Below, in pieces: positions 1 to 64,000 of a DNA stretch of 64,000 bases (within the stretch, counting starts at the first letter, position 1; each line of letters opens with the position of its first letter). The DNA is taken from NCBI RefSeq assembly GCF_040267685.1, contig NZ_CP158367.1, positions 1,736,001-1,800,000 of the forward strand, given 5' to 3'. Source of the DNA: Proteinivorax tanatarense. Lineage in GTDB: Bacteria; Bacillota; Proteinivoracia; Proteinivoracales; Proteinivoracaceae. Below the pieces are notes generated by a model. It did not search any database. It saw nothing but the letters and a program-made list of their open reading frames with translations, and was not told where the DNA came from. Position numbers and translations under genes: made by a program.

Positions 1-705
1 CGCTTCTCCTGCATACTGTTCTTCAGGTACGGCATCACGGTGAACATCAAAAAGAGCTGCTGGGTTTTCCTTTAAAAGTTCTTCCACCGTTCTTCTAGAT
101 CTTTTATAAGCTCCTGAGTCATGAGGATCATGGGCTTGCTCAGAAAAAATAACTTCATATCCCCTATCTCCCATCTCATCTTTAAACCTTTCTCCAACGT
201 CAAAAATCCCGCCATCTTCATCTATACTTTCAGTACCGTCTGTTGGAACATAAGATTCGTCTGAGTGTGTATGATATATCGCTATGGGACCTTGACCGTT
301 GTTTTCTCCTTGTGCAGAAGAAACAAAAGCAATTCTAGATCTTAAGCCTGTAATAAAACTAGGACTACTTTCTTGATACTCAAAATTCCTTAAAGTAACC
401 TCCTTCACTAAACGAGCATCAGCTCTTAACTGTTCATTGTCTACTTGGTATACCTCATAAAGATTATTGTCAGAGCAAATAAAACGATCGTCAACATGTA
501 TAATCCTAGCCGTTTTCATAACCACTTCATCCTCAGGTCCGTACATTGTATAGTACTGACCTTCCCTTAGTTCTGTTTGAGAGGCAAGATCAAAAAAATC
601 TTCTATAATATTGTCTGCTTCGACTACATTAGTTTTTTCAGTAAACAGAATTGGAGTCATAAGCAATAAAATCATTATAATGATAATCGAACCTAATTTT
701 CTCAT
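1..705 (-). CDS. spoIIP: Stage II sporulation protein P (SpoIIP), C-terminus beyond window
   Basis: This is a cell-wall amidase/endopeptidase of the DMP engulfment machinery, acting at the septum between mother cell and forespore. Translated from the ATG at 705, 235 residues are visible before the window edge. Residues 6-22 form an N-terminal membrane anchor or signal. The SpoIIP catalytic core begins near residue 141 with IAIYHTHSDESYVP, which carries the metal-binding His pair, and continues to FDVHRDAVP near 219-227. The frame runs open through base 1, so the C-terminal part lies outside the window. A second spoIIP paralogue lies at 39973-41034, so at least two amidases of this family are encoded. 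It follows the DUF1614-like gene after 14 bases and is probably cotranscribed with it. Family assignment is confident; which paralogue is the main engulfment enzyme cannot be told. Confidence 0.88.
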   Translation of the reverse strand, partial: MRKLGSIIIIMILLLMTPILFTEKTNVVEADNIIEDFFDLASQTELREGQYYTMYGPEDEVVMKTARIIHVDDRFICSDNNLYEVYQVDNEQLRADARLVKEVTLRNFEYQESSPSFITGLRSRIAFVSSAQGENNGQGPIAIYHTHSDESYVPTDGTESIDEDGGIFDVGERFKDEMGDRGYEVIFSEQAHDPHDSGAYKRSRRTVEELLKENPAALFDVHRDAVPEEQYAGEA

Positions 706-719
706 GCTTTGTAAACCCC

Positions 720-1460
720 CTACTTTTTTTTGCCTTTTTTGCGTTTCTCATCTAAGGATGCAACTTTTCCTTTTGTTTTTTTATCATCTTTCTTTAGCAT
801 ATTAGCTAACTCTACGCCTTTAAGGTTTTTCTTTAACTCTTCAGGCCGGTCTTCGCTTGGTCCTCCTTGAATCCTTTCTCTTGTTTCTCCTATGAGTTCT
901 GCTAAAGCTACAGCTAATATACCGGCAATTACTACAGAATCAAAAATTCCTGCTCCGCCTATAACAGTTGATGCTTCACCTCCGTCTATGGCTACTGACA
1001 CTACATAGAAAATATCTGTTAGCACCACACCCATTATTCCTGCTATAAACGCACTTCTTCGGGAGCGTCCAGCTAAATACCCTACTATACCAGCAACGAT
1101 TGGATACATATATAATGGGTCTATAACCATAGCTCCTGGCTCTTCAGGCATATATCTCTCTACACCCCATACCGCTACTGCTGCCACTAAGGATGCTATA
1201 GCTGCTCTTACTCGCTCTTTTGTTGTGTTTGCTTTATAAAACAAATAACCTACCAAAATTAATGGAACCAAGCCACCACCGATATTTATCCCTAAATTAT
1301 TACCTAACGGAATATCCGGCAAGTAGGCTCCTATAAACATAGCAGCTATAAACGCTAGAGCTGCTTTATCGGTTAATCTCAATCTATCTAGTATCCTCTG
1401 GGCAAAACCAAAAAATACTAACACTGCAACTATTGTGAGAACAATAGGTCCAACTGGCAT
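720..1460 (-). CDS. DUF1614-like multi-pass membrane protein
   Basis: This is a predicted integral membrane protein of 246 residues with about seven hydrophobic segments and a charged, Lys-rich C-terminal tail ending KKGKKK. Features that recall DUF1614 are the GGGLVPLILVGYL segment, the AGRSRRSAFIAGIMG loop and the GGAGIFDSVVIAGILAVALAE helix. I chose the ATG at 1460 because AAAGGAGG lies just upstream. A longer frame reaches 1565, but it would start inside the preceding terminator and has no ribosome-binding site. It is followed by spoIIP on the same strand, so a role linked to sporulation is possible by context only. No biochemical function is known to me. Confidence 0.7.
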   Translation of the reverse strand: MPVGPIVLTIVAVLVFFGFAQRILDRLRLTDKAALAFIAAMFIGAYLPDIPLGNNLGINIGGGLVPLILVGYLFYKANTTKERVRAAIASLVAAVAVWGVERYMPEEPGAMVIDPLYMYPIVAGIVGYLAGRSRRSAFIAGIMGVVLTDIFYVVSVAIDGGEASTVIGGAGIFDSVVIAGILAVALAELIGETRERIQGGPSEDRPEELKKNLKGVELANMLKKDDKKTKGKVASLDEKRKKGKKK

Positions 1461-1542
1461 GTTTTTTCCTCCTTTTGCTTGTTGTTCATTAAATATATTT
1501 TCCTTAGCGATAATAAGGTATGTATGTTTTTGATAAAAAAAT

Positions 1543-1569
1543 AAAAATGCGGGGAATTCCCGCATTTTT
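1543..1569 (-). terminator. Intrinsic terminator after ispH-rpsA
   Basis: A GC-rich hairpin (ATGCGGG / CCCGCAT, loop about 5 nt) flanked by A and T runs lies 14 bases past the ispH-rpsA stop. On the minus strand the stem is followed by TTTTTATTTT. It probably ends the long operon that comes down from the cobalamin or aroH region. Confidence 0.85.
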
Positions 1570-1582
1570 ATTTTATAGTATT

Positions 1583-3514
1583 CTATTTTTTCTTATCAAA
1601 TAGATCTTTAAAACGTTCACCTAAATTAACTTCTAGGTTTTCAGTTTCAGCATACTCGTCAAAGTTTTCTTTAGGTTGGGCTTCTTTAATGCTTAAGCTA
1701 ACTCTTTTTTCTTCTGGTTTAACATCTAAAATTTTAACTTTTACTTCTTGCCCAACCTCTAATATTTCACTTGGATTACTTATATGCTCTTCGGAAATTT
1801 GTGAAATATGTACCAAGCCATCTACACCATCTACGACTTCTACAAAAGCTCCGAATCCTGTAAGTCTAACTACTTTACCGTCAACTATATCACCAACATT
1901 TAGTTTTTCCATAGCTTGGTCATAAGGACTTTTTTGAGTAGCTTTTATGCTTAATCCTATTCTTTTTTCCTCTGGTTTAACATCAAGAACTTCAACCTCT
2001 ACTTGCTGGCCCACCTCTAAAACATCTGATGGATGTTTTACTCTAGACCAGGATATATTGGAAACATGAACCAATCCATCCACACCGCCGATGTCAACAA
2101 ATGCACCAAAGTCAGTAATTCTACGCACTGTGCCTGTAATTCTTTGACCTGGTTCAATTTTTTCTAATGCTTTTTCTTCATTTTTTGCTTTTTCTGCTAA
2201 CAATAAATCTTTTCTGGACAAAATAATTTTATTTTTTTCTTTATCTAGCTCTTTAACTATAAACTCTAACTCCTCTCCAACTAAAGTGGAAAGATCCTCA
2301 ATATAGTTTGTATCGATAAGAGAAGCTGGCATAAACCCTCTAGCACCAACGTCTATAGTTATTCCACCTTTAACTTCTTCTAATACTTTTCCAGTTAAAA
2401 CGGCTTTATTTTCCAGATCTTGCTCAAGTTTTTCCCAAACATGGATATCGTCATATTGTCTTTTAGATAATATGACGTTACCATCATCATCAATATCTTT
2501 AATGATTACTTTTACTTTATCTCCCTCTTTGGCAACCTCTTGTAGATTATCTACTTTTAGCAAAGAGAATTCATTTTTAGGAAGAGTAGCTTCTGCTTTA
2601 TCTCCTATACTTACCAGAACCTCCTCATCTGTCACCTTAACTATTTCACCTTCTAACTCTTTTCCAACTTCCAACTCTTTTGTCTCAATTTCTTTAACCA
2701 TACTATAGACCTCCTTTATACTCCATTCTGGCGTTGATGCCCCTGCGGCTATGCCAACTACTTTTGCGTCATCAAACCAAAGGGGATTTATATCTTTATA
2801 ATTTTGAATTAGATATGTTTTTACACCAGATTGTATGCAAATATCTTTTAATTTCGCTGTATTAGAGCTATTTTCACCCCCTATAACTAGCATTAAATCT
2901 ACCTCTAAAGCAAGCTCTTTTACAGACTTTTGTCTCAACTCTGTTGCAGCACAAATAGTGTTGTGTATTATAATCTCTTCTTTATGATACTTTTCTTTTA
3001 GTATTTCCAACATTGTCTTAAATTTATCTATAGAAAAAGTTGTTTGTGCTACCACTCCAAAAGGGGGCTTTATGTCAATATTCCTAGCCTGTTCCTCTTT
3101 GTTAATTATAATTGCAGTGTCTTCAGCCCATTGCTTTATACCGATAATTTCAGGATGTTTCTCATCTCCCATGATTAGCACAGGAATTTTTTCTTTATTC
3201 ATTTCATTAACTAACTTTTGTACTCGGCCTACAAAGGGACATGTTCCGTCTATTATCTTATTATTATTGTTTTTTAAAATTTCTATAATGTTAGGACCAA
3301 CTCCATGGGAGCGAAGTATTACTTTGCTATCTTTTATCTGTAAAGGGTCATTTTTTTGATATACTCCCCTTTTTTCAAAGTAATCTATAACATCAGGATT
3401 ATGAACCAACGGTCCTAAAGTATATGTTTCGTCTTTACTATTACTTTCGGCTAGCTTAACAGCATCCTTTACACCTTTGCAAAAGCCACTATGTTTTGCT
3501 ACTTTTATTTCCAT
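1583..3514 (-). CDS. ispH: IspH-RpsA fusion: HMBPP reductase joined to S1 RNA-binding domains
   Basis: This 643-residue bifunctional protein is typical of Clostridia. Residues 1 to about 280 are 4-hydroxy-3-methylbut-2-enyl diphosphate reductase, the last step of the MEP isoprenoid pathway. The 4Fe-4S ligands are C12 (GFCKGV), C92 (GTCPFV) and C188 (NTICAAT), and the EIIGIKQW segment surrounds the active site. From about residue 285 there are four S1 repeats, near 285-352, 370-438, 455-525 and 540-610. The last two have the canonical GFGAFV/DFGAFV and GLVHVS/GLVHIS motifs. The S1 part resembles ribosomal protein S1 and may bind mRNA or the ribosome. The gene abuts plsC at base 3514 and closes the cmk-plsC-ispH operon. 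Confidence 0.95.
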   Translation of the reverse strand: MEIKVAKHSGFCKGVKDAVKLAESNSKDETYTLGPLVHNPDVIDYFEKRGVYQKNDPLQIKDSKVILRSHGVGPNIIEILKNNNNKIIDGTCPFVGRVQKLVNEMNKEKIPVLIMGDEKHPEIIGIKQWAEDTAIIINKEEQARNIDIKPPFGVVAQTTFSIDKFKTMLEILKEKYHKEEIIIHNTICAATELRQKSVKELALEVDLMLVIGGENSSNTAKLKDICIQSGVKTYLIQNYKDINPLWFDDAKVVGIAAGASTPEWSIKEVYSMVKEIETKELEVGKELEGEIVKVTDEEVLVSIGDKAEATLPKNEFSLLKVDNLQEVAKEGDKVKVIIKDIDDDGNVILSKRQYDDIHVWEKLEQDLENKAVLTGKVLEEVKGGITIDVGARGFMPASLIDTNYIEDLSTLVGEELEFIVKELDKEKNKIILSRKDLLLAEKAKNEEKALEKIEPGQRITGTVRRITDFGAFVDIGGVDGLVHVSNISWSRVKHPSDVLEVGQQVEVEVLDVKPEEKRIGLSIKATQKSPYDQAMEKLNVGDIVDGKVVRLTGFGAFVEVVDGVDGLVHISQISEEHISNPSEILEVGQEVKVKILDVKPEEKRVSLSIKEAQPKENFDEYAETENLEVNLGERFKDLFDKKK

Positions 3515-4077
3515 TATTCATCACCTAACTTGATAATGTTTTTCATTATATATCGAGCTTGAAATTTCATGTTACCTTTTTTCCTATCTAAATAAAAGGG
3601 TTCCCCTATATAAATATTGTTTTTTCTAAAAGGTTTGACAGGACCTTGAAGTCTTACAGGAATTATTGGACATTCCCCCTTTAACGCAAATAGGGCGACT
3701 CCCGGTTTGGGAGGTAATGGCTTAAGATCCTTGCTTCTTGTTCCTTCAGGAAAAATTCCTAAAATTTCATTGTTGTTCAACACTTCCAGGGAATGTCTTA
3801 CAGCATTTCTGTCAATGGTACTTCTATCAACTGATATTACATGTACTCCTCTTAGAAATGCTCCTAATATAGGTTTATCAAATAGTTCTTTTTTTCCGAT
3901 AAAATTTATAATTTTAGGAAAAACCATAACCAAGTAAATAGGATCTAACAAGCTAATATGATTTGACGCTACTATATATTTACCACCCTTTGGTATATTA
4001 TCTTTACCATAAACTTTATAAGGAAACACCAAATTAAATATTGGGTATAAAATGATTTTTAAAACTTTATATAACAT
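3514..4077 (-). CDS. plsC: 1-acyl-sn-glycerol-3-phosphate acyltransferase (PlsC)
   Basis: This membrane-associated acyltransferase makes phosphatidic acid from lysophosphatidic acid in phospholipid synthesis. At 187 residues it is compact, which is usual for the Firmicutes form. The catalytic NHISLLDP motif (HX4D) lies near residues 40-47 and FPEGTRS near 108-114. An N-terminal hydrophobic stretch associates with the membrane. Its ATG overlaps the cmk stop as TGATG, indicating translational coupling, and its end meets the ispH-rpsA start. The order cmk-plsC-ispH-rpsA is common in Clostridia. Confidence 0.93.
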   Translation of the reverse strand: MLYKVLKIILYPIFNLVFPYKVYGKDNIPKGGKYIVASNHISLLDPIYLVMVFPKIINFIGKKELFDKPILGAFLRGVHVISVDRSTIDRNAVRHSLEVLNNNEILGIFPEGTRSKDLKPLPPKPGVALFALKGECPIIPVRLQGPVKPFRKNNIYIGEPFYLDRKKGNMKFQARYIMKNIIKLGDE

Positions 4078-4748
4078 CAGTCTAACCTCTTTTTAATTTC
4101 TGTTATCAACACTTCTACAGCTTCATCTATATCATAATTAGAAGTATCAATTTCAATAGCGTCATCAGCCTTTAACAATGGAGCACTTTGTCTTTTTGTG
4201 TCAATTTTATCTCGAATTGCTATTTCTTGAGCAATTGAGTCTATATCAACACTGTATCCTTTTTTTTCTAGTTCTAAAAACCTCCTATGAGCGCGTGCCT
4301 CCAATGAAGCAGTAAGAAAAAATTTAATATCGGCCTCCGGCAATACAACAGTTCCTATGTCTCTGCCCTCCATAACTACCTTTCCACAATTGGCCATTTG
4401 CCTTTGCAGAGTTAACATATAATCCCTAACCTCTGGGATTTTGGCAATGTTCGAAACGTTATTGCTTATCTCTGGCTGCCTTATTTCGTAAGTAACATCT
4501 TTATTGTCTAAATATATATGATTTTCGCTTCGAATGTTTTTAATAGTGATTTCTGTGTTAGACAACAAAGTTTTAATACATTCATTAGAATTTAAATCGT
4601 GTTTTTTCTTTATTGCTTTTAGAGTTAATGCTCTGTACATTGCTCCTGTATCGATATAACAATATTTAAGTTTTTTTGCTAAACGCTTTGCCACCGTACT
4701 TTTCCCAGCTCCGGCTGGACCGTCAATGGCTATTTGAATGGGCTTCAC
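4077..4748 (-). CDS. cmk: Cytidylate kinase
   Basis: This enzyme phosphorylates CMP and dCMP with ATP in pyrimidine salvage and RNA turnover. The 223-residue protein has the P-loop GPAGAGKST at residues 10-18, the AMYRALT substrate segment and MEGRDIGTVVLP, all typical of Cmk. Translation probably starts at the GTG at 4748 behind GGGAGGGAG. The gene is the first of a tightly coupled cmk-plsC-ispH-rpsA group, with an 85-base gap from aroF upstream. Confidence 0.95.
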   Translation of the reverse strand: MKPIQIAIDGPAGAGKSTVAKRLAKKLKYCYIDTGAMYRALTLKAIKKKHDLNSNECIKTLLSNTEITIKNIRSENHIYLDNKDVTYEIRQPEISNNVSNIAKIPEVRDYMLTLQRQMANCGKVVMEGRDIGTVVLPEADIKFFLTASLEARAHRRFLELEKKGYSVDIDSIAQEIAIRDKIDTKRQSAPLLKADDAIEIDTSNYDIDEAVEVLITEIKKRLD

Positions 4749-4833
4749 TGTGGTCTCCCTCCCTATTTTTCTAAACCCTAACTAAACCAATTCGACATTA
4801 AATTAAGTTTTCCTCTATACTATTATTATTTTT

Positions 4834-5643
4834 TTATGTTTTTAATTCCAAAAGTAAATTTTTAAATGATGATAAGTCCAACGATTGAGCTCCATCAGAT
4901 AATGCTTCGGAAGGGTTGTTATGTACTTCTACCATAATTCCCTGGCCTCCAACTGCTATAGCTGCCTTAGATAGAGGCAGCACCAAAGACTTTCTACCTG
5001 TTCCATGACTGGGGTCAACTATAATAGGTAAGTGTGTTAGTTCTCTAATAGCTGCAACTGCATTTAAATCCATAGTATTTCTAGTGTATGTTTCAAAAGT
5101 TCTTATACCCCTTTCACATAGCACTACATTTTTATTTCCACTTGCCATTATATACTCCGCAGCAGTTAAAAATTCTTCAATGGTAGCCGACATCCCTCTT
5201 TTGAGAAGTATCGGGTTTGAATAACCACCTAACTTTTTTAGTAATTGATAATTGAACATATTTCTAGTACCTATCTGGATAATATCGCAGTAGTTCGCCA
5301 CAAGTTCCAAGGAACTTTCATCAACAGCTTCACTTACCGTTATCAAGTTATACTTATTTGAAACTTTTTTTAATATTTTAAGTCCTTCTTCCTGTAACCC
5401 TTGGAAACTATATGGGGAAGTCCTTGGCTTAAAAGCACCTCCTCTTAAAATCGGCACAGAGTGGTCATGTAGAAAAGAAGCAATGCACTCCATTTGCTTT
5501 TCACTTTCTACAGCACATGGTCCCGCAATAATTATTGGTGACTTCCCTATTGCTAAATTTTTAATTTGTATTACGGAATCTTCGCCAGCATTTTTTCTAC
5601 TAGCTAGTGGAATAAGTTTTTGGATTTCATGTTTCGTTACCAT
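4834..5643 (-). CDS. aroF: 3-deoxy-7-phosphoheptulonate synthase (DAHP synthase, type I beta)
   Basis: This enzyme condenses phosphoenolpyruvate and erythrose-4-phosphate in the first step of the shikimate pathway. The 269-residue protein shows IIAGPCAVES, RGGAFKPRTSPYSFQG, the YTRNTMDLNAV segment and DPSHGTG, which carry substrate and metal ligands. It has only a short N-terminal lead of about 30 residues, so it lacks the fused chorismate mutase or ferredoxin-like regulatory domain found in many relatives. Its start overlaps the end of aroH by 17 bases. I infer that the separate AroH may supply feedback control. Confidence 0.93.
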   Translation of the reverse strand: MVTKHEIQKLIPLASRKNAGEDSVIQIKNLAIGKSPIIIAGPCAVESEKQMECIASFLHDHSVPILRGGAFKPRTSPYSFQGLQEEGLKILKKVSNKYNLITVSEAVDESSLELVANYCDIIQIGTRNMFNYQLLKKLGGYSNPILLKRGMSATIEEFLTAAEYIMASGNKNVVLCERGIRTFETYTRNTMDLNAVAAIRELTHLPIIVDPSHGTGRKSLVLPLSKAAIAVGGQGIMVEVHNNPSEALSDGAQSLDLSSFKNLLLELKT

Positions 5644-5998
5644 TTTCTCCTCCTGATATGTCAGGCCTCATTTTTTTTGCATCACGTAAATAAATATGAA
5701 AAAGATCTTTATCCATAGTATTTATATGTATTATTACTCTGATACATTTTTTTAGAGCACCGTTTATTTTAGCCTCTTGAACACAAAATAATGGGGTGTC
5801 AGTCATCCCCATTTCTCTAAAGTGTTTTGCTGGGTTTGATGCATTTAAATCATCAGTTAGCGAAAAAATTACTGAAACTAAGTCTTCTGGTTTTAATTGG
5901 TTTTTCTTTAATATTTCACCAATTAAGCAATGTGTAGCTTCTCTAATCTCTTTTTCGTTATTTTGCGTTACAGTAATGGCCCCTCTTATTGCTTGCAT
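5627..5998 (-). CDS. aroH: Chorismate mutase, AroH type
   Basis: This trimeric enzyme converts chorismate to prephenate for Phe/Tyr synthesis. The 123-residue protein matches the AroH fold rather than the helical AroQ fold. It has an N-terminal AIRGAITV strand with the active-site Arg, then FSLTDDLNASNPA and CIRVIIHINT with a second substrate-binding Arg. I took the ATG at 5998 behind GGAGGG; a TTG codon directly before it is less likely. The 17-base overlap with aroF implies coupled translation of the two aromatic-pathway enzymes. Confidence 0.9.
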   Translation of the reverse strand: MQAIRGAITVTQNNEKEIREATHCLIGEILKKNQLKPEDLVSVIFSLTDDLNASNPAKHFREMGMTDTPLFCVQEAKINGALKKCIRVIIHINTMDKDLFHIYLRDAKKMRPDISGGENGNET

Positions 5999-6149
5999 CA
6001 AAAACCCTCCAATCTAGAAATATAAACAAGTATATGGTTTATAGATGGGATTTTCAATAGAATTTGTATTATCAAAAGTATGGTTGATATGTAAATTAAT
6101 GTTTTTATTATTGATTTCTCATTTTTTTCTAAAATATTAAAAATATCCA

Positions 6150-6752
6150 TCATTTCTCACATTTTAATATGTGAAAACCTCCTTTTTTGTCAATAGTATC
6201 TACTTGGCTAAAAAAAGATTGTAAATATTTTTTTAAGGATTTTGCTCCTTGCTTAACTCTAATAACTACCCATAACTCTCCTTCTGCATTTAGGTGCTTA
6301 TGACAATCCTTCAATATAGTATAAACTACATTTTTTCCTGCTCTTATAGGAGGATTAACTAAAATGTAGTCAAAGTTGCTGTTAATGTTTTTAAAGCCAT
6401 CACTTTGAATACAATTACTATAAACATTATTCTTTTCACAATTTTTTTTGCATAAAGAAACAGCTCTGCTATTAATATCTACACTAGTCATAGACACTTC
6501 TAAAAAGCAGGAAATTGCCACTGATATAAACCCATATCCACATCCCAAATCTAGCACCTGTGCCTTTTGACGGTTTTTTGAGTTGTTTTCCACAAAGCTT
6601 TTAACTAGTAGAGCACTTCCTTTATCAATTCTTCCTTTTGAAAATACAGAGGTGTCATAAATAAATTCAAACTTTTTCCCCATAAATTGTTCTGAGAACT
6701 TTTTTTCATTGCTTTCACTTTTGGGGGTTGCAGTAAAATAATGTTCTGACAT
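6150..6752 (-). CDS. RsmC/YbxB-like class I SAM-dependent methyltransferase
   Basis: This is a probable 16S rRNA guanine-N2 or related methyltransferase. The protein starts MSEHYFTATPKS, like Bacillus YbxB, and has the SAM-binding motif VLDLGCGYGF, the acidic VDINSRAV segment and the catalytic ILVNPPIRAGK (NPPF-like). I chose the ATG at 6752 behind AAGGTGAG, because the GTG at 6761 lies inside that ribosome-binding site. At about 200 residues it equals the YbxB size and lacks the N-terminal half of E. coli RsmC. The exact target base is not known from sequence. Confidence 0.82.
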   Translation of the reverse strand: MSEHYFTATPKSESNEKKFSEQFMGKKFEFIYDTSVFSKGRIDKGSALLVKSFVENNSKNRQKAQVLDLGCGYGFISVAISCFLEVSMTSVDINSRAVSLCKKNCEKNNVYSNCIQSDGFKNINSNFDYILVNPPIRAGKNVVYTILKDCHKHLNAEGELWVVIRVKQGAKSLKKYLQSFFSQVDTIDKKGGFHILKCEK

Positions 6753-6776
6753 CTTTCTCACCTTTCATTAAAGCTA

Positions 6777-7196
6777 TTATTTGTTGTGATACTCTAACCC
6801 GATTCTTGTCAATAGCCGCTCACCTTGCGCTTTATCCAAGCTAATATCAGAGGGATCTAATATTTCTATTTTGCTAAAATCAGGTCGAGTTATAAAGGGA
6901 AGAAGATCTTCTAATAGGTCAACCATAACTTCTAATTCTATAGGAGCATAAGATATATTACCTTTTTCTTCTTCAAGGGTGTATATGTCTAAAGACGAAG
7001 ATATTCTTTCTAGTTTCACTCCTTGAAAAGGAATATTTTTCAACATATTTACCTCTTTAAGCCTATTTTCTTTAGCCATGGAAATCCCGTCTTTAACTCC
7101 AAATAAAAACCTTCCTGACTTGTTATACCCAGGTATATCTAACCTTATTTTACACCGAATACCCTTTGACTGATTCATAAGAGTTACTTTAACCAC
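6777..7196 (-). CDS. Uncharacterised 139-residue protein
   Basis: I do not recognise this family. The protein is soluble, with no signal or membrane segment. It has an N-terminal basic, beta-rich part (residues 1-50), a central acidic patch and a C-terminal region ending in GERLLTRIGLEYHNK. Translation starts at a GTG behind GGGGGGAT. It lies between cobO (36 bases upstream) and the RsmC-like gene (about 24 bases downstream), so it is probably cotranscribed. The context suggests neither a cobalamin nor an rRNA role clearly. The good ribosome-binding site and tight spacing make it a likely real gene. Confidence 0.6.
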   Translation of the reverse strand: MVKVTLMNQSKGIRCKIRLDIPGYNKSGRFLFGVKDGISMAKENRLKEVNMLKNIPFQGVKLERISSSLDIYTLEEEKGNISYAPIELEVMVDLLEDLLPFITRPDFSKIEILDPSDISLDKAQGERLLTRIGLEYHNK

Positions 7197-7231
7197 AAAT
7201 ATCCCCCCTAATTATCTTACTAAAAATACCT

Positions 7232-7813
7232 TTAATATTCAATCCCTCTTCTAGCCATAACACCTTGTTCAAAAGGATGCTTAACTTGTCCCATATTAGT
7301 AACAAGGTCTGCTTTAGATATTATATTTTCCGTAGCGTTGCGACCAGTTAAAACAAGTTCTACTGTAGATGGCTTTTTACTAAGAAGATTAAGAAGCTCA
7401 TCTTCTGTAATTATATCAAAATATATGCAGTTTAAAATTTCATCCAGTACTACTATGTTATAATCTTCTGATGTAATTATGTCAAGGGAAAAATCCAGTG
7501 CTTTCTTCATTTCTTCCTTATCTTGTGAAATATCATCTCCTTTTTTAATAAAACATTTTCCACAAGCAATGCAGGTAGATAAGCCTTCTTTTATAAGTCC
7601 TCCATTTCTACACGGTCTCCCAAATTGAGCATGTTCGATCTGGGGAGAAAGCTTGTTTAACGTAGAAATTTCACCATAATAATTACTCCCTTTCATGAAT
7701 TGCAAAAAATATACTTTATACCCATGTCCAATTGCTCTCAAAGAAAGGCCCAAAGCTGCTGTAGTTTTTCCTTTAGAATTGCCTGTGTAAACTTGTATTA
7801 ATCCTTTAAACAT
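7232..7813 (-). CDS. cobO: Cob(I)yrinic acid a,c-diamide adenosyltransferase, CobO/BtuR type
   Basis: This enzyme transfers the adenosyl group of ATP to the cobalt of a reduced corrinoid, making the coenzyme form after uptake. The 193-residue protein has the P-loop YTGNSKGKTTAALG at residues 9-22, LQFMKG and the VVLDEILN Walker B-like strand. A cysteine-bearing insert (C68, then C81-x2-C84-x2-C87) follows FGR and looks like a metal or iron-sulfur site. The start is immediately next to the btuD stop, so the gene belongs to the uptake operon and is probably under the cobalamin riboswitch. Confidence 0.9.
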   Translation of the reverse strand: MFKGLIQVYTGNSKGKTTAALGLSLRAIGHGYKVYFLQFMKGSNYYGEISTLNKLSPQIEHAQFGRPCRNGGLIKEGLSTCIACGKCFIKKGDDISQDKEEMKKALDFSLDIITSEDYNIVVLDEILNCIYFDIITEDELLNLLSKKPSTVELVLTGRNATENIISKADLVTNMGQVKHPFEQGVMARRGIEY

Positions 7814-9064
7814 TTAGTCCACCTCCAAAAGATTAAACATTTCATTTACATTTTTCACCTTATAAACATTCTCGGATTTAGTTAACTCTTCATATATTTT
7901 ACTCCCTTGCCTTCCATCAGTAAAGTCTCTTTTGGTAAATTGTTCTCCTTCAACTATAATAATTGTTTTACCCTTTTCATTAGCTAGCTTCAATGCCTCT
8001 AAATTCTTCAAGTTTCCATTACCTATAGGGGTATGACAAAAAATAACAAAGTCAGCAGCAGATATTTGCTGTACATTCTGTTTATAAGCATCGTCAGTTA
8101 TAGGAGTATAAGGTTGCACTGTAATAGTTTTTATTCCTAACTCTTTGCATTTATGCCAGTCACTATCTCCTATATTGATCACTCCCATTGAAAGTTCGGA
8201 CTTTTTATGTTGAAGAACTTCCAATATATTTCCAGCGCTCCCCCCTCCTGCAATGATATGAATTTTCCCCAAAAACTTATCAGATGCTTCTTCTTTATCA
8301 ATGGGTATTAACGTCAGTTTTTCTCTAAAAGAATCCCAATAAACATAAGTATTTATGTTAAAAGTTCTACGAATATTTTCCTTGTTTATTACTTGTTCAG
8401 GTTTACCAAAGTCAACAACTTTTCCGTCATTTAACAATAATACTTGTCCTGAAAATTCAGCAGCTAATTGAATATCATGAAGTACGCATATAATCGTAAT
8501 CTTCATTTTGCTTTGTAATTTTTTTAGCAGCTTTAAAATCTCTATTTGATAGTTTATATCCAAACTAGCCGTTGGTTCATCTAGTAATAAAATTTTGGGC
8601 TGTTGGGCTAAAGCTCGAGCTAAAAGTACCCTTTGTTTTTCTCCTCCACTTAAGCTTAAAAAACTACGTTGTTTTAGTTTTATAACTTCAGTCATTTCCA
8701 TAGCTTCTGTAATGATTACTTCATCATCTTTTGATAGATTTTGAAAAATTTGCTGTTTTTTATAGAATCTTCCCATGCTAACTATTTCATAGACAGTTAA
8801 ATCTGATTCTATATGGGTTGTTTGGGGTAAAACAGCCATATACTCTGCTCTTTTTGCAATATTTATATCTTGAAGTTCTCGCTCTATAACCTGGACACTT
8901 CCTGAATATGGAATAAGTCCAGAAATTGCTTTTAACAAAGTTGTTTTACCACTACCATTGGGTCCTAGTATTGATGTAAATTGTCCATCTAGAAAAAAGT
9001 AATCAAATTGAGATATTATATTCTTATTACCTCTATTAACAGTTAAATTACTTACTTTTATCAT
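7814..9064 (-). CDS. btuD: Cobalamin/corrinoid ABC transporter ATPase with extra C-terminal domain
   Basis: This is the ATPase of a BtuCDF-type importer. Of 416 residues, 1 to about 240 form the ABC domain: Walker A GPNGSGKTT at 34-42, the Q-loop near 80, signature LSGGEKQR at 138-145, Walker B ILLLDEP and the H-loop at LHD. Residues about 265-416 form a second alpha/beta domain that starts with IIAGGGSAGNILEVL and includes GVINIGDSDW and HTPIGNGNLKNLEA. I do not know its function. I chose the ATG at 9064, which overlaps the btuC stop as ATGA behind a GGGGGGAAGGG site. A longer frame to 9211 only reads btuC out of frame. Confidence 0.9.
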   Translation of the reverse strand: MIKVSNLTVNRGNKNIISQFDYFFLDGQFTSILGPNGSGKTTLLKAISGLIPYSGSVQVIERELQDINIAKRAEYMAVLPQTTHIESDLTVYEIVSMGRFYKKQQIFQNLSKDDEVIITEAMEMTEVIKLKQRSFLSLSGGEKQRVLLARALAQQPKILLLDEPTASLDINYQIEILKLLKKLQSKMKITIICVLHDIQLAAEFSGQVLLLNDGKVVDFGKPEQVINKENIRRTFNINTYVYWDSFREKLTLIPIDKEEASDKFLGKIHIIAGGGSAGNILEVLQHKKSELSMGVINIGDSDWHKCKELGIKTITVQPYTPITDDAYKQNVQQISAADFVIFCHTPIGNGNLKNLEALKLANEKGKTIIIVEGEQFTKRDFTDGRQGSKIYEELTKSENVYKVKNVNEMFNLLEVD

Positions 9065-10080
9065 ACCCTTCCCCCCTTTGCTTTTGACTTTAATAAGTAT
9101 AAAAAGAAAGGACCACCAAATAAAGCTGTAATAACTCCCACAGGGATTTCCATAGGGGCTAAAATCATTCTGGCTAAAAGATCTGCTAGTATTAAAAATA
9201 TTCCCCCCCAAATAATTGATAAGGGAAAAATCTTCATAACATTTGATCCTAGTATTAAACGTAGGGTATGGGGAATGATAAGTCCAACAAAACCAATAAG
9301 CCCAGATACTGAAACAGCAGCAGCAGTAGCCAAAGTAGAGCCCAGCATCACGATTTTTTTTACTTTTTGGACTTCAACACCTAAGCTTTGCGCCGTTTCA
9401 TCACCTAACTGCATTATATTTAATCTTTTTAAATTAAAAGCTACTATAAACATACCTATGGTCATAGGTAATAATGATATGTATATCCTATCCCATGTAG
9501 CTCGATTCAGGTTTCCCATAAGCCAAAAATATATTTGACGCATATTTTCATCAGCAAATAACATTATAAAAGAAATAAGTGCAGAAAATGTAGAACTAAT
9601 TACTACACCAGCTAATATTAAATTAACAGTTTTTAGCTGCCCTTGACTTTTAGCAATTGCTAACACTATAAAAACAGTTATAAGTCCAGTTAAAAAGGCT
9701 AATAGTGATATTAAGTAAGGTATACCTAAAGAATAGGACGTTACAGAAGTCAATAAAAATATCCCTATAGTTGCTCCAAGACCTGCTCCACTAGATACCC
9801 CTAAAGTAAATGGTTCTGCCAAAGGATTTTTTAGCAAACTTTGAAAAGCAACTCCACAACCAGCTAGCACCCCTCCAACTAAAAAAGCTAATATAACTCT
9901 AGGAAGTCTCATTCTAAATATAATAATATAGGGAGTATCATCTTCTAACTCCTGTTTGGAAAATTTTATAAAATCTTCTAAGTTTAGTTCAGAAATAGAG
10001 ATAGGGGTGGCCCCAAAGGCAACCCCTAAATAAATTGCTATTAATAACGCTACAAAACTAATCAAGTATATTTTTTTCAC
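9061..10080 (-). CDS. btuC: Cobalamin/corrinoid ABC transporter permease (FecCD family)
   Basis: This inner-membrane permease forms the translocation channel. At 339 residues it has about ten hydrophobic helices and the family motifs RLPRVILAFLVGG (residues about 58-70), GCGVAFQSLLKNPLAEPFTLGVSSGAG and GLIGFVGLIIPHTLR, the coupling region for the ATPase. It follows btuF after 10 bases and overlaps btuD by 4 bases. The riboswitch and cobO argue for a corrinoid substrate, although FecCD permeases also move siderophores and haem. Confidence 0.92.
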   Translation of the reverse strand: MKKIYLISFVALLIAIYLGVAFGATPISISELNLEDFIKFSKQELEDDTPYIIIFRMRLPRVILAFLVGGVLAGCGVAFQSLLKNPLAEPFTLGVSSGAGLGATIGIFLLTSVTSYSLGIPYLISLLAFLTGLITVFIVLAIAKSQGQLKTVNLILAGVVISSTFSALISFIMLFADENMRQIYFWLMGNLNRATWDRIYISLLPMTIGMFIVAFNLKRLNIMQLGDETAQSLGVEVQKVKKIVMLGSTLATAAAVSVSGLIGFVGLIIPHTLRLILGSNVMKIFPLSIIWGGIFLILADLLARMILAPMEIPVGVITALFGGPFFLYLLKSKAKGGRV

Positions 10081-10090
10081 TTAAATCACC

Positions 10091-10945
10091 CTAATTAACA
10101 ATGTCATGTATCTCTTTAAGGCCTTCTATTATTCTAGGCCCAGGTCTAGATGTTACGTCATCATCAATCTGGTATATATTATCATCTTTAACTGCAGTTA
10201 ATTCTTGCCAACCAGGCAGGTTTGTTAGTTCATCCTCAGGGGGCCAGGAGTATATTATAATATCTGGGTCTACTTCCAAGAGTTTTTCCTGTGACATTTC
10301 CCAATACCCTTCTCTTTCTGACCCTACATTTGTTGCACCAGTCAGCTGAATTATTTCATCATAAAAGGTGTTTGAACCTACTGTGTAAAGTGCAGTACTA
10401 TCTAGGAGAACGAAAACAGTCTGACCTGATTCTTCCACTTCATCTAAAATGTTTTGTTTTTCTTCTTTAAGATTTGCTACTACTTCATCACCCTTTTCTT
10501 CAACTTCCAGAACTTGAGCCACTTTTTCTATTCCTTCAAAAACTTCATCTATACTACTTGGATTGACAACCATTACATCTATGTCCATTTCTTCTAACCT
10601 TTGAACAATTTCATCTTGCTCTCCCATAGTTATTACTAAGTCTGGGTTTAATGCAAGGATCTTTTCATAGTTAACTTCAAAAGCATTACCAACTGAAGGT
10701 ATCTCCATAATTTCTTCTGGGTAATTACAAAAATCTGTTCTACCCACTAGTTTATCAATTTGTCCAAGGGAAGCAATTATTTCGCTGTTACTTGGTGCTA
10801 ATGATACCACCCTTTCTATATCTGAAACATTTACCTCTCTACCAGCATCATCAATTATACTTTCAGAATCATCGGTTTCTCCGGATGAAAAACACCCTGT
10901 TAAAAGTAAGGCTATTATACCACAAATTGCTAAAATCTTTTTCAT
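10091..10945 (-). CDS. btuF: Cobalamin-binding lipoprotein, BtuF-like
   Basis: This is the extracytoplasmic substrate-binding protein of the importer. The 284-residue protein begins MKKILAICGIIALLLTGC, a lipoprotein signal with the lipobox Cys at residue 18. The periplasmic-binding fold follows: VSDIERVVSLAPSNSEII, LGQIDKLVGRTDFCNYPEE, and a C-terminal GPRIIEGLKEIHDIV. It is the first gene of btuFCD-cobO. About 365 bases separate it from the riboswitch terminator, a long leader that also contains a possible second promoter. Confidence 0.92.
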   Translation of the reverse strand: MKKILAICGIIALLLTGCFSSGETDDSESIIDDAGREVNVSDIERVVSLAPSNSEIIASLGQIDKLVGRTDFCNYPEEIMEIPSVGNAFEVNYEKILALNPDLVITMGEQDEIVQRLEEMDIDVMVVNPSSIDEVFEGIEKVAQVLEVEEKGDEVVANLKEEKQNILDEVEESGQTVFVLLDSTALYTVGSNTFYDEIIQLTGATNVGSEREGYWEMSQEKLLEVDPDIIIYSWPPEDELTNLPGWQELTAVKDDNIYQIDDDVTSRPGPRIIEGLKEIHDIVN

Positions 10946-11309
10946 ATTATCGCCCCTAACTAATTTAATATCCTTGCCCTCTCACACGACTATGCGTCAA
11001 TGGCAAGAGGATTTTAATCACGAAAACCTATTGGCAGCAACACAATAGATTAGCTATTTAACTAACTTTATGACTTTCTATTCGATATCTAGTTTTAAAA
11101 AGACTCTGTATAGTTGTCAATTCATTGGTGAGAACACTTTACACACACCTTTACAACCCAGCATCCCAGCTAGTTTCAAGTCCAGATCTTAGTCCCAGCA
11201 GAATGAGCAAGTATCAACGTTTTCGTGGCAATTAATGTTTTTTGGGCCTAACTGTCAAGTACACATTGGATTTTAACCGCCAAGTAAGGTACGTGCTGAG
11301 GCCCACCCT
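10946..11309 (-). other. Long untranslated leader of btuF
   Basis: These 364 bases between the riboswitch terminator and btuF hold no convincing ORF. There is a hairpin close to btuF at about 10971-11015, with arms ATCCTTGCC and GGCAAGAGGAT (imperfect, long loop), and two TTGACA boxes on the minus strand. One of these pairs with a -10-like element and is listed separately. I see no sequence relation to a known RNA class. Confidence 0.4.
11092..11120 (-). promoter_or_regulatory. Possible riboswitch-independent promoter of btuF
   Basis: Reading the minus strand, TTGACA (11115-11120) is followed after exactly 17 bases by TAAAAC (11092-11097). That is a perfect -35 and a 4/6 -10 for the housekeeping sigma factor. 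It lies downstream of the riboswitch terminator, so transcripts from here would escape cobalamin control. This is a prediction from sequence only. Confidence 0.4.
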
Positions 11310-11340
11310 AAAAATAAAACTACCTCTACAGGTAGTTTTT
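11310..11340 (-). terminator. Riboswitch expression-platform terminator
   Basis: A 9-bp hairpin (AAACTACCT / AGGTAGTTT, 4-nt loop) is followed on the minus strand by TTTTATTTTT. It lies 50 bases downstream of the B12 box of the cobalamin riboswitch. It is the likely ligand-dependent attenuator for the btu operon. Confidence 0.75.
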
Positions 11341-11389
11341 AGACAAAGAATAAAACCACCTCCCTCTCCTCCCGAAGGGACATGAATAT

Positions 11390-11562
11390 TGTAGAAATTA
11401 GGCAGGTTTCCTGGCTAGCCTAAAAACTAATATTCCTTCCCATCTGTAGGTAGACAGTGGTTTATATCAGCACTAATAAGGCTTAACAGTGGCGGGTCCG
11501 CTCAGGTTTTGCACCTGATTCCCTTTTATCCCTGTAAAGGGCACCTAATTTACTATAAACTT
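11390..11562 (-). ncRNA. Cobalamin riboswitch
   Basis: On the minus strand the segment carries the class hallmarks in order: GGGAATCAGGTGCAAAACCT, then GCGGACCCGCCACTGT (conserved core with the CCGCCACTG motif), and near the 3' end GCCAGGAAACCTGCC at about 11401-11415, a near-consensus B12 box. A promoter lies just upstream and an intrinsic terminator downstream. The regulated genes are btuF-btuC-btuD-cobO. Cobalamin binding normally turns such operons off. Confidence 0.95.
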
Positions 11563-11573
11563 GTATACTTTTG

Positions 11574-11601
11574 ATTATACCAACGTTATATGAATTTACA
11601 A
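11574..11601 (-). promoter_or_regulatory. Promoter of the riboswitch-btu transcript
   Basis: The minus strand shows TTGTAA (11596-11601), a 16-base spacer and a perfect TATAAT (11574-11579). The riboswitch begins about ten bases after the -10 element, as expected for a transcript starting here. Confidence 0.65.
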
Positions 11602-11604
11602 TAA

Positions 11605-11913
11605 CTATTTCCTCTTCTTTTTTCTTTCCTTCTCTTTTTCTTTTAATTTTTCTCTATATTGCCCAAATTCTTGAAACATAGTGAAAATAGTTAACACCAC
11701 TAGACCAAAAAACAATATTTGGCCGATAAAACCTAGTACAGGCACATTATCAGCGTCTTTTATGAGCACAAATACACTTAGTTCAAATATTGCAGGGATT
11801 ATAAAAGCAAGCCCCAAATATAGAATCCATCTATATTTCCTTCTTGTATAGCCATAACAAAAAACAAGGCCTATGGCTATGTTTACAGCTTGAAACTTTA
11901 ACACTTCCTCCAT
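11605..11913 (-). CDS. Small uncharacterised membrane protein
   Basis: This 102-residue protein has three predicted membrane segments (residues about 8-22, 29-50 and 60-82) and a highly charged C-terminal tail ending in KEKEKERKKKRK that probably lies in the cytosol. I do not recognise the family. It has a clear AAGGAGGAG site before its ATG at 11913. It lies 116 bases downstream of the glyS-like gene with no terminator between, so it may be in the same transcript. The btu promoter begins just past its stop codon. Confidence 0.6.
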   Translation of the reverse strand: MEEVLKFQAVNIAIGLVFCYGYTRRKYRWILYLGLAFIIPAIFELSVFVLIKDADNVPVLGFIGQILFFGLVVLTIFTMFQEFGQYREKLKEKEKERKKKRK

Positions 11914-12028
11914 CTAACTCCTCCTTATTTCTCACATTTGAGCCTTCAGGACATAAGATTTCTTTGCACTTTAAATCTTTTCCGCCCTATTGATGAAAAT
12001 TTAATAAAAATATATTGCAGCATCTATA

Positions 12029-14017
12029 TCACAGTTTGCTAAAGTCACAAAAATCTAAATACAGTTCTTTAACAGCCCCCAACAGTGCCAATCTATTTTT
12101 TTTAACAGCCACATCATCCGTTAAAATGTATGTTTGATTAAACATCTTCTCAATACTTTCTTGCAAATTAAGAAGTTGGTTGAATGCTTGTTCTAATTCC
12201 CCTTTTTCTATATTATCATAATATTGATTTTTACAATAGGTCAAATTTTCAAAGAGCTTTTTTTCTGCTTCATCCTTTAAAAATTCTAGTTCAATTTTTT
12301 CAATATTATCATTTAATAGGATATTGTTTACTCTATTATAGATTCTTACTGCCACTTTAATATCATCGCTGTTTAACTTAGTTTGCAAAAATTCTGCTTT
12401 TTCATAGTTTAGTGTAAGGTTTGTGTTTTTATTTGAGGTAATACTTTTTATAACTCCTTCGTTAAAGCCTTTTCTAGCAAGTAGCAACTTAAAACGACGG
12501 TTAAAGTAAGACATAATTTTTAGCAATAAGGTATCCTTATCCTTTTGTCTTAAAATGTGAAAAGACTCATAAAGGGCTATAGAAAGGTTGATCAATCTTT
12601 TTAAAGATATATTCATGTGGCTTTGATAGGTGATTTTTATAACAGCATCAGTTTTGTTTTTAATTCTAAAAGGATCAGAACTTTCCGGTGGACCATGATC
12701 AGAGCTAAAGCACCCAACAATAGTATCTAGCTTATCTGCTATACTCAATATTGACCCTACCATGGTCTGAGGTAATTGGTCTTCTTTTTTTTGTGGATAC
12801 AGGTATTCTTGTATTCCTTGAGCTACCTCTGGTTCTTCATCCCATAATAAGGAATAATGTTTTCCTATTTCACCATGTAAAGAAGGATGTACAGAGACCA
12901 TTTTTGTCAATAGATCATTCTTGCATAGCTCAGCACCTTTAACCGTAAAGGTAGAAATCGGTTCTCCTATTTCTAGTAGGTCAACTATGGTTAAAGAAAT
13001 ATGCTTAACTCTTTGAACTTTATCATACATAGTTCCTAGGTCTTCTATAAACACAAGGTTTTTAAGCTCTTCGGTATTTTTGGCAAAATCTTTTTCTATG
13101 TCATCACTGTATATTTTATAAGCTTTTTGTATTTTTTTATTTATTTCTATAATTATATTCTCTATAGTAGCATCTAATAATGAGCTTACTTTGAGTAATA
13201 TGCCATATCTATTTGTAAGCTTACCATCTTGTTTTAAAAGTATCACATTAGGGTTATATTTTAAAGCCTCTGTTATTATTTCAACAGGCAGGTCTAAGAA
13301 TACTTGATCAAATCGCCCTAAATATAAGTTTGGATTATTTGTGTAAAATAAGCTTTTCTTTAAAAGCTTGTCACTGTATGGATAGCAGTTATCTCCTAAG
13401 GATTTGTTTATTTGAAACAGTAATTGTTGTTTCTTTGCTTCAAGATCTATGTGTTCCTTTGCTCTTTCTATATATTTTTTTGAAGTCTCGGGAATAGCAG
13501 ACTCATTTTTTAGTCCATTTAACTCAACCTTAATAGGTTCTCCATCATAGGATGCGTAAATACTTTTTATAATTAGAGGAAATTTATAAGTTAGTGGGAC
13601 TTCTTTTACTAACCGACTGCATATAGAGGGAATTATTTCGTTGATCCTTTTACACTCCAACTTTTTTTCTACATAAAAATATTGATTGTTATTTTCAGTT
13701 TTAATAGTTACATAACCATCTTTGCCTTTTTTTTGCTCCTCAAATTTTTTATACATGAAGTTTCTCTTGCCACAGCGGGTTGTAGCAAGGTTTTTTTGAG
13801 GCCCTCTAATAAGCTCAATTTTTTGATGTTGGATAGAGGGAACTTTATCTACTATTAAAAAAAAGTGTTGAGAATCTAAATATATTTCTATGTTTTTATA
13901 GTCTAGCCTATATTCTTTCAAGAGAACTCTTATTGTATTATCAAAAGCCTTATATGCCTCACCTTGACTTTCAAATAAAATGGGGTCAAATTTCAATTCT
14001 AGAATAAGATTGCTCAT
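12029..14017 (-). CDS. Divergent GlyS-like protein (relative of glycyl-tRNA synthetase beta subunit)
   Basis: The 662-residue protein aligns over its length with the beta subunit of tetrameric glycyl-tRNA synthetase, usually about 690 residues. Best kept are residues 324-340 (IEDLGTMYDKVQRVKHI), the HD-like region 362-450 (ELCKNDLLTKMV, GSILSIADKLDTIVGCF, SSDPF) and the C-terminal anticodon-binding part 545-662 (IYNRVNNIL, KKNRLALLGAVKELYLDFCDFSKL). The N-terminal third is eroded: the expected EIGTEELP, PRRLAL, RWG and VRPIRW motifs are replaced or missing, as is the GNE..LRARLADA segment. It lies 22 bases after the GlyQ-like gene. The frame is intact. It probably no longer supports ordinary glycylation; tRNA binding may remain. 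Confidence 0.8.
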   Translation of the reverse strand: MSNLILELKFDPILFESQGEAYKAFDNTIRVLLKEYRLDYKNIEIYLDSQHFFLIVDKVPSIQHQKIELIRGPQKNLATTRCGKRNFMYKKFEEQKKGKDGYVTIKTENNNQYFYVEKKLECKRINEIIPSICSRLVKEVPLTYKFPLIIKSIYASYDGEPIKVELNGLKNESAIPETSKKYIERAKEHIDLEAKKQQLLFQINKSLGDNCYPYSDKLLKKSLFYTNNPNLYLGRFDQVFLDLPVEIITEALKYNPNVILLKQDGKLTNRYGILLKVSSLLDATIENIIIEINKKIQKAYKIYSDDIEKDFAKNTEELKNLVFIEDLGTMYDKVQRVKHISLTIVDLLEIGEPISTFTVKGAELCKNDLLTKMVSVHPSLHGEIGKHYSLLWDEEPEVAQGIQEYLYPQKKEDQLPQTMVGSILSIADKLDTIVGCFSSDHGPPESSDPFRIKNKTDAVIKITYQSHMNISLKRLINLSIALYESFHILRQKDKDTLLLKIMSYFNRRFKLLLARKGFNEGVIKSITSNKNTNLTLNYEKAEFLQTKLNSDDIKVAVRIYNRVNNILLNDNIEKIELEFLKDEAEKKLFENLTYCKNQYYDNIEKGELEQAFNQLLNLQESIEKMFNQTYILTDDVAVKKNRLALLGAVKELYLDFCDFSKL

Positions 14018-14039
14018 GGTATTCCTCCATAAAATAGTG

Positions 14040-14807
14040 TTATTCTTGTATGCAGGTTTGCAATAACTCTGTAAATTTCTTATTATACCCTATTTTTTCA
14101 GTAATACTTAGTGTTCCCCTTATTACTAAAAATTCATAAACTAGTATGCTTTTTACTAAAAAATTAAATGCTGTATAGTTAAGCTGGTTTCTCAAAGCAT
14201 AAGTTGCTTCAGACATGTAAATATCAAACAAGTCGTATAAAACATCTTTACTAGAATGGTTGTGAAGATACATGGGTAACTCCTGGTCTATTTGAATACT
14301 TTTATTTTTTTTCACTACACATATCGCAGTCAAGTCAAAATGAAAGACAGCCTTTTCCTTTACTTGTTTTCCTGCTAACTTTTCAACAATAACTATCTCT
14401 CCGATATATCTACCATCTAAAGTCACTTCCCAACCATACCCTTGTATGCCTATAGCGCTTTGCGAAAGATCTGTAGGAACAAAGCTTATATTATTACCAT
14501 CATTTATTGTATCCATGGTCAGTAGTGCTTGTTTATAAAATGTACAAGGTGAGCTTTTAAAATTTAGAAAATTTGTAATTGCGGTAAAAGACTCCCTAGC
14601 TATTAAATCATGGTTTTGAGGGCCATATTTTAGTTCCCGCCTATTTATTAACCAGTCGAAATAGTAAACAGATGGATATTTTTTGCTATCACTATTAAAA
14701 AAAAGGTATGGATGAAGTAAATAACTTGTACGTTCTTCGTTATATTGAAGTTGTTTTTCAAAACCACGGTTGCAAAAAAAATTCTCTAACTTTTGTGGAA
14801 ACATCAT
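14040..14807 (-). CDS. Divergent GlyQ-like pseudo-synthetase subunit
   Basis: The 255-residue protein derives from the catalytic alpha subunit of tetrameric glycyl-tRNA synthetase, usually about 290-300 residues. Homology is clear in GYGWEVTLDG (residues 123-132, standing for GLGWEVWLDGMEVTQF) and in 191-248 (YDLFDIYMSEATYALR through IRGTLSITEK, standing for DARGAISVTER). The class II motifs are lost. The family's motif 2 (SRRPTDGRYGENPNR) is reduced to NRRELKYGPQNHD at 55-67. The motif 3 segment YGLERLAMY with its ATP-binding Arg has become FHFDLTAICVV at 155-165. The GAGTFHP motif 1 region is also gone. The frame is intact and coupled to the GlyS-like gene. I infer a non-catalytic paralogue kept for another purpose. 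Confidence 0.8.
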   Translation of the reverse strand: MMFPQKLENFFCNRGFEKQLQYNEERTSYLLHPYLFFNSDSKKYPSVYYFDWLINRRELKYGPQNHDLIARESFTAITNFLNFKSSPCTFYKQALLTMDTINDGNNISFVPTDLSQSAIGIQGYGWEVTLDGRYIGEIVIVEKLAGKQVKEKAVFHFDLTAICVVKKNKSIQIDQELPMYLHNHSSKDVLYDLFDIYMSEATYALRNQLNYTAFNFLVKSILVYEFLVIRGTLSITEKIGYNKKFTELLQTCIQE

Positions 14808-14842
14808 TATTTTACCCCTTCCTTAACCTGTTGAAGTTTAAC

Positions 14843-14875
14843 TCTAAAAAATTGCCTCCCGTTATTACGAGAGGC
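14843..14875 (-). terminator. Terminator between DUF4342 gene and glyQ-like gene
   Basis: On the minus strand, right after the DUF4342 stop, an 8-bp stem with one mismatch (GCCTCTCG / CGGGAGGC, 6-nt loop) is followed by AATTTTTT. It probably ends the yqfC-to-DUF4342 operon. The glyQ/glyS-like pair would then need read-through or its own promoter. Confidence 0.65.
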
Positions 14876-15250
14876 CTAATGTTCTTTTTCAATTTCTAAT
14901 GTGCAGTCCGTCACCAACATGGCTATAGCTCCTATCGCTGCTGCATATGGTGCTAAAATCACTCCAACTGCACCGACAGTTACTGGAATTTCCAGCATAA
15001 CCTTTTTTTTTGATTTTACAATTATTTTAGTTACGTTTCCTTCACGTATTATTTCTTTAATTTTTTCTAGTAAATTAGAACCTTCTACAGTTATTGTTTC
15101 AGAGTAGGTACTGCTATTTTTATTGAGCTCCTTAATTTTTTCTACAGCTTTTATTTCATCACCGTTACAATTAAGAAGTACTTTATGGGCTGTTTCATAA
15201 CTAACTTTAGTTTTTTCGATAATATATTCTATTTTTCGAATTTCATCCAA
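14876..15250 (-). CDS. DUF4342 protein with UBA-like N-terminus
   Basis: The 124-residue protein has an N-terminal helical UBA/EF-Ts-N-like domain (about residues 1-45, VSYETAHKVLLNCNGDEIKAVEKI). A C-terminal part follows with a basic KIIVKSKKKVMLEIPV strand and the hydrophobic segment GAVGVILAPYAAAIGAIAML that may enter the membrane. This matches DUF4342, which I recall next to recO and glyQ in other Clostridia. Its function is unknown. It lies 17 bases after recO and precedes a terminator, so it is the last gene of the era-recO operon. Confidence 0.78.
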   Translation of the reverse strand: MDEIRKIEYIIEKTKVSYETAHKVLLNCNGDEIKAVEKIKELNKNSSTYSETITVEGSNLLEKIKEIIREGNVTKIIVKSKKKVMLEIPVTVGAVGVILAPYAAAIGAIAMLVTDCTLEIEKEH

Positions 15251-15267
15251 AATTTTTCCCCCTAAAC

Positions 15268-16002
15268 TTAAATTTTTTGGAATACTTGCTCACTTTTAAA
15301 GATATGACCATCGCTGTAATATTGAATATATTTATTGAATATTATATTCATTTGTTTTATTTCTTTTTCTTGTATGTCAGCTTTTAATATTTCTTCAAAG
15401 GTAGTCCTTAATAACAACAACATTAAAAATCTTTGTCTTTTGGTAATGAACTTGTTTTTATGGGGTAAACAGCCATCACATACAAGACCACCTTGAGAAA
15501 TACTAAATATATAGTCATCTTTTGATTGACCACATAAAACGCATTCTGTCAGGCAGGGCGCATAACCCATAAGTGCCATAGACTTAATTTTAAATCCAGC
15601 CAATATAAGCAGTGCTTCTTTACTTCTACTTGTTAACAGATGCATGGTCTTTGCGGCAAGATTAAAAAATTTAGGATTTGGTTCATTTTCAGGCATGAAA
15701 AAATTGATAAACTCACAAACATAGTATGATGCAGAGAGTATGCCAAAGTTAAGTGAGGGGTTTTTATGGGCTAGCACAACATCTCCCTGTCTTAAAATGG
15801 GTAAATTATTATTTTTTTTATAAAATGTATAGTGCCCTATAGTAAAGACTTGGATACTATGACTAAGTCGGCTTTTCATTTTTTTTGCACCTTTAACTAG
15901 TACAGTAGTTTTTCCAAGTCTTTCTGTAAAGAGGGTAACTATTAAATCACTTTCTTTAAAAGGTACTGACTTTAATACTAAAGCTTTTGTGTTAATAAGC
16001 AT
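15268..16002 (-). CDS. recO: DNA repair protein RecO
   Basis: This protein acts in recombinational repair, annealing ssDNA and loading RecA with RecR. The 244-residue protein has the N-terminal OB fold (KALVLKSVPFKESDLIVTLFTERLG, with the family KGAKK segment) and a C-terminal helical domain. The zinc site is C-x2-C at LTECVLCGQ and C-x2-C at GLVCDGCLP. It sits between era and the DUF4342 gene, the usual clostridial order. Confidence 0.95.
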   Translation of the reverse strand: MLINTKALVLKSVPFKESDLIVTLFTERLGKTTVLVKGAKKMKSRLSHSIQVFTIGHYTFYKKNNNLPILRQGDVVLAHKNPSLNFGILSASYYVCEFINFFMPENEPNPKFFNLAAKTMHLLTSRSKEALLILAGFKIKSMALMGYAPCLTECVLCGQSKDDYIFSISQGGLVCDGCLPHKNKFITKRQRFLMLLLLRTTFEEILKADIQEKEIKQMNIIFNKYIQYYSDGHIFKSEQVFQKI

Positions 16003-16044
16003 TTACTTCACCCTCAATGTTAATATATCCTAAAATAAGCTCTG

Positions 16045-16935
16045 CTATTCTCCCAATAAACCGAAATCCTTTATGGCATTATGTTTATCTCTCCAGCCTT
16101 TTTTAACTTTAACCCAAACCTCTAAAAAAACTTTTGTTTGAAGAAAATCTTCTATATCTAACCTAGCTCTTTTTCCGATTTCCTTTAACAGTTTTCCACT
16201 TTTTCCTATAACAATCCCTTTATGCGACTCACGCTCAACATAGATATTCGCTGAAATTTCTACAGTTCCCTTACTATTTTCTGTAAACCTAATTATATCA
16301 ATTGCTATACCATGGGGAATTTCATCCCTAGTAAGCTCTAAAATCTTTTCTCTTAATAATTCTTGTACGATTACCCTTTCTGGCTGGTCGGTAATCATAT
16401 CTTCAGGATAAAATTTAGGTCCTTCGTCTATATATTTTAACAATAATTTTGGCAAACTATCTACATTTGCTTGTTGTAGCGCCGACAATGCAAGAATATC
16501 TGCAAAGTTAAACAAACTTTTAAATTCATCTATTCTCTGTTTCACCTGTGCTGGGTCAGTTAAATCAATTTTATTAGCAACTAAAATTACAGGTGCATTA
16601 GCTGACTTAAGTTGTTCTAAGATAAATTTGTCGCCTGCTTTAATGGGCTGAGAGATATCAGTTATAAAACATATTGCTTCTACATCAACTACTGATTTTT
16701 TAGCTACATTGACCATATTTTCTCCAAGCTTTGATTTTGGCTTGTGAATTCCCGGTGTATCGATAAAAATCATCTGATATTCATCAGTTGAAAGAACACC
16801 TTGTATTTTTGTCCTCGTTGTTTGTGCTTTATTTGAAGTAATAGCTATTTTCTGATTTAAAATATTGTTAAGCAAAGTTGATTTTCCTACATTAGTTCTC
16901 CCAACGATTGAAATAAACCCTGATTTAAAAGTCAT
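16045..16935 (-). CDS. era: GTPase Era
   Basis: This essential GTPase binds 16S rRNA near its 3' end during 30S maturation. With the ATG at 16935 the protein has 296 residues: G1 GRTNVGKST at 12-20, G2 TTRTKIQG, G3 DTPGIHKPK, G4 NKID, and a C-terminal KH domain with GIVIGKSGKLLKEIG. I chose this start because GGGTGA precedes it; a longer frame to 16992 only reads cdd out of frame. The 11-base overlap with cdd indicates coupled translation. Confidence 0.95.
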   Translation of the reverse strand: MTFKSGFISIVGRTNVGKSTLLNNILNQKIAITSNKAQTTRTKIQGVLSTDEYQMIFIDTPGIHKPKSKLGENMVNVAKKSVVDVEAICFITDISQPIKAGDKFILEQLKSANAPVILVANKIDLTDPAQVKQRIDEFKSLFNFADILALSALQQANVDSLPKLLLKYIDEGPKFYPEDMITDQPERVIVQELLREKILELTRDEIPHGIAIDIIRFTENSKGTVEISANIYVERESHKGIVIGKSGKLLKEIGKRARLDIEDFLQTKVFLEVWVKVKKGWRDKHNAIKDFGLLGE

Positions 16936-17347
16936 TATTATCACCCAACAGTGATTTTGTCGTAAATGCTCCTGGCAACAAGCCCTCAACATTTGTTAAG
17001 GTATATTCACCATCTTCATTTGCCAGTACAACAGGGGAATCTTTGTGCAAAAACTCTGCTATTACTTGCCTACAAGCACCGCATGGTGATGCTTTTAATT
17101 GACCCTTACAAATGATTGCTATAGCTTCAAAGTTTCTGTAACCTTCGGATACGGCTTTAAAAATCCCTGTTCTTTCTGCACAGTTTGTTAAACCATAGGA
17201 TGCATTTTCAATGTTGCAACCTGAATATATGTTACCATCTTCTGTAAGTAAAGCCGCTCCTACTGGATACTTTGAGTAGGGTACATATGCGTTTTCCATA
17301 GCTTCTTTTGCTTTTGCAATAAGTTTTTCTACAGTATTTTTATCCAT
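16925..17347 (-). CDS. cdd: Cytidine deaminase
   Basis: This enzyme deaminates cytidine and deoxycytidine in pyrimidine salvage. The 140-residue protein has the zinc site NCAERT and PCGACRQV (one Cys from the first motif and two from the second, with the catalytic Glu in CAE) and the substrate strand YSKYPVGAALLTEDG near the N-terminus. It sits between the DUF881 gene and era with overlaps on both sides. The cdd-era pairing is widespread in Firmicutes. Confidence 0.95.
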   Translation of the reverse strand: MDKNTVEKLIAKAKEAMENAYVPYSKYPVGAALLTEDGNIYSGCNIENASYGLTNCAERTGIFKAVSEGYRNFEAIAIICKGQLKASPCGACRQVIAEFLHKDSPVVLANEDGEYTLTNVEGLLPGAFTTKSLLGDNNDF

Positions 17348-18405
17348 TAATTGCTCCTCCTTGTATAAGCCGGTAGTGTTACATCTTCTTCTGGCACTTC
17401 AATTTCATATTCTATCCCTCGTGGTATTAAACGAGTTTTTATATATAACATCAATCCACTTTTTAAGTGGTCAGGATCTCCAACCACATGAAATTCCACA
17501 GGATCTACTGAAATAGGGTGATGATCAACATGGATTAATGTTCCTGCACATCTGATGGAGCTATTTGTTGTTAATCTTTTACCATCTATCGCTATACCTA
17601 AAGCCCCTGCGTTAAATAGTTCATTAGCTATTTCTAGTATATGATAATCATGGATTATAGCATCATTAACATTTTCACCGACCGCTTCTGGGTTATCATA
17701 AAAACGCACTATAATACCTTCTCCCGTCATTTCAGCATGACCAGAGCTAATCCTTAATGACTCCACTTCTGATTTTAATTGATCCATTTCTGTCCTTAGT
17801 TGCTGTTCTAACTCATCAGATGACCTTGGGGTAATTAGTGTTGCCAAACCATTTTCCACTTCAGCTTCAACTGTTCTATCCCATAAGGTGGGGAGTTCCT
17901 CAATATATTCTGTTATTTCTTTTTTAGTTTTTTTAGTCAGTAGTCCTCTATCATCAAACTCAATATCACCATCTGAATTATATGATACACTTATCTCTTT
18001 TTTATCAACGGTGGCTATAACGTTGCTATCGTTACTAATTTTTGACAAAATAATTTCTGATTGCCTTGCCTCTGCTCTCCTTCTTATAACTCTTTGAGTT
18101 TCACTTCCCTGGTTCATTACTATCCTAGACAAATCATCTATATTATTTGTTTGTTCAATATCATACATTAGGTTAGATAATGCATTAGTAACATCAGCTG
18201 AATCTTGAACCCCCCAGTCTTCTGCCAATCTTTCGTTATACCTAACTAAGGTAAGTGCTTGTTCCTTAGCGGCATGAAAGTCCTTGTCTCCTCGGGAGCC
18301 AAAAAATCCAAAGCTAGTTAAAAACATCGCCATATTAAGTACTAGCACAACCAAGACAGACACAGTAATTATTGTTATTTTGTACTCAATTTTTCTAGAA
18401 TACAT
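17347..18405 (-). CDS. DUF881 family membrane-anchored protein
   Basis: The 352-residue protein has one N-terminal membrane segment (residues about 8-30), a long helical and partly coiled-coil extracytoplasmic region, and a C-terminal DUF881 domain (about 205-345: GEGIIVRFYDNP, NDAIIHDYHILEIANEL, GALGIAIDGKRLTTNSSIRCAG, LPAY). DUF881 proteins are thought to work at the envelope or division site, but their activity is not known. I prefer the ATG at 18405, with GGGGGAG upstream, over 18420. It is unusual to see the family here between dgkA and cdd; I know it mainly near division or sporulation genes. Confidence 0.82.
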   Translation of the reverse strand: MYSRKIEYKITIITVSVLVVLVLNMAMFLTSFGFFGSRGDKDFHAAKEQALTLVRYNERLAEDWGVQDSADVTNALSNLMYDIEQTNNIDDLSRIVMNQGSETQRVIRRRAEARQSEIILSKISNDSNVIATVDKKEISVSYNSDGDIEFDDRGLLTKKTKKEITEYIEELPTLWDRTVEAEVENGLATLITPRSSDELEQQLRTEMDQLKSEVESLRISSGHAEMTGEGIIVRFYDNPEAVGENVNDAIIHDYHILEIANELFNAGALGIAIDGKRLTTNSSIRCAGTLIHVDHHPISVDPVEFHVVGDPDHLKSGLMLYIKTRLIPRGIEYEIEVPEEDVTLPAYTRRSN

Positions 18406-18406
18406 G

Positions 18407-18874
18407 CTACTCTCCCCCATTAATAACTAATTTTAAAATAAGTAATATAACCCCTACACCCAACAGGCCAAGAATAATCGCTTCTATTGTAGATTCGATA
18501 CCCATCAAAGGTTTTACTAATTTATTAAGCTTATCATAAAAAACTAACAATCCAACTACTATTGCATTAAAAGCAGAAATGAGAACGGCTGCTGCAGCGA
18601 CATTTTTGGCTATTTTTGCAAATTCATGATATTCACTGGTAACTAAATCAATAGTCTTTTCTATGGCAGTATTTAGAAGCTCCATAGAAATAACTAAAGC
18701 TATACTGAACAGTATCACAGCCCATTCAGTAGTTGACAAGCTTAAATAAGTACCTAGTAATACAACTATTATTGTCACAAGCAAATGAATTCTCATGTTA
18801 CGCTGTGTTTTAACGGCAAATAAAATACCCTCTATAGCATATTTAAAACTTTTAGCAACTTTTTTTGCCGACAC
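18407..18874 (-). CDS. dgkA: Diacylglycerol/undecaprenol kinase
   Basis: This small membrane kinase phosphorylates undecaprenol (or diacylglycerol) to recycle lipid carriers. The 155-residue protein has the N-terminal FKYAIEGILFAVKTQRNMRIH amphipathic helix and the catalytic helix SMELLNTAIEKTIDLV. It is slightly longer than usual, with an added fourth hydrophobic helix (about 127-150, AIILGLLGVGVILLILKLV). It lies between ybeY and the DUF881 gene in the conserved phoH-ybeY-dgkA-cdd-era array. Confidence 0.93.
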   Translation of the reverse strand: MSAKKVAKSFKYAIEGILFAVKTQRNMRIHLLVTIIVVLLGTYLSLSTTEWAVILFSIALVISMELLNTAIEKTIDLVTSEYHEFAKIAKNVAAAAVLISAFNAIVVGLLVFYDKLNKLVKPLMGIESTIEAIILGLLGVGVILLILKLVINGGE

Positions 18875-18880
18875 TTTAAA

Positions 18881-19318
18881 CTACCCCCTATACAGTCTCA
18901 GCTCCTTTAACACTTTTTCTTCTTTTTCTCTCATCATTGGATTTGCTTGCTCACCATGTTCATATCCAATCAGATGCAATAAACCATGGACTACTAAAAA
19001 AATAATTTCTCTATTTAGTGAATGTCCAAATTCATCCGCTTGTGTTTTTGCTTTGTCTATGGAAATATATATTTCTCCTAAAAATTCATCTTCTAAGCCA
19101 GTGTCAAATGGAAAAGATAAAACGTCAGTAGGTGTTTTTTTGCCTCTAAATTTATCATTTAAGTTACTAATAAATGGGTTATCAACAAAAATTACATTAA
19201 CTTCTTTATCGTTTATTTTTTCCATTTCGCTAACAATTGAACAGGCTTTAATAATATAATCTTCAATAGTTATATCTATTTTTAACTCATCTAAAGCTTC
19301 AATGTTTGAAACAATCAT
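18881..19318 (-). CDS. ybeY: Endoribonuclease YbeY
   Basis: This metal-dependent RNase matures the 3' end of 16S rRNA and takes part in ribosome quality control. The 145-residue protein carries the zinc motif HGLLHLIGYEHGE (three His) near residues 110-122 and the LNDKFRGKKTPTDVLSFPF strand. It stands 12 bases after pgpH and 7 before dgkA, in the usual order. Confidence 0.95.
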   Translation of the reverse strand: MIVSNIEALDELKIDITIEDYIIKACSIVSEMEKINDKEVNVIFVDNPFISNLNDKFRGKKTPTDVLSFPFDTGLEDEFLGEIYISIDKAKTQADEFGHSLNREIIFLVVHGLLHLIGYEHGEQANPMMREKEEKVLKELRLYRG

Positions 19319-19329
19319 TTCTTCACCTC

Positions 19330-21381
19330 TTAACTAGGATAATTGATTCGCTTGTGAAAGAATCCTTGTAATACATCTACAAATTTATTTTCAATCATGG
19401 CAAGTTCTTTAAACGTCATATTACATTCATCTAGTTGCCCTTCCTCTAGTTTAGCTGCTATAACTTTTTTAACTACATCCTTTATTTTATCTTTATCATG
19501 TTCCTTAATAGCTCTGACCGCTGCTTCCACAGAATCAGCCAACATTATAATAGCAGCTTCTTTAGTTTGAGGTTTAGGACCATTATATTTAAATAACTCT
19601 TCTTTAATATTCTCATCTATGTTTTTAGCTTTATGATAAAAATAACTTATCTTAGTTGTACCGTGATGTTGAGATATAAGGTCAGTTATCGCTGGAGGAA
19701 GCTTATATTTTTTGGCCATTTCCTCACCATCTGTTACGTGTTGTAATATGATTTTTGCACTATACTTAGGGTCATAATTATCATGAGGATTTTTTTTACC
19801 TAATTGATTTTCAATAAATGCAAAAGGTCTATTAACCTTACCTATATCATGATAGTACGATCCTACTCTAGCCAAAAGAGAGTCAGCACCAACTTCATTG
19901 GCGGCAGCTTCAGCTAAGTTTCCTACTACTATACTATGATGATAAGTTCCCGGTGCTTCCACTAATAACCGTTTTAGTGCACCATTATTTGGATTGGACA
20001 ACTCTAATAGCCTAATAGATGTGGTAATACCAAAAATATTTTCAAAGAAAGGCAAAATTCCAATAACTAATATACTGGCAATCAGGCCATTTATCATCCC
20101 ATATAGTATATCCACTGATATAGTTTTTATCATATCTGTATTTCCTTGAAAAGCACCAGTTAGCAATGTTAATGATAATATAATTAACATATTAGATATT
20201 GCAACAATAGCCCCTGCCCTAGTCAAATCAGAACGTTGGGTAACTTTGCGCACAGAATAAATCCCAATCATACCACTCAATAATGCGAAAACAACAAAAA
20301 CAAAATTATTCCCAGTAATAATTCCCACAAATATCGCCAAAGCAATGTTAATTATGTGAGCTAAATTTGCATTGAATACAATTGCTACAAGAATAGGAGC
20401 CATTGCCATTGGAATTAAAAAACCAGAAAAAAGCTCAAAAACTTTGCTTATAAATAATGCTATGCAAAAAATAATTCCTAATAATAAAAGATTATTTGAG
20501 TTTTCCCAAATATTAGGTTCATTAAAGTAAAGATAAAGTGCTACTGAAATAAACACCATTAAAATTACCAATGCTAGCCCTGCATAGAAGTTAAGGTGCT
20601 GAGTTGAAGTCTCATGTAACCCCAAGCTTTCCAACTGTGAAATATGATGCTCTGTAACCACTTCACCTTTATCTACAATTTTCGAGTCCTTTAAAATCTT
20701 TATCTCTTCAACTTGCTCTTTTACTTCTTGACGGCTTTCTTCAGTATCCTCCCGTGAAAATTTTAAGTTGGACTCTACATGATTTAAGGTTAACTTGATA
20801 AGCGCTCGTTGTTGAGTAGCCGTTACACCTTCAAACATAAGCTTACTTTCTATACTTTCTTTTACCTGATCTACATCATCAACTTTTACACCTTGTTTAA
20901 GTTCAGATTCCAAAGTAACAAGAGAAAACTCAAAAAGTTCATCTCTTTTTTCAGAACTCATATTAACGAGGCTACTTATTTCATCATCTGTTAGCACTTC
21001 CCGAAGCTCTTCTAAACTGCCATCTTCAGTTTCAAGATAGTCTTCCTCGTTTGACATTTTTTCTATGTTGGAGAACTGTTTAGAAAGTTCATTTATAGCA
21101 CTTTCTACAGAAGCTTGGTCTAGTACATATACATCTGGGACTTGATCAGCTGCTTCCTGCCTAGCCTTTTCTGTAGCATATTGATCTACAACTGTTCTAG
21201 GTGCATATATTGTTTCTTGTGCAACTTGTCCTACTTCTAAAGAGTGTTTTTGCGGTAGTAACCCCCAACCAAGAATACCGTAAGTTAGGACTACTACAGC
21301 TAATACTATAATTGTTTTGGACATAGCAGATTCCTTCAGATGAGATGCTCCAAAATTTGTTATATTCCTTAAAATGTTCAT
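19330..21381 (-). CDS. pgpH: PgpH-type 7TM-HD cyclic-di-AMP phosphodiesterase
   Basis: This membrane enzyme hydrolyses cyclic di-AMP. The 683-residue protein has an N-terminal membrane anchor (about 22-40), an extracellular 7TMR-HDED domain (about 45-265, with VGQVAQETIYAPRTVVDQ), seven membrane helices (about 275-465) and a cytosolic HD domain. The metal ligands are in YHHSIVVGNLAE and YYHDIGK, with QHVTDGEE and ISQHHGT further on. It sits between phoH and ybeY, the usual place in Firmicutes. Confidence 0.93.
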   Translation of the reverse strand: MNILRNITNFGASHLKESAMSKTIIVLAVVVLTYGILGWGLLPQKHSLEVGQVAQETIYAPRTVVDQYATEKARQEAADQVPDVYVLDQASVESAINELSKQFSNIEKMSNEEDYLETEDGSLEELREVLTDDEISSLVNMSSEKRDELFEFSLVTLESELKQGVKVDDVDQVKESIESKLMFEGVTATQQRALIKLTLNHVESNLKFSREDTEESRQEVKEQVEEIKILKDSKIVDKGEVVTEHHISQLESLGLHETSTQHLNFYAGLALVILMVFISVALYLYFNEPNIWENSNNLLLLGIIFCIALFISKVFELFSGFLIPMAMAPILVAIVFNANLAHIINIALAIFVGIITGNNFVFVVFALLSGMIGIYSVRKVTQRSDLTRAGAIVAISNMLIILSLTLLTGAFQGNTDMIKTISVDILYGMINGLIASILVIGILPFFENIFGITTSIRLLELSNPNNGALKRLLVEAPGTYHHSIVVGNLAEAAANEVGADSLLARVGSYYHDIGKVNRPFAFIENQLGKKNPHDNYDPKYSAKIILQHVTDGEEMAKKYKLPPAITDLISQHHGTTKISYFYHKAKNIDENIKEELFKYNGPKPQTKEAAIIMLADSVEAAVRAIKEHDKDKIKDVVKKVIAAKLEEGQLDECNMTFKELAMIENKFVDVLQGFFHKRINYPS

Positions 21382-21413
21382 ACATTACACCACCTTTTTA
21401 TAATAGGTTCAAG

Positions 21414-22364
21414 TCAACTTGTTTTCTCGCTATCATAAGCGCTGACTATTTCCGAAACTACTGGATGTCTAATTATGTCCTCTGGTTTTAAATAAACAAA
21501 GTCTATATCATTTACATCTTTTAAAATTTTACTAGCATGGGTTAAACCAGATGATTTTCCATCAGGAAGGTCAGTTTGTGTTATATCACCGGTTACGATA
21601 GCTTTAGAACCAAAACCAAAACGGGTTAAAAACATTTTCATTTGCTGTGTTGTAGTATTTTGTGCTTCATCTAAAATAATAAAAGAATCGTTTAATGTTC
21701 TACCCCTCATATATGCTAAAGGGGCAACTTCTACAACTCCTTTTTCCATATAGCGTTGAAAAGATTCCAACCCCAGCATTTCTACTAAGGCATCATAAAG
21801 GGGTCTTAAATAAGGGTCAACTTTTTCTTGTAAATCTCCAGGTAAAAAACCTAAACTTTCTCCTGCTTCAATAGCCGGTCTAGTTAATATAATTCTTTGT
21901 ACGTCTTTTTGTTTTAAAGCTTTAACAGCACAAGCTATAGCAAGAAAAGTTTTCCCCGTCCCCGCAGGGCCAATTCCAAATGTTATTTCATTTTCTTTAA
22001 TTGCCTTTATATATTTCTGTTGTCCACTTGTCTTTGGTTTAATAGATTTACCATCATAGGTTTTTACTAAAGTTTCGCCTAAGTTTTTAAAACTCATGTC
22101 ATCACCTTTTTTATGTATATGTTGGATATAGTTAAATTGTTGTTCATCAAAATGTCCTTGAGTTTTGTAAACATAAATTAGCTCTTTAAGAATTTTGTAA
22201 ACTTTTATACATTGTTTTTTATCTCCTACAATATTAAGTCCTTTCTCTAAAGAGTTTATTTGTACTTTAAACTCTTGTTCTAACCTCTCTATATACATAC
22301 AGTTTTTTTGCATAAGCGCCTGTAATTGAGTATAGTCCTCTATGCAAAGATTTTCAGTGTGCAA
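21414..22364 (-). CDS. phoH: PhoH-like ATPase
   Basis: This is a P-loop ATPase with a probable RNA-related role, although its cellular function is not settled. The 316-residue protein has an N-terminal region of about 85 residues and then the PhoH core: Walker A GIGPAGTGKTF near 130-140, TRPAIEAGESLGFLPGDL, Walker B SFIILDEAQNTT and VTGDITQTDLP. It follows yqfD and precedes pgpH-ybeY, a conserved group linked to ribosome maturation. Confidence 0.93.
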   Translation of the reverse strand: MHTENLCIEDYTQLQALMQKNCMYIERLEQEFKVQINSLEKGLNIVGDKKQCIKVYKILKELIYVYKTQGHFDEQQFNYIQHIHKKGDDMSFKNLGETLVKTYDGKSIKPKTSGQQKYIKAIKENEITFGIGPAGTGKTFLAIACAVKALKQKDVQRIILTRPAIEAGESLGFLPGDLQEKVDPYLRPLYDALVEMLGLESFQRYMEKGVVEVAPLAYMRGRTLNDSFIILDEAQNTTTQQMKMFLTRFGFGSKAIVTGDITQTDLPDGKSSGLTHASKILKDVNDIDFVYLKPEDIIRHPVVSEIVSAYDSEKTS

Positions 22365-22383
22365 TTAAAAACCTCCTAAGTTA

Positions 22384-23577
22384 TTATTCATCATGGGTTT
22401 GTATTATTTCGTCTTCTCTTATATCTTCGATAGTTTCCAAAACTATTTCAACTTCCACTCGCTCCTTTGACCTTTCATTTATTTGTATTACTTTATTTTC
22501 AATTTCGACGTCTTTCGGCACCATTTGTTTTGCTTGATTGTACCCTCGTTTAATTGCCAGGTCGACCATATCTTCTTCGTTATAAGAAACATCTGCTGAA
22601 ACATAGTTGGTATATGTTTTTGAAGTCAAGCTAACAGGGAATTCTAATCCCCGCCATGCCAACGGTTGGGTAGTTATGACTTTATCATGATAATCACCTA
22701 AATTATATTTCTGTCTTGATGGCACCCTTATATTTAAGTTAAACAAATTTAAATATTGTATTTTTACCTGTTCATCAGTTTTCTGTAATGCTTTTTCTTT
22801 TTTATAAGCTTCTCCCGTAGCATGATACCAAACCTTTGCTTCTACTATTCCTAAAGAACGAACAAGCATATGAGTTCTTGTGTCTTCATTGTATAATTCA
22901 CCACTTATTATAAGTTCTCCTTTTGTAACGATGTCTCCTTCTTCTACTAAAGAATCTCCAGATAAAACCAATAAATTTGTAATCAGGCCATCCTTTTCAG
23001 CCACTATATTTGTAGGCGAATAATCATATTCCTTTGGTATATCTTTTTCCACTAAATGTACTACCATCCTAGTTCCTTGAGTTTCTATAGATGTCCAAGC
23101 TATTTGAGGATAATTAATTAAAATCTCATACTCTACCTTATCTATATCCAAAAGTGGTTGGAAAGCTCCCCTTTTAAGATTTTGCATATCTAAAAAATCT
23201 TTAAATTCTCTCTCATCTATTTCTTCTATTCCTTTTACATCGACAAAAAGTACAAATTGAGAAGATATATATAAGACTATTATAAAGAAAAGTATTCCAA
23301 ATGCAAATACTTTTCTTTTACGAAGTTTATTTAGTTTAAAAGGAAGTCCTTTTTTTTCCTTTATTCTCATTCTACAGCCAGTTTTGCGGCAGACAGGCCA
23401 TAGAGATTTATACCCATCCAAACCTATTTTTAATGTGATACTATCATTATGCCTCTTGACATCCCATAAGTAAATCTTTCTAGTAATAGCCATGTTTAAA
23501 AATTTTTCCGTAAATTTCCCAAATACCTCAATAACAAGATATCCTTTATATAAGTTTAATAAATTAAAGAAAAACAA
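22384..23577 (-). CDS. yqfD: Sporulation protein YqfD
   Basis: This membrane-anchored protein is conserved in spore formers, and YqfC-YqfD are needed for efficient sporulation in Bacillus. The 397-residue protein has an N-terminal cytosolic domain (about 1-85, GYLVIEVFGKFTEKFLNM, YLWDVKR), one membrane helix (about 90-112) and an extracellular part with a POTRA-like segment (LFVDVKGIEEI) and LEKDIPKE-type strands. It appears to start at a TTG behind GGGGG. It lies 21 bases after yqfC. Confidence 0.9.
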   Translation of the reverse strand: MFFFNLLNLYKGYLVIEVFGKFTEKFLNMAITRKIYLWDVKRHNDSITLKIGLDGYKSLWPVCRKTGCRMRIKEKKGLPFKLNKLRKRKVFAFGILFFIIVLYISSQFVLFVDVKGIEEIDEREFKDFLDMQNLKRGAFQPLLDIDKVEYEILINYPQIAWTSIETQGTRMVVHLVEKDIPKEYDYSPTNIVAEKDGLITNLLVLSGDSLVEEGDIVTKGELIISGELYNEDTRTHMLVRSLGIVEAKVWYHATGEAYKKEKALQKTDEQVKIQYLNLFNLNIRVPSRQKYNLGDYHDKVITTQPLAWRGLEFPVSLTSKTYTNYVSADVSYNEEDMVDLAIKRGYNQAKQMVPKDVEIENKVIQINERSKERVEVEIVLETIEDIREDEIIQTHDE

Positions 23578-23598
23578 TGATAGTTTCCCCCTTTATTT

Positions 23599-23877
23599 CT
23601 AGAATTTGTATTCAATGGATTCAATGGTTCCATCTATAAATATATCTTCACTAAACATATTTTTAAGCATTAGATCATTACCTTTAATGTGTAGTTCCCC
23701 TCTATTAATGCTAATCCTTATTAAATCCTGTTTATACTCAATAATCCCTCTGTGATTTTCTATATATATCTGCATAGAACCTATCAATATAATTCTAGGC
23801 AAATCCAGCAATATATCCTTGGGAATATCAAAAAATTCCGCAAAACCTTTTTTCACTAAATTAGTTTTACCCAACAT
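23599..23877 (-). CDS. yqfC: Sporulation protein YqfC
   Basis: This small protein (92 residues) contains a YabP/YqfC domain, and partners with YqfD in the sporulating mother cell. It shows FFDIPKDILLDLPRIILIG, then IENHRGIIEYKQDLIRI and GELHIKGNDLMLK, the typical strands of the domain. I used the ATG at 23877 because AGGAGGTGG precedes it; the frame is open to 23922 but has no site there. It begins the operon that runs through DUF4342, just after a strong terminator. Confidence 0.92.
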   Translation of the reverse strand: MLGKTNLVKKGFAEFFDIPKDILLDLPRIILIGSMQIYIENHRGIIEYKQDLIRISINRGELHIKGNDLMLKNMFSEDIFIDGTIESIEYKF

Positions 23878-23933
23878 TTCCACCTCCTGACCTTGTTTAA
23901 AATTTATGCTAGTAAATACCACTCTATAACAAC

Positions 23934-23971
23934 AAAAAAAGGTTTTAGGGATAAAAATCCCTAAAACCTTT
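23934..23971 (-). terminator. Strong intrinsic terminator before yqfC
   Basis: A perfect 15-bp stem (arms 23938-23952 and 23957-23971, loop AAAA) is followed by a T run on the minus strand. It lies just past the stop of the unknown gene at 23979, closing the nfeD-floA transcript and separating it from yqfC. Confidence 0.9.
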
Positions 23972-23978
23972 GAAAAGC

Positions 23979-24440
23979 TTATCTTCTATACTTAGGTTTA
24001 CTCAACACCTCTGACATTATTATACCATTTACTAATTGCTTTCTGTCAGTAAAAAGAGTGTTGTGTGATGTCCCAATTTCATTTTCTTTTATTGTCTCAC
24101 CTATAGAAGCACCTAAGTTCTCTTTACTTTTTAGCTTTTTAGTTTTTTCTTTTGTTTTTTGTAACTTTTCTTGTTGTTGTTTGTAATGATTATTTGTTTG
24201 TTCATACATTTCCACTTCTCTTGGACTAGTTCCTGGGTCAATAGACTCTTGTTGCTTGTTTTCTTCTCTAAATGATCCAGAATAATCCTCACCATGATCT
24301 GTATAATGCTTATGGACAGGAACCCCATGCTTTTGTAGCTCTTTTTCTGCTTTTCTTTTTTGTTTTTCTTGTTCAATTTGATTATTTGATTTTAAAACAA
24401 CTGAAATTATAACTATAATTATAAAAATGAGTATTTCCAT
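23979..24440 (-). CDS. Uncharacterised membrane-anchored, Lys/Gln-rich protein
   Basis: The 153-residue protein begins with a single hydrophobic helix (MEILIFIIIVIISVVL). A hydrophilic region rich in Lys, Glu and Gln follows, with probable coiled coil (residues about 25-40 and 85-110). The C-terminus ends GIIMSEVLSKPKYRR, which could be a conserved docking tail. I do not recognise the family. The ATG at 24440 has AGGTG upstream. It follows floA by 19 bases and ends at a strong terminator, so it belongs to the nfeD-floA operon. A role in the same membrane domains is possible by position only. Confidence 0.6.
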   Translation of the reverse strand: MEILIFIIIVIISVVLKSNNQIEQEKQKRKAEKELQKHGVPVHKHYTDHGEDYSGSFREENKQQESIDPGTSPREVEMYEQTNNHYKQQQEKLQKTKEKTKKLKSKENLGASIGETIKENEIGTSHNTLFTDRKQLVNGIIMSEVLSKPKYRR

Positions 24441-24459
24441 AGTATAAAACACCTACTTT

Positions 24460-25446
24460 TTATTTATTTTTATCCTCGGAACCACTCATCTTAGAAATAG
24501 AACTTCTCATATCGGTGTCAGCGCCTATATTTTTAAGGTTATAGTAATCCATAACACCTAACTTTCCTTCCTTTAAAGCTTCAGCCATAGCTAGTGGAAC
24601 TTCTGCTTCAGCTTCTACAACTTTAGCACGCATCTTTTGTACATTAGCTTTTTGTTCTTGTTCTTGTGCCACTGCCATCGCTCTTCTCTCTTCCGCTTTT
24701 GCTTGAGCTATTTGCTTATCAGCTTCAGCTTGATCAGCTTGTAATGTGGCCCCAATATTTTTGCCTACATCTACATCTGCTACATCAATTGATAAAATCT
24801 GAAAAGCAGTTCCAGAATCTAGCGATCTATTTAATACAGTTTTAGAAATAGTGTCTGGATTCTCCAGCACTGTTTTATGACTTTCTGAAGAACCGATAGT
24901 AGTAACAATTCCTTCACCTACTCTTGCAATAATTGTTTCTTCTCCGGCCCCTCCTACAAGTCTATCAATATTAGCTCTAACTGTAACTTTTGCTCTTGCT
25001 TTTACTTCAATTCCATCTTTTGCTACTGCAGCTACTACTGGTGTTTCAATAACCTTTGGGTTTACACTCATTTGCACAGCTTGAAGCACATCTCTTCCAG
25101 CTAAGTCAATAGCCGCTGCCCTTTCAAATTCCAACTCAATATCAGCTCTTTGAGCTGCGATTAAAGCATTGACCACCCTATCTACATTACCACCAGCTAA
25201 ATAATGACCTTCTAACTTATTTGTGTTTAACTGAAGACCACCTTTTGTGGCTTTTATCAAGGGCTGGACAATTTTAGCAGGTATTACCCTTCTAAACCTC
25301 ATTCCTATAAGATTAAAAAATCCAATTTTAACACCTGCAGCTTGAGCTGAGATCCACAGCCCTATTGGAATAAATGATAAAAAGACTGCTACAAAGATAA
25401 CAACAAGTGCCACTACAACAAAAAACAAAGCAACTTCTGGTCCCAT
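24460..25446 (-). CDS. floA: Flotillin-like protein FloA
   Basis: This membrane-scaffold protein of the SPFH/band 7 family organises functional membrane microdomains. The 328-residue protein has an N-terminal hairpin membrane segment (about 5-32), the SPFH domain (about 35-220, with [29 protein letters not shown] and the [26 protein letters not shown] region) and an Ala/Glu-rich coiled coil (about 230-295, [19 protein letters not shown]). It follows nfeD by 19 bases, the standard pair. Confidence 0.94.
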
Positions 25447-25465
25447 TATAAATTCCTCCTTATGA

Positions 25466-26770
25466 TTAATATTTTCTAACCACTATACTATTGCTGCCAA
25501 CTTTTACAACTTCCACTTTTTCTTTAGCAGCTATATAACCACCCTCCGTCATCACATCATAGCGCTTTCCTTCTATTTCCGCACTACCTGTAGGACGTAA
25601 GGTTGTTAAAGCAACTCCTTTTTTACCAAGCAAATCATCATATTTAGAAGAAGCTACGTAGCCTTTATCTACATCTTCTCGATCGCTTAGTATCAAACGT
25701 TTTATCACGTCAGATTTAGATATAAATTTCCAAGAACCTACTAAAATTAGGATAGTAAATGGAATACTAATGGCAATCATAATAAAGCCATCTGAAGCAG
25801 TTTCAGCAGTTAAAAATATACTAAGAATAACTAAGGCTATTCCTCCTATGCCTAACATGCCAAAACCTGCAGCAAAAATATCTACCAAAATTAATATTAA
25901 CCCTAGTATAAAAACCACTATATGTTCCCATTGTGCTAAATCTGCAATCAAATGCCCTGCGAAAAATAAAATAAAACAAGTCACTCCTGTAATTCCAAAA
26001 ACACCAAATCCAGGGCTGATAATTTCAATAAAAAATGCAGCCATTCCAATTGACAGTAGGATTCCACCGACATAGGGACTTGTAATAAATCGTGCAAAAC
26101 TTTCTGCCCATGCTTCGGTAAATTCAATTACTTTATGATCACCGTAACCTAAGTCCTTTAACATTTCGGCACGGGTTGGATATACTCCTTCACAGTACCC
26201 ATATTCTATAGCTTGAGATGTGGTCAAGGTCAGCAGGTGTCCTGATTGGACTAGACCATCAATCTCGCTTTCCCTTCTAACCATTGCAGTTGCTATTTCT
26301 GGATCCCTTCCATTTCTTTCTGCAGCACTTCTCATTGCTGCGTCCCAGTCAGAAAGGGCTTTTTCATCTGCAGTTTGTGAACCTACTATAACTTCTGCAT
26401 CCCCCATTGTGGCAGCATCAGTCATGTAAATGGCATCAGCTGACAAAGCTAAAAATGCCCCCGCTGATATTGCTTGATTATTAACATATGCATATACCGG
26501 AATGTTAGAACCCACAATTGTATCTCTTATTTCTTTAGCTCTTCTTACATAACCCCCGGGAGTATTAATCTCCAGTACTATTAGATCTGCGCCTTTCATT
26601 TCTGCCTCATTAAAAGCTCTATTTAATGTGCGAGGTAATGCGTTGTCTATAGTGCCATCTATTGTGATTACATAAACAACTTGATCAGTATCACCATAAA
26701 CTATACCGCTAAAAAAAGTAAAAAATAACATTGATAGTAGTGCTATGGAAAATAATTTTTTCATTCCCAT
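25466..26770 (-). CDS. nfeD: NfeD-like membrane-bound serine protease (long form)
   Basis: The 434-residue protein starts with a signal segment (residues 4-25). A ClpP-class protease domain follows (about 30-220), with [10 protein letters not shown], the catalytic Ser in [14 protein letters not shown] and a Lys further on. Then come four to five membrane helices (about 230-355) and a C-terminal OB-fold NfeD domain (about 375-434, [18 protein letters not shown]). It is the partner of floA in the same operon. Related proteases cleave stomatin-like proteins in archaea. Confidence 0.92.
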
Positions 26771-27098
26771 ATCCCCCCTTTTTAATTTTAATGTTCATAA
26801 ATAATTAGGCGATTGCAAAAATCTATAACACTTGAAATAAAAGCACTTTTTATAAATAAATTTCTAGAGCTCAAAAAACTGAGCTTCCTAGTTGCAATGT
26901 CTTTCTGGTTGCTTTTTACCATTTTAAGCCCGCAACTTTCTTAAACTAAAATCCTTATTGGATACTCATACGTTAAATTTATAATCAGATCTAAATTATG
27001 TATATGCCTGTTATATATATTTCTATGTATTTCTTAAAAATTCCTTCATTTATATTTATTGTTAGCCAAATTTAAAGAAAAATTAAAATTATTAAGTA
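26771..27098. other. AT-rich intergenic stretch upstream of nfeD
   Basis: No ORF or known RNA is visible in these 328 bases. I see a small hairpin at about 26872-26891 (AGCTCA / TGAGCT) and a GTTGC...GCAAC inverted repeat near 26905-26940, both on the nfeD-proximal side. The promoter of nfeD-floA should lie here, but I could not find a clear -35/-10 pair. Confidence 0.4.
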
Positions 27099-27128
27099 GA
27101 AAAGCTACCCTTTTTAGGGTAGCTTTTT
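27099..27128 (-). terminator. Terminator after yqeY
   Basis: The hairpin AAAAGCTACCC / GGGTAGCTTTT (6-nt loop) with flanking A and T runs lies just past the yqeY stop. It closes the rpsU-yqeY transcript. Confidence 0.88.
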
Positions 27129-27130
27129 AA

Positions 27131-27574
27131 CTAATTAAGTTTTTTACTAACTATTTGGCTTACCAGCTTACCGTCTGCTTTTCCTTGTACCTTTGGCATT
27201 ATTGCAGACATTAACTTGCCCATTTCTTTTTTTAAAGAAATTCCAGTTTCTTCAATTGTGGATTCTACTAAAGTTTCAATTTCTTCTTCTGTCAATTGTT
27301 TAGGCAAGTAAACCTGTATAATATCTATTTCTTTTTTAAGTTTTTCTACATCATCAGGTCTATCCGCCTTTTTGTAATCCTCAATAGAGTCACGACGTTT
27401 TTTTACTTCCTTGTTAAGTATTTGAAACGATTCATCATCATCAAGTGGAGTACCTTTATCTATTTCAGCATACTTCAACTCAGAACGTATCATCCTTATT
27501 ACTGTGAGGGCAAACTTATCTTTTTCTTTCATGGCAGTTTTCATATCTCTTGTCAAACGTTCTACCACACTCAC
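27131..27574 (-). CDS. yqeY: GatB/YqeY domain protein
   Basis: The 147-residue protein resembles the C-terminal tRNA-binding helical domain of the GatB amidotransferase subunit, as a stand-alone protein. Typical parts are TRDMKTAMKEKDKFALTVIRMIRSE, the RRDSIEDYKKADRPD segment and the tail MGKLMSAIMPKVQGKADGKLVSQIV. Its precise role is unknown; a link to tRNA or translation is inferred from the domain. It follows rpsU by 30 bases, the common Firmicutes arrangement. Confidence 0.92.
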   Translation of the reverse strand: MSVVERLTRDMKTAMKEKDKFALTVIRMIRSELKYAEIDKGTPLDDDESFQILNKEVKKRRDSIEDYKKADRPDDVEKLKKEIDIIQVYLPKQLTEEEIETLVESTIEETGISLKKEMGKLMSAIMPKVQGKADGKLVSQIVSKKLN

Positions 27575-27604
27575 GATAGTTCCTCCTTCAGCACTATAAC
27601 CTAA

Positions 27605-27784
27605 CTAGTACTTTTTCTTCTTTTTGCGAGCCGCCTCTGATTTCTTTTTACGTTTCACACTTGGTTTATCGTAAAATTCTCTTTTACGAGCCTCTGATAG
27701 TATTCCCGAGCGTTGGCATGTACGTTTAAACCTTCTTAAGGCGTTGTCAAGTGATTCATTTTTGCCAATTTTAACTTCAGCCAC
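27605..27784 (-). CDS. rpsU: 30S ribosomal protein S21
   Basis: This 59-residue small-subunit protein acts in initiation near the anti-Shine-Dalgarno region. The translation [20 protein letters not shown], then [19 protein letters not shown] and a Lys-rich tail, is a textbook S21. It starts with a GTG at 27784 behind GGGAGGGA. A near-perfect sigma-A promoter with an overlapping palindrome lies upstream, and yqeY follows. Confidence 0.95.
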
Positions 27785-27844
27785 TTAGCTTCCCTCCCCT
27801 CGTACTACCACACAATATAATTAAATATGGGTATTCCCATAGCA

Positions 27845-27876
27845 TAACAATTCTATTATACAAAATAGAATTGTTA
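27845..27876. repeat. 13-bp palindrome over the rpsU promoter
   Basis: A perfect inverted repeat (arms TAACAATTCTATT at 27845-27857 and AATAGAATTGTTA at 27864-27876, 6-base spacer) covers the -10 element and most of the spacer of the rpsU promoter. It is followed toward rpsU by a smaller palindrome at 27827-27840 (ATGGG / CCCAT). Without a T run it does not look like a terminator of the HIT gene. An operator is the more likely reading. Confidence 0.6.
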
Positions 27877-27883
27877 CTGTCAA
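27855..27883 (-). promoter_or_regulatory. Consensus sigma-A promoter of rpsU-yqeY
   Basis: The minus strand reads TTGACA (27878-27883), a 17-base spacer and TATAAT (27855-27860): a perfect consensus. The start site would be about 65 bases before the rpsU GTG. Confidence 0.8.
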
Positions 27884-27894
27884 TTATCTCTATT

Positions 27895-28224
27895 TTAACC
27901 AGGCGGCCATTTGAGCTGCCGCTTTCCTAAAAGATGAAAGTGAAGATGGTCAACAGTTTGTCCTCCCAAACTACCACAGTTGTTTACAACCCTGAACCCT
28001 TCTTCTAAATCTAATTTTTCCGCTATCTCTTTTATAGCTGAAAAAATTTTGCTGATTTCTTCAGGTGGTGTCTCTTTAACATTAGAAAAATGCTTTTTGG
28101 GGATTATCAATACATGTACAGGGGCCTGTGGTTCAATATCATTAAACGCTAGTATTTCATCTGACTCAAAAACTTTGTCAGATGGAATTTCATCTTTTAT
28201 TATTTTACAAAAAAGGCATGACAT
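27895..28224 (-). CDS. HIT family nucleotide hydrolase (HinT-like)
   Basis: This purine nucleoside phosphoramidase-like protein of 109 residues has the histidine triad DHLHFHLLG near residues 92-100, the LIIPKKH strand, and an N-terminal CLFCKII with a zinc C-x2-C typical of Firmicutes members. It has a tight reading frame with a good site upstream. It is between the heat-shock/mtaB group and rpsU, as in many Clostridia. Confidence 0.93.
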   Translation of the reverse strand: MSCLFCKIIKDEIPSDKVFESDEILAFNDIEPQAPVHVLIIPKKHFSNVKETPPEEISKIFSAIKEIAEKLDLEEGFRVVNNCGSLGGQTVDHLHFHLLGKRQLKWPPG

Positions 28225-28305
28225 AAAAATTCACCCCCTTACTATAGACTAGCTTTGATATGTACTTCTACTCTTTTATATACTTACCTGCTCTATATTT
28301 AAAAA

Positions 28306-28800
28306 TTATCTGGGGTTTACCTTTACTTCAATATTATCTTTTTTTTCTCCTCTAGAATCATAGAAGTTCCAGCTTATAGAGTTAATGCTTATATCTTTAG
28401 GTTTAGGTATAATATAAATTTTATAAGTATCCTTTTTTTCTGAAGAAAAGATATTATAATAAGTTTCGCCAAATTCATCAACATTCTCTACTAAATCCTG
28501 AACGGTAAAGTTTACAGATATAAGGGCCAGTTGATTGTTATCATCAAAAGAGTAATCTGGGTGAGGAATAGAGTTTGTATCAAGATAGTTCACCCATGTA
28601 TCTAAATTATCGATTACAACTAGCTCTTTACCATGTTTTAATCGTCCTTGGTCTACATTTACTACATGAATTGCTTCTCCATCGACTGTGGCAGTAGTGC
28701 TTTTTGTCATAGAGTCATATACTGTAATTACTATAAGCAAACAAATTAGTATAGCTAGTGGAAATAATCTTTTTCTTTCAAGGATTAAAATTCTTGTCAT
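28306..28800 (-). CDS. Uncharacterised membrane-anchored extracytoplasmic protein
   Basis: The 164-residue protein has one N-terminal transmembrane helix (about 12-28, FPLAILICLLIVITVY) and an extracytoplasmic domain with mixed strands (about 35-164). I do not recognise the fold. I chose the ATG at 28800 because GGGAGG lies 8 bases before it; a longer frame to 28836 lacks a site. It lies between mtaB and the HIT gene on the same strand, 90 bases after mtaB. Confidence 0.6.
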   Translation of the reverse strand: MTRILILERKRLFPLAILICLLIVITVYDSMTKSTTATVDGEAIHVVNVDQGRLKHGKELVVIDNLDTWVNYLDTNSIPHPDYSFDDNNQLALISVNFTVQDLVENVDEFGETYYNIFSSEKKDTYKIYIIPKPKDISINSISWNFYDSRGEKKDNIEVKVNPR

Positions 28801-28889
28801 CTTTATATCCTCCCATAAAACCTCCTTAAAATTCATCAGAGGTTATTTTATATTCCCACTATTACTATATGAACTCATCTTTCTTTAAA

Positions 28890-30179
28890 TTACTCTATAT
28901 TTCCTGCTACCCCATCTTTTGTTAAGTTATTTATTAAAACATTCCTTACATGACCTATATATTTCTTTTCTCCTGGACAGTACACCTTAACATAATTGGA
29001 GCTATGTCCAATCATGTTACCATCAGAATACTGTTCAAACAACACTTCTAGCTTTGATCCTAAAAACTTCTTATTATATTGAGTTTTTAATAAATTAGCT
29101 TGTTGAGCCAGCTCTTTTGCTCGCCTGTCTTTTATTTCTCCAGTAATCTGTCGTGACATTTTACTTGCCTTTGTTCCTTCTCGCATCGAATATTTAAATA
29201 CATGTATATCACTAAAACCTACCTTTTTAATAAATTGTAGATTTTGCTTAAAATTTTCTTCTGTTTCAGAAGGGAATCCTACCATAACATCTGTTGTTAT
29301 AGCTACATCTTTAACAATTTCTCTTATTTTAGAAACAGTTTCTAAAAAGTAAGCAGAATCATATTTCCTACCCATTTTTTTCAAAATTTCATCACTTCCA
29401 TTTTGCAAAGGAATATGAAAATGATTGCATAAGTTAGGGGACACTTTTATAGCCTCTAATAGTTCTGTATCAAAATCCGTAGGTTCCACAGAACTTAAAC
29501 GTACTCTGTTAAGGTTTTCTATTTTTCCTAATCGATGAACAACGTCAGCCAAAGAAACATCATCTTCTTGATCCCTACCATAAGAGCCTAAGTGTATCCC
29601 TGTAAGAACCACTTCTTTAAAGCCTTCATCAATTAATTTTTTTATATCTGATATTATTTCATCAATAGGCTTACTTCTAATAGGCCCCCGTGCATAAGGA
29701 ACAATGCAGTAAGAGCAAAAATTGTCACAGCCTTCTTGAATTTTTAATGTGGCCCTCTTTCTCTTTCGTTCATCAGGTATAGGCAGATTATAAAATTCAT
29801 TTAATTTTTGCCTTGAAGATACTAAAATTTTATTTTTTGAGCTTCCCTGCTCGATTATATCAACGATTTTATGTTTTTTATCATTACCTATAATTAAGTC
29901 CACCCCTGGAATTTTTGCTATCTCTTCGCTGGCAGTTTGTGAATAACATCCTGTCACCACTACTAGCCCGTCAGGAGCGGTACGCACTGCTCTTCTAATC
30001 ATCTGCCTGGATTTTCTACTCCCCGCTTGAGTTACTGTACAGGTATTGATTACATAAACCGAAGCTTTTTCATTAAAATCCACTACACGGTATCCTTGCT
30101 GTTTAAACAGCTGGGCTAGGCTATCTGTTTCGTCCCTATTCACTTTGCATCCTAAAGTATAAAAAGCAACAGTTGCCAT
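28890..30179 (-). CDS. mtaB: tRNA (N6-threonylcarbamoyladenosine37) methylthiotransferase MtaB
   Basis: This radical-SAM enzyme adds a methylthio group to t6A37 of tRNAs. The 429-residue protein has the UPF0004 domain with cluster ligands in TLGCKVNRDE, NTCTVT and VTGCYSQ, the radical-SAM motif CDNFCSYCIVPYARG near 150-164, and a C-terminal TRAM domain. It lies 4 bases after rsmE, at the tail of the hrcA-dnaK-dnaJ-prmA-rsmE group. Confidence 0.95.
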   Translation of the reverse strand: MATVAFYTLGCKVNRDETDSLAQLFKQQGYRVVDFNEKASVYVINTCTVTQAGSRKSRQMIRRAVRTAPDGLVVVTGCYSQTASEEIAKIPGVDLIIGNDKKHKIVDIIEQGSSKNKILVSSRQKLNEFYNLPIPDERKRKRATLKIQEGCDNFCSYCIVPYARGPIRSKPIDEIISDIKKLIDEGFKEVVLTGIHLGSYGRDQEDDVSLADVVHRLGKIENLNRVRLSSVEPTDFDTELLEAIKVSPNLCNHFHIPLQNGSDEILKKMGRKYDSAYFLETVSKIREIVKDVAITTDVMVGFPSETEENFKQNLQFIKKVGFSDIHVFKYSMREGTKASKMSRQITGEIKDRRAKELAQQANLLKTQYNKKFLGSKLEVLFEQYSDGNMIGHSSNYVKVYCPGEKKYIGHVRNVLINNLTKDGVAGNIE

Positions 30180-30183
30180 TACT

Positions 30184-30921
30184 CTAACCTCCTAGCTCTC
30201 CTAGGGCATACATTAGTATTGATGTTGCAGAAATCGCTGCAGTTTCAGCCCTTAAAATTCTTTTACCTAAAGTAATTGTTTGAAATGAGCTTAATTGATT
30301 AATTTCTTCGTAAGAAAAACCTCCCTCAGGACCAATAAACAATATTATTCGTCCTTTAGTTGCTTTTAGTTTATCCAAATTAATTTGTTCTTTACATTCT
30401 TTTTCCCAAGGGATCAGCAACATATCAGTGTTTTTTAGCTGCTGATTAAAGCAATGTAAATCTTTTATAATTTTAACAGAAGGAACTTTTAATCTACCAC
30501 TTTGTTCAGTGGCTTCTTTACATACTTTTTTTAGCCGCTCCTCTTTTTTCCTTATTCTGTTATCATCTATCTTTACTACTGATCTTTCAGTTATAATAGG
30601 CCAAATATAGTTTGCACCTAATTCAGTTGCTTTTTGAACAACCAGTTCGTTTTTATCACCTTTTAAGTATCCAAATGCAACTACTAAGTCTGTCTTAGGT
30701 TCCATACCTTCTGAATTAACTTTCGTCAAAACCTTTAAATTCACCATTTTTTTTTCAATGGAAATAACCGAGGAAATATATTCCCCGGCTTCATTAAAAA
30801 CTTTTATTTTGTCTCCTGTCTTTAATCTTAGTACTTTACTTACATAATGGGATGTTTCCTTGCTAAGCTCTATTATTCTACCCGCAGACAAACCTTCACC
30901 ATGATAAATTCTGAACATCAT
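30184..30921 (-). CDS. rsmE: 16S rRNA (uracil1498-N3)-methyltransferase RsmE
   Basis: This SPOUT-class methyltransferase modifies U1498 of 16S rRNA. The 245-residue protein starts with the MMFRIYHGEGL PUA-like domain and has the knot motifs LFIGPEGGFSYEEI and TLGKRILRAETA. I chose the ATG at 30921, which overlaps the prmA stop as ATGA and has GAGGTGG upstream. It is coupled to prmA before it and mtaB after it. Confidence 0.94.
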   Translation of the reverse strand: MMFRIYHGEGLSAGRIIELSKETSHYVSKVLRLKTGDKIKVFNEAGEYISSVISIEKKMVNLKVLTKVNSEGMEPKTDLVVAFGYLKGDKNELVVQKATELGANYIWPIITERSVVKIDDNRIRKKEERLKKVCKEATEQSGRLKVPSVKIIKDLHCFNQQLKNTDMLLIPWEKECKEQINLDKLKATKGRIILFIGPEGGFSYEEINQLSSFQTITLGKRILRAETAAISATSILMYALGELGG

Positions 30922-31841
30922 TTCCACCTCTGAGCTGTTATACAGACCCATTCACCGTCAGTATCTATGTCTTTGATAGTATACCCATTTTTATTTAAAC
31001 TTTCCACAACTTCTTTCTGCCTAGAAAGAATAACCCCCGACAATACCAAAGTTCCCTCTTTTTTTATATACGAATTTAAATTAGGTAAAATTTTCAGAAT
31101 TACATCAGCAATAATGTTAATAATCACAAAATCTGCCTCAAAAAGAGTTTTTTCTTCAATGTTACCCGAAATAAATTCTATATTATTTAAGTTGTTAAGC
31201 TCCAGGTTACTTTTAGCAACTTTAATAGCCGTAGAGTCGATGTCCAATCCTACAACTTCAGAAGCTCCCAATTTTGAAGCGGCTATCGATAACACCCCAG
31301 AACCACACCCTATATCAATCACCTTGTCACCTTTTTTTATGTTTTGGACTAACTTTTTTAAGCACATACTTGTTGTTGGATGTGTCCCTGTTCCAAAAGC
31401 TTGACCTGGATCTAGTTCTATTACAACATCGTTAGGTTTAGTTTCATAACCTTCCCATGAGGGTTTTATGATAAGATTTGGTGCCACCTCCACCGGTTTA
31501 AAATATTTTTTCCAATGGTTGGCCCAGTCATTCTCCGACAGCTGTGAAGTGGTTACTGCATTTTTATCTGTTTTTTTACAGTTTAGTTGAACAAAAGTTT
31601 TAATGGCTGATAATGTATCAAAAACTTGGTTATCCATAGGAAGATAGCATTTGACTATTATATTTTCATCCAAGTCCAGTAAATCAACACTATAAGAGTC
31701 CCATCTGTTATCTTTAATGTAATTTTCTATTATCGAAGGGTCCTCTATAACTACCCCTCCTATACCCAACTCATGAATATAGTTATTTAATACTTCTAAC
31801 TCTTCTGTATCAGTTGTTATTTTTACCTCTAACCACTCCAC
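30918..31841 (-). CDS. prmA: Ribosomal protein L11 methyltransferase PrmA
   Basis: This SAM-dependent enzyme trimethylates ribosomal protein L11. The 307-residue protein has the N-terminal substrate-binding domain (MEWLEVKITTDTEELEVLNN) and the Rossmann domain: VIDIGCGSGVLSI, VGLDIDSTAI, and the family motif DPGQAFGTGTHPTT. It lies 15 bases after dnaJ and overlaps rsmE. Confidence 0.95.
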   Translation of the reverse strand: MEWLEVKITTDTEELEVLNNYIHELGIGGVVIEDPSIIENYIKDNRWDSYSVDLLDLDENIIVKCYLPMDNQVFDTLSAIKTFVQLNCKKTDKNAVTTSQLSENDWANHWKKYFKPVEVAPNLIIKPSWEGYETKPNDVVIELDPGQAFGTGTHPTTSMCLKKLVQNIKKGDKVIDIGCGSGVLSIAASKLGASEVVGLDIDSTAIKVAKSNLELNNLNNIEFISGNIEEKTLFEADFVIINIIADVILKILPNLNSYIKKEGTLVLSGVILSRQKEVVESLNKNGYTIKDIDTDGEWVCITAQRWK

Positions 31842-31856
31842 TGCTCAAACACTCCT

Positions 31857-32984
31857 TTATTTAAAAGCGTCTTTTACTCTGTTTAATATACCTTTTCCGC
31901 TTGAATCTATGTCATCGCCCCGTAACTCGGCAATCTTCTCTAAAAGTTCCCTCTCTTCTTTGTCTACCTTTTTAGGGATAGTCACTTTTACTTTTACATG
32001 ATGATCACCACGACCGTTACCGCGAAGATACGGTATCCCCTTATCTTTAAGTTTAAAGATGGTGCCACTTTGTGTGCCTGCAGGAATTTTTAACTTTCCT
32101 TTTCCATCTAAAGTGTCAACTTCTATTTCAACCCCTAATGCCCCTTGGACATAACTGATAGTTTCCTCACTTATTACTTCATTATCTCTACGGTTGAATT
32201 TAGGATGAGGTCTAACATTTAAATAAACATACAGGTCTCCTGACGGACCTCCTTTGTTGCCTGGTTCACCTTCACCACTAACTCGTAATCTAGAACCATG
32301 ATCTACACCAGCCGGGATATTAACATTGATTGTTTTTCTTTTATTATATTTACCTTGACCATGACACTTTGAGCAAGGATCCTTTATTTGAGTTCCTTCC
32401 CCTTCACATTGGGGACATGGACTAGCACTAACAAATTGACCTAAAGGTGTGTTCTGGGTCTTTCTAATTTCACCAGTTCCATTACAAGTAGAGCATTTTG
32501 TAACGGAATCCGACGACTTTGCGCCTGTTCCCTTACACTTTTCACACCGCTCCATTTTTTCTACTTCTATATTTTTTTCAACCCCAAAAGCTGCTTCTTC
32601 AAATGATATATTCATATCATATCGTAAATCTCTTCCACGGGTCGGGCCTGTTCTTCTTGTAGTACGGCCACCAAAACCGCCTCCAAAAAAAGAGTCAAAA
32701 ATATCTTCAAATCCGCCAAAACCTTGCCCACCAAAACCTTGGCCTTGCCCACCAAAATTATCAAAATCAGCATGACCAAATTGATCATACTGCTGACGCT
32801 TTTGTGGGTCACTTAACACTTCATAAGCTTCTTTAGCTTCTTTAAACTTTGTTTCTGCTTCTTTGTTTCCTGGGTTAACGTCAGGGTGGTATTTCCTAGC
32901 CAGCTTTCTATAAGCTTTTTTTATTTCTTGCTCACTGGCATTTTTATCTACCCCTAAAACCTCATAAAAGTCTTTTTTATTCAT
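31857..32984 (-). CDS. dnaJ: Chaperone DnaJ
   Basis: This Hsp40 co-chaperone stimulates the DnaK ATPase. The 375-residue protein has the J domain ([24 protein letters not shown] in KYHPDVNPG), a Gly/Phe-rich linker (about 72-100), four CxxCxGxG zinc repeats ([32 protein letters not shown]) and C-terminal client-binding domains. A dnaK terminator lies between it and dnaK, so some transcripts stop there. Confidence 0.96.
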
Positions 32985-33035
32985 ATGCTCACCTCATTAA
33001 CTAACCTATCTAAAAAAAAATAACATGATTAGGAG

Positions 33036-33065
33036 AAAAAGTCAAAGCAGGTGCTTTGACTTTTT
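33036..33065 (-). terminator. Terminator between dnaK and dnaJ
   Basis: A 14-bp stem (AAAAAGTCAAAGCA / TGCTTTGACTTTTT) with a T run lies at the end of dnaK. It should reduce read-through to dnaJ and lower dnaJ expression relative to dnaK. Confidence 0.85.
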
Positions 33066-33071
33066 CTTTTG

Positions 33072-34907
33072 TTACTTTTCCTCATCATCTACTTCTGTAA
33101 AATCTGCGTCAACTACATCTTCATCACCTGATTGTTCTCCTTGTTGTGCTTCTTGCTGCTGTTGCTGTTCAGCCGCTTGTTGCTCATAAATTTTTGAGGA
33201 AATTTTATGCAATTCTTCTGATAGTTTGTCAGAAGCTTCCTTTATTTTATCATTATCTTCACCTTTTAATGCTTCTTTTACATCATCAACAAGTTTTTCT
33301 ATTGATTCTTTTTGCTCTTTTTCTACCTTATCTTCTAACTCTTTTAGTGTTTTTTCAGTTGTATAAACTAAATTGTCTGCGTTATTTCTAATCTCAACTT
33401 CTTCTTTACGCTTCTTATCTTCTTCGGCATATTCTTCCGCTTCTTTTACCATACGATCTATCTCTTCCTCATCGATACCACTAGAAGATTGGATAGTTAT
33501 CTTCTGTTCTTTGTTCGTACCTTTATCTTTAGCAGAAACATTTACTATTCCGTTTGCATCAATATCAAATGTTACCTCAATTTGTGGTACTCCTCTTGGG
33601 GCTGGGGGAATACCATCAAGGGTAAATCTGCCCAAAGTTTTATTATATTGAGCCATCTCACGCTCACCTTGTAGAACATGAATGTCTACAGAGGGCTGAT
33701 TATCAGCAGCGGTAGAGAAAACTTGGCTTTTAGATGTTGGAATTGTAGTATTTCTTTCTATTAGCTTTGTAAATACTCCACCTAATGTTTCAATTCCCAA
33801 TGAAAGAGGCGTAACATCTAGCAGTAGTACATCCTTTACATCTCCAGCTAAAACTCCAGCTTGAATTGCCGCTCCCATAGCAACCACTTCATCTGGATTA
33901 ACACCTTTACTTGGGTCTTTACCAAGTTTTTTCTTGATAGCTTCTTGCACTGCTGGTATCCTTGTCGAACCACCAACTAATATAACTCTATCGATTTCAG
34001 ATGCAGACATTTCTGAGTCTTTTAGCGCTCTTTCTGTTGGCTTCATAGTTTTTTCCACTAAGTCAGCAGTAATTTCATTAAACTTAGCTCTTGTTAAGTC
34101 AATATTTAAATGCTGAGGGCCATCTTGATTAGCTGAAATAAATGGAAGATTAATGTTAGTGGTTACAACATTAGAAAGCTCTATTTTTGCTTTTTCAGCA
34201 GCATCTTTTAATCTTTGAAGTGCTGTTTTATCTTTACTTAAGTCTATACCAGTTTCTTTTTTAAACTCAGCTGTTAAGTGTTCTACTATCCTATCATCGA
34301 AATCATCACCACCCAGACGGTTGTTACCGCTGGTAGCTCTAACTTCCACTACATTTTCACCTAACTCTAGCACACTTACATCAAAAGTACCGCCGCCTAA
34401 GTCAAAAACTAGCACAGTTTGGTCATCTTCCGCTTTATCTAAACCATATGCTAAAGCTGCAGCAGTAGGTTCATTTATTATCCTAAGCACTTCTAGCCCT
34501 GCTATTTTCCCAGCATCTTTTGTAGCTTGACGTTGACTATCACTAAAGTATGCAGGCACTGTAATAACAGCCTGAGTAACTTTTTCCCCTAAATAACTTT
34601 CAGCATCTGCCTTTAGTTTTTGTAGCGTAAAAGCAGAAATTTCTTGTGGTGTATATTCTTTGTCACCTATTTTTTCTTTATGGTTTGTTCCCATGTGCCT
34701 CTTTATAGATGCAACTGTATTTGGGTTAGTGATAGCTTGATTTTTTGCAGTTTGCCCTACTAACCTTTCACCATCTTTTTTAAAACCTACTACTGATGGA
34801 GTTGTTCTACTCCCTTCAGCATTTGTTATTACGGTTGGCTCTCCACCTTCCATAACTGAAACCACTGAATTTGTTGTTCCTAAATCAATTCCAATTACCT
34901 TTCCCAT
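33072..34907 (-). CDS. dnaK: Chaperone DnaK (Hsp70)
   Basis: The 611-residue chaperone has the full actin-like ATPase domain ([16 protein letters not shown] at 4-19, [26 protein letters not shown]), the interdomain linker [16 protein letters not shown] and the substrate-binding domain. The C-terminal tail is Gln-rich and ends in an acidic DEEK. It follows grpE by about 30 bases in the hrcA operon. Confidence 0.98.
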
Positions 34908-34936
34908 ATCTTTTACCTCCTAATTTTCAATTATGT

Positions 34937-35515
34937 TTATTTAGATACTTTGACCATAGATGGTCTAAGCAGTTTATCATTAAGTAAGTAACCTTTTCTC
35001 ATAACTTCTATAACAACATCTTTTTCTACATCATGCTTTTCCTCTTGCATTACCGCCTCATGTAAAGTAGGGTCGAAAAGTTTATTTAATGCTTCGATCT
35101 CTTGTAGCCCCTCTTTTTTTAAGATATCTATAAACTGTTTTAAAATCATTTCTACGCCTTTTCGAAACCCATCATCTTGTTGGTTCTGTAATGCTAGCTC
35201 AAAGTTGTCTAATACGGGGAGCAAGTTTAATATCAAATCTGCATTAGCATTTTTGGTAAGCTCCCTTTTTTCTTTTGCTGTTCTTTTTCTAAAATTGTCA
35301 AAATCCGCTTGTAGTCTAGCCAGTTGGCCCAGTAGCTCATTGTTCTTTTCCTTTTGATTTTCTAATTCATTATTTAATGATTTAACATCCTGTTCTAGAT
35401 TTTGATCATTTTGTTGTTCTTGTCTTTTTTCTTCATTACCTTTTTTGCTATCTGTTTGTTGCTGTTCTTCATCTTTTAACTCTTCATCATTGCTTTCCAC
35501 ACTTTTTGTTGACAA
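34937..35515 (-). CDS. grpE: Nucleotide exchange factor GrpE
   Basis: This protein releases ADP from DnaK. It has a long acidic and Gln-rich N-terminal part, a coiled coil (about 45-95, with LLGQLARLQADFDNFRKRT) and the C-terminal beta domain (LFDPTLHEAVMQEEK, ...LLRPSMVKVSK). No ATG is available. I favour the TTG at 35515 with GGGAG eight bases upstream over the TTG at 35542, which has no site. It begins about 20 bases after hrcA. Confidence 0.94.
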   Translation of the reverse strand: MSTKSVESNDEELKDEEQQQTDSKKGNEEKRQEQQNDQNLEQDVKSLNNELENQKEKNNELLGQLARLQADFDNFRKRTAKEKRELTKNANADLILNLLPVLDNFELALQNQQDDGFRKGVEMILKQFIDILKKEGLQEIEALNKLFDPTLHEAVMQEEKHDVEKDVVIEVMRKGYLLNDKLLRPSMVKVSK

Positions 35516-35534
35516 GGCTTTCACTCCCTTATTT

Positions 35535-36560
35535 CTATTCAATCAACTGATTAAAATTATTGGATAAATACTCTAATACTTTCATAACATTAGCATAGTC
35601 CATTCGTTGTGGTCCTATTATACCAATCTTACCAGTAGATTTGCCATCAATGTTAAAACTTGTAGTAATCAACGAACAGTCATGGAACTGATTTACAATC
35701 AATTCGTTGCCTATTTTTACAGTTACTCCTTCATCTGGTGAATTTTGCTCAATCAAATCTAATAATATATTATTTTGCTCCAATATTGTTAGCAAATCTT
35801 TTATTTTATTAACGTCATTAAACTCTGGCTGGGCCAAAAAGTTAGATGTTCCTCCTGTGGCCACTTTAGTATTTTGACTTTTAAAAAGTGATGATAGTAT
35901 AGTTTGTGTAAACTCCATTAAAATTGGGCTGAAATTGTAGAATTCGTTTTGTATTTCTGATATCAATTGAGCTTCTGATTTATCTAGTTTGTTTCCTAAG
36001 AGTTTAGATCTGAGTACATGTAGTATTATGTTTATTTCTTCGCTTTTAAATGGTGCATTAAACCTGATTTTTTTATGCTCTACAACCCCGTTTTCTGTCA
36101 CAAATAAAATTAGCCCTTCTTTTTCTGACAGTTGAACGTAATCTAGGTGCTTTATAGCTAGTCCGGGTTTTTCTGTATGAACAACAACAGATGTATAATT
36201 TGTTATTTTAGATAGAGCAGTAGCTGTATGTTCAATTAGAAGATTTAAGTCATGAATTTTTTCTGAATACAGCGTTTTAAGCCTTTCTGCCTCGTCACAC
36301 TCTAATCTGTCTTTCTCCATTAAGTCATCTACAAAAACCCTATATCCAAGCTGGCTAGGTATCCTTCCAGAAGAAGTGTGGGGCTGCATCAAAAAACCCA
36401 ATTCCTCTAAGTCTGACATCTCATTGCGTATGGTAGCAGGGCTAAATCCAATTTTATGTCTTTTAGAAAGGGTCCTAGATCCAATAGGCTCTGCTGTGTT
36501 AATGTAGTCTAATACAATGGCTTTAAGAATCTCCCGCTTTCTGGCACCTAAATCCACCAT
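35535..36560 (-). CDS. hrcA: Heat-inducible transcription repressor HrcA
   Basis: This repressor binds CIRCE operators and needs GroEL to stay active. The 341-residue protein has the winged helix N-terminus (LGARKREILKAIVLDYI, GFSPATIRNEMSDLEELGFLMQPHTSSGRIPS) and the GAF-like HrcA domain (about 100-330). I use the ATG at 36560, preceded by GGGGG; the upstream ATG at 36575 lies directly at the CIRCE end without a site. It autoregulates through the operator 23 bases upstream. Confidence 0.96.
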   Translation of the reverse strand: MVDLGARKREILKAIVLDYINTAEPIGSRTLSKRHKIGFSPATIRNEMSDLEELGFLMQPHTSSGRIPSQLGYRVFVDDLMEKDRLECDEAERLKTLYSEKIHDLNLLIEHTATALSKITNYTSVVVHTEKPGLAIKHLDYVQLSEKEGLILFVTENGVVEHKKIRFNAPFKSEEINIILHVLRSKLLGNKLDKSEAQLISEIQNEFYNFSPILMEFTQTILSSLFKSQNTKVATGGTSNFLAQPEFNDVNKIKDLLTILEQNNILLDLIEQNSPDEGVTVKIGNELIVNQFHDCSLITTSFNIDGKSTGKIGIIGPQRMDYANVMKVLEYLSNNFNQLIE

Positions 36561-36582
36561 ATAATCAACCCCCATCTTTTTG

Positions 36583-36609
36583 TTAGCACTCTGTCACCCT
36601 GAGTGCTAA
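36583..36609. promoter_or_regulatory. CIRCE operator
   Basis: A perfect inverted repeat TTAGCACTC-N9-GAGTGCTAA matches the CIRCE consensus exactly. It lies between the hrcA promoter and start codon, where HrcA represses the whole operon. Confidence 0.98.
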
Positions 36610-36618
36610 CTATAAATA

Positions 36619-36647
36619 AAAATATCATCTTTATCCAAAAATGTCAA
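36619..36647 (-). promoter_or_regulatory. Sigma-A promoter of the hrcA operon
   Basis: The minus strand reads TTGACA (36642-36647), 17 bases, then TATTTT (36619-36624). The CIRCE element begins about ten bases after the -10 element, as in other Firmicutes. Confidence 0.8.
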
Positions 36648-36783
36648 CGAATTTACAAAAAAATTTCCTTTACTTCCCTGATAAAGTGAGTCTATAGTAA
36701 GCGGAAATTACCCGCAAGTTGTTAATCCAGTATTTTTTGCAAGTTGCTTAAACTTTTTAAGTTATAAACTTAAATAAGACCAG

Positions 36784-37905
36784 CTAAAATTCGATAAAAT
36801 CCCACATATCTGAAATAATTTTATTAGATAACAAATAGCCTTTAGGCGTAAGTATAAGCTTCCCTTCGACTGTCTGTGCCATATTATTAGACACCAAGTT
36901 TTCTATATATTTTTTTGCAGCATTAGAGTATACCATGTTAGACAGAGGCACACCTTCATTTGTACGCATAGATAACATAAGTCGTTCCAACTTTTCTTCA
37001 TGCTCTGCCAAGGCATAGACTTTTTCAACTGCAATAAAACCTTCTTGTATGTTTTTTAAATATTTTGATATTTTTTCAGTATTATAAAAACGTTTATTCC
37101 CTTTTTTAGAATGACTCGAGACTCCTAACCCAAGATAATCTGAACCATCCCAGTATCCGAGGTTATGTAAACATTTATAATTTTTTTTGCTAAAGTTTGA
37201 TATTTCATACTGCTTATACCCCTTACTTTCCAGTAAGTTTGCACCTTCAAGATATTGGCTTATTACTTCTTTTTCGTTAGGGAGGTGCAATAAACCTTTT
37301 TCTATTTTGTTTTGTATAGGCGTATTTTCCTCCACTTGTAAACCATAAAAAGAAATATGTTTTACACCTTCAGATATTAATCTATTGATGTCATTTAAGA
37401 CATGTCCTTTCTTTTGAGAAGGTAAACCATAAAGTAAATCTACAGAAATATTTTCAAATCCAGCTACCTTAGCTAGGGTAATCGCTTCTATTGCTTCAGT
37501 CGGATTATGAGCGCGGGAAATACTATTCAGTATTTCAGACTGCAAACTTTGTACTCCTATGCTAATTCTATTAAATCCTATTTTTTTATAAGCTATAAGG
37601 TTTTCTAAAGTCAAAGTTTTGGGGTTAGCCTCTATAGTACATTCTACTATATTTCTCAAATTATATATTCGGGAAAGCTCAAAAAAAAGTTCTGCTATTA
37701 AATCAGTTGGTAAAATAGTGGGTGTTCCCCCTCCCATAAAAATAGTGGAAGGTTTAAGAACAGCTATTTTTTCCTGTTGTAATTTTAATTCTCTTATTAC
37801 AGCACTTATGTAATCAGAATAATTATGTGCTGATGCATAGGAAGTAAAATCGCAATATGAGCATTTAGAATGACAGTAAGGTACATGAATATATAGTCCA
37901 CTCAT
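36784..37905 (-). CDS. hemW: Radical SAM haem chaperone HemW
   Basis: The 373-residue protein belongs to the HemN-like group. Members of this shorter type are haem-transfer chaperones rather than coproporphyrinogen oxidases. The radical-SAM site is CHSKCSYCDF (C-x3-C-x2-C) near residues 11-20; GGGTPTILP, IEANPKTL and RISIGVQSL follow. The C-terminal HemN domain ends near residue 373. It directly follows lepA (sharing base 37905), the usual lepA-hemW-hrcA order. Confidence 0.93.
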   Translation of the reverse strand: MSGLYIHVPYCHSKCSYCDFTSYASAHNYSDYISAVIRELKLQQEKIAVLKPSTIFMGGGTPTILPTDLIAELFFELSRIYNLRNIVECTIEANPKTLTLENLIAYKKIGFNRISIGVQSLQSEILNSISRAHNPTEAIEAITLAKVAGFENISVDLLYGLPSQKKGHVLNDINRLISEGVKHISFYGLQVEENTPIQNKIEKGLLHLPNEKEVISQYLEGANLLESKGYKQYEISNFSKKNYKCLHNLGYWDGSDYLGLGVSSHSKKGNKRFYNTEKISKYLKNIQEGFIAVEKVYALAEHEEKLERLMLSMRTNEGVPLSNMVYSNAAKKYIENLVSNNMAQTVEGKLILTPKGYLLSNKIISDMWDFIEF

Positions 37906-39701
37906 TATTCTAACTTTAACACTGCCATAAATGCTTCTTGGGGCACTTCAACTTTACCCAACTGCTTCATTCTTTTTTTTCCTTCCTTTTGCTTTTCTAT
38001 TAGTTTTCTTTTTCTTGTAATATCTCCACCATAGCATTTTGCTAAAACATTTTTTCTCATGGCTTTCACTGTTTCTCGGGCTATTATTTTATTGCCAATG
38101 GCAGCCTGTATAGGCACTTCAAACATTTGACGAGGAATAATCTCCCTTAACTTTGATGCTAAAGCACGGCCTCTGCTATAGGCATTGTCTTTATGAACAA
38201 TAACAGATAGTGCATCGACTATTTCTTCGTTAAGTTTGATATCAAGTTTAACTAACTCAGAAGATTTATAACCTATAAATTCATAATCTAAAGATGCATA
38301 ACCCCTAGTTTTAGATTTAAGATTATCAAAAAAATCATATAAAATTTCGCTAAGGGGCATATCGTAATATATCATTACCCTTATATCATCTAAATAATCC
38401 ATAGTTTTAAATGTTCCGCGTTTTTCCTGACAAATTTCCATTACCGCCCCGATATATTCTTGTGGCACAATAACAGAGGCCTTTACATAAGGTTCTTCTA
38501 TTCTTTGAATTTCTGACCCCTCTGGTAACTGAGCAGGGTTGTCCACCTTAGTGATGTTTTCTTCATGGTCATATACATGATAAATAACATTAGGGGCTGT
38601 AACAATCAGCTCTAAACCATATTCTCTTTCTAACCTTTCTTGGATTATCTCCATGTGTAATAGTCCTAAAAACCCACACCTATACCCAAAACCTAAAGCT
38701 ACTGAGTTTTCTGGTTCATATACTAAGGCTGCATCATTGAGGATTAGTTTATCTAGAGCATCTCTTAATTCAGTATAATCACTGTTGTCTACTGGATATA
38801 GTCCACAGTAAACCATTGGGTTAGCTTTTTTATAACCAGGAAGTGGTTTTTGTGCCTCTCTGCCTAATTTTGTTATAGTATCCCCTACTCTAGTATCTTT
38901 TACCTCTTTAATTCCAGCTACAATAAAACCTACCTCTCCAGCAGTCAATTTATCGACAGCAACTGGAGCTGGACGAAACTTTCCGGTTTCTATCACCTCA
39001 AAGGATTTGCCCGATGACATCATTTTTATTTTTTCACCTTTTTTAATTTCCCCTTCAACTATTTTGGTATAAACTATTACACCTCTATAGTTATCAAAAT
39101 GGGAGTCAAAGATTAAAGCTCTTAGGGGTTTTTGTTCATTGCATTCAGGTGCAGGAACTTTTTCCACTATAGCTTGTAATATATCGTCAATTCCTAAACC
39201 CTCTTTTGCAGATGCTAATATTATGGATTCTTCCTCTACCCCAAGTACATCAACGACTTCTTTTTTTACTTTAGCAACGTCAGCATTGGGTAGGTCTATT
39301 TTATTGATCACTGGAATAATTTCTAACTCATTTTCCATAGCTAAATAAACATTAGCTAGTGTCTGAGCTTCTATGCCTTGTGCTGCGTCAACAACTAAGA
39401 TAGCACCCTCACATGCCGCTAAGCTTCTAGAAACCTCATATGCAAAGTCTACATGCCCAGGAGTGTCAATTAAATTAAGCTTATATACTTCACCCTCTGT
39501 AGTTTTATAATCAAGTGCAACTGCCTGTAGCTTTATAGTTATTCCTCGCTCTTTTTCTAAATCCATTTGATCTAGTACTTGTTCTGACATTTCCCGTTTT
39601 GTTAGGGTGCCAGTATGCTCTAATATGCGATCAGCCAAGGTTGATTTACCGTGGTCTATATGAGCTATTATTGAGAAGTTTCTTATTTTTTGTCGGTCCA
39701 T
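37905..39701 (-). CDS. lepA: Elongation factor 4 (LepA)
   Basis: This translational GTPase back-translocates or remodels stalled ribosomes. The 598-residue protein has G1 [19 protein letters not shown]3 DTPGHVDF, G4 NKIDLPNA, domains II and III, and the characteristic C-terminal domain with [13 protein letters not shown] at the end. The ATG at 39701 has AGGAGG upstream; a longer frame to 39764 reads into the promoter. A clear sigma-A promoter lies just before it. Confidence 0.97.
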
Positions 39702-39735
39702 CAAAATCCTCCTAAATAAAATATGTATAGACAAG

Positions 39736-39764
39736 ATTATAGCACTTGGACGAGTAATGGACAA
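39736..39764 (-). promoter_or_regulatory. Promoter of lepA-hemW
   Basis: The minus strand shows TTGTCC (39759-39764), a 17-base spacer and TATAAT (39736-39741). It lies 35 bases before the lepA ATG. A short inverted repeat CACTTG/CAAGTG sits within it, too short to interpret. Confidence 0.65.
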
Positions 39765-39785
39765 GTGTTCTCTGAATAACGGTGT

Positions 39786-39980
39786 TTAGTCTTCGAAGTT
39801 TCGATTTAACAAAGGGTACCGAAGTTTTTTACCTAAAAATTCTATTTGTTTATCCTCTCTTTTTATTCTTAAAATTTCTGGTTGCTCACCATAAACCTCT
39901 TCTAAACCTGCATGGGTTAAGTTAAATACAACATAAAGAAAAGCAAAGTATATTATCATAAATGATATTTTTCTACTCAT
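39786..39980 (-). CDS. Small uncharacterised secreted or membrane protein
   Basis: The 64-residue product has an N-terminal hydrophobic helix (about 4-23), possibly a signal with a cleavable part, then a hydrophilic tail with GEQPEILRIKREDKQIEFLGKKLRYPLLNRNFED. It overlaps the spoIIP stop by 8 bases, so it is very probably translated with spoIIP and may be expressed in sporulation. No family recognised. Confidence 0.5.
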   Translation of the reverse strand: MSRKISFMIIYFAFLYVVFNLTHAGLEEVYGEQPEILRIKREDKQIEFLGKKLRYPLLNRNFED

Positions 39981-41034
39981 TTACCCGTTGTAATCCCTCC
40001 AGTATAATTTTAGACAATGGTTCAGTAGTTTTTATAGCCTCATCTAAAGTATTCCAATGACCACCGATTTCTATGAGCAATATATTATTATGAAGGTCTT
40101 GATTATAGTTGCCAGTCGATCTTACAATAACTCCCCGACTTAACCCAGGATATTTTTGCTTAGTTGCTTCATTTAAAGCATTGGCCAGAGCATAATTTTT
40201 TCTCCAATTGTCATGTCTTCCTCCCACTAAAAATAACAGTTTACCCATATCTTCACCATTTATTTTTTCTGTAGTTACTGGCCTCCCAACACTTGAGCTC
40301 TGCCCTACACCGTCACGATGTAAATCTATAATTAAGTCAAAATCATCTTTTTCTATTATTTCTTCTACAGTTCTAGCTGATTTTCTATAAGATTCGCTAT
40401 GCCTTTGATTGTGATATGTTTTGTCATGATAAACATACATCCCCATACTCTCTAACTGCTCTTTTAAATGTTCCCCAACCTTTACTATCGTTTCATCAAA
40501 ATCTTCGGTATGAGGTATACCACTAGTTGGTACAAAAGCTTCAGTTGTGTGGGAATGATATATAGCAATTTTAAGATCTTCTGGCTTTATAGTGGATACT
40601 TGCTTTTTTTCTTCTTCCTCCTCTTCATCTTTATCAACTTGATTATTTGCCTCATCTGCACTAATCACAGAAGCGTACTCAATTTGGGCAAATACTGGAA
40701 CTTGACTTTCTACTAGACTGAATGGAGCTGTTACATTTATTCCAGTCACAACACTTATTGCATTAACTATTAAACTATGCTCAACAATATCTTCCTCACG
40801 TGGAGCTACCATTTCAAAGGCCGGAACTGTTTGTAAAAGATGATCTTTAAAAAGGTGGGGGTATTGAGTATAGTAGTTTTTCATAACAAATGATAAAAGT
40901 AAAAAGGTTGTAAGCACTGTAATTATTAACATAAGTAAATTAACCTCTTCAAAAGAGGATTTTTTAGGCTTCCTATAAGATAGTCTATTACTATTTTTGA
41001 AACTATGTAAATTTTGTCTCTTAGTTTTTTTCAA
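39973..41034 (-). CDS. spoIIP: SpoIIP paralogue (peptidoglycan amidase)
   Basis: This 353-residue sporulation amidase has a transmembrane helix at about 33-50, an extracytoplasmic linker with an acidic run DKDEEEEEEKKQ, and the SpoIIP domain from about 155: IAIYHSHTTEAFVP, DLIIDLHRDGV and LIEIGGHWNTLDE, which carry the metal ligands. The start is a TTG at 41034 with GGGAGG upstream. It lies between gpr and lepA, the usual clostridial spoIIP locus (gpr-spoIIP-lepA), so this is the likely main SpoIIP; the copy at 1-705 is the extra one. Confidence 0.93.
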   Translation of the reverse strand: MKKTKRQNLHSFKNSNRLSYRKPKKSSFEEVNLLMLIITVLTTFLLLSFVMKNYYTQYPHLFKDHLLQTVPAFEMVAPREEDIVEHSLIVNAISVVTGINVTAPFSLVESQVPVFAQIEYASVISADEANNQVDKDEEEEEEKKQVSTIKPEDLKIAIYHSHTTEAFVPTSGIPHTEDFDETIVKVGEHLKEQLESMGMYVYHDKTYHNQRHSESYRKSARTVEEIIEKDDFDLIIDLHRDGVGQSSSVGRPVTTEKINGEDMGKLLFLVGGRHDNWRKNYALANALNEATKQKYPGLSRGVIVRSTGNYNQDLHNNILLIEIGGHWNTLDEAIKTTEPLSKIILEGLQRVNE

Positions 41035-41150
41035 TTTATGTACCTCCCGCTAGTAAGCAAGACTTTGTCCCATTAACTTATAACTATCACATTACTATTC
41101 TAATAATGTCAAAAACATACATAGAAAATTTTAGTTGCAAATTTTGCTGT

Positions 41151-41188
41151 AAAAAAAGGCTTTGTCTCAATGTAAGACAAAGCCTTTC
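41151..41188 (-). terminator. Terminator after gpr
   Basis: A 13-bp stem (AAAGGCTTTGTCT / AGACAAAGCCTTT, 7-nt loop) is followed by a seven-T run on the minus strand, just past the gpr stop. Confidence 0.9.
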
Positions 41189-41194
41189 AAAATG

Positions 41195-42184
41195 CTAATA
41201 AAGATGTTTTGTTGCATCTTGATAATCTATTATCGGGTGTAGTGCTGCATTTATCCCTCCAGCTACTACATCACTTATATCTTCAATCAGTCTGTCGATT
41301 TCTTTTGGTGTAACAATCAATGAACCTAAATTTTGATTTAATACTTCAGCAATTAGCTGTTCTTTTTGCTGACCATTCAAAGAGTTCAAAGCTTGATAAA
41401 ATTGTTGCCCTTGCCCATTTGGGCTATTTTCAGCCACTGTATTTGTGACCATTTCAATGGTGTCACTGGTTACGGTTACAGCATCAACTACAGTTGGTAC
41501 TCCAATAGCTATTACGTCTACACCTAAATCTTCTTTAGTTATTCCTTTTCTCTTATTTCCCACACCAGACCCCGGATGAATCCCCGTATCTGCAATTTGT
41601 ATAGTGGTGTTTAGCCGTGATACATCACGAGCTGCTAATGCATCTATGGCTATTATATAGTCCGGCTGGGTTTGCCTCACAACTCCTTCTATTACCTCAC
41701 TGGTTTCAATTCCTGTTAGCCCTAAAACTCCTGGCGCTAGAGCAGATACAGTTTGATAGTCATTGTTGTTAAATCTATTTGGCATCATAGCCTTTAAATG
41801 TCTTGTTATTAGTAACCTATCTATAACTTTTGGCCCTAGTGCATCAGGGGTAACATTCCAATTGCCAAGACCTACAATCAAAACATTTTGATTGGGACTT
41901 TTTGGCAACATTGAGTTTAACTCGTGGGCAAATGTTTGACTAACTCTTTCTTCAAATTCAGTATTTTTTTTTCTAAACTCTGGCATTTCTAAAGTGATGT
42001 ATCTCCCCATTTGCTTTCCCATTTGTTGAGATGCTTGAGGTGTTGAAATGTTTACCCTTTTTACAAAGTGGTCATTATGATTTTGATCTTGAACGTTAAC
42101 TCCATTTACCCCTTGAGGTGTCTGTGTTGCCACATATTCGTGGGCTTCAATTGCTAGGTCTGTTCTAAAGTTTATTTTGGACAA
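41195..42184 (-). CDS. gpr: Germination protease GPR
   Basis: This aspartic endopeptidase degrades small acid-soluble spore proteins at germination and is made as a zymogen. The 329-residue protein has a short N-terminal propeptide region (FRTDLAIEAHEYVATQ), then VLIVGLGNWNVTPDALGPKV and IIAIDALAARDVSRLNTTIQIADTGI with the active-site acidic residues. Position before spoIIP and after a holin-like gene fits the usual order. Confidence 0.95.
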   Translation of the reverse strand: MSKINFRTDLAIEAHEYVATQTPQGVNGVNVQDQNHNDHFVKRVNISTPQASQQMGKQMGRYITLEMPEFRKKNTEFEERVSQTFAHELNSMLPKSPNQNVLIVGLGNWNVTPDALGPKVIDRLLITRHLKAMMPNRFNNNDYQTVSALAPGVLGLTGIETSEVIEGVVRQTQPDYIIAIDALAARDVSRLNTTIQIADTGIHPGSGVGNKRKGITKEDLGVDVIAIGVPTVVDAVTVTSDTIEMVTNTVAENSPNGQGQQFYQALNSLNGQQKEQLIAEVLNQNLGSLIVTPKEIDRLIEDISDVVAGGINAALHPIIDYQDATKHLY

Positions 42185-42201
42185 TTGTCTTTTCCTCCTT
42201 T

Positions 42202-42528
42202 TTATCTAAGTTCTGTGGGAGCAAAAGCATCTACAATTCCTATAATAAATGCTGCAATTGCTGCACCAAATATCGATACATTTAAATCGGTAACTAAAAA
42301 CTGTGCTAAATATATTACAACAGCTGACGTAACAAAACCTACTATCCCTCGATTTTGAGGTGAAATGTTTTCACCAAATAATTTTTCCATGATATATCCC
42401 AACACAGAAATTACTATAGCAGATATTAGAGCTCCGATAAAACCTAAAGCTCCAAACCCTGGGACAAAAAAACCTAATGCCATTAGCACTATGGCAGATA
42501 CTATAAATCTAATCACTAATCTTAACAT
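42202..42528 (-). CDS. Phage holin family / four-helix membrane protein
   Basis: The 108-residue protein has four hydrophobic helices (about 3-25, 28-47, 58-78 and 85-103) and matches the Phage_holin_4_2 type widespread in Clostridia. The name comes from similarity and no lysis role is implied. It lies 17 bases before gpr on the same strand; cotranscription with gpr suggests a link with spores. Confidence 0.8.
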   Translation of the reverse strand: MLRLVIRFIVSAIVLMALGFFVPGFGALGFIGALISAIVISVLGYIMEKLFGENISPQNRGIVGFVTSAVVIYLAQFLVTDLNVSIFGAAIAAFIIGIVDAFAPTELR

Positions 42529-42619
42529 TTTATCACCTCTATTTTGCTTTTTTTCTAGTTTTCCTTATAATTAAAAATGTATTCATTAACACTTCTAAAT
42601 AAAATAGCTGAGTAAGCTG

Positions 42620-42648
42620 TTGCATTTATACTTAGTTCATGGTAAAAT
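42620..42648 (+). promoter_or_regulatory. Promoter of rpsT
   Basis: TTGCAT (42620-42625), a 17-base spacer and TAAAAT (42643-42648), 44 bases before the rpsT ATG. Confidence 0.6.
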
Positions 42649-42692
42649 AGTTTTGTTAATTTGGTCGTTATGGTTAAAGGAGGTGACTGCAC

Positions 42693-42956
42693 ATGCCTAA
42701 TATAAAGTCTGCTAAGAAAAGGGTTAGAATTACTGCCAAAAAAACTGAAAGAAACTATGCTATTAGATCTTTTGTAAAAAACAGAATTAAAAACTATGAA
42801 ACAGCATTACTTAATAACGATAAAGAGTCAGCTCAAACTGAGCTTACTAAAGCAATTAAAGCTATTGACTCTGCAGTTAGCAAAGGTGTTTTACACAAAA
42901 ATACTGCTGCCCGTAAAAAGTCACGTCTAGCTAAAAAGTTAAAAAATATTGCTTAG
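42693..42956 (+). CDS. rpsT: 30S ribosomal protein S20
   Basis: This 87-residue primary-binding protein of the small subunit helps fold the 16S rRNA 5' and 3' minor domains. It is Lys/Arg-rich and helical: PNIKSAKKRVRITAKKTERN, NRIKNYETALL and the tail HKNTAARKKSRLAKKL. A strong AAAGGAGG site precedes the ATG. It runs opposite to its neighbours holA and gpr, the usual arrangement in Firmicutes. Confidence 0.97.
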   Translation: MPNIKSAKKRVRITAKKTERNYAIRSFVKNRIKNYETALLNNDKESAQTELTKAIKAIDSAVSKGVLHKNTAARKKSRLAKKLKNIA

Positions 42957-42963
42957 TTAATTT

Positions 42964-42995
42964 AGGACACCCCATATGATCAGGTGTCCTTTGTT
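42964..42995 (+). terminator. Terminator after rpsT
   Basis: The stem AGGACACC / GGTGTCCT (11-nt loop) is followed by TTGTT. It is weaker than the larger hairpin that follows. Confidence 0.7.
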
Positions 42996-43001
42996 ATGAT
43001 T

Positions 43002-43066
43002 AAAAGGCTGCCTCTTTTTAAATACCCTCCTAAATTGGGATATTTAAAAAGAGGCAGCCTTTTTTT
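43002..43066. terminator. Bidirectional terminator between rpsT and holA
   Basis: A 23-bp perfect stem (arms 43002-43024 and 43041-43063) with a further CCC/GGG pairing inside has A runs on one flank and T runs on the other. It can stop the convergent rpsT and holA transcripts. Confidence 0.9.
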
Positions 43067-43089
43067 GCATAATAACTATTTAAATATTT

Positions 43090-44112
43090 TTATTGACAAT
43101 TCATTTCCACTATTGCCATTTCTAATCCTTGAACTCCTTCAATTTTACCTTGTTTTATTTTTCCTTCATATTTTGCCAGTATGGATAACTTTTTGTGGAG
43201 GTTTTTTAATGTAAATAGCGAGGTTTGCTTAATAGCCTTTTCCAATCGAAATGGATGGAGTTTCAATTTATTGTTAATATTCTTTGAGGTATACCCTCTT
43301 TGTGTAAAATCTAACACTTTAGTTAATAACCTAAAATGATTAACTATCATACTATATATCAACAAATAATGAGTTCCGTTTTTATTCATTTTGTGTAACA
43401 CTTTTATCGCATCACTAGATTTGCCCTCGGAAATTTTATCAATTAGTTCAAAAATGTTATCGTTATTGGCAAAAGCACAAACTGCATTTACATCTTCTAT
43501 AGTTAAGGTTTCTTTGTCACCAAGGTATGCAACAATTTTATTTATTTCATTTTCTAAAGTATATAAATTATTATCTAAGCTGGCTGCTAAAGTATTTATA
43601 ATGCCACCTGTAACCTTAATATTATGATTTTCAAACTGCTCTTTTATCCACTGTCTTATTTCATAAGGTTTTAGACTATTACAGTGTAATATAGTACCCT
43701 CCTTATGGATCAACTTATAGATTTTTCTAGATTTTACATTATGACATTCAACTTCCGCAACAACAAGGACAATTTGTGGGTTAGGATTGTTGAGGTATTC
43801 AATAAGTAAATTTTCCAGTTCCTTTTCCTTTTTTGAACCGTTTTTTTTGAACAACCCTGTATTTTTCAGCACAACTAATCTTTTGTCACTCATAAAAGGC
43901 AACCCTTGCAACACTTCTTCTACTCTGTTTAGTGTGAAATCTGAGCCAATCAAATCATAATTATAATCTTTCATCTCATCATCTTTTGCAAATACAGTTT
44001 TAAATATGTTGTTTAAGTTTTTTTCGATCCAATACCTTTCATTGCCATACAGTAAATATAAATTACTAAGCTGATTATTTTTTAATTTTAATATTTTGTC
44101 CACTTTTATCAC
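43090..44112 (-). CDS. holA: DNA polymerase III subunit delta (HolA)
   Basis: This is the clamp-loader subunit that opens the sliding clamp. The 340-residue protein has the AAA-like N-terminal domain (YLLYGNERYWIEKNLNNIF, GLPFMSDKRLVVLKNTG), the helical middle part and the C-terminal collar domain. It overlaps comEC by 4 bases and is followed by the bidirectional terminator. Confidence 0.94.
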   Translation of the reverse strand: MIKVDKILKLKNNQLSNLYLLYGNERYWIEKNLNNIFKTVFAKDDEMKDYNYDLIGSDFTLNRVEEVLQGLPFMSDKRLVVLKNTGLFKKNGSKKEKELENLLIEYLNNPNPQIVLVVAEVECHNVKSRKIYKLIHKEGTILHCNSLKPYEIRQWIKEQFENHNIKVTGGIINTLAASLDNNLYTLENEINKIVAYLGDKETLTIEDVNAVCAFANNDNIFELIDKISEGKSSDAIKVLHKMNKNGTHYLLIYSMIVNHFRLLTKVLDFTQRGYTSKNINNKLKLHPFRLEKAIKQTSLFTLKNLHKKLSILAKYEGKIKQGKIEGVQGLEMAIVEMNCQ

Positions 44113-46307
44113 CTCACTGTTGTCTCAACTTTATAGCCCCATGGCCTTATTCTAAAATATATTCTTCCATCTTTATCTGTTCTAAAAACTTTTGCACCGC
44201 TATCTTCTAAACGTTTAACAACGTCTGCTGATGGGTGACCAAATGAATTTTCACCAACTGTTATTATAGCATATTGAGGAGAGCTGTTTTCTATTATCTC
44301 TTGTGTTGTGGAAGTTGAACTCCCATGATGACCTACTTTTAAAATGTCTATTTCGTTCAGATGCGGAGCTACTTTAGACTCCCCTTGCTTTTCAATATCT
44401 CCTGTTAACAGTATCTCCTTTTCAAACAATCTGCCCTCAAATACTAAAGAGATATTGTTGATAGGAGACTCTGTAGGGAAAAAATCTTCAGTAGGATGAA
44501 GTGTTTTTAATTTAAAATCATCACTAAAAGTTGATTTAGCTCCTTTTTCAATTTCTATAATGTTAATTTGCTTTTTTTCAGCAGTGTTATAAATCAAGTC
44601 TGCAGTATAGCCTTTAAAAAATTGGTTATTTGGTATTACTATATTTTCGATGGGTATTTCATCTGCTATTTCGGCTATAGCACCACCGTGGTCAAAGTGA
44701 GCGTGAGTAATAAAGACATAATCCAGTTTTGTCACTCCTAGCCTTTTAAGAGTGGGGATCACTGCCCTATTTCCCACATCATAGTTAATATTACCACCGG
44801 TATCCACCAAAACATTATAGTTGTTATCTGTAATTAAAATACAATCCCCCTGTCCTACATCTATAAAATGCAAATAAACTGTAGGAATATAAATACTACT
44901 ATAGTACATTATGGTCAATATGATGGCTAATACAATACTACTAGTTTGAATTTTACTATATTTATAACTTAAGTAAAAAATAGCTACTATAGAAATAATA
45001 TATAACATAAAAGATAGACTTATAGGGATCCAAGTGCCGTATATATTAGCAACAAACAGTATCCACTTAGCTAGAATTTCAATAATTATAAACACAGGTG
45101 TAATGGGAATCATAATTCCTACCAAAACTGACAAAAAAATAAAGGGCATAACAGGGGTTGTTAATAAGTTTGATAATGGAGATAACAGAGGGAATCCCCC
45201 ATTATAATAAATATTTAAAGGAAAAGTAGTAATCTGAACAGCTATAGTTGCTTTTAAAATATTTGCTAAAAAGTCATTTGGTATCCAATTTAAAAAGTTA
45301 ATTCTGGAATGAAAGATTGCGATACCTAGTACCCCTAAATAGGAAAACTGAAACCCCATATCATAAATTAAGAAAGGATTAACTATTATTGAAAGCATAA
45401 ATGTTATCCCAATAGACCGGGTCAAAGAATAAGGGTAACCTAATACTTTGCTAGTCGTAAATATAGCAATCATAATTAAAGCTCTTAATGTAGACGCTTT
45501 GACTCCCACAAAAATAACAAATAAAGTGGTGAAAAGTAAGCCTAATAAATAGCATCTATCTTTGTTTTTTATTATAACGTTTGAGATAGAGAAAATAAGA
45601 TAATAAATTATTCCTATGTGAAAACCCGATACTGCAGTAAGATGCACCAAACCAGCGTTTAGCAAAGAATAACGGTCAGTATTACTTAAGTTGGATTTAC
45701 TTCCAAAAAAAATTCCTTGAACCAGACCTGCACTGCTATCAGAAAGGTTATCTAAAATATTTTCTACCCTCTTAATAATAGCATCATTTAGCCTGTGATG
45801 TAACAAAGGGTTTGATTTTTTTACTTTAATATCACCGGTAAATTCAGTTATATAACCTACATAGTCGTTGATATAACAATATTCATATGGCACAAAGAAA
45901 TTGTTATATTTCTTTGATACAGCCAGTTCACCAGTATGTTCTATTATTGTACCACTGTCAAAATCGTCTTCTAGAAATATATTGACAAAACCTCTATTTA
46001 CATCAAAATTTTCGCTTCCAATTATTTTTCCTTTATTTCCATCTATAGTTTTAACAACTTTTATGGTTAAAGTATCAGTTTGGTCTCTAATCATATGCCA
46101 CTGTGCTTTTTGATAATCTAGATAAATAAATCTTCCAGCGACTACAATCATTATAACAACTAGGGTTAACATAGCTTTCAAACCCTTTTTATTATACACA
46201 ACAAATAACAAAGCAGCCATAAGTAATATAGCAACACAGGTAATTAACAAATCATCACAGAAAGAAATAATCGTTAAAACAGCAGAACTTATAAACCACC
46301 CCATCAT
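44109..46307 (-). CDS. comEC: ComEC/Rec2 DNA channel protein
   Basis: This protein forms the membrane channel for single-stranded DNA uptake in competence. The 732-residue protein has N-terminal membrane helices and an OB-like domain (about 90-180), the Competence domain with many helices (about 210-470, LTAVSGFHIGIIYYLIF), and a C-terminal metallo-beta-lactamase-like domain with LVDTGGN, THAHFDHGGAIAEI and VGHHGSSTST. The ATG at 46307, with GAGGAGGG before it, is preferred to 46325. The intact full-length gene suggests a working or recent uptake system. Confidence 0.94.
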   Translation of the reverse strand: MMGWFISSAVLTIISFCDDLLITCVAILLMAALLFVVYNKKGLKAMLTLVVIMIVVAGRFIYLDYQKAQWHMIRDQTDTLTIKVVKTIDGNKGKIIGSENFDVNRGFVNIFLEDDFDSGTIIEHTGELAVSKKYNNFFVPYEYCYINDYVGYITEFTGDIKVKKSNPLLHHRLNDAIIKRVENILDNLSDSSAGLVQGIFFGSKSNLSNTDRYSLLNAGLVHLTAVSGFHIGIIYYLIFSISNVIIKNKDRCYLLGLLFTTLFVIFVGVKASTLRALIMIAIFTTSKVLGYPYSLTRSIGITFMLSIIVNPFLIYDMGFQFSYLGVLGIAIFHSRINFLNWIPNDFLANILKATIAVQITTFPLNIYYNGGFPLLSPLSNLLTTPVMPFIFLSVLVGIMIPITPVFIIIEILAKWILFVANIYGTWIPISLSFMLYIISIVAIFYLSYKYSKIQTSSIVLAIILTIMYYSSIYIPTVYLHFIDVGQGDCILITDNNYNVLVDTGGNINYDVGNRAVIPTLKRLGVTKLDYVFITHAHFDHGGAIAEIADEIPIENIVIPNNQFFKGYTADLIYNTAEKKQINIIEIEKGAKSTFSDDFKLKTLHPTEDFFPTESPINNISLVFEGRLFEKEILLTGDIEKQGESKVAPHLNEIDILKVGHHGSSTSTTQEIIENSSPQYAIITVGENSFGHPSADVVKRLEDSGAKVFRTDKDGRIYFRIRPWGYKVETTVR

Positions 46308-46363
46308 AGTCCCTCCTCTTTTCATAGTTTACACTATAAAAAGCAAAAACCCTTTATTTCACT

Positions 46364-46393
46364 AAAAAAAGTGTCCAATACGGACACTTTTTT
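46364..46393 (-). terminator. Terminator after pyrR
   Basis: The hairpin AAGTGTCC / GGACACTT with a 5-nt loop and flanking A and T runs directly follows the pyrR stop, so pyrR is probably a single-gene transcript. Confidence 0.88.
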
Positions 46394-46394
46394 A

Positions 46395-46958
<564 letters not shown>

Positions 46959-46977
46959 CTACACAATAATATGGTTT

Positions 46978-47006
46978 AATATACTACATCAAAACAAAAA
47001 TGTCAA
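46978..47006 (-). promoter_or_regulatory. Sigma-A promoter of pyrR
   Basis: The minus strand reads TTGACA (47001-47006), a 17-base spacer and TATATT (46978-46983). The start site lies about 30 bases before the pyrR ATG, leaving too short a leader for an attenuator. Confidence 0.78.
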
Positions 47007-47053
47007 TCAATTATTTACCATCTTATAATAAAAACTAGGTATTGAGCGAGTTA

Positions 47054-47123
47054 GTTTACATAACTTCAATATCACCCGTAAATATGTTGTGAATAAGGGA
47101 TTTAGGGGTTGTGTTATGTAAAC
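47054..47123. repeat. Spaced 11-bp inverted repeat in the pyrR-sleB intergenic region
   Basis: GTTTACATAAC (47054-47064) and its exact reverse complement GTTATGTAAAC (47113-47123) are separated by 48 bases. The right copy lies in the spacer of the sleB promoter. Two operator half-sites or two binding sites joined by a DNA loop are possible. Confidence 0.55.
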
Positions 47124-47138
47124 CTGTTCGGGTATAAT
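47109..47138 (+). promoter_or_regulatory. Probable promoter of the LysM/SleB hydrolase gene
   Basis: TTGTGT (47109-47114), an 18-base spacer and TATAAT (47133-47138), about 33 bases before the GTG start. One arm of the inverted repeat overlaps it. A sporulation sigma factor might be expected for a germination hydrolase, but the elements look like sigma-A. Confidence 0.5.
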
Positions 47139-47170
47139 TACTAGCGTATCTATTATAAGGAGGTTAAAGT

Positions 47171-47962
47171 GTGAATAATACTGTAAAACAGATTGTCAAG
47201 AAATTTACCGTTGGTTTAGTTATAGGATCAGTTATTTTATCTTCAGGAACAGCATTTGCTCAAAGTTACACTATCCAAAGAGGTGACTCTTTATTTACGA
47301 TTGCTCAAAAATTTGACACCTCAATTGATGCTTTAAAAGAAGCTAATAATATAAGTGGTAGTGGTGACATTATATATGCTGGAGATAAATTAACAATCCC
47401 AACTACTACTTACACAGTAAAAAAGGGGGATACTCTGTATAGGATTTCTAAAGATAACGGCATAACCGTTGAAGAACTAAAGATCGCTAACAACTTAAGT
47501 TCTAATTTAATTTATCCAGAGCAAGTTTTATCTATTCCAGCTGGGGAAACTACAGATTCATCTGAAAGAACTAAAGAATCGTCAAACCAAGGGGTTCGGA
47601 TGGAAATTACAGATGAAGAAAGAGAATTATTAGCTAAAGCTGTACACAGTGAGGCTAGAGGCGAGCCTTTTCAAGGGCAGGTTGCAGTAGCTGCTGTTAT
47701 TTTTAATAGAGTAGAAAGCTCTGAATTTCCAAACACTATTGAAGGGGTTATTTTTGAACCATGGGCATTTACAGCCGTACATGATGGTCAGTTTTGGTTA
47801 ACTCCTAACGACTCAGCATATAAAGCGGTAGAAGAAGCTCTTAAGGGAAATGATCCTTCTGGCGGTGCTATATTTTACTATAATCCAGTTACAGCCACTA
47901 ACCAATGGATTAGAACTAGAGAAATTATCAACGAAATTGGCAGACATGTATTTGCAATATAG
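47171..47962 (+). CDS. LysM-SleB/CwlJ-type cell wall hydrolase
   Basis: This secreted protein is a spore-cortex or cell-wall lytic enzyme. The 263-residue product starts with a GTG behind AAGGAGG. It has a signal peptide (about 1-30, ending TAFAQ), two LysM peptidoglycan-binding repeats (YTIQRGDSLFTIAQKF and YTVKKGDTLYRISKDN) and a C-terminal Hydrolase_2 domain of the SleB/CwlJ family (ELLAKAVHSEARGEPFQGQVAVAAVI). It may act on the cortex during germination. It is one of only three plus-strand genes in the window. Confidence 0.92.
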   Translation: MNNTVKQIVKKFTVGLVIGSVILSSGTAFAQSYTIQRGDSLFTIAQKFDTSIDALKEANNISGSGDIIYAGDKLTIPTTTYTVKKGDTLYRISKDNGITVEELKIANNLSSNLIYPEQVLSIPAGETTDSSERTKESSNQGVRMEITDEERELLAKAVHSEARGEPFQGQVAVAAVIFNRVESSEFPNTIEGVIFEPWAFTAVHDGQFWLTPNDSAYKAVEEALKGNDPSGGAIFYYNPVTATNQWIRTREIINEIGRHVFAI

Positions 47963-47964
47963 CT

Positions 47965-48004
47965 AACAATAAGCCAAGTCAGAATACTGACTTGGCTTAT
48001 TGTT
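47965..48004 (+). terminator. Terminator after the SleB-type gene
   Basis: An 18-bp perfect stem (arms 47965-47982 and 47987-48004, 4-nt loop) directly follows the stop codon. The T run is short, but the stem is very stable. Confidence 0.8.
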
Positions 48005-48029
48005 ATAGTTTTAACTAAAATCATACTTA

Positions 48030-48038
48030 TGTTATAAT
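48030..48038 (+). promoter_or_regulatory. Extended -10 promoter of the molybdopterin oxidoreductase gene
   Basis: TGTTATAAT gives an extended -10 (TGn plus TATAAT at 48033-48038). A TTTAAC lies 17 bases upstream as a weak -35. This suits a leaderless-length 5' UTR of about 30 bases. Confidence 0.5.
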
Positions 48039-48062
48039 ACTTTATTATCAGAACATAAAAAT

Positions 48063-50015
48063 TTGGAGGTGAGTAAAATTACAACCTACAATAGTGCTTG
48101 TCCATTAGATTGCTGGGATGCTTGTGGTTTTGATATCTGTAATATTAAAGGTACAATGGTTGTAAAAGGTAAAAAAAGTCACCCAATAACTAATGGGTTT
48201 GTTTGCAAAAAGGCAAAATATGTTTTGGAAAGGGTACATAGCAATGATAGAATTACTTCCCCTATGCTAAAAGAAGGGGGAAAGTGGAAAAAAGTATCAT
48301 GGGATACAGCTTTGAATTTAATGGCTGAAAACTTAAAAGTTACATTAAACAGCTATGGTTCTAAAGCCATAGCCCATTACTTTGATTCCGGCGCAGGCGG
48401 AACCTTAAAAAATCTTGAACACCGTTTTTTTAATTTATTGGGTGGAGTAACTGAACCTAGTGGTAGTTTGTGCTGGGCTGCTGGAATGGCAGCGATACAA
48501 AATGATTTCGGTGCAGTTAGATGCCATAATCCTGAGGATATTTTAAACTGTGATAATATTATTATTTGGGGACGAAACCCTACTGAAACTAACATACATT
48601 TAATGCCTTTTATTACTAAAGCCCAAAAAAAAGGAGCTAGTTTAATAACAATAGATCCTTGTAACACAAAAATAGCTAATAAAAGTGATATACACATAAA
48701 GGTTAATCCTTCCACCGATGGTTTTTTGGCCTTGGCGCTTGCTAAAATTGTTCTAGAAAAACATCCACAAACCTTAGATGAAATATCAAGTATATGTAAT
48801 AACCTTGAAGCCTATCTTAAAATTTTGAATATGTATAATTTAGATGAACTTTCTAAGATATGTGGTGTATCCATTAGTGAACTTGAAAAGTTAGCTCTTA
48901 CTTTAAAGGAAAAAAGCACTTCTTTTTATTTAGGGTATGGTATGCAAAGATATTTCAATTCTGGTAATTCAATAAGAGCGATTAATTCATTGGCTATGAT
49001 CACTAACAATATTGGAGTTCCAGGAGGAGGAGTGCAATATGCAGATACTTATATTTCTGATTTAATATCATTAGATAAAGTAACACTAGATAATACTATT
49101 AAAAAGAGATTTTTCCCAAAAGCTAAATTTGCAAGCTGTATCTTAAATGAGCAAGATACTCCTATTCGCTTTTTGTATGTTTCAAGAGCAAACCCCGCTG
49201 TAACCTTACCAAATAACAGGTTGGTTGAAAAAGCCTTTAGTAAAGTAAATTTTGTTGTTGGAACCGACGTCACTTTTACAGATACAATGAAATTATGTGA
49301 CCTTGTACTACCGGCAACTACTTCACTAGAAGAAGAAGATATAATTTATACATCTATGTGGCACAGATATATTAACTACTTAGAACCTGTTTTCTCCCCC
49401 ATTGGTCTAAGTCAGCCTGAGTGGAAAATATTTACTGAATTAGCTGTTAAATTAAATTTAAAAAACTTCCCTAAAAAAACTGCTAATTGTTGGCTTAAAG
49501 AAATATATAGTCCTTTGAAAGAAAGTTTTGGAATTTCTTTAAAAGATATAAAGAGTGGTCCTACACTACCAGGTAAGTGGGATATTCCATTTAGCGACGG
49601 TGTTTTTGGCACCTATAACAAGAAATTTAATCTTTTAGATTCCCAAATTTCTGATCCAATACCCTTAAAAGAAAGTGAACTATATTTCATGACTCCACAC
49701 CCTAAAAACAGCCTACACAGTCAATTTCAGCATAAACTCAACTTAGGAGAATTCCCAATTTTTTATATTCATCCGTCCACTGCCCTAAAATTAAATCTAA
49801 AAAACCACCAGATAGTTAAAGTTAGCACTAAAAACGGTAAAATTGAGGGAAAATTAAAGTATTCACGGTTGGTAAATAAATACGTACTACTTTCTTTTGA
49901 GGGGAGACCATTGAATTACGGCAATACACAAAATATAGTCACTAACGATGGTTTAACTGATATAGGTCAAGGTACAGATATGTACGACACTACTTGCGAA
50001 ATTGAAGTTACCTAA
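48063..50015 (+). CDS. Molybdopterin-dependent oxidoreductase (MopB/DMSO reductase family)
   Basis: This cytosolic oxidoreductase (650 residues from the first frame codon) uses Mo- or W-bis-MGD. A 4Fe-4S cluster is bound by C13-P-L-D-C17-W-D-A-C21 and C48. GSLCWAAG near 134-141 holds the probable metal ligand Cys137. Further cofactor segments are FYLGYGMQRYFNSG and the C-terminal MolyDop-binding domain (about 540-645). No signal peptide or partner subunit is seen, so the substrate and electron acceptor are unknown. The best ribosome-binding site, GGAGGTGA at 48065-48072, overlaps the first codons. Real initiation is therefore probably at the ATT at 48078. The 3' end overlaps the convergent comEA by 8 bases. 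Confidence 0.88.
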   Translation: MEVSKITTYNSACPLDCWDACGFDICNIKGTMVVKGKKSHPITNGFVCKKAKYVLERVHSNDRITSPMLKEGGKWKKVSWDTALNLMAENLKVTLNSYGSKAIAHYFDSGAGGTLKNLEHRFFNLLGGVTEPSGSLCWAAGMAAIQNDFGAVRCHNPEDILNCDNIIIWGRNPTETNIHLMPFITKAQKKGASLITIDPCNTKIANKSDIHIKVNPSTDGFLALALAKIVLEKHPQTLDEISSICNNLEAYLKILNMYNLDELSKICGVSISELEKLALTLKEKSTSFYLGYGMQRYFNSGNSIRAINSLAMITNNIGVPGGGVQYADTYISDLISLDKVTLDNTIKKRFFPKAKFASCILNEQDTPIRFLYVSRANPAVTLPNNRLVEKAFSKVNFVVGTDVTFTDTMKLCDLVLPATTSLEEEDIIYTSMWHRYINYLEPVFSPIGLSQPEWKIFTELAVKLNLKNFPKKTANCWLKEIYSPLKESFGISLKDIKSGPTLPGKWDIPFSDGVFGTYNKKFNLLDSQISDPIPLKESELYFMTPHPKNSLHSQFQHKLNLGEFPIFYIHPSTALKLNLKNHQIVKVSTKNGKIEGKLKYSRLVNKYVLLSFEGRPLNYGNTQNIVTNDGLTDIGQGTDMYDTTCEIEVT

Positions 50016-50589
50016 CTGTTATCTCATCTTTTATTTGATCATATATGGCTGGTCCAATACCTGCCACTTGTTTTATGTCTTCTTTTGATTTAAAATTCCC
50101 GTTTTCTTCTCGAAATTGGACTATAGCCTCAGCTCTAGCATCCCCTATCCCATTTAGATTTGTTAGCTCTTCTACAGTAGCTCTATTAATATTAACTCTA
50201 CCTCTACCGTCAGAAGCACTAATATCTTTTTGATCTATCTCTTCTCCCAACTTAGGAACGGTAATTTTCTCACCATCATATACATAAGCAGCTAAGTTTA
50301 AAGCATTTTTATCACCTTCTTCAAGAACACCGCCTGCCTTGTTTATTGCATCAATCACTCTATCTCCTTCATTTAACTGATAAACGCCTGGATTGTTAAC
50401 AAATCCAGTAACATGGATGATTATTTTTTCATCCAACTTTTCATCTTTATCTTCATCTAAAGTTGCTTCCTTTTCAATTATTGGCTGTTCCTGATTTCTA
50501 TAGCTTCTATACCAATTAACTACCCCAAAAACCGATACTATTGTTAAAATTAATATAGTGGCAATAATTTTTTCTTTGTCTAACTCCAT
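50008..50589 (-). CDS. comEA: Competence DNA-binding protein ComEA
   Basis: This membrane-anchored double-stranded DNA receptor works with ComEC. The 193-residue protein has an N-terminal helix (about 9-25), an SLBB domain (about 52-115, IIIHVTGFVNNPGVYQLNEG) and a C-terminal helix-hairpin-helix pair (about 132-193, VNINRATVEELTNLNGIG, VAGIGPAIYDQIK). It is separated from comEC by pyrR and two plus-strand genes, unlike the comEA-comEC operon of Bacillus. Confidence 0.94.
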   Translation of the reverse strand: MELDKEKIIATILILTIVSVFGVVNWYRSYRNQEQPIIEKEATLDEDKDEKLDEKIIIHVTGFVNNPGVYQLNEGDRVIDAINKAGGVLEEGDKNALNLAAYVYDGEKITVPKLGEEIDQKDISASDGRGRVNINRATVEELTNLNGIGDARAEAIVQFREENGNFKSKEDIKQVAGIGPAIYDQIKDEITVR

Positions 50590-50651
50590 GGAATACCCCC
50601 CTTTATTTTTGAATATTCTCTAAAATATCTTTTTTCCCTTTAAAAATTCTA

Positions 50652-50680
50652 AAAAAAAATTCCCCTTAGGGGAATTTTTT
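50652..50680 (-). terminator. Terminator after the DUF1858 gene
   Basis: AAAAATTCCCC TTA GGGGAATTTTT forms a short-loop hairpin next to the DUF1858 stop, with a T run on the minus strand. Confidence 0.82.
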
Positions 50681-50873
50681 ATTCTTCGAACAACTTATTT
50701 AGTTCACTGATTAACTTATCTGCATCAACGCCATGTACTGCAGCAGCCTGTCCTACAGATTCACCAGTAGCAGAAGGGCAACCAAGACAATGCATTCCGT
50801 ACTTCATAAGTACTTCAGCTGCCTTAGGATTTTTTTGCAAAACTTCGCGGATTGTCATATCTTTATTTATCAC
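50679..50873 (-). CDS. DUF1858 protein
   Basis: The 64-residue protein matches DUF1858, with TIREVLQKNPKAAEVLMKYGMHCLGCPSA. The C-x2-C pair suggests a metal or redox centre, and this domain is often fused to or near proteins of iron-sulfur or nitric-oxide metabolism. Function unknown. It has a good GGAGG site and its own terminator, so it is probably a short transcript. Confidence 0.9.
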   Translation of the reverse strand: MINKDMTIREVLQKNPKAAEVLMKYGMHCLGCPSATGESVGQAAAVHGVDADKLISELNKLFEE

Positions 50874-50943
50874 GGTTATTCCTCCTTTTAATGTTTTCTA
50901 TATTATTTTAACATACCATTTAGTATTTAAGAAGTAGTTATTG

Positions 50944-51675
50944 TCATTTTTTAGCTACAAAGGTAATTCTGTGACTTTGCTCACAGGATTTAATTATTTT
51001 TTTATTATAATCTTCATATGTTTCAATAGAAGTAAACCCAGCCCAGTTAAGAGCTGTTTTTAACTCTTCTAAAGTATATCCTCGTTGGGTAATAGATAAG
51101 TCAGTTCGTTTATATCTATTACCCATTATATTTTCAAAAAAAGTCAAGTAAAAATCTACTATGTTATCTTTTGAAATTATTGTATCCCAGATATAGGTTA
51201 GCTCTTTATAATCTTCGCAAAAAATTTCTCCCTGCATATCTGAGAATTTTTTTAGAGTAGAAACATCAAATATAAAAGTACCATTTCCTTTAAAAGAGTT
51301 AAAAACCTTTTTAAAAAATATTTCTAACTCTCTTTTATCCAAAATCGAGTTTACTCCATCATTTGGACAGATGATTTGATTACATGACAGGTAATCGGCA
51401 TTTAACATATCATCGCAGATTAGTGGTATTTCAAGTCTTTCTTTTGTTATTTTTTGTTCTGCAATAGATAGCATATTAGACTCAATATCTATACCTGTTA
51501 CATCGTACCCTAGCTTCTTCAATCTAATAGTTAGGTTGCCTGTACCACATCCTAACTCTAGTATAGATAATTTTCGGTCACAAAACGTATCAATAAAAGA
51601 AACCCATTTATCATAAGGAAACTCAATCATAAATTTATCATAATATTTGGCTAGTATATCATAGCCTGAAGACAT
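50944..51675 (-). CDS. yqeM: YqeM-like class I SAM-dependent methyltransferase
   Basis: The 243-residue protein has the Rossmann SAM site ILELGCGTGNLTI and VTGIDIESNMLS, with an N-terminal SGYDILAKYYDKFM typical of YqeM. It begins at the rsfS stop (base 51675), completing the nadD-yqeK-rsfS-yqeM order of Bacillus. Its substrate is not known. Confidence 0.85.
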   Translation of the reverse strand: MSSGYDILAKYYDKFMIEFPYDKWVSFIDTFCDRKLSILELGCGTGNLTIRLKKLGYDVTGIDIESNMLSIAEQKITKERLEIPLICDDMLNADYLSCNQIICPNDGVNSILDKRELEIFFKKVFNSFKGNGTFIFDVSTLKKFSDMQGEIFCEDYKELTYIWDTIISKDNIVDFYLTFFENIMGNRYKRTDLSITQRGYTLEELKTALNWAGFTSIETYEDYNKKIIKSCEQSHRITFVAKK

Positions 51676-52013
51676 TAAAACTCTACTTCCTTAGCTTGAC
51701 GCCAAAATTTTTCTAATCCATAATATTCCCTTTGTTCCGCCAACATAAGGTGAACTACTATATCACCATAGTCTAGTATTATCCAATTCCCCTCATCATA
51801 TCCTTCTTTGCGAATAAAGTTTACTCCCTCTGAGTGAAGCGAATCTTCAACTTCATCGCAAATACTCTTAATATGGGGGACATTATTTGCTGTTGCTATT
51901 ACAAAATAATCAGCGATTTCTGTAACTCCTTCAAGGTCTAAAACTTTAATATTCTCCCCTTTTTTGTCATCAACCGCACTTTTTATAAGCTCTGCCTTTT
52001 CTTTAATCTTCAA
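51675..52013 (-). CDS. rsfS: Ribosomal silencing factor RsfS
   Basis: This protein binds ribosomal protein L14 and blocks subunit joining when nutrients are scarce. The 112-residue protein shows VLDLEGVTEIADYFVIATANN and the segment GNWIILDYGDIVVHLM, with the YYGLEKFW tail typical of the family. It lies 2 bases after the LCP-like gene and directly before yqeM. Confidence 0.96.
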   Translation of the reverse strand: MKIKEKAELIKSAVDDKKGENIKVLDLEGVTEIADYFVIATANNVPHIKSICDEVEDSLHSEGVNFIRKEGYDEGNWIILDYGDIVVHLMLAEQREYYGLEKFWRQAKEVEF

Positions 52014-52015
52014 AA

Positions 52016-53302
52016 TTAATCCTCCTTTAAATCATAGCCTAATATTATCACAACATCATGAGATTCCATATCTTCATTTAACTGTAGCCTAGGATTTGCT
52101 GGATAATGATCTTTTAGATATTCTAAAATCCCTTCAGCGAAAACTCTATAATCAGGGTGTACATATATCTGGGTCCTATCTGCCCCTGAATAATTCCTGA
52201 AATTAGGTCCATCGTAAAAATTATGGTATTGGCTAGGGTTATATGCTCCTACTGAATCTTGACCATCTTTTCTTTCGACTTCAAAAGAAAACCCAAACTC
52301 GTTTTGGATTTCGTCTCTAATAGAACCCGCCAATCCTGTTATATTAGTTCCATTAACAACCGCATAGGCGATAGAATACCTTGGTACATATGGCTCTCCT
52401 TCTTGTATTGCTATAATAGTATTATTTGCAATTTCATTTTGGTTTGGCACCCATAGCACATTACCATCTATAGTTACTGTTTCCCCTGGTAATGTAAATG
52501 TATGCCTTTCCCGCTCTAAAGATTCATCTAGCATATTTCTAAATAACGCTAGCTGCCTAATATCCATATTGGTATACATTCTATTTTCCAATTCAGCAAA
52601 ACTACCTATAAGTCCCAAAGCTCTATTCCACTTAAAATTATTATCAAATATTCCCAAAACAACATCTATCTGACGCTGAATGAACCTTTCATTTGGCTCG
52701 AACTCTTTGTTACCCTCTAAGTGGTTTTCAACAGGCTCCATATAAGCCATAACCTCATCCGTTTCTAGTGTTCTCTCCCCTGTCGTCCTTGTAAAATCTT
52801 CGTGATCGAAGTTTTGACGAATATGAATTTCAAATTCTCTTCCATTTTCAACAAGAGTTTTTACACCTTCACTATCTAAAATAACATAATTATCTATAAA
52901 TCCATCATAAAATGTTTGTTCAACGGCAGTTACTACATCATCAATAGTACCGCCGCGATATACATCATTTAAAGTAATTCTTTGGGCATCAAAATCAACA
53001 GTGGTCTGAGTTGGTATGTTAATATTGTATGCAGGACCTTCAGAACCCAACACCACAACAAAGGCGGATTTTAAAGGATTTTGTTCATTTTCCTTGTCAG
53101 TGTAAACAATTAAGTAAGCCTCTTGATCATTTCCTTCAACATCCCAATATCCTTCAGTGCCTTGTAATGCGCTTATTAATCCAACAGTTCTATACGTATA
53201 AGCTATAAAACCTACAGCCACTACTAGTGCTATTATGCTAACTATTTTTTTCCATACACCGCTTTTACCTTTCTTGAAACGGTTGCGTTTAGAAAACTTC
53301 AT
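52016..53302 (-). CDS. Divergent LytR-CpsA-Psr (LCP) family protein
   Basis: The protein has 428 residues, with a basic N-terminus, one transmembrane helix (about 18-37), an LCP-like domain (about 60-230) and a C-terminal LytR_C domain (about 310-428, YAVVNGTNITGLAGSIRDEI). LCP enzymes usually attach wall polymers to peptidoglycan and need several Arg residues for the pyrophosphate. Here the family's IPRDT is IPTQT at 96-100, and the RxR segment is replaced by MEPVENH (188-194). Only the RQ at 210-211 is kept. It may be a non-catalytic member. It sits between yqeK and rsfS, the normal place of the LCP gene in Clostridia. Confidence 0.82.
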   Translation of the reverse strand: MKFSKRNRFKKGKSGVWKKIVSIIALVVAVGFIAYTYRTVGLISALQGTEGYWDVEGNDQEAYLIVYTDKENEQNPLKSAFVVVLGSEGPAYNINIPTQTTVDFDAQRITLNDVYRGGTIDDVVTAVEQTFYDGFIDNYVILDSEGVKTLVENGREFEIHIRQNFDHEDFTRTTGERTLETDEVMAYMEPVENHLEGNKEFEPNERFIQRQIDVVLGIFDNNFKWNRALGLIGSFAELENRMYTNMDIRQLALFRNMLDESLERERHTFTLPGETVTIDGNVLWVPNQNEIANNTIIAIQEGEPYVPRYSIAYAVVNGTNITGLAGSIRDEIQNEFGFSFEVERKDGQDSVGAYNPSQYHNFYDGPNFRNYSGADRTQIYVHPDYRVFAEGILEYLKDHYPANPRLQLNEDMESHDVVIILGYDLKED

Positions 53303-53313
53303 TTATATACCTC

Positions 53314-53889
53314 CTATTGTTTTAACTGAGTGATAGTGTCTACCAGCAGTTTGTGCGGATTAAGGCCTTGTTTTTTTAAATGATAATATGTCCCTAATAA
53401 GCAATGGTATAAACATAAATCCAGATCTTTGTATGCAAGATTTCTTAGTTTACCCACTCCAGTAAAATTTCTCGATGGTTCTATATAGTCTGCCACACAA
53501 ATTATCTTTTCAAACCTTTCCATGTTAGGTGAACCAGTTGTATGATAAAAAACAGCATTTAGGATTTGGCTATCTTTTATGCTAAAATCATATTCCAAAA
53601 TTTTACTTGCTATAGGTCCATGTAACAAACTAGCTGGATATAGTCTTTGGAGATTATCAATCTCTAATTGATATTTATCTGCTAACTTTAAAATTCTTGT
53701 ATTCGAGAATTCTCTTGCTATATCATGGGCAATACCTGCTAAATAAGCTTTTTTATGATCTACACCAAATTTTTTAGCTAATACTATAGATTCTTTAGCT
53801 ACTAATACTGAATGCAGATACCTCGCTGACGTTAGTTTATGGCATGCATACTGATCTAATTTTTTAATAGCAATGTTAATGTCATCCAA
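53314..53889 (-). CDS. yqeK: HD domain hydrolase YqeK (Ap4A hydrolase)
   Basis: This enzyme hydrolyses diadenosine tetraphosphate to ADP in Firmicutes. The 191-residue protein has an HD domain: H in SARYLHSVLVAKESI, then YLAGIAHDIAREF, LLHGPIASKI and HTTGSPNM. It overlaps nadD by 8 bases. Confidence 0.93.
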   Translation of the reverse strand: MDDINIAIKKLDQYACHKLTSARYLHSVLVAKESIVLAKKFGVDHKKAYLAGIAHDIAREFSNTRILKLADKYQLEIDNLQRLYPASLLHGPIASKILEYDFSIKDSQILNAVFYHTTGSPNMERFEKIICVADYIEPSRNFTGVGKLRNLAYKDLDLCLYHCLLGTYYHLKKQGLNPHKLLVDTITQLKQ

Positions 53890-54457
53890 TGTAAAGTTCC
53901 TCTTTTTCTATATATTGTTCTACTTTTGGATGTAATATATATTTGCATGATTTATTTGCAGCTACTCTTTTGCGAACTTCAGTTGATGATAATCCTACTA
54001 TAGGGGTATCTACCATAACGAAGTTCTCAGCATCAAACTTTTGGAACACGTTTTGAAAATCAATATCATTTCTTCTAGCAATAATCATTTTGCAGTGGTT
54101 CAATATACCCATTGGGTTTCTCCAATTAGGTAAGTCAACTAAAGAGTCAGCTCCTGCAAAAAAATAGAGTTGGTCAGTTTTTGTGCTAAAATGTTTTACA
54201 GTCCGGTAAGTATAGTTTGTGCCCTTCTGTTTTAGTTCATAAGTAGAAACTTCAAAAGAAGGATTATCACTAATTGCTAATTCCACCATTTTCAAACGAT
54301 GAATCGACGATGAAACCCCTTTTTTATGAGGTGGCACCCCTGTCGGCAAAAAAGTAATTTTCCCAGCTCCGATACTTTCTTTTACATGCTCAGCAATAAT
54401 TAGATGGCCAATGTGAATTGGGTCAAATGTTCCACCAAAAAGTACAATACTTGACAT
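53882..54457 (-). CDS. nadD: Nicotinate-nucleotide adenylyltransferase NadD
   Basis: This enzyme makes deamido-NAD from NaMN and ATP. The 191-residue protein has FGGTFDPIHIGHL (nucleotidyltransferase HxGH motif) at 7-19, TGVPPHKKG, and the C-terminal GLSSTEVRKRV. It lies 11 bases after yhbY. Confidence 0.96.
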   Translation of the reverse strand: MSSIVLFGGTFDPIHIGHLIIAEHVKESIGAGKITFLPTGVPPHKKGVSSSIHRLKMVELAISDNPSFEVSTYELKQKGTNYTYRTVKHFSTKTDQLYFFAGADSLVDLPNWRNPMGILNHCKMIIARRNDIDFQNVFQKFDAENFVMVDTPIVGLSSTEVRKRVAANKSCKYILHPKVEQYIEKEELYIG

Positions 54458-54468
54458 TATACCACTTC

Positions 54469-54759
54469 CTACGGTAAATCGATTTGTTTTTTCTCTTTAG
54501 ATTCCTTATAAAGGGTTATAATACTTCCTAAGATTTGAACAACATAGCTATTCGTTTGTTGACTAATTTCGTCAGCCAACTCCTTTTTGTCTTGTAAACA
54601 ATTTTTTAAAACCTTAATTTTTATAAGCTCCCTTGCCTCTAAAGCATCGTTTATTTGTTCTATTAAGTTTTCGCTTATTTCGTTTTTACCTATCTGTAAT
54701 ATAGGATCTATTGTATTGGCTTTACTACGCAATAGACTTTTCTGTTTTCCTGTTAACAT
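54469..54759 (-). CDS. yhbY: CRM-domain RNA-binding protein YhbY
   Basis: The 96-residue protein is a single CRM domain with the basic N-terminal KQKSLLRSKANTIDPILQIG and a conserved ALEARELIKIKVLKN helix. YhbY associates with pre-50S ribosomes. It lies between obgE and nadD, the standard position. Confidence 0.95.
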   Translation of the reverse strand: MLTGKQKSLLRSKANTIDPILQIGKNEISENLIEQINDALEARELIKIKVLKNCLQDKKELADEISQQTNSYVVQILGSIITLYKESKEKKQIDLP

Positions 54760-54776
54760 TATTATTCCTCCTCATT

Positions 54777-56048
54777 TTAAACAAAATCGAATTCAAAATC
54801 TGAAATTCTTATGGTGTCCCCTTCAGAGGCACCTTTTTCCCTGAGTGCTTTTACCACTCCACTTTTCTCCATAATTTTATGAAAACGATACAAGCTATCA
54901 TAATTATCCAAATTTGTCATAGCTAAAACCTTTTCGATATGCTCACCTTCTACAACATAAACCCCATTTTCATTTCTTACTGTAAAGTTCTGCTCTTGTA
55001 AATCATCGGTAATTTTATACTCTATATCAAACTTTTTGACTTTTTTAGGAGCCTTTTGCAACTCTTGTAGTGTTGCAATAAGTAGCTCGTCCAATCCTTC
55101 ATTATTCGCAGCTGATACTGGAAAAACAGGATATGATAACCCAGCGGCTTTAAGTTTGCTTTTAAATTGCTTTAATTCCTGTTGTTTTTCCTGAACTAAA
55201 TCAAATTTATTTAGCGCTATCAGCTGAGGTAAGTCCTTTAAAAACTCATTATATTGTACTAACTCCTTATTGATGCTTAAAAAGTCTTTAAAGGGGTCTC
55301 TACCTTCTAACCCTGACATATCAAGGACATGTATTAAAACTTTTGTTCTTTCTATATGTCTTAAAAAACTTAAACCCAGTCCCGCACCTGTGTGAGCCCC
55401 TTCTATAAGTCCAGGGATGTCAGCCATGACAAAGGACTGGTCTTTCACTTTAACAACCCCTAGATTAGGACTGGTTGTTGTAAAATGATAATTTCCAACT
55501 TTAGGTTGAGCTTGACTTACAATAGAAAGAATTGTAGATTTCCCTACATTTGGAAATCCAACTAAACCAACATCGGCTATTAACTTCAATTCTAGCTGAA
55601 TTTCCATTTCCTTTCCTGGCTCACCTTTTTCAGATACTTGCGGGGCCCTTTTAGTGGAAGAAACAAAGCGTGCATTTCCACGGCCTCCTCTCCCTCCTTT
55701 AACGACCATAAACTCTTCATTTTCCTCTGAAAGATCTGCCATTATTTCTCCATTGATATTTCTAACTATTGTACCTACAGGCACTTTAAGTATTAAATTT
55801 TCAGCATTTTTGCCATGTTGTTTTTTCCCTCGTCCATGTGACCCATGATTTGCTCTAAAGTGCTTTTTATACTTATAATCAATTAACGTATTTTCGTTAG
55901 TGGTAGCTCTTAAAACAACATCCCCGCCTCTACCGCCATCTCCTCCATCGGGTCCACCAGCAGGAACAAATTTTTCCCGTCTAAAGGAGGCAGCACCGTT
56001 ACCACCATTTCCCGATGAGACCTGTATCTTTGCTTTATCTACAAACAT
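54777..56048 (-). CDS. obgE: GTPase ObgE/Obg
   Basis: This ribosome-assembly GTPase is also linked with stress and sporulation. The 423-residue protein has the Gly-rich Obg fold (GNGGNGAASFRREKFVPAGG, GGDGGRGGDVVL), the G domain (GFPNVGKST near 163-171, ADIPGLIEGA, NKFD) and a C-terminal OCT domain (about 345-423). Preceded by the spo0B-like gene as in Bacillus. Confidence 0.97.
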   Translation of the reverse strand: MFVDKAKIQVSSGNGGNGAASFRREKFVPAGGPDGGDGGRGGDVVLRATTNENTLIDYKYKKHFRANHGSHGRGKKQHGKNAENLILKVPVGTIVRNINGEIMADLSEENEEFMVVKGGRGGRGNARFVSSTKRAPQVSEKGEPGKEMEIQLELKLIADVGLVGFPNVGKSTILSIVSQAQPKVGNYHFTTTSPNLGVVKVKDQSFVMADIPGLIEGAHTGAGLGLSFLRHIERTKVLIHVLDMSGLEGRDPFKDFLSINKELVQYNEFLKDLPQLIALNKFDLVQEKQQELKQFKSKLKAAGLSYPVFPVSAANNEGLDELLIATLQELQKAPKKVKKFDIEYKITDDLQEQNFTVRNENGVYVVEGEHIEKVLAMTNLDNYDSLYRFHKIMEKSGVVKALREKGASEGDTIRISDFEFDFV

Positions 56049-56067
56049 CTATTACAACCCCTTTATA

Positions 56068-56523
56068 TCAAAAAGATTTAGAGTATCCATCATAGAATAT
56101 CTCTACCAAATCTTTATCGATGTCAATTTCTATTTTGTTAAAGCGTAACTTTCTAATATATATTATTGCCCTTAGTAAGCTTTTAAACATAGATAGATTA
56201 TAATTTTTCATTTGTGCGTTAACAAAAATATCAAAACAACTAGCTTTTTTTTGCACTTCAGAGTATAAAAATAAAAAGAGTAACTGAAAAATGAAACTTG
56301 AATTATTTACGTTAGTAAAGGTTTTGAGCTTTTCTTGAATATTTATAATGCTTTCATCAGTCAATTTTCTTTTGTTTAAAATTAAATACCCTTTTATTAA
56401 CTGTACATCATTTGCTATATCATGCCTAAAAATAGCATATAGTTTTGATTGAATAAAATTTATAATAAGCAATAACATAACTAAAGTTATTAAAATAAAG
56501 AGTAAAACAAACAATTTCTCCAC
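56068..56523 (-). CDS. Spo0B-like protein with N-terminal membrane helix
   Basis: The 151-residue protein has a hydrophobic helix (about 5-24) and then FRHDIANDVQLIKGYLIL, which matches the phospho-accepting His helix of Spo0B (His34). In Bacillus, Spo0B passes phosphate from Spo0F to Spo0A; clostridia mostly lack a full phosphorelay. It is shorter than Bacillus Spo0B (about 190 residues), and the C-terminal ATPase-like part is reduced. The position between rpmA and obg is exactly that of spo0B, which supports orthology, but the function here is uncertain. Confidence 0.75.
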   Translation of the reverse strand: MEKLFVLLFILITLVMLLLIINFIQSKLYAIFRHDIANDVQLIKGYLILNKRKLTDESIINIQEKLKTFTNVNNSSFIFQLLFLFLYSEVQKKASCFDIFVNAQMKNYNLSMFKSLLRAIIYIRKLRFNKIEIDIDKDLVEIFYDGYSKSF

Positions 56524-56582
56524 TCCTTTACTGCTGCCTTATATTACTTTCGCTAGAAAGGGTGGTTATCCCTGCACAAATT

Positions 56583-56616
56583 AAAATAAAACCCGGCATG
56601 TTAGCCGGGTTTTATT
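56583..56616 (-). terminator. Terminator after rpmA
   Basis: The stem ATAAAACCCGGC / GCCGGGTTTTAT with a 6-nt loop lies next to the rpmA stop and ends the rplU-prp-rpmA operon before the spo0B-like gene. Confidence 0.88.
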
Positions 56617-56911
56617 AACTACCTATTGCTTCAGTCACTGGAGAAATAGAAGCTATTTTTCTATTTTTCCCTTTTGATTGAAAGCTTACAACACCATCTG
56701 TTTTGGCAAAAAGTGTATCGTCACCGCCAATGCCAACATTTTGTCCTGGATGAATCTTAGTTCCTCGTTGACGAACGATAATTGAGCCAGCAGTTACAAA
56801 CTGTCCAGCTTGTCTTTTTACTCCAAGCCTTTTGGAAATACTATCTCGACCGTTTTTAGAGCTACCAACACCCTTTTTCTGTGCAAATAATTGAAGGTTA
56901 AATTTAAGCAT
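56615..56911 (-). CDS. rpmA: 50S ribosomal protein L27 (precursor form)
   Basis: The 98-residue protein has an N-terminal extension [10 protein letters not shown] before [14 protein letters not shown]; the rest is the standard L27 ([19 protein letters not shown] in outline, [14 protein letters not shown]). In Firmicutes this extension is removed by Prp so that the mature N-terminus can reach the peptidyl-transferase centre. The gene for Prp lies just upstream. Confidence 0.97.
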
Positions 56912-56926
56912 ACTAAGCCACCTCCT

Positions 56927-57262
56927 TTAGTTTTCTATTACGTTAACTAATATATACTGTCCATATTGCTTCTCAATTTCTTTTAAACCTATTAGCATAT
57001 GTTCTGTAATAAGGTTTACACTTTCTTGTAATAATGGTGACAAGTTGTTGGGATAAACAACCCGCAGATAACCCTTTTCATCATCAACTTCAATATTTAA
57101 ATTTAAGTTCAGTTTCTTTTCTAAAGTTATAGCAGTAGTCTGGGTTAATGATGATGCCCCTGCACAAACTATGTCATTTCCCCTATCAGCATATCGTGAA
57201 TGCCCTTTGACAACATAACCTGAAAAATCCTTGCCATCCTTAAGAATCTTAACCTTAATCAT
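56927..57262 (-). CDS. prp: Ribosomal-processing cysteine protease Prp
   Basis: This cysteine protease cleaves the N-terminal extension of L27. The 111-residue protein has the catalytic His21 (GHSRYADRGND) and Cys33 (IVCAGASSL). It lies between rplU and rpmA, 2 and 15 bases away, as in other Firmicutes, so enzyme and substrate are made together. Confidence 0.95.
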   Translation of the reverse strand: MIKVKILKDGKDFSGYVVKGHSRYADRGNDIVCAGASSLTQTTAITLEKKLNLNLNIEVDDEKGYLRVVYPNNLSPLLQESVNLITEHMLIGLKEIEKQYGQYILVNVIEN

Positions 57263-57264
57263 AA

Positions 57265-57576
57265 CTATGCATCAATTTTTTCAATTAGAATTTTAGTGAA
57301 AGGCTGACGATGTCCTTGCTTTTTGCGATATTTTTTTCTGCGCTTAAACTTAAAAATGTAAACTTTTTTAGCTTTATCATGCTCTAATACTTTAGCTTGT
57401 ACTTTAGCCCCTTCCACTAAAGGAGTTCCAACTTTAAAGTCTTCTCCATTAGCAACGGCTAATACATCATTAAGCTCAACAGTTTCGTCAACTTCAGCAG
57501 CAAGTTTTTCAATTTTAATTACATCACCTTCTGAAACCTTATACTGCTTTCCACCAGTTTTAATAACTGCGTACAT
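57265..57576 (-). CDS. rplU: 50S ribosomal protein L21
   Basis: The 103-residue protein has [18 protein letters not shown], a [19 protein letters not shown] basic loop and the [14 protein letters not shown] tail. It is a large-subunit protein binding 23S rRNA. The ATG follows AGGAGGTG. Its mRNA leader and promoter are listed separately. Confidence 0.97.
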
Positions 57577-57662
57577 TTGTACACACCTCCTAGACCATAC
57601 TCGCCAACATTAGGTACCTACTCTATAGGTTTAGAAACCCAAGCTGTGCGGCTACAACATTA
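57577..57662 (-). ncRNA. Probable L21 leader of the rplU mRNA
   Basis: The 5' UTR between the promoter and rplU is about 85 bases. It contains GCCGCACAGC, a GGGTTT-CT-AAACC hairpin and a TAGGTACCTA element. A leader RNA is known before rplU in Firmicutes (L21 leader) and this segment resembles it. I could not verify the fold, so confidence is moderate. Confidence 0.5.
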
Positions 57663-57666
57663 ATAA

Positions 57667-57695
57667 ATATTATCATAATTATTCACTTTAGTCAA
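57667..57695 (-). promoter_or_regulatory. Sigma-A promoter of rplU-prp-rpmA
   Basis: The minus strand has TTGACT (57690-57695), 17 bases and TAATAT (57667-57672). It overlaps the last codons of rng. Confidence 0.75.
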
Positions 57696-59118
57696 ACGCC
57701 ATTATTTCAAATCCGTCTTCTTTCTTTATCTCCTCTAAAATCAAATGGCAATTTAGTTCCTCCTCAAGCTGACACTTTTTGTCAGTTAAAAAGCGTAGCT
57801 TAGGACAATTCGCTTTTATTTTATATGCCTTGCTAGGGTTTAAAAAAACATAGTTTTTAATTTTATCTTCTAAAAACATATTTTCTGTAAATTGATTCAT
57901 CAACCTACCATTTCCGTTACATGTAGGGCATTTTTGTTGCATGGCATTGTAAATTCCTTTTCTAATCTTTTTACGAGTAATCTCCACAAGCCCCAGCTGC
58001 GTAATTCCTAATATTTGACCTTTAGTATGATCTTTTTTCATTTCTTCCTCTAAAAGCCTTAGTATAAGCTCTTTGTGCTCATCCTTTGGCATATCAATAA
58101 AATCAATTATAATAATTCCACTTAGATCCCTTAACCTAATTTGCCTACATATTTCGGCAGCAGCTTCAATGTTTGTCCGTATTACTGTGTCTTCCAAGTT
58201 TTTACTTCCCACAAATTTCCCTGTATTTACATCAATTACTGTTAAAGCTTCTAGCTGGTCGATAATTAAATAACCGCCACTTTTAAGCCAAATTTTTCTA
58301 TCAAAGGCTTTCTGCAGTTCTTTATCAATGCCAAATTGATAAAAAATGGGGTTTTTAAGAGTATATAGCTTTACTTTATCTATTAACTTAGGGCTTTTTA
58401 TGCTCAGTATATTGCGTATTTTATTGTATTGTGTTTTGTCATCAATATAAAGGTAGTCTACTTGTTTATCAAAAAGGTCCCTTAAAGCTCTCCCAACCAA
58501 ATCTAAATCACTAAAGACCATTGACGGACTAGTATAACTTTTATAATTATCTTCGATATTACTCCAAAGTCCAAGTAAAAAATCTAAATCTTTGTGAAGT
58601 TTTTCTTCAGCTATACCTTCAGCAACGGTCCGTATAATTATACCATAATGTTGGTGTTTTATTCTTTCAGCTATAGACTTAAGTCTATTTCTTTCGTATT
58701 CATCCTCAATTCTACGTGAAATACCAATATAGTTATTAAAAGGCATTAACACCAAATAACGACCTGGAACCGTCAAATTACAGGTTATTCTAGCTCCTTT
58801 TGTTCCCATTTGTTCTTTTGTTACCTGAACTAGGATATCTTGGTTAGGCGTTAATAGCTTTTCAATTTTTTCTTCATTGCTTTCCCGATCATTAGTTAAA
58901 ATATCCCCTACATATAAAAAGGCATTTTTAGAAAAACCTATATCCACAAATGCAGCTTGCATGCCTGGTAAGATATCCTTTACCTTTCCTTTATAAATGT
59001 TACCTACTTTTTGGGAGTTTTCCTCTTGCTCTACATAAAACTCTACTAACTTTTCATCTTCTCGTAAAGCAACTCTTACGTTATCATCATGGTAGCTAAT
59101 TACTATTTCCTTTTTCAA
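57688..59118 (-). CDS. rng: Ribonuclease E/G family protein
   Basis: This endoribonuclease acts on 5'-monophosphorylated RNA in mRNA turnover and rRNA processing. With the TTG start at 59118 behind AGGGGGG it has about 476 residues. An S1 domain lies at about 35-110 (NIYKGKVKDILPGMQAAFVDIGF). The catalytic DNase-I-like domain has metal-binding Asp residues in DVNTGKFVG and IIIIDFIDM, and the Zn-link CPTCNGNGR carries a C-x2-C. The first ATG (59133) lacks a site. It lies between the DUF2344 gene and rplU, a conserved order. Confidence 0.93.
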   Translation of the reverse strand: MKKEIVISYHDDNVRVALREDEKLVEFYVEQEENSQKVGNIYKGKVKDILPGMQAAFVDIGFSKNAFLYVGDILTNDRESNEEKIEKLLTPNQDILVQVTKEQMGTKGARITCNLTVPGRYLVLMPFNNYIGISRRIEDEYERNRLKSIAERIKHQHYGIIIRTVAEGIAEEKLHKDLDFLLGLWSNIEDNYKSYTSPSMVFSDLDLVGRALRDLFDKQVDYLYIDDKTQYNKIRNILSIKSPKLIDKVKLYTLKNPIFYQFGIDKELQKAFDRKIWLKSGGYLIIDQLEALTVIDVNTGKFVGSKNLEDTVIRTNIEAAAEICRQIRLRDLSGIIIIDFIDMPKDEHKELILRLLEEEMKKDHTKGQILGITQLGLVEITRKKIRKGIYNAMQQKCPTCNGNGRLMNQFTENMFLEDKIKNYVFLNPSKAYKIKANCPKLRFLTDKKCQLEEELNCHLILEEIKKEDGFEIMAFD

Positions 59119-59139
59119 ACTATCCCCCCTCATGTGCTT

Positions 59140-59799
59140 TTACATTTCAGCTTTTTCTAACCACTTAAAGGGCGCAACTAACTTCTCTTCTATTCTAAAA
59201 TAAGTCTCTTTTTTATGCAGCTGAAAGTTCTTTACATTTAGTGCCAGCAAAAGTTCTGCCGGTCTTAAATTTTGCTCACTTCCCTGAGCTATTAAAAAGG
59301 ATAGTCCTGTGTTTTCTTGTTTGATCTCATATACTAAAGGCCTGATGTTTATTTCTCTAGTTTTCCTTTTGGACTCCCTTGTTATTATAACATCTCTTTT
59401 CTGCAAAAAGTCAACTAATTTTTCTTTAGGGAGGGAGAAGTCAGTAAATGCGTTGTATTGTGCAGCTTTTACTAAAGAACCTAAGGTTGGCATTTTTCCA
59501 TGCAATTTCCTTACACCACTTATGCCCAACCCAATAGGTAAAGCCTTATTTAACTCATCTTCTAAGTGTATTTCTGACCATTCTTCAGTTAAAGCAATTT
59601 CTACATATTCACCTTTACTGGTTACACCTAAAGATAAAGGAGTAGCAAAGCTAACTTTAGGTCTTTTGTTAAATCCCTTAGTGTATTCTACTGGTATCTG
59701 TCCCCTTCTAAAAGTTCTTTCAATAGCTCTTAAAATATCTAAGTGGGAGATAAACCGTGCCTCTTCTCCCTTAACATATTTTAACCAATATTTAGGCAT
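59140..59799 (-). CDS. DUF2344 protein (TIGR03936-like)
   Basis: The 219-residue protein matches the DUF2344 family (LKYVKGEEARFISHLDILRAIERTFRRGQIPVEYT, then RPKVSFATPLSLGVTSKGEYVEI). Such proteins are encoded next to, or fused with, the TIGR03960 radical-SAM enzyme, and the two genes overlap by 8 bases here. Function is unknown. An RNA or tRNA modification link is only guessed from the neighbourhood of ribosomal genes and RNase G. Confidence 0.9.
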   Translation of the reverse strand: MPKYWLKYVKGEEARFISHLDILRAIERTFRRGQIPVEYTKGFNKRPKVSFATPLSLGVTSKGEYVEIALTEEWSEIHLEDELNKALPIGLGISGVRKLHGKMPTLGSLVKAAQYNAFTDFSLPKEKLVDFLQKRDVIITRESKRKTREINIRPLVYEIKQENTGLSFLIAQGSEQNLRPAELLLALNVKNFQLHKKETYFRIEEKLVAPFKWLEKAEM

Positions 59800-61657
59800 T
59801 ATCTCCCCTCCTAACTTTCTTGGTGTCGTAGCCTAAATTTTTGCATATACCACAACCACTACATTTGTCAAATGAACAATCTTCAGTTATCAGTTGCTTA
59901 TATGCTTTTTTATATTCTTTTTGCATATAGTGTTTATCAACACCAGAAGATATATGATCCCATGGAAGCACTGCATCAACATCCCACATGCCATAGGCAT
60001 ATTTTTGTGGGTTTACATTTGCCTCTGCAAAGCTCTCCATCCATTTTTCATAGTTAAAGTGGTTGTCCCAACCATCTAATTTGCACCCTTTTTCCCAAGC
60101 GGCATACAAAACATCGGAGAGTTCTCTTCCCCCCCTTGCAAAAACTGCTTCTATAAAGCTAATTCTAGTATCATGCCAGTTATAAGTAATCTGTTTGGAT
60201 CTAAGCTTATCTTTTAAATAATCTTGTCTGCTTGCAAGTTCTTTTTGTGACATTTGAGGAAGCCATTGGAAAGGAGTATGAGCTTTGGGAACAAATGATG
60301 ATGTGCTAACAGTTACTTGCAGTTTTCCTTTTTTCCCATGGACATCTTTATAAGCTTTTATTACCTTAAAAGCTAAGTCAACTATACCATCTAGGTCTTT
60401 GTATGTTTCAGTAGGTAACCCAATCATAAAATAAAGTTTTACTTTATGCCATCCAGAGTTAAATGCTTCTGTAACAGCATTTATTAAGTTTTGCTCAGTT
60501 ACATTTTTGTTAATAACATCTCGCAATCTTTGAGTACCTGCTTCAGGCGCAAAGGTTAAACCAGTTTTTCGCACTTGCTGCACCATTTCAGCTAACTGTA
60601 TCGAAAAAGAATCAACCCTTAAAGAAGGAAGAGAAATACCAACGTTTTGTTGTTGGTGTTTTTCCATAAGCTTTTCTACTAATTGATTAATCTGTGAATA
60701 ATCTGCACTACTTAAAGAACTTAAGGAAATTTCCCCATATCCTGTACTTCTAATTAATTTTTCCGCTTGGCTAACTAACACATCCATAGACTTTTCTCTA
60801 ACTGGCCTATAAAGCATTCCGGCCTGACAAAATCGACAACCTCTAGTACAGCCTCTACAAATTTCAAGCATTATTCTATCATGTACAATCTCCATAAATG
60901 GTACTACTAGTTCTTGTGGAAATGGTGATTTATCAATATCTTTTACAATACGCTTATTTATTTTAGTTGGAATTCCTTCTGCAACTGGGTTCAATCCAGC
61001 AAACTGCCCATTAATATCAGTTGCTTTATACAATGAAGGAACATACACCCCTTCAACATTCACTAAATTTTCTAATAACGTTTCCTTTGAAATACCTTCT
61101 TTCTTTCCCTGTTCTATAACATTTAGCACTTCTAAAGTAACTTCCTCTCCTTCTCCAAGTATAAAAGCATCGATAAACTGATTTAATGGTTCTGGATTAA
61201 ATGCACAGGGACCTCCAGCGATAACTAAGGGGTGTTGATTACTCCTGTCTTTTGTTTTAACTGGCACTTTTCCAAGTTCTAACATCCGTAATATATTGGT
61301 GTAACTCATTTCATACTGTAAAGTGAATCCTATAACATCAAACTCATTTAATGGTCTAAACTCTTCTAACGATGATAATGGAATATTGTTCTCCATTAGT
61401 TTTTCTTCGTAGTCAATCCAAGGCATATTTACTCTTTGAGACCAATATTTAGTTTGACTATTAATAACGTGGTATAAAATTTTAAACCCTAAATGTGACA
61501 TAGCTACTTCATATATATCAGGAAAGGCTAAAAGAACATTTAGATTCATTTCATCCCAATTCTTTTTAACAGAGTTTAACTCACTACCGGTGTATCTAGA
61601 AGGTTTTTCTACTTCATGTAATAATTGATTATAATTGATGTCGTTTAATTGTTTCAT
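59792..61657 (-). CDS. B12-binding-type radical SAM protein (TIGR03960-like)
   Basis: The 621-residue protein has an N-terminal B12-binding-like part (about 20-210, LNVLLAFPDIYEVAMSHLGFKIL), a radical-SAM core with CRGCTRGCRFCQAG near 268-281, and a C-terminal region with a Cys-rich motif CSFDKCSGCGICKNLG near 597-612 that may hold a second cluster or zinc. The family is widespread in anaerobes and always next to DUF2344; its substrate is not known. Confidence 0.92.
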   Translation of the reverse strand: MKQLNDINYNQLLHEVEKPSRYTGSELNSVKKNWDEMNLNVLLAFPDIYEVAMSHLGFKILYHVINSQTKYWSQRVNMPWIDYEEKLMENNIPLSSLEEFRPLNEFDVIGFTLQYEMSYTNILRMLELGKVPVKTKDRSNQHPLVIAGGPCAFNPEPLNQFIDAFILGEGEEVTLEVLNVIEQGKKEGISKETLLENLVNVEGVYVPSLYKATDINGQFAGLNPVAEGIPTKINKRIVKDIDKSPFPQELVVPFMEIVHDRIMLEICRGCTRGCRFCQAGMLYRPVREKSMDVLVSQAEKLIRSTGYGEISLSSLSSADYSQINQLVEKLMEKHQQQNVGISLPSLRVDSFSIQLAEMVQQVRKTGLTFAPEAGTQRLRDVINKNVTEQNLINAVTEAFNSGWHKVKLYFMIGLPTETYKDLDGIVDLAFKVIKAYKDVHGKKGKLQVTVSTSSFVPKAHTPFQWLPQMSQKELASRQDYLKDKLRSKQITYNWHDTRISFIEAVFARGGRELSDVLYAAWEKGCKLDGWDNHFNYEKWMESFAEANVNPQKYAYGMWDVDAVLPWDHISSGVDKHYMQKEYKKAYKQLITEDCSFDKCSGCGICKNLGYDTKKVRRGDNA

Positions 61658-61726
61658 TAAAGGCTCCTCCTAAGTTTTGTCAATGTTTAAATAATAACAC
61701 ATAGCTTATTTTTTGCAAATATATTA

Positions 61727-62590
61727 TTAAAAAACTAACTTCTTTATAGTCAAGTTACCCATGCCACGATTTACAGCTTCAATAACTAAATATTCAGTAA
61801 TAAGATCCACTATCTGGCCGTTATCATCTATAACAATGACAAGAGAAGTGTTTGTAGAGTTTAGCTCTTTTGCCACTTTATAAACTAACGAATCATAATG
61901 AGCCATAATAACTTTTGAGCTGCTTACCTCACCTCGTTTCGGGCAAGCCTTTTTTTGAAAGGATAGATTAAAGGAACTATAAGTTGCTCGAGTGTACTCC
62001 TTTCGAGAAGCTATTATTATAAAAGAACTTAACACCAATAAATAAACTGAATATTCATTTGCATAAAAAAATGAGTATATAGAAATCCCCAATAATAGTA
62101 TTCCACAAAAAAATCCCATTAGAACTGCAAATTTGTTAGCTTGACTCAATGATGTTTTATTTGATAAGTAAGCTCTTAAAACTCTTCCACCATCTAGCGG
62201 GAAAGCTGGAAGTAAGTTAAATAAAAACAATATTAAGTTAGCATTTAAAATAACAGTAAAATAATTTAGATGTGATTTAAATATGAAGCATATAAAGATC
62301 ATAATTAAATTATTAAAGGGGCCAGCTAAAGCAATAAACCATTCATCCCTAGAGTTAAATTCTAGGGGTTGATTTATTACAGCTACCCCTCCTACAGGCA
62401 GTATTTCCACTTTCTCAATATCATAGCCCAATATTTTTGCTACAACTATATGACCAAACTCATGAAACATCACCACAAAAAATAAAATTAAACCTTCAGC
62501 TAAAAGTTGAGTAACAGAAAACAAAATAATGACAACCAAAAAAAGTGGGTTTAAATAAATTTTAACCTTAAATAATTTCATCAAAAACAT
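61727..62590 (-). CDS. spoIVFB: SpoIVFB-like M50 intramembrane metalloprotease
   Basis: This membrane protease activates pro-sigma-K in Bacillus. The 287-residue protein has the zinc motif HEFGH in VVMFHEFGHIVVAKILGYDIEKVE (near 43-47), the LLPAFPLDGGRVLRAYL motif with the third ligand, and six helices. A C-terminal CBS-like domain (about 220-287, KVIMAHYDSLVYKVAKELN) ends the protein. It lies 6 bases after the SpoIVFA-like gene. SpoIVFB needs a regulator such as SpoIVFA. Confidence 0.9.
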   Translation of the reverse strand: MFLMKLFKVKIYLNPLFLVVIILFSVTQLLAEGLILFFVVMFHEFGHIVVAKILGYDIEKVEILPVGGVAVINQPLEFNSRDEWFIALAGPFNNLIMIFICFIFKSHLNYFTVILNANLILFLFNLLPAFPLDGGRVLRAYLSNKTSLSQANKFAVLMGFFCGILLLGISIYSFFYANEYSVYLLVLSSFIIIASRKEYTRATYSSFNLSFQKKACPKRGEVSSSKVIMAHYDSLVYKVAKELNSTNTSLVIVIDDNGQIVDLITEYLVIEAVNRGMGNLTIKKLVF

Positions 62591-62596
62591 AATTTT

Positions 62597-62941
62597 TTAA
62601 TTTTCCTTTGAAAAATGAATCTTTCTAAGTTCGTTAACCCACTCTTCTACTAGCTCCCAAGTTATTTGCCCACCTTCTGTGAGAGCATTTGAAACTTTGC
62701 TATCTATGTATTGAGGCACGCTACCAATAGGTAAAGTCGAAAAAAGGATAATTACTAACCCAAGTCCAACTGCCGCAACCCATTGAAAAATGTGACCATA
62801 GAAAATTGTTAAAGAAAAAATGTCCCTGTTGTCTTCATCTTTATAGTTTGGAACTGAGTAACTAATTTTTTCTCGATGCATAGAGTCAAGTCTTTTTTTT
62901 AAGCTTGAATCGGGTAGTTTGTGTTGTGCACTTCTTTCCAT
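62597..62941 (-). CDS. SpoIVFA-like protein lacking the LytM domain
   Basis: The 114-residue protein has a charged cytosolic N-terminus (KKRLDSMHREKIS), one membrane helix (about 48-69) and a short extracytoplasmic tail ending RKIHFSKEN. It sits directly before spoIVFB and after rodA, the position of spoIVFA, which normally has about 230-260 residues with an M23/LytM domain. Similarity is weak, and the LytM part is entirely absent. It could be a reduced SpoIVFA that still tethers SpoIVFB, or an unrelated small protein in the same place. Confidence 0.55.
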   Translation of the reverse strand: MERSAQHKLPDSSLKKRLDSMHREKISYSVPNYKDEDNRDIFSLTIFYGHIFQWVAAVGLGLVIILFSTLPIGSVPQYIDSKVSNALTEGGQITWELVEEWVNELRKIHFSKEN

Positions 62942-63002
62942 TTCCTCCTCCTCCTTTAATAAGATTTATATTTTTCCTTTTTAATTTTTATGTTTATTTG
63001 AC

Positions 63003-63029
63003 AAAAAAAAATCCGCGTGTGCGGATTTT
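63003..63029 (-). terminator. Terminator after rodA
   Basis: The hairpin AATCCGC / GCGGATT (4-nt loop) is followed on the minus strand by a long T run and overlaps the rodA stop. The spoIVFA-like gene must then have its own promoter. Confidence 0.88.
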
Positions 63030-64000
63030 AAAATAAGTGATCTTTTTCTCTTCGCATTCCCACGTTTAAAACTAGGCCAATACCTATAGCAGATGAAAGA
63101 TAGGTACTGCCACCGTACGTTATAAAAGGCAGTGGAATTCCTGTTACTGGCATTATTGAAAGGGTCATGCCAACATTAATTAATAGCTGAAATGCCATTA
63201 TTGCCACAACTCCTACACAAATATAAGTTCCAAAGGTATCTGCTTGAACAGCTATAAGTAAGATCCGATAAATAATAAATAAAAACAAAAATAAAACAGT
63301 TATAGCTCCAATCATCCCCATTTCCTCAGCTATAACAGCAAAAACAAAGTCTGTATGTGCCTCAGGAAGAAAGTTTAATTTACTCTGTGCACCTTGAAAT
63401 ATACCTTTTCCCCATAGTGACCCATCTGCTATTCCTCCAGCTCCAACGGCTATCTTTGATTGTATAAGCTGAAACCCTGCGTCAAAATAGTGAGCTTCTG
63501 GATTAGTAAAAACTACCAACCTCTGTTGCTGATATGGCTTTAAAATATTAAAAAAAGCAAAAACAGCACCAGCTATACCAGTTCCTAGACAAAGTAGGAT
63601 ATATCTCCATTTTAACCCAGCTGCAAATACCATAGCAAATACAATAGCTGAAAAAACTAACGAAGTGCCCAAGTCAGGTTGCATAAAAATTAACAACATA
63701 GGGATTCCAACATGTATCCCCGGAACAACTAAGTCAGCCAAATTTTCCAGTTTCACATCTTCTCTCGAAATATACTTTGCTAAAGTTATGGTAATAGCTA
63801 TTTTAGCAAATTCTGAAGGTTGTAAACGAAAAAAACTAATTTGTACCCATCGCTGTGCACCCATACTTTTTTCACCGGCAAATATAACCATAAGTAACAA
63901 GCCTAAGTTAACTAGGTAAATTAAAACCGATAATCTACCAAAATCTCTATAATCAAAAAAACAAATAAATCCTATTACAAATATACCTACGGCAACCCAA
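63028..64000 (-). CDS. rodA: RodA peptidoglycan glycosyltransferase, N-terminus beyond window
   Basis: This SEDS-family polymerase acts in cell elongation. 323 residues are visible and the frame is still open at the window edge. Helices and family motifs include GAQRWVQISFFRLQPSEFAKI, FMQPDLGTSLVF, a long extracytoplasmic loop with FLPEAHTDFVFAVIAEEMG, and PLPFITYGGSTYLSSAIGIG near the end. The first part of the first helices is missing. A start at 63900 would begin inside the protein and is not real. Confidence 0.93.
   Translation of the reverse strand, partial: WVAVGIFVIGFICFFDYRDFGRLSVLIYLVNLGLLLMVIFAGEKSMGAQRWVQISFFRLQPSEFAKIAITITLAKYISREDVKLENLADLVVPGIHVGIPMLLIFMQPDLGTSLVFSAIVFAMVFAAGLKWRYILLCLGTGIAGAVFAFFNILKPYQQQRLVVFTNPEAHYFDAGFQLIQSKIAVGAGGIADGSLWGKGIFQGAQSKLNFLPEAHTDFVFAVIAEEMGMIGAITVLFLFLFIIYRILLIAVQADTFGTYICVGVVAIMAFQLLINVGMTLSIMPVTGIPLPFITYGGSTYLSSAIGIGLVLNVGMRREKDHLF

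Follow-up and report, generated by a model that had tools for sequence, protein, structure and literature searches.

A probable LCP pseudoenzyme encoded between yqeK and rsfS in Proteinivorax tanatarense, one of a widespread group of degenerate LCP-LytR_C proteins

RESULTS

A degenerate LCP-LytR_C gene lies between yqeK and rsfS

The DNA analyzed here (the window) is a 64,000-nucleotide stretch of the Proteinivorax tanatarense genome (contig NZ_CP158367.1, positions 1,736,001 to 1,800,000). The gene under study lies on the minus strand between yqeK and rsfS, with YhbY and Obg also among the neighbors identified with Pfam. A prior reading of the DNA without database searches (the sequence-only reading) had placed the gene at the usual LCP gene position, and the order found here, with an HD/YqeK-type gene before it and RsfS after it, agrees with that placement. 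The features of the locus and of the protein are as follows.

51675..52013, minus strand: rsfS, TTG start (PF02410, E 9.2e-34)
52016..53302, minus strand: degenerate LCP-LytR_C gene, ATG start, 428 aa, with an LCP fold and a LytR_C tail
52028..52369, minus strand: diverged LytR_C domain with insertions, about residues 312-425 (Pfam, alignments)
52433..53119, minus strand: LCP domain, about residues 62-290 (alignments; profile comparison with 10 intact LCPs, probability 99.9)
52538..52558, minus strand: RQLALFR, residues 249-255 (R249 and R255 invariant in 13/13 class members)
52721..52741, minus strand: MEPVENH, residues 188-194, replacing the RxR motif (VRxR in intact LCPs; alignment)
53003..53017, minus strand: IPTQT, residues 96-100, replacing IPRDT, whose Arg is TagT R118 by alignment
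53192..53245, minus strand: hydrophobic N-terminal segment, residues 20-37, probable membrane anchor (sequence inspection only)
53314..53889, minus strand: yqeK-type HD protein gene, 11 bases upstream of the LCP gene (PF01966, E 3.1e-10)
53882..54457, minus strand: nadD-type nucleotidyltransferase gene (PF01467, E 2.6e-26)

Two bases separate the LCP stop codon from the rsfS start, and the GGAGGA for rsfS lies within the end of the LCP gene; LCP and rsfS are thus probably translated together. In the class members L008 to L015 and L019, judged from open reading frame lists only, nadD directly precedes the LCP gene, apparently without a yqeK-type gene.

The window protein scored 23.2 bits against the Pfam LCP model (cutoff, 24.6), and PF03816 matched 13/13 members of the window's class at E 0.01 when each was scanned singly. 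A profile built from these 13 members matched the solved structures of TagV (E 5e-19), TagT (7e-10), and Cps2A (3e-6), as well as TagU. Taken together with the profile comparison against intact LCPs (hhalign), these matches indicate that the protein is a true LCP relative. An unrelated protein with a chance Pfam hit was ruled out by the hhalign result, the 13/13 Pfam matches, and the PDB profile search. A frameshift or sequencing error was also ruled out, as all 55 degenerate genes described below have open frames of 368 to 428 aa. Stop codons were flagged inside the matched stretch for three genomes (G017, G097, and G280), each of which still carries an open frame of at least 382 aa.

The window protein has lost the residues that LCP ligases use

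LCP ligases attach sugar polymers to the bacterial cell wall. They are described, in the accessible portions of three papers, as using arginines equivalent to TagT R118, R219, and R227 together with two Mg-binding aspartates (PMC6381275, PMC7831098, PMC11337229), and transfer by TagT is reported in the available text of the last of these to be abolished by each of the single changes R118A, R219A, and R227A. We scored eight residues, namely, the R and D of RxD, the R and D of PRD, both R residues of RxR, and the D and R of GDxxR, with the TagT equivalences set by alignment and spacing, without superposition. Aligned to the intact LCPs of rsfS loci, the window protein carries 0/8. The replacements of IPRDT by IPTQT and of the RxR region by MEPVENH, which the sequence-only reading had pointed out, were borne out: T98 and Q99 stand at the PRD arginine and aspartate, and E189 and V191 stand at the RxR positions. 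The helix arginine position (the TagT R227 equivalent) is occupied by F207, with R206 one position off. Retained near the site are R210-Q211, corresponding in the alignment to the RQ just after the catalytic helix arginine, and D69, at the place of the first Mg-binding aspartate; K78 stands at the second. Judged by sequence, the window protein appears to lack the full set of three TagT arginines and two Mg aspartates expected of an active enzyme.

A similar loss was seen in all 55 degenerate proteins aligned, 23 of which keep none of the scored residues, 27 one, and 5 two, versus 8/8 in each of 26 intact LCPs from rsfS loci. An arginine is present at the TagT R227 position in 13/55 degenerate proteins, and aspartates are present at the first and second Mg positions in 15/55 and 7/55. 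No new arginine was conserved at the lost positions in the alignment of the 55 proteins; the possibility that other Arg residues fill the site, which the sequence-only reading had held out as grounds for rejecting its proposal, therefore finds no support at the level of sequence. An AlphaFold model of the window protein and two named relatives had a pLDDT of 36 and a pTM of 0.27.

Just past the conserved T244, at residues 248-249 (52556-52561), degenerate proteins commonly have W (76%) or another residue followed by R (73% of the 55) or K; this pair is not common in intact LCPs, in which the arginine at residue 249 is not conserved. The W-R/K pair is a possible signature of the lineage.

Intact LCPs are encoded elsewhere in the same genomes

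The sequence-only reading had suggested a search for another intact LCP gene in the genome. PF03816 matched at five places in this genome, three of them strong (174.6, 142.3, and 111.5 bits), one truncated (29.6 bits), and one the window gene itself (25.7 bits). All three strong LCPs carry all eight scored residues, and LytR_C was not found in any of them with Pfam. The idea that the window gene is the only LCP gene of its genome was ruled out by these strong LCPs. One of them (L002) is a protein of 641 aa in which an acidic EQEQES-type repeat, MucBP, and Big_3 precede the LCP domain. The truncated match (L004; G000:C1:1680718-1680954, outside the window) belongs to a 279-aa LCP-like protein that covers model positions 3-84 only, without the RxR/GDxGR part; it sits between two strong LCP genes, and a comparable match was obtained in the sister genome (G001:C1:1276948, 27.7 bits).

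Across the class, 13/13 genomes encode an LCP that scores at least 100 bits elsewhere (108 or more) and has the PRD motif, and PRD (or VRD) was present in 23 of the 24 strong class LCP loci read. In two genomes (G003 and G004), the sole strong LCP (L190 and L191) reads YVGAR in place of the usual YVRxR, with PRD kept; DFGRIRRQ was seen in L191. Since the first Arg of RxR is replaced by G, the intact LCP elsewhere is imperfect in these two genomes.

Degenerate proteins at the rsfS locus form a widespread lineage

The class profile gave one strong match per genome (E 1e-137 or better) in 13/13 class genomes. YqeK was present in 42/42 fetched loci (41 genomes) and RsfS in 40/42; the two loci without RsfS stop at a contig end. 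For an unbiased view, we surveyed the region upstream of rsfS in 78 genomes, drawn from among the matches listed for 243 genomes with RsfS; most were the single representative of their family, and the window's class was excluded. No LCP open reading frame was present at 46 of these loci, and one was present at 32. Among the 32, 26 were intact in the part that could be read (L098 runs into a contig end), 3 were fully degenerate (L079, L106, and L118), and 3 were partly eroded (L082, L138, and L100). In the partly eroded proteins, which come from two families (f32 for L082 and L138; f60 for L100), PRD has become PQD, PSD, or PDD and RTD has become KAD or QAN, with other site residues kept and no LytR_C visible in the alignment; for counts and for the domain comparison, they were placed in neither the degenerate nor the intact group. 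The residue alignment also omitted L146, L182, and L187 (repeats) and L098, and an intact LCP from viral contigs (L139) was dropped because it spoilt the alignment.

Two of the fully degenerate proteins (L106 and L118) lead to a second class, in which 3/3 genomes have a degenerate gene, and L079 leads to a third, in which 56/79 genomes matched the degenerate query, some only at paralogues. All 39 third-class locus genes that were read are degenerate (37 with RsfS in view), a count that, because the query itself is degenerate, does not give a class-wide share. No intact LCP was seen at the rsfS locus in the third class, either among these 39 locus genes or at 16 further loci. The latter come from 20 of the third-class genomes without such a gene in the search, 16 of which have an RsfS match; in 16/16, YqeK adjoins RsfS with no LCP between them, indicating that the gene is dispensable in some lineages. 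The 55 degenerate rsfS-locus proteins are thus the products of 13/13 window-class genomes, 3/3 genomes of the second class, and the 39/39 genes read in the third; relatives include proteins of Firmicutes bacterium UBA5496 (L059) and Bacillota bacterium isolate AS09scLD_78 (L060). The window gene is therefore one of a widespread lineage rather than one odd gene, which goes beyond what the sequence-only reading had proposed.

Phylogenetic analyses with the motif columns removed grouped the degenerate proteins. In a full-length tree of 78 of 91 rows (near-duplicates and the genome's own L002 and L004 were left out), 45 degenerate rows fell on one side of a branch with an SH-aLRT of 96. In a second full-length tree, 22 degenerate rows formed one clade against 22 intact rows (bootstrap/SH-aLRT, 100/99). 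In a tree of LytR_C only (91 columns), the backbone was open, and the window's class was not united with the other degenerate proteins. Of the 55 degenerate rows, 22 entered these last two trees, alongside 22 or 21 of the 26 intact ones. In the tree of RsfS from the host genomes, degenerate hosts were ungrouped and four changes were needed, and a single clade was not rejected (p-AU 0.193). We tentatively favor a single origin of the degenerate proteins; long branches could have contributed to their grouping in the full-length trees.

LytR_C is detected exactly once in most genomes searched

LytR_C is presented in the available portion of PMC11481543 as a domain whose function is not yet known. 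In the window protein, this domain scores 19.2 bits (Pfam cutoff, 22.2), contains insertions, and reads NGTN for NGNG. It matched in 12/13 class members at E 0.01 when each was scanned singly; in the genome search at the same threshold, it was not detected in either genome of the window's genus, which forms the longest branch of the LytR_C tree (3.41). The sequence-only reading had called LytR_C intact, a description that does not hold for this genus, although it fits most of the lineage. Exactly one LytR_C, inside the rsfS-locus gene, was found in 11/13 class genomes and in 12/12 of the other degenerate hosts searched (23/25). Intact hosts likewise have exactly one LytR_C in 17/18 cases; in the remaining host, a second match falls below the cutoff. 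In all 41 genomes (11 class, 12 other degenerate, and 18 intact), the sole or best LytR_C match was the rsfS-locus gene.

Long-term constraint has shifted from the LCP domain to LytR_C

Whole-gene dN/dS values for three class pairs were 0.136, 0.143, and 0.125 (Nei-Gojobori) or 0.083, 0.191, and 0.168 (YN00). In two of the same three pairs, rsfS gave 0.146 and 0.209 and nadD gave 0.141. The gene is under purifying selection similar to that on rsfS and nadD. By domain, the three pairs gave 0.123, 0.155, and 0.096 for LCP and 0.159, 0.102, and 0.160 for LytR_C, the latter exceeding the former in two of three; over short times, then, both halves are constrained, LytR_C no more than LCP. Saturation of dS led us to exclude the pairs L006/L007 and L012/L015.

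For a comparison over longer times, RsfS identity served as the clock, with two degenerate rows without RsfS in view and two intact rows without LytR_C left out. At RsfS identities of 0.4 to 0.5, identity among degenerate proteins was 0.229 in the LCP domain and 0.371 in LytR_C (535 pairs), versus 0.420 and 0.324 among intact proteins (176 pairs). LytR_C was more conserved than LCP in 98.3% of 1,378 degenerate pairs versus 5.4% of 276 intact pairs. Selective constraint in the degenerate proteins has, over long times, moved from the LCP domain to LytR_C. The window's genus is reversed in this respect (LCP, 0.76; LytR_C, 0.63). Within the genus, conservation was 72% for the LCP gene, 65% for nadD, 55% for yqeK, and 81% for rsfS.

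DISCUSSION

The window protein is a relative of the LCP-LytR_C ligase encoded at the same place, between yqeK and rsfS, in other Bacillota. Its active-site residues are gone, and similarly dead versions are kept at this locus in dozens of other bacteria, so it is probably a nonenzymatic envelope protein. We lean toward regarding it as a membrane-anchored pseudoenzyme that acts as a noncatalytic envelope factor. The earlier proposal that the ligase residues are lost and that the role is nonenzymatic appears well supported by at most 2/8 scored residues in 55/55 degenerate proteins, strong LCPs elsewhere in the genome, and purifying selection; the "scaffold or regulator" role put forward with it is plausible. 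As we envision it, glycopolymer transfer by the window protein would have been lost and ligation left to the other LCPs of the genome, in which LytR_C was not detected, while the window protein would retain a role as the sole detectable LytR_C carrier. Catalysis at the rsfS locus might be losable where other LCPs ligate. Such an envelope factor would hold or place wall-assembly partners, broadly as proposed for VirR, the closest worked-out case, and its dead LCP domain could serve for docking or could still hold the lipid carrier. Several observations count against this reading: in the window's genus, LytR_C is less conserved than LCP and falls below detection; 16/16 further third-class rsfS loci are without the gene; in two of three pairs the short-term dN/dS of LytR_C exceeds that of LCP; the sole strong LCP of G003 and G004 is imperfect; and the contact reported for VirR seems excluded, as described below.

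Other roles for the protein were weighed against the same data. The hydrophobic pocket might bind polyprenyl-linked precursors unreacted, making the protein a lipid-carrier sensor or sequestering protein that tunes supply to the other LCPs. According to the available text of PMC11337229, substrate is still retained in the pocket of the Cps2A R267A mutant, and purifying selection is evident on the LCP domain taken by itself (dN/dS, 0.096 to 0.155). However, this domain diverges faster than LytR_C over long times, and nearly all 55 proteins are without the scored arginines (13 keep R at the R227 position), and we consider such a role unlikely. A ligase with a redrawn active site, in which R206, R210, R249, or R255 acts instead, seems to us quite improbable. 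In both genomes of the genus, R206 does stand one place away from the TagT R227 equivalent, R249 and R255 are invariant in 13/13 class members, and D69 aligns with an Mg-binding aspartate, but R206 is absent from the other 11 class members, and across the degenerate proteins R at the R227 position (13/55) and D at the Mg positions (15/55 and 7/55) are infrequent. The R210 equivalent is usual in intact LCPs too (20/26), and the accessible portions of the literature cited above do not list it as a catalytic arginine.

There is very little to recommend a decaying relic retained only through its operon with rsfS. Loss of the active site and the 16/16 other third-class rsfS loci without the gene would fit such decay, but the frames are open in 55/55, the gene is present in 13/13 class genomes and under purifying selection with dN/dS similar to that of rsfS and nadD, and within the genus it is conserved better than nadD and yqeK, if below rsfS.

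Returning to the noncatalytic envelope factor, we give about even chances to the broader proposal that the window protein belongs to a conserved clade of LCP pseudoenzymes with one or a few origins, spread over three lineages of class rank within a single phylum; in this clade the catalytic half would have died, and long-term selection would have shifted to the only LytR_C detectable in the genome. If this is true, ligation and LytR_C function, joined elsewhere, are split between proteins here, and LytR_C could be studied apart from catalysis. A lineage that discarded the site and kept a single-copy LytR_C, better conserved in the long term, would amount to a natural separation-of-function experiment. 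In annotation, the label "LCP family transferase," when given by position or weak similarity, would assign an activity that is probably absent.

Comparison with known systems

VirR and Cei of mycobacteria are described, in the parts of the literature available, as envelope proteins with LytR_C only; like them, the window protein has LytR_C without LCP catalysis. Unlike VirR, it also has an LCP domain and so is not a LytR_C-only protein. The NCBIfam Cei model matched the LytR_C part in 4/6 relatives tested, all far below the cutoff. VirR is reported in the accessible text of PMC11832169 to contact LCPs via their LytR_C domains; as no other LytR_C was detected in this genome, exactly this type of contact seems excluded here. 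Another parallel is Eubacterium siraeum EUBSIR_01389 (PDB 4OBM), which, according to the available text of PMC11337229, has an LCP fold in which four arginines have become three Pro and one Thr. It resembles the window protein in this loss of arginines and is matched by the class profile at E 2.3e-5. In the portions of the literature searched, 4OBM is the one earlier mention of an Arg-less LCP, and a description of a conserved clade was not found.

Like TagT, TagU, TagV, and Cps2A, the window protein has an LCP domain behind an N-terminal hydrophobic segment, and the class profile matches these structures over about 125 to 220 profile positions; unlike them, the degenerate proteins have lost, by alignment, the R118, R219, and R227 equivalents and most Mg-site residues. 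A further comparison is with the rsfS-linked LCP-LytR_C proteins (available portion of PMC7549365), which share the locus and the two domains with the window protein, in which LytR_C has diverged. BLAST with one relative (L008) gave proteins of rsfS loci as the closest intact ones. Outside the degenerate lineages, LCPs at the rsfS locus are mostly intact (26/32), unlike the window protein.
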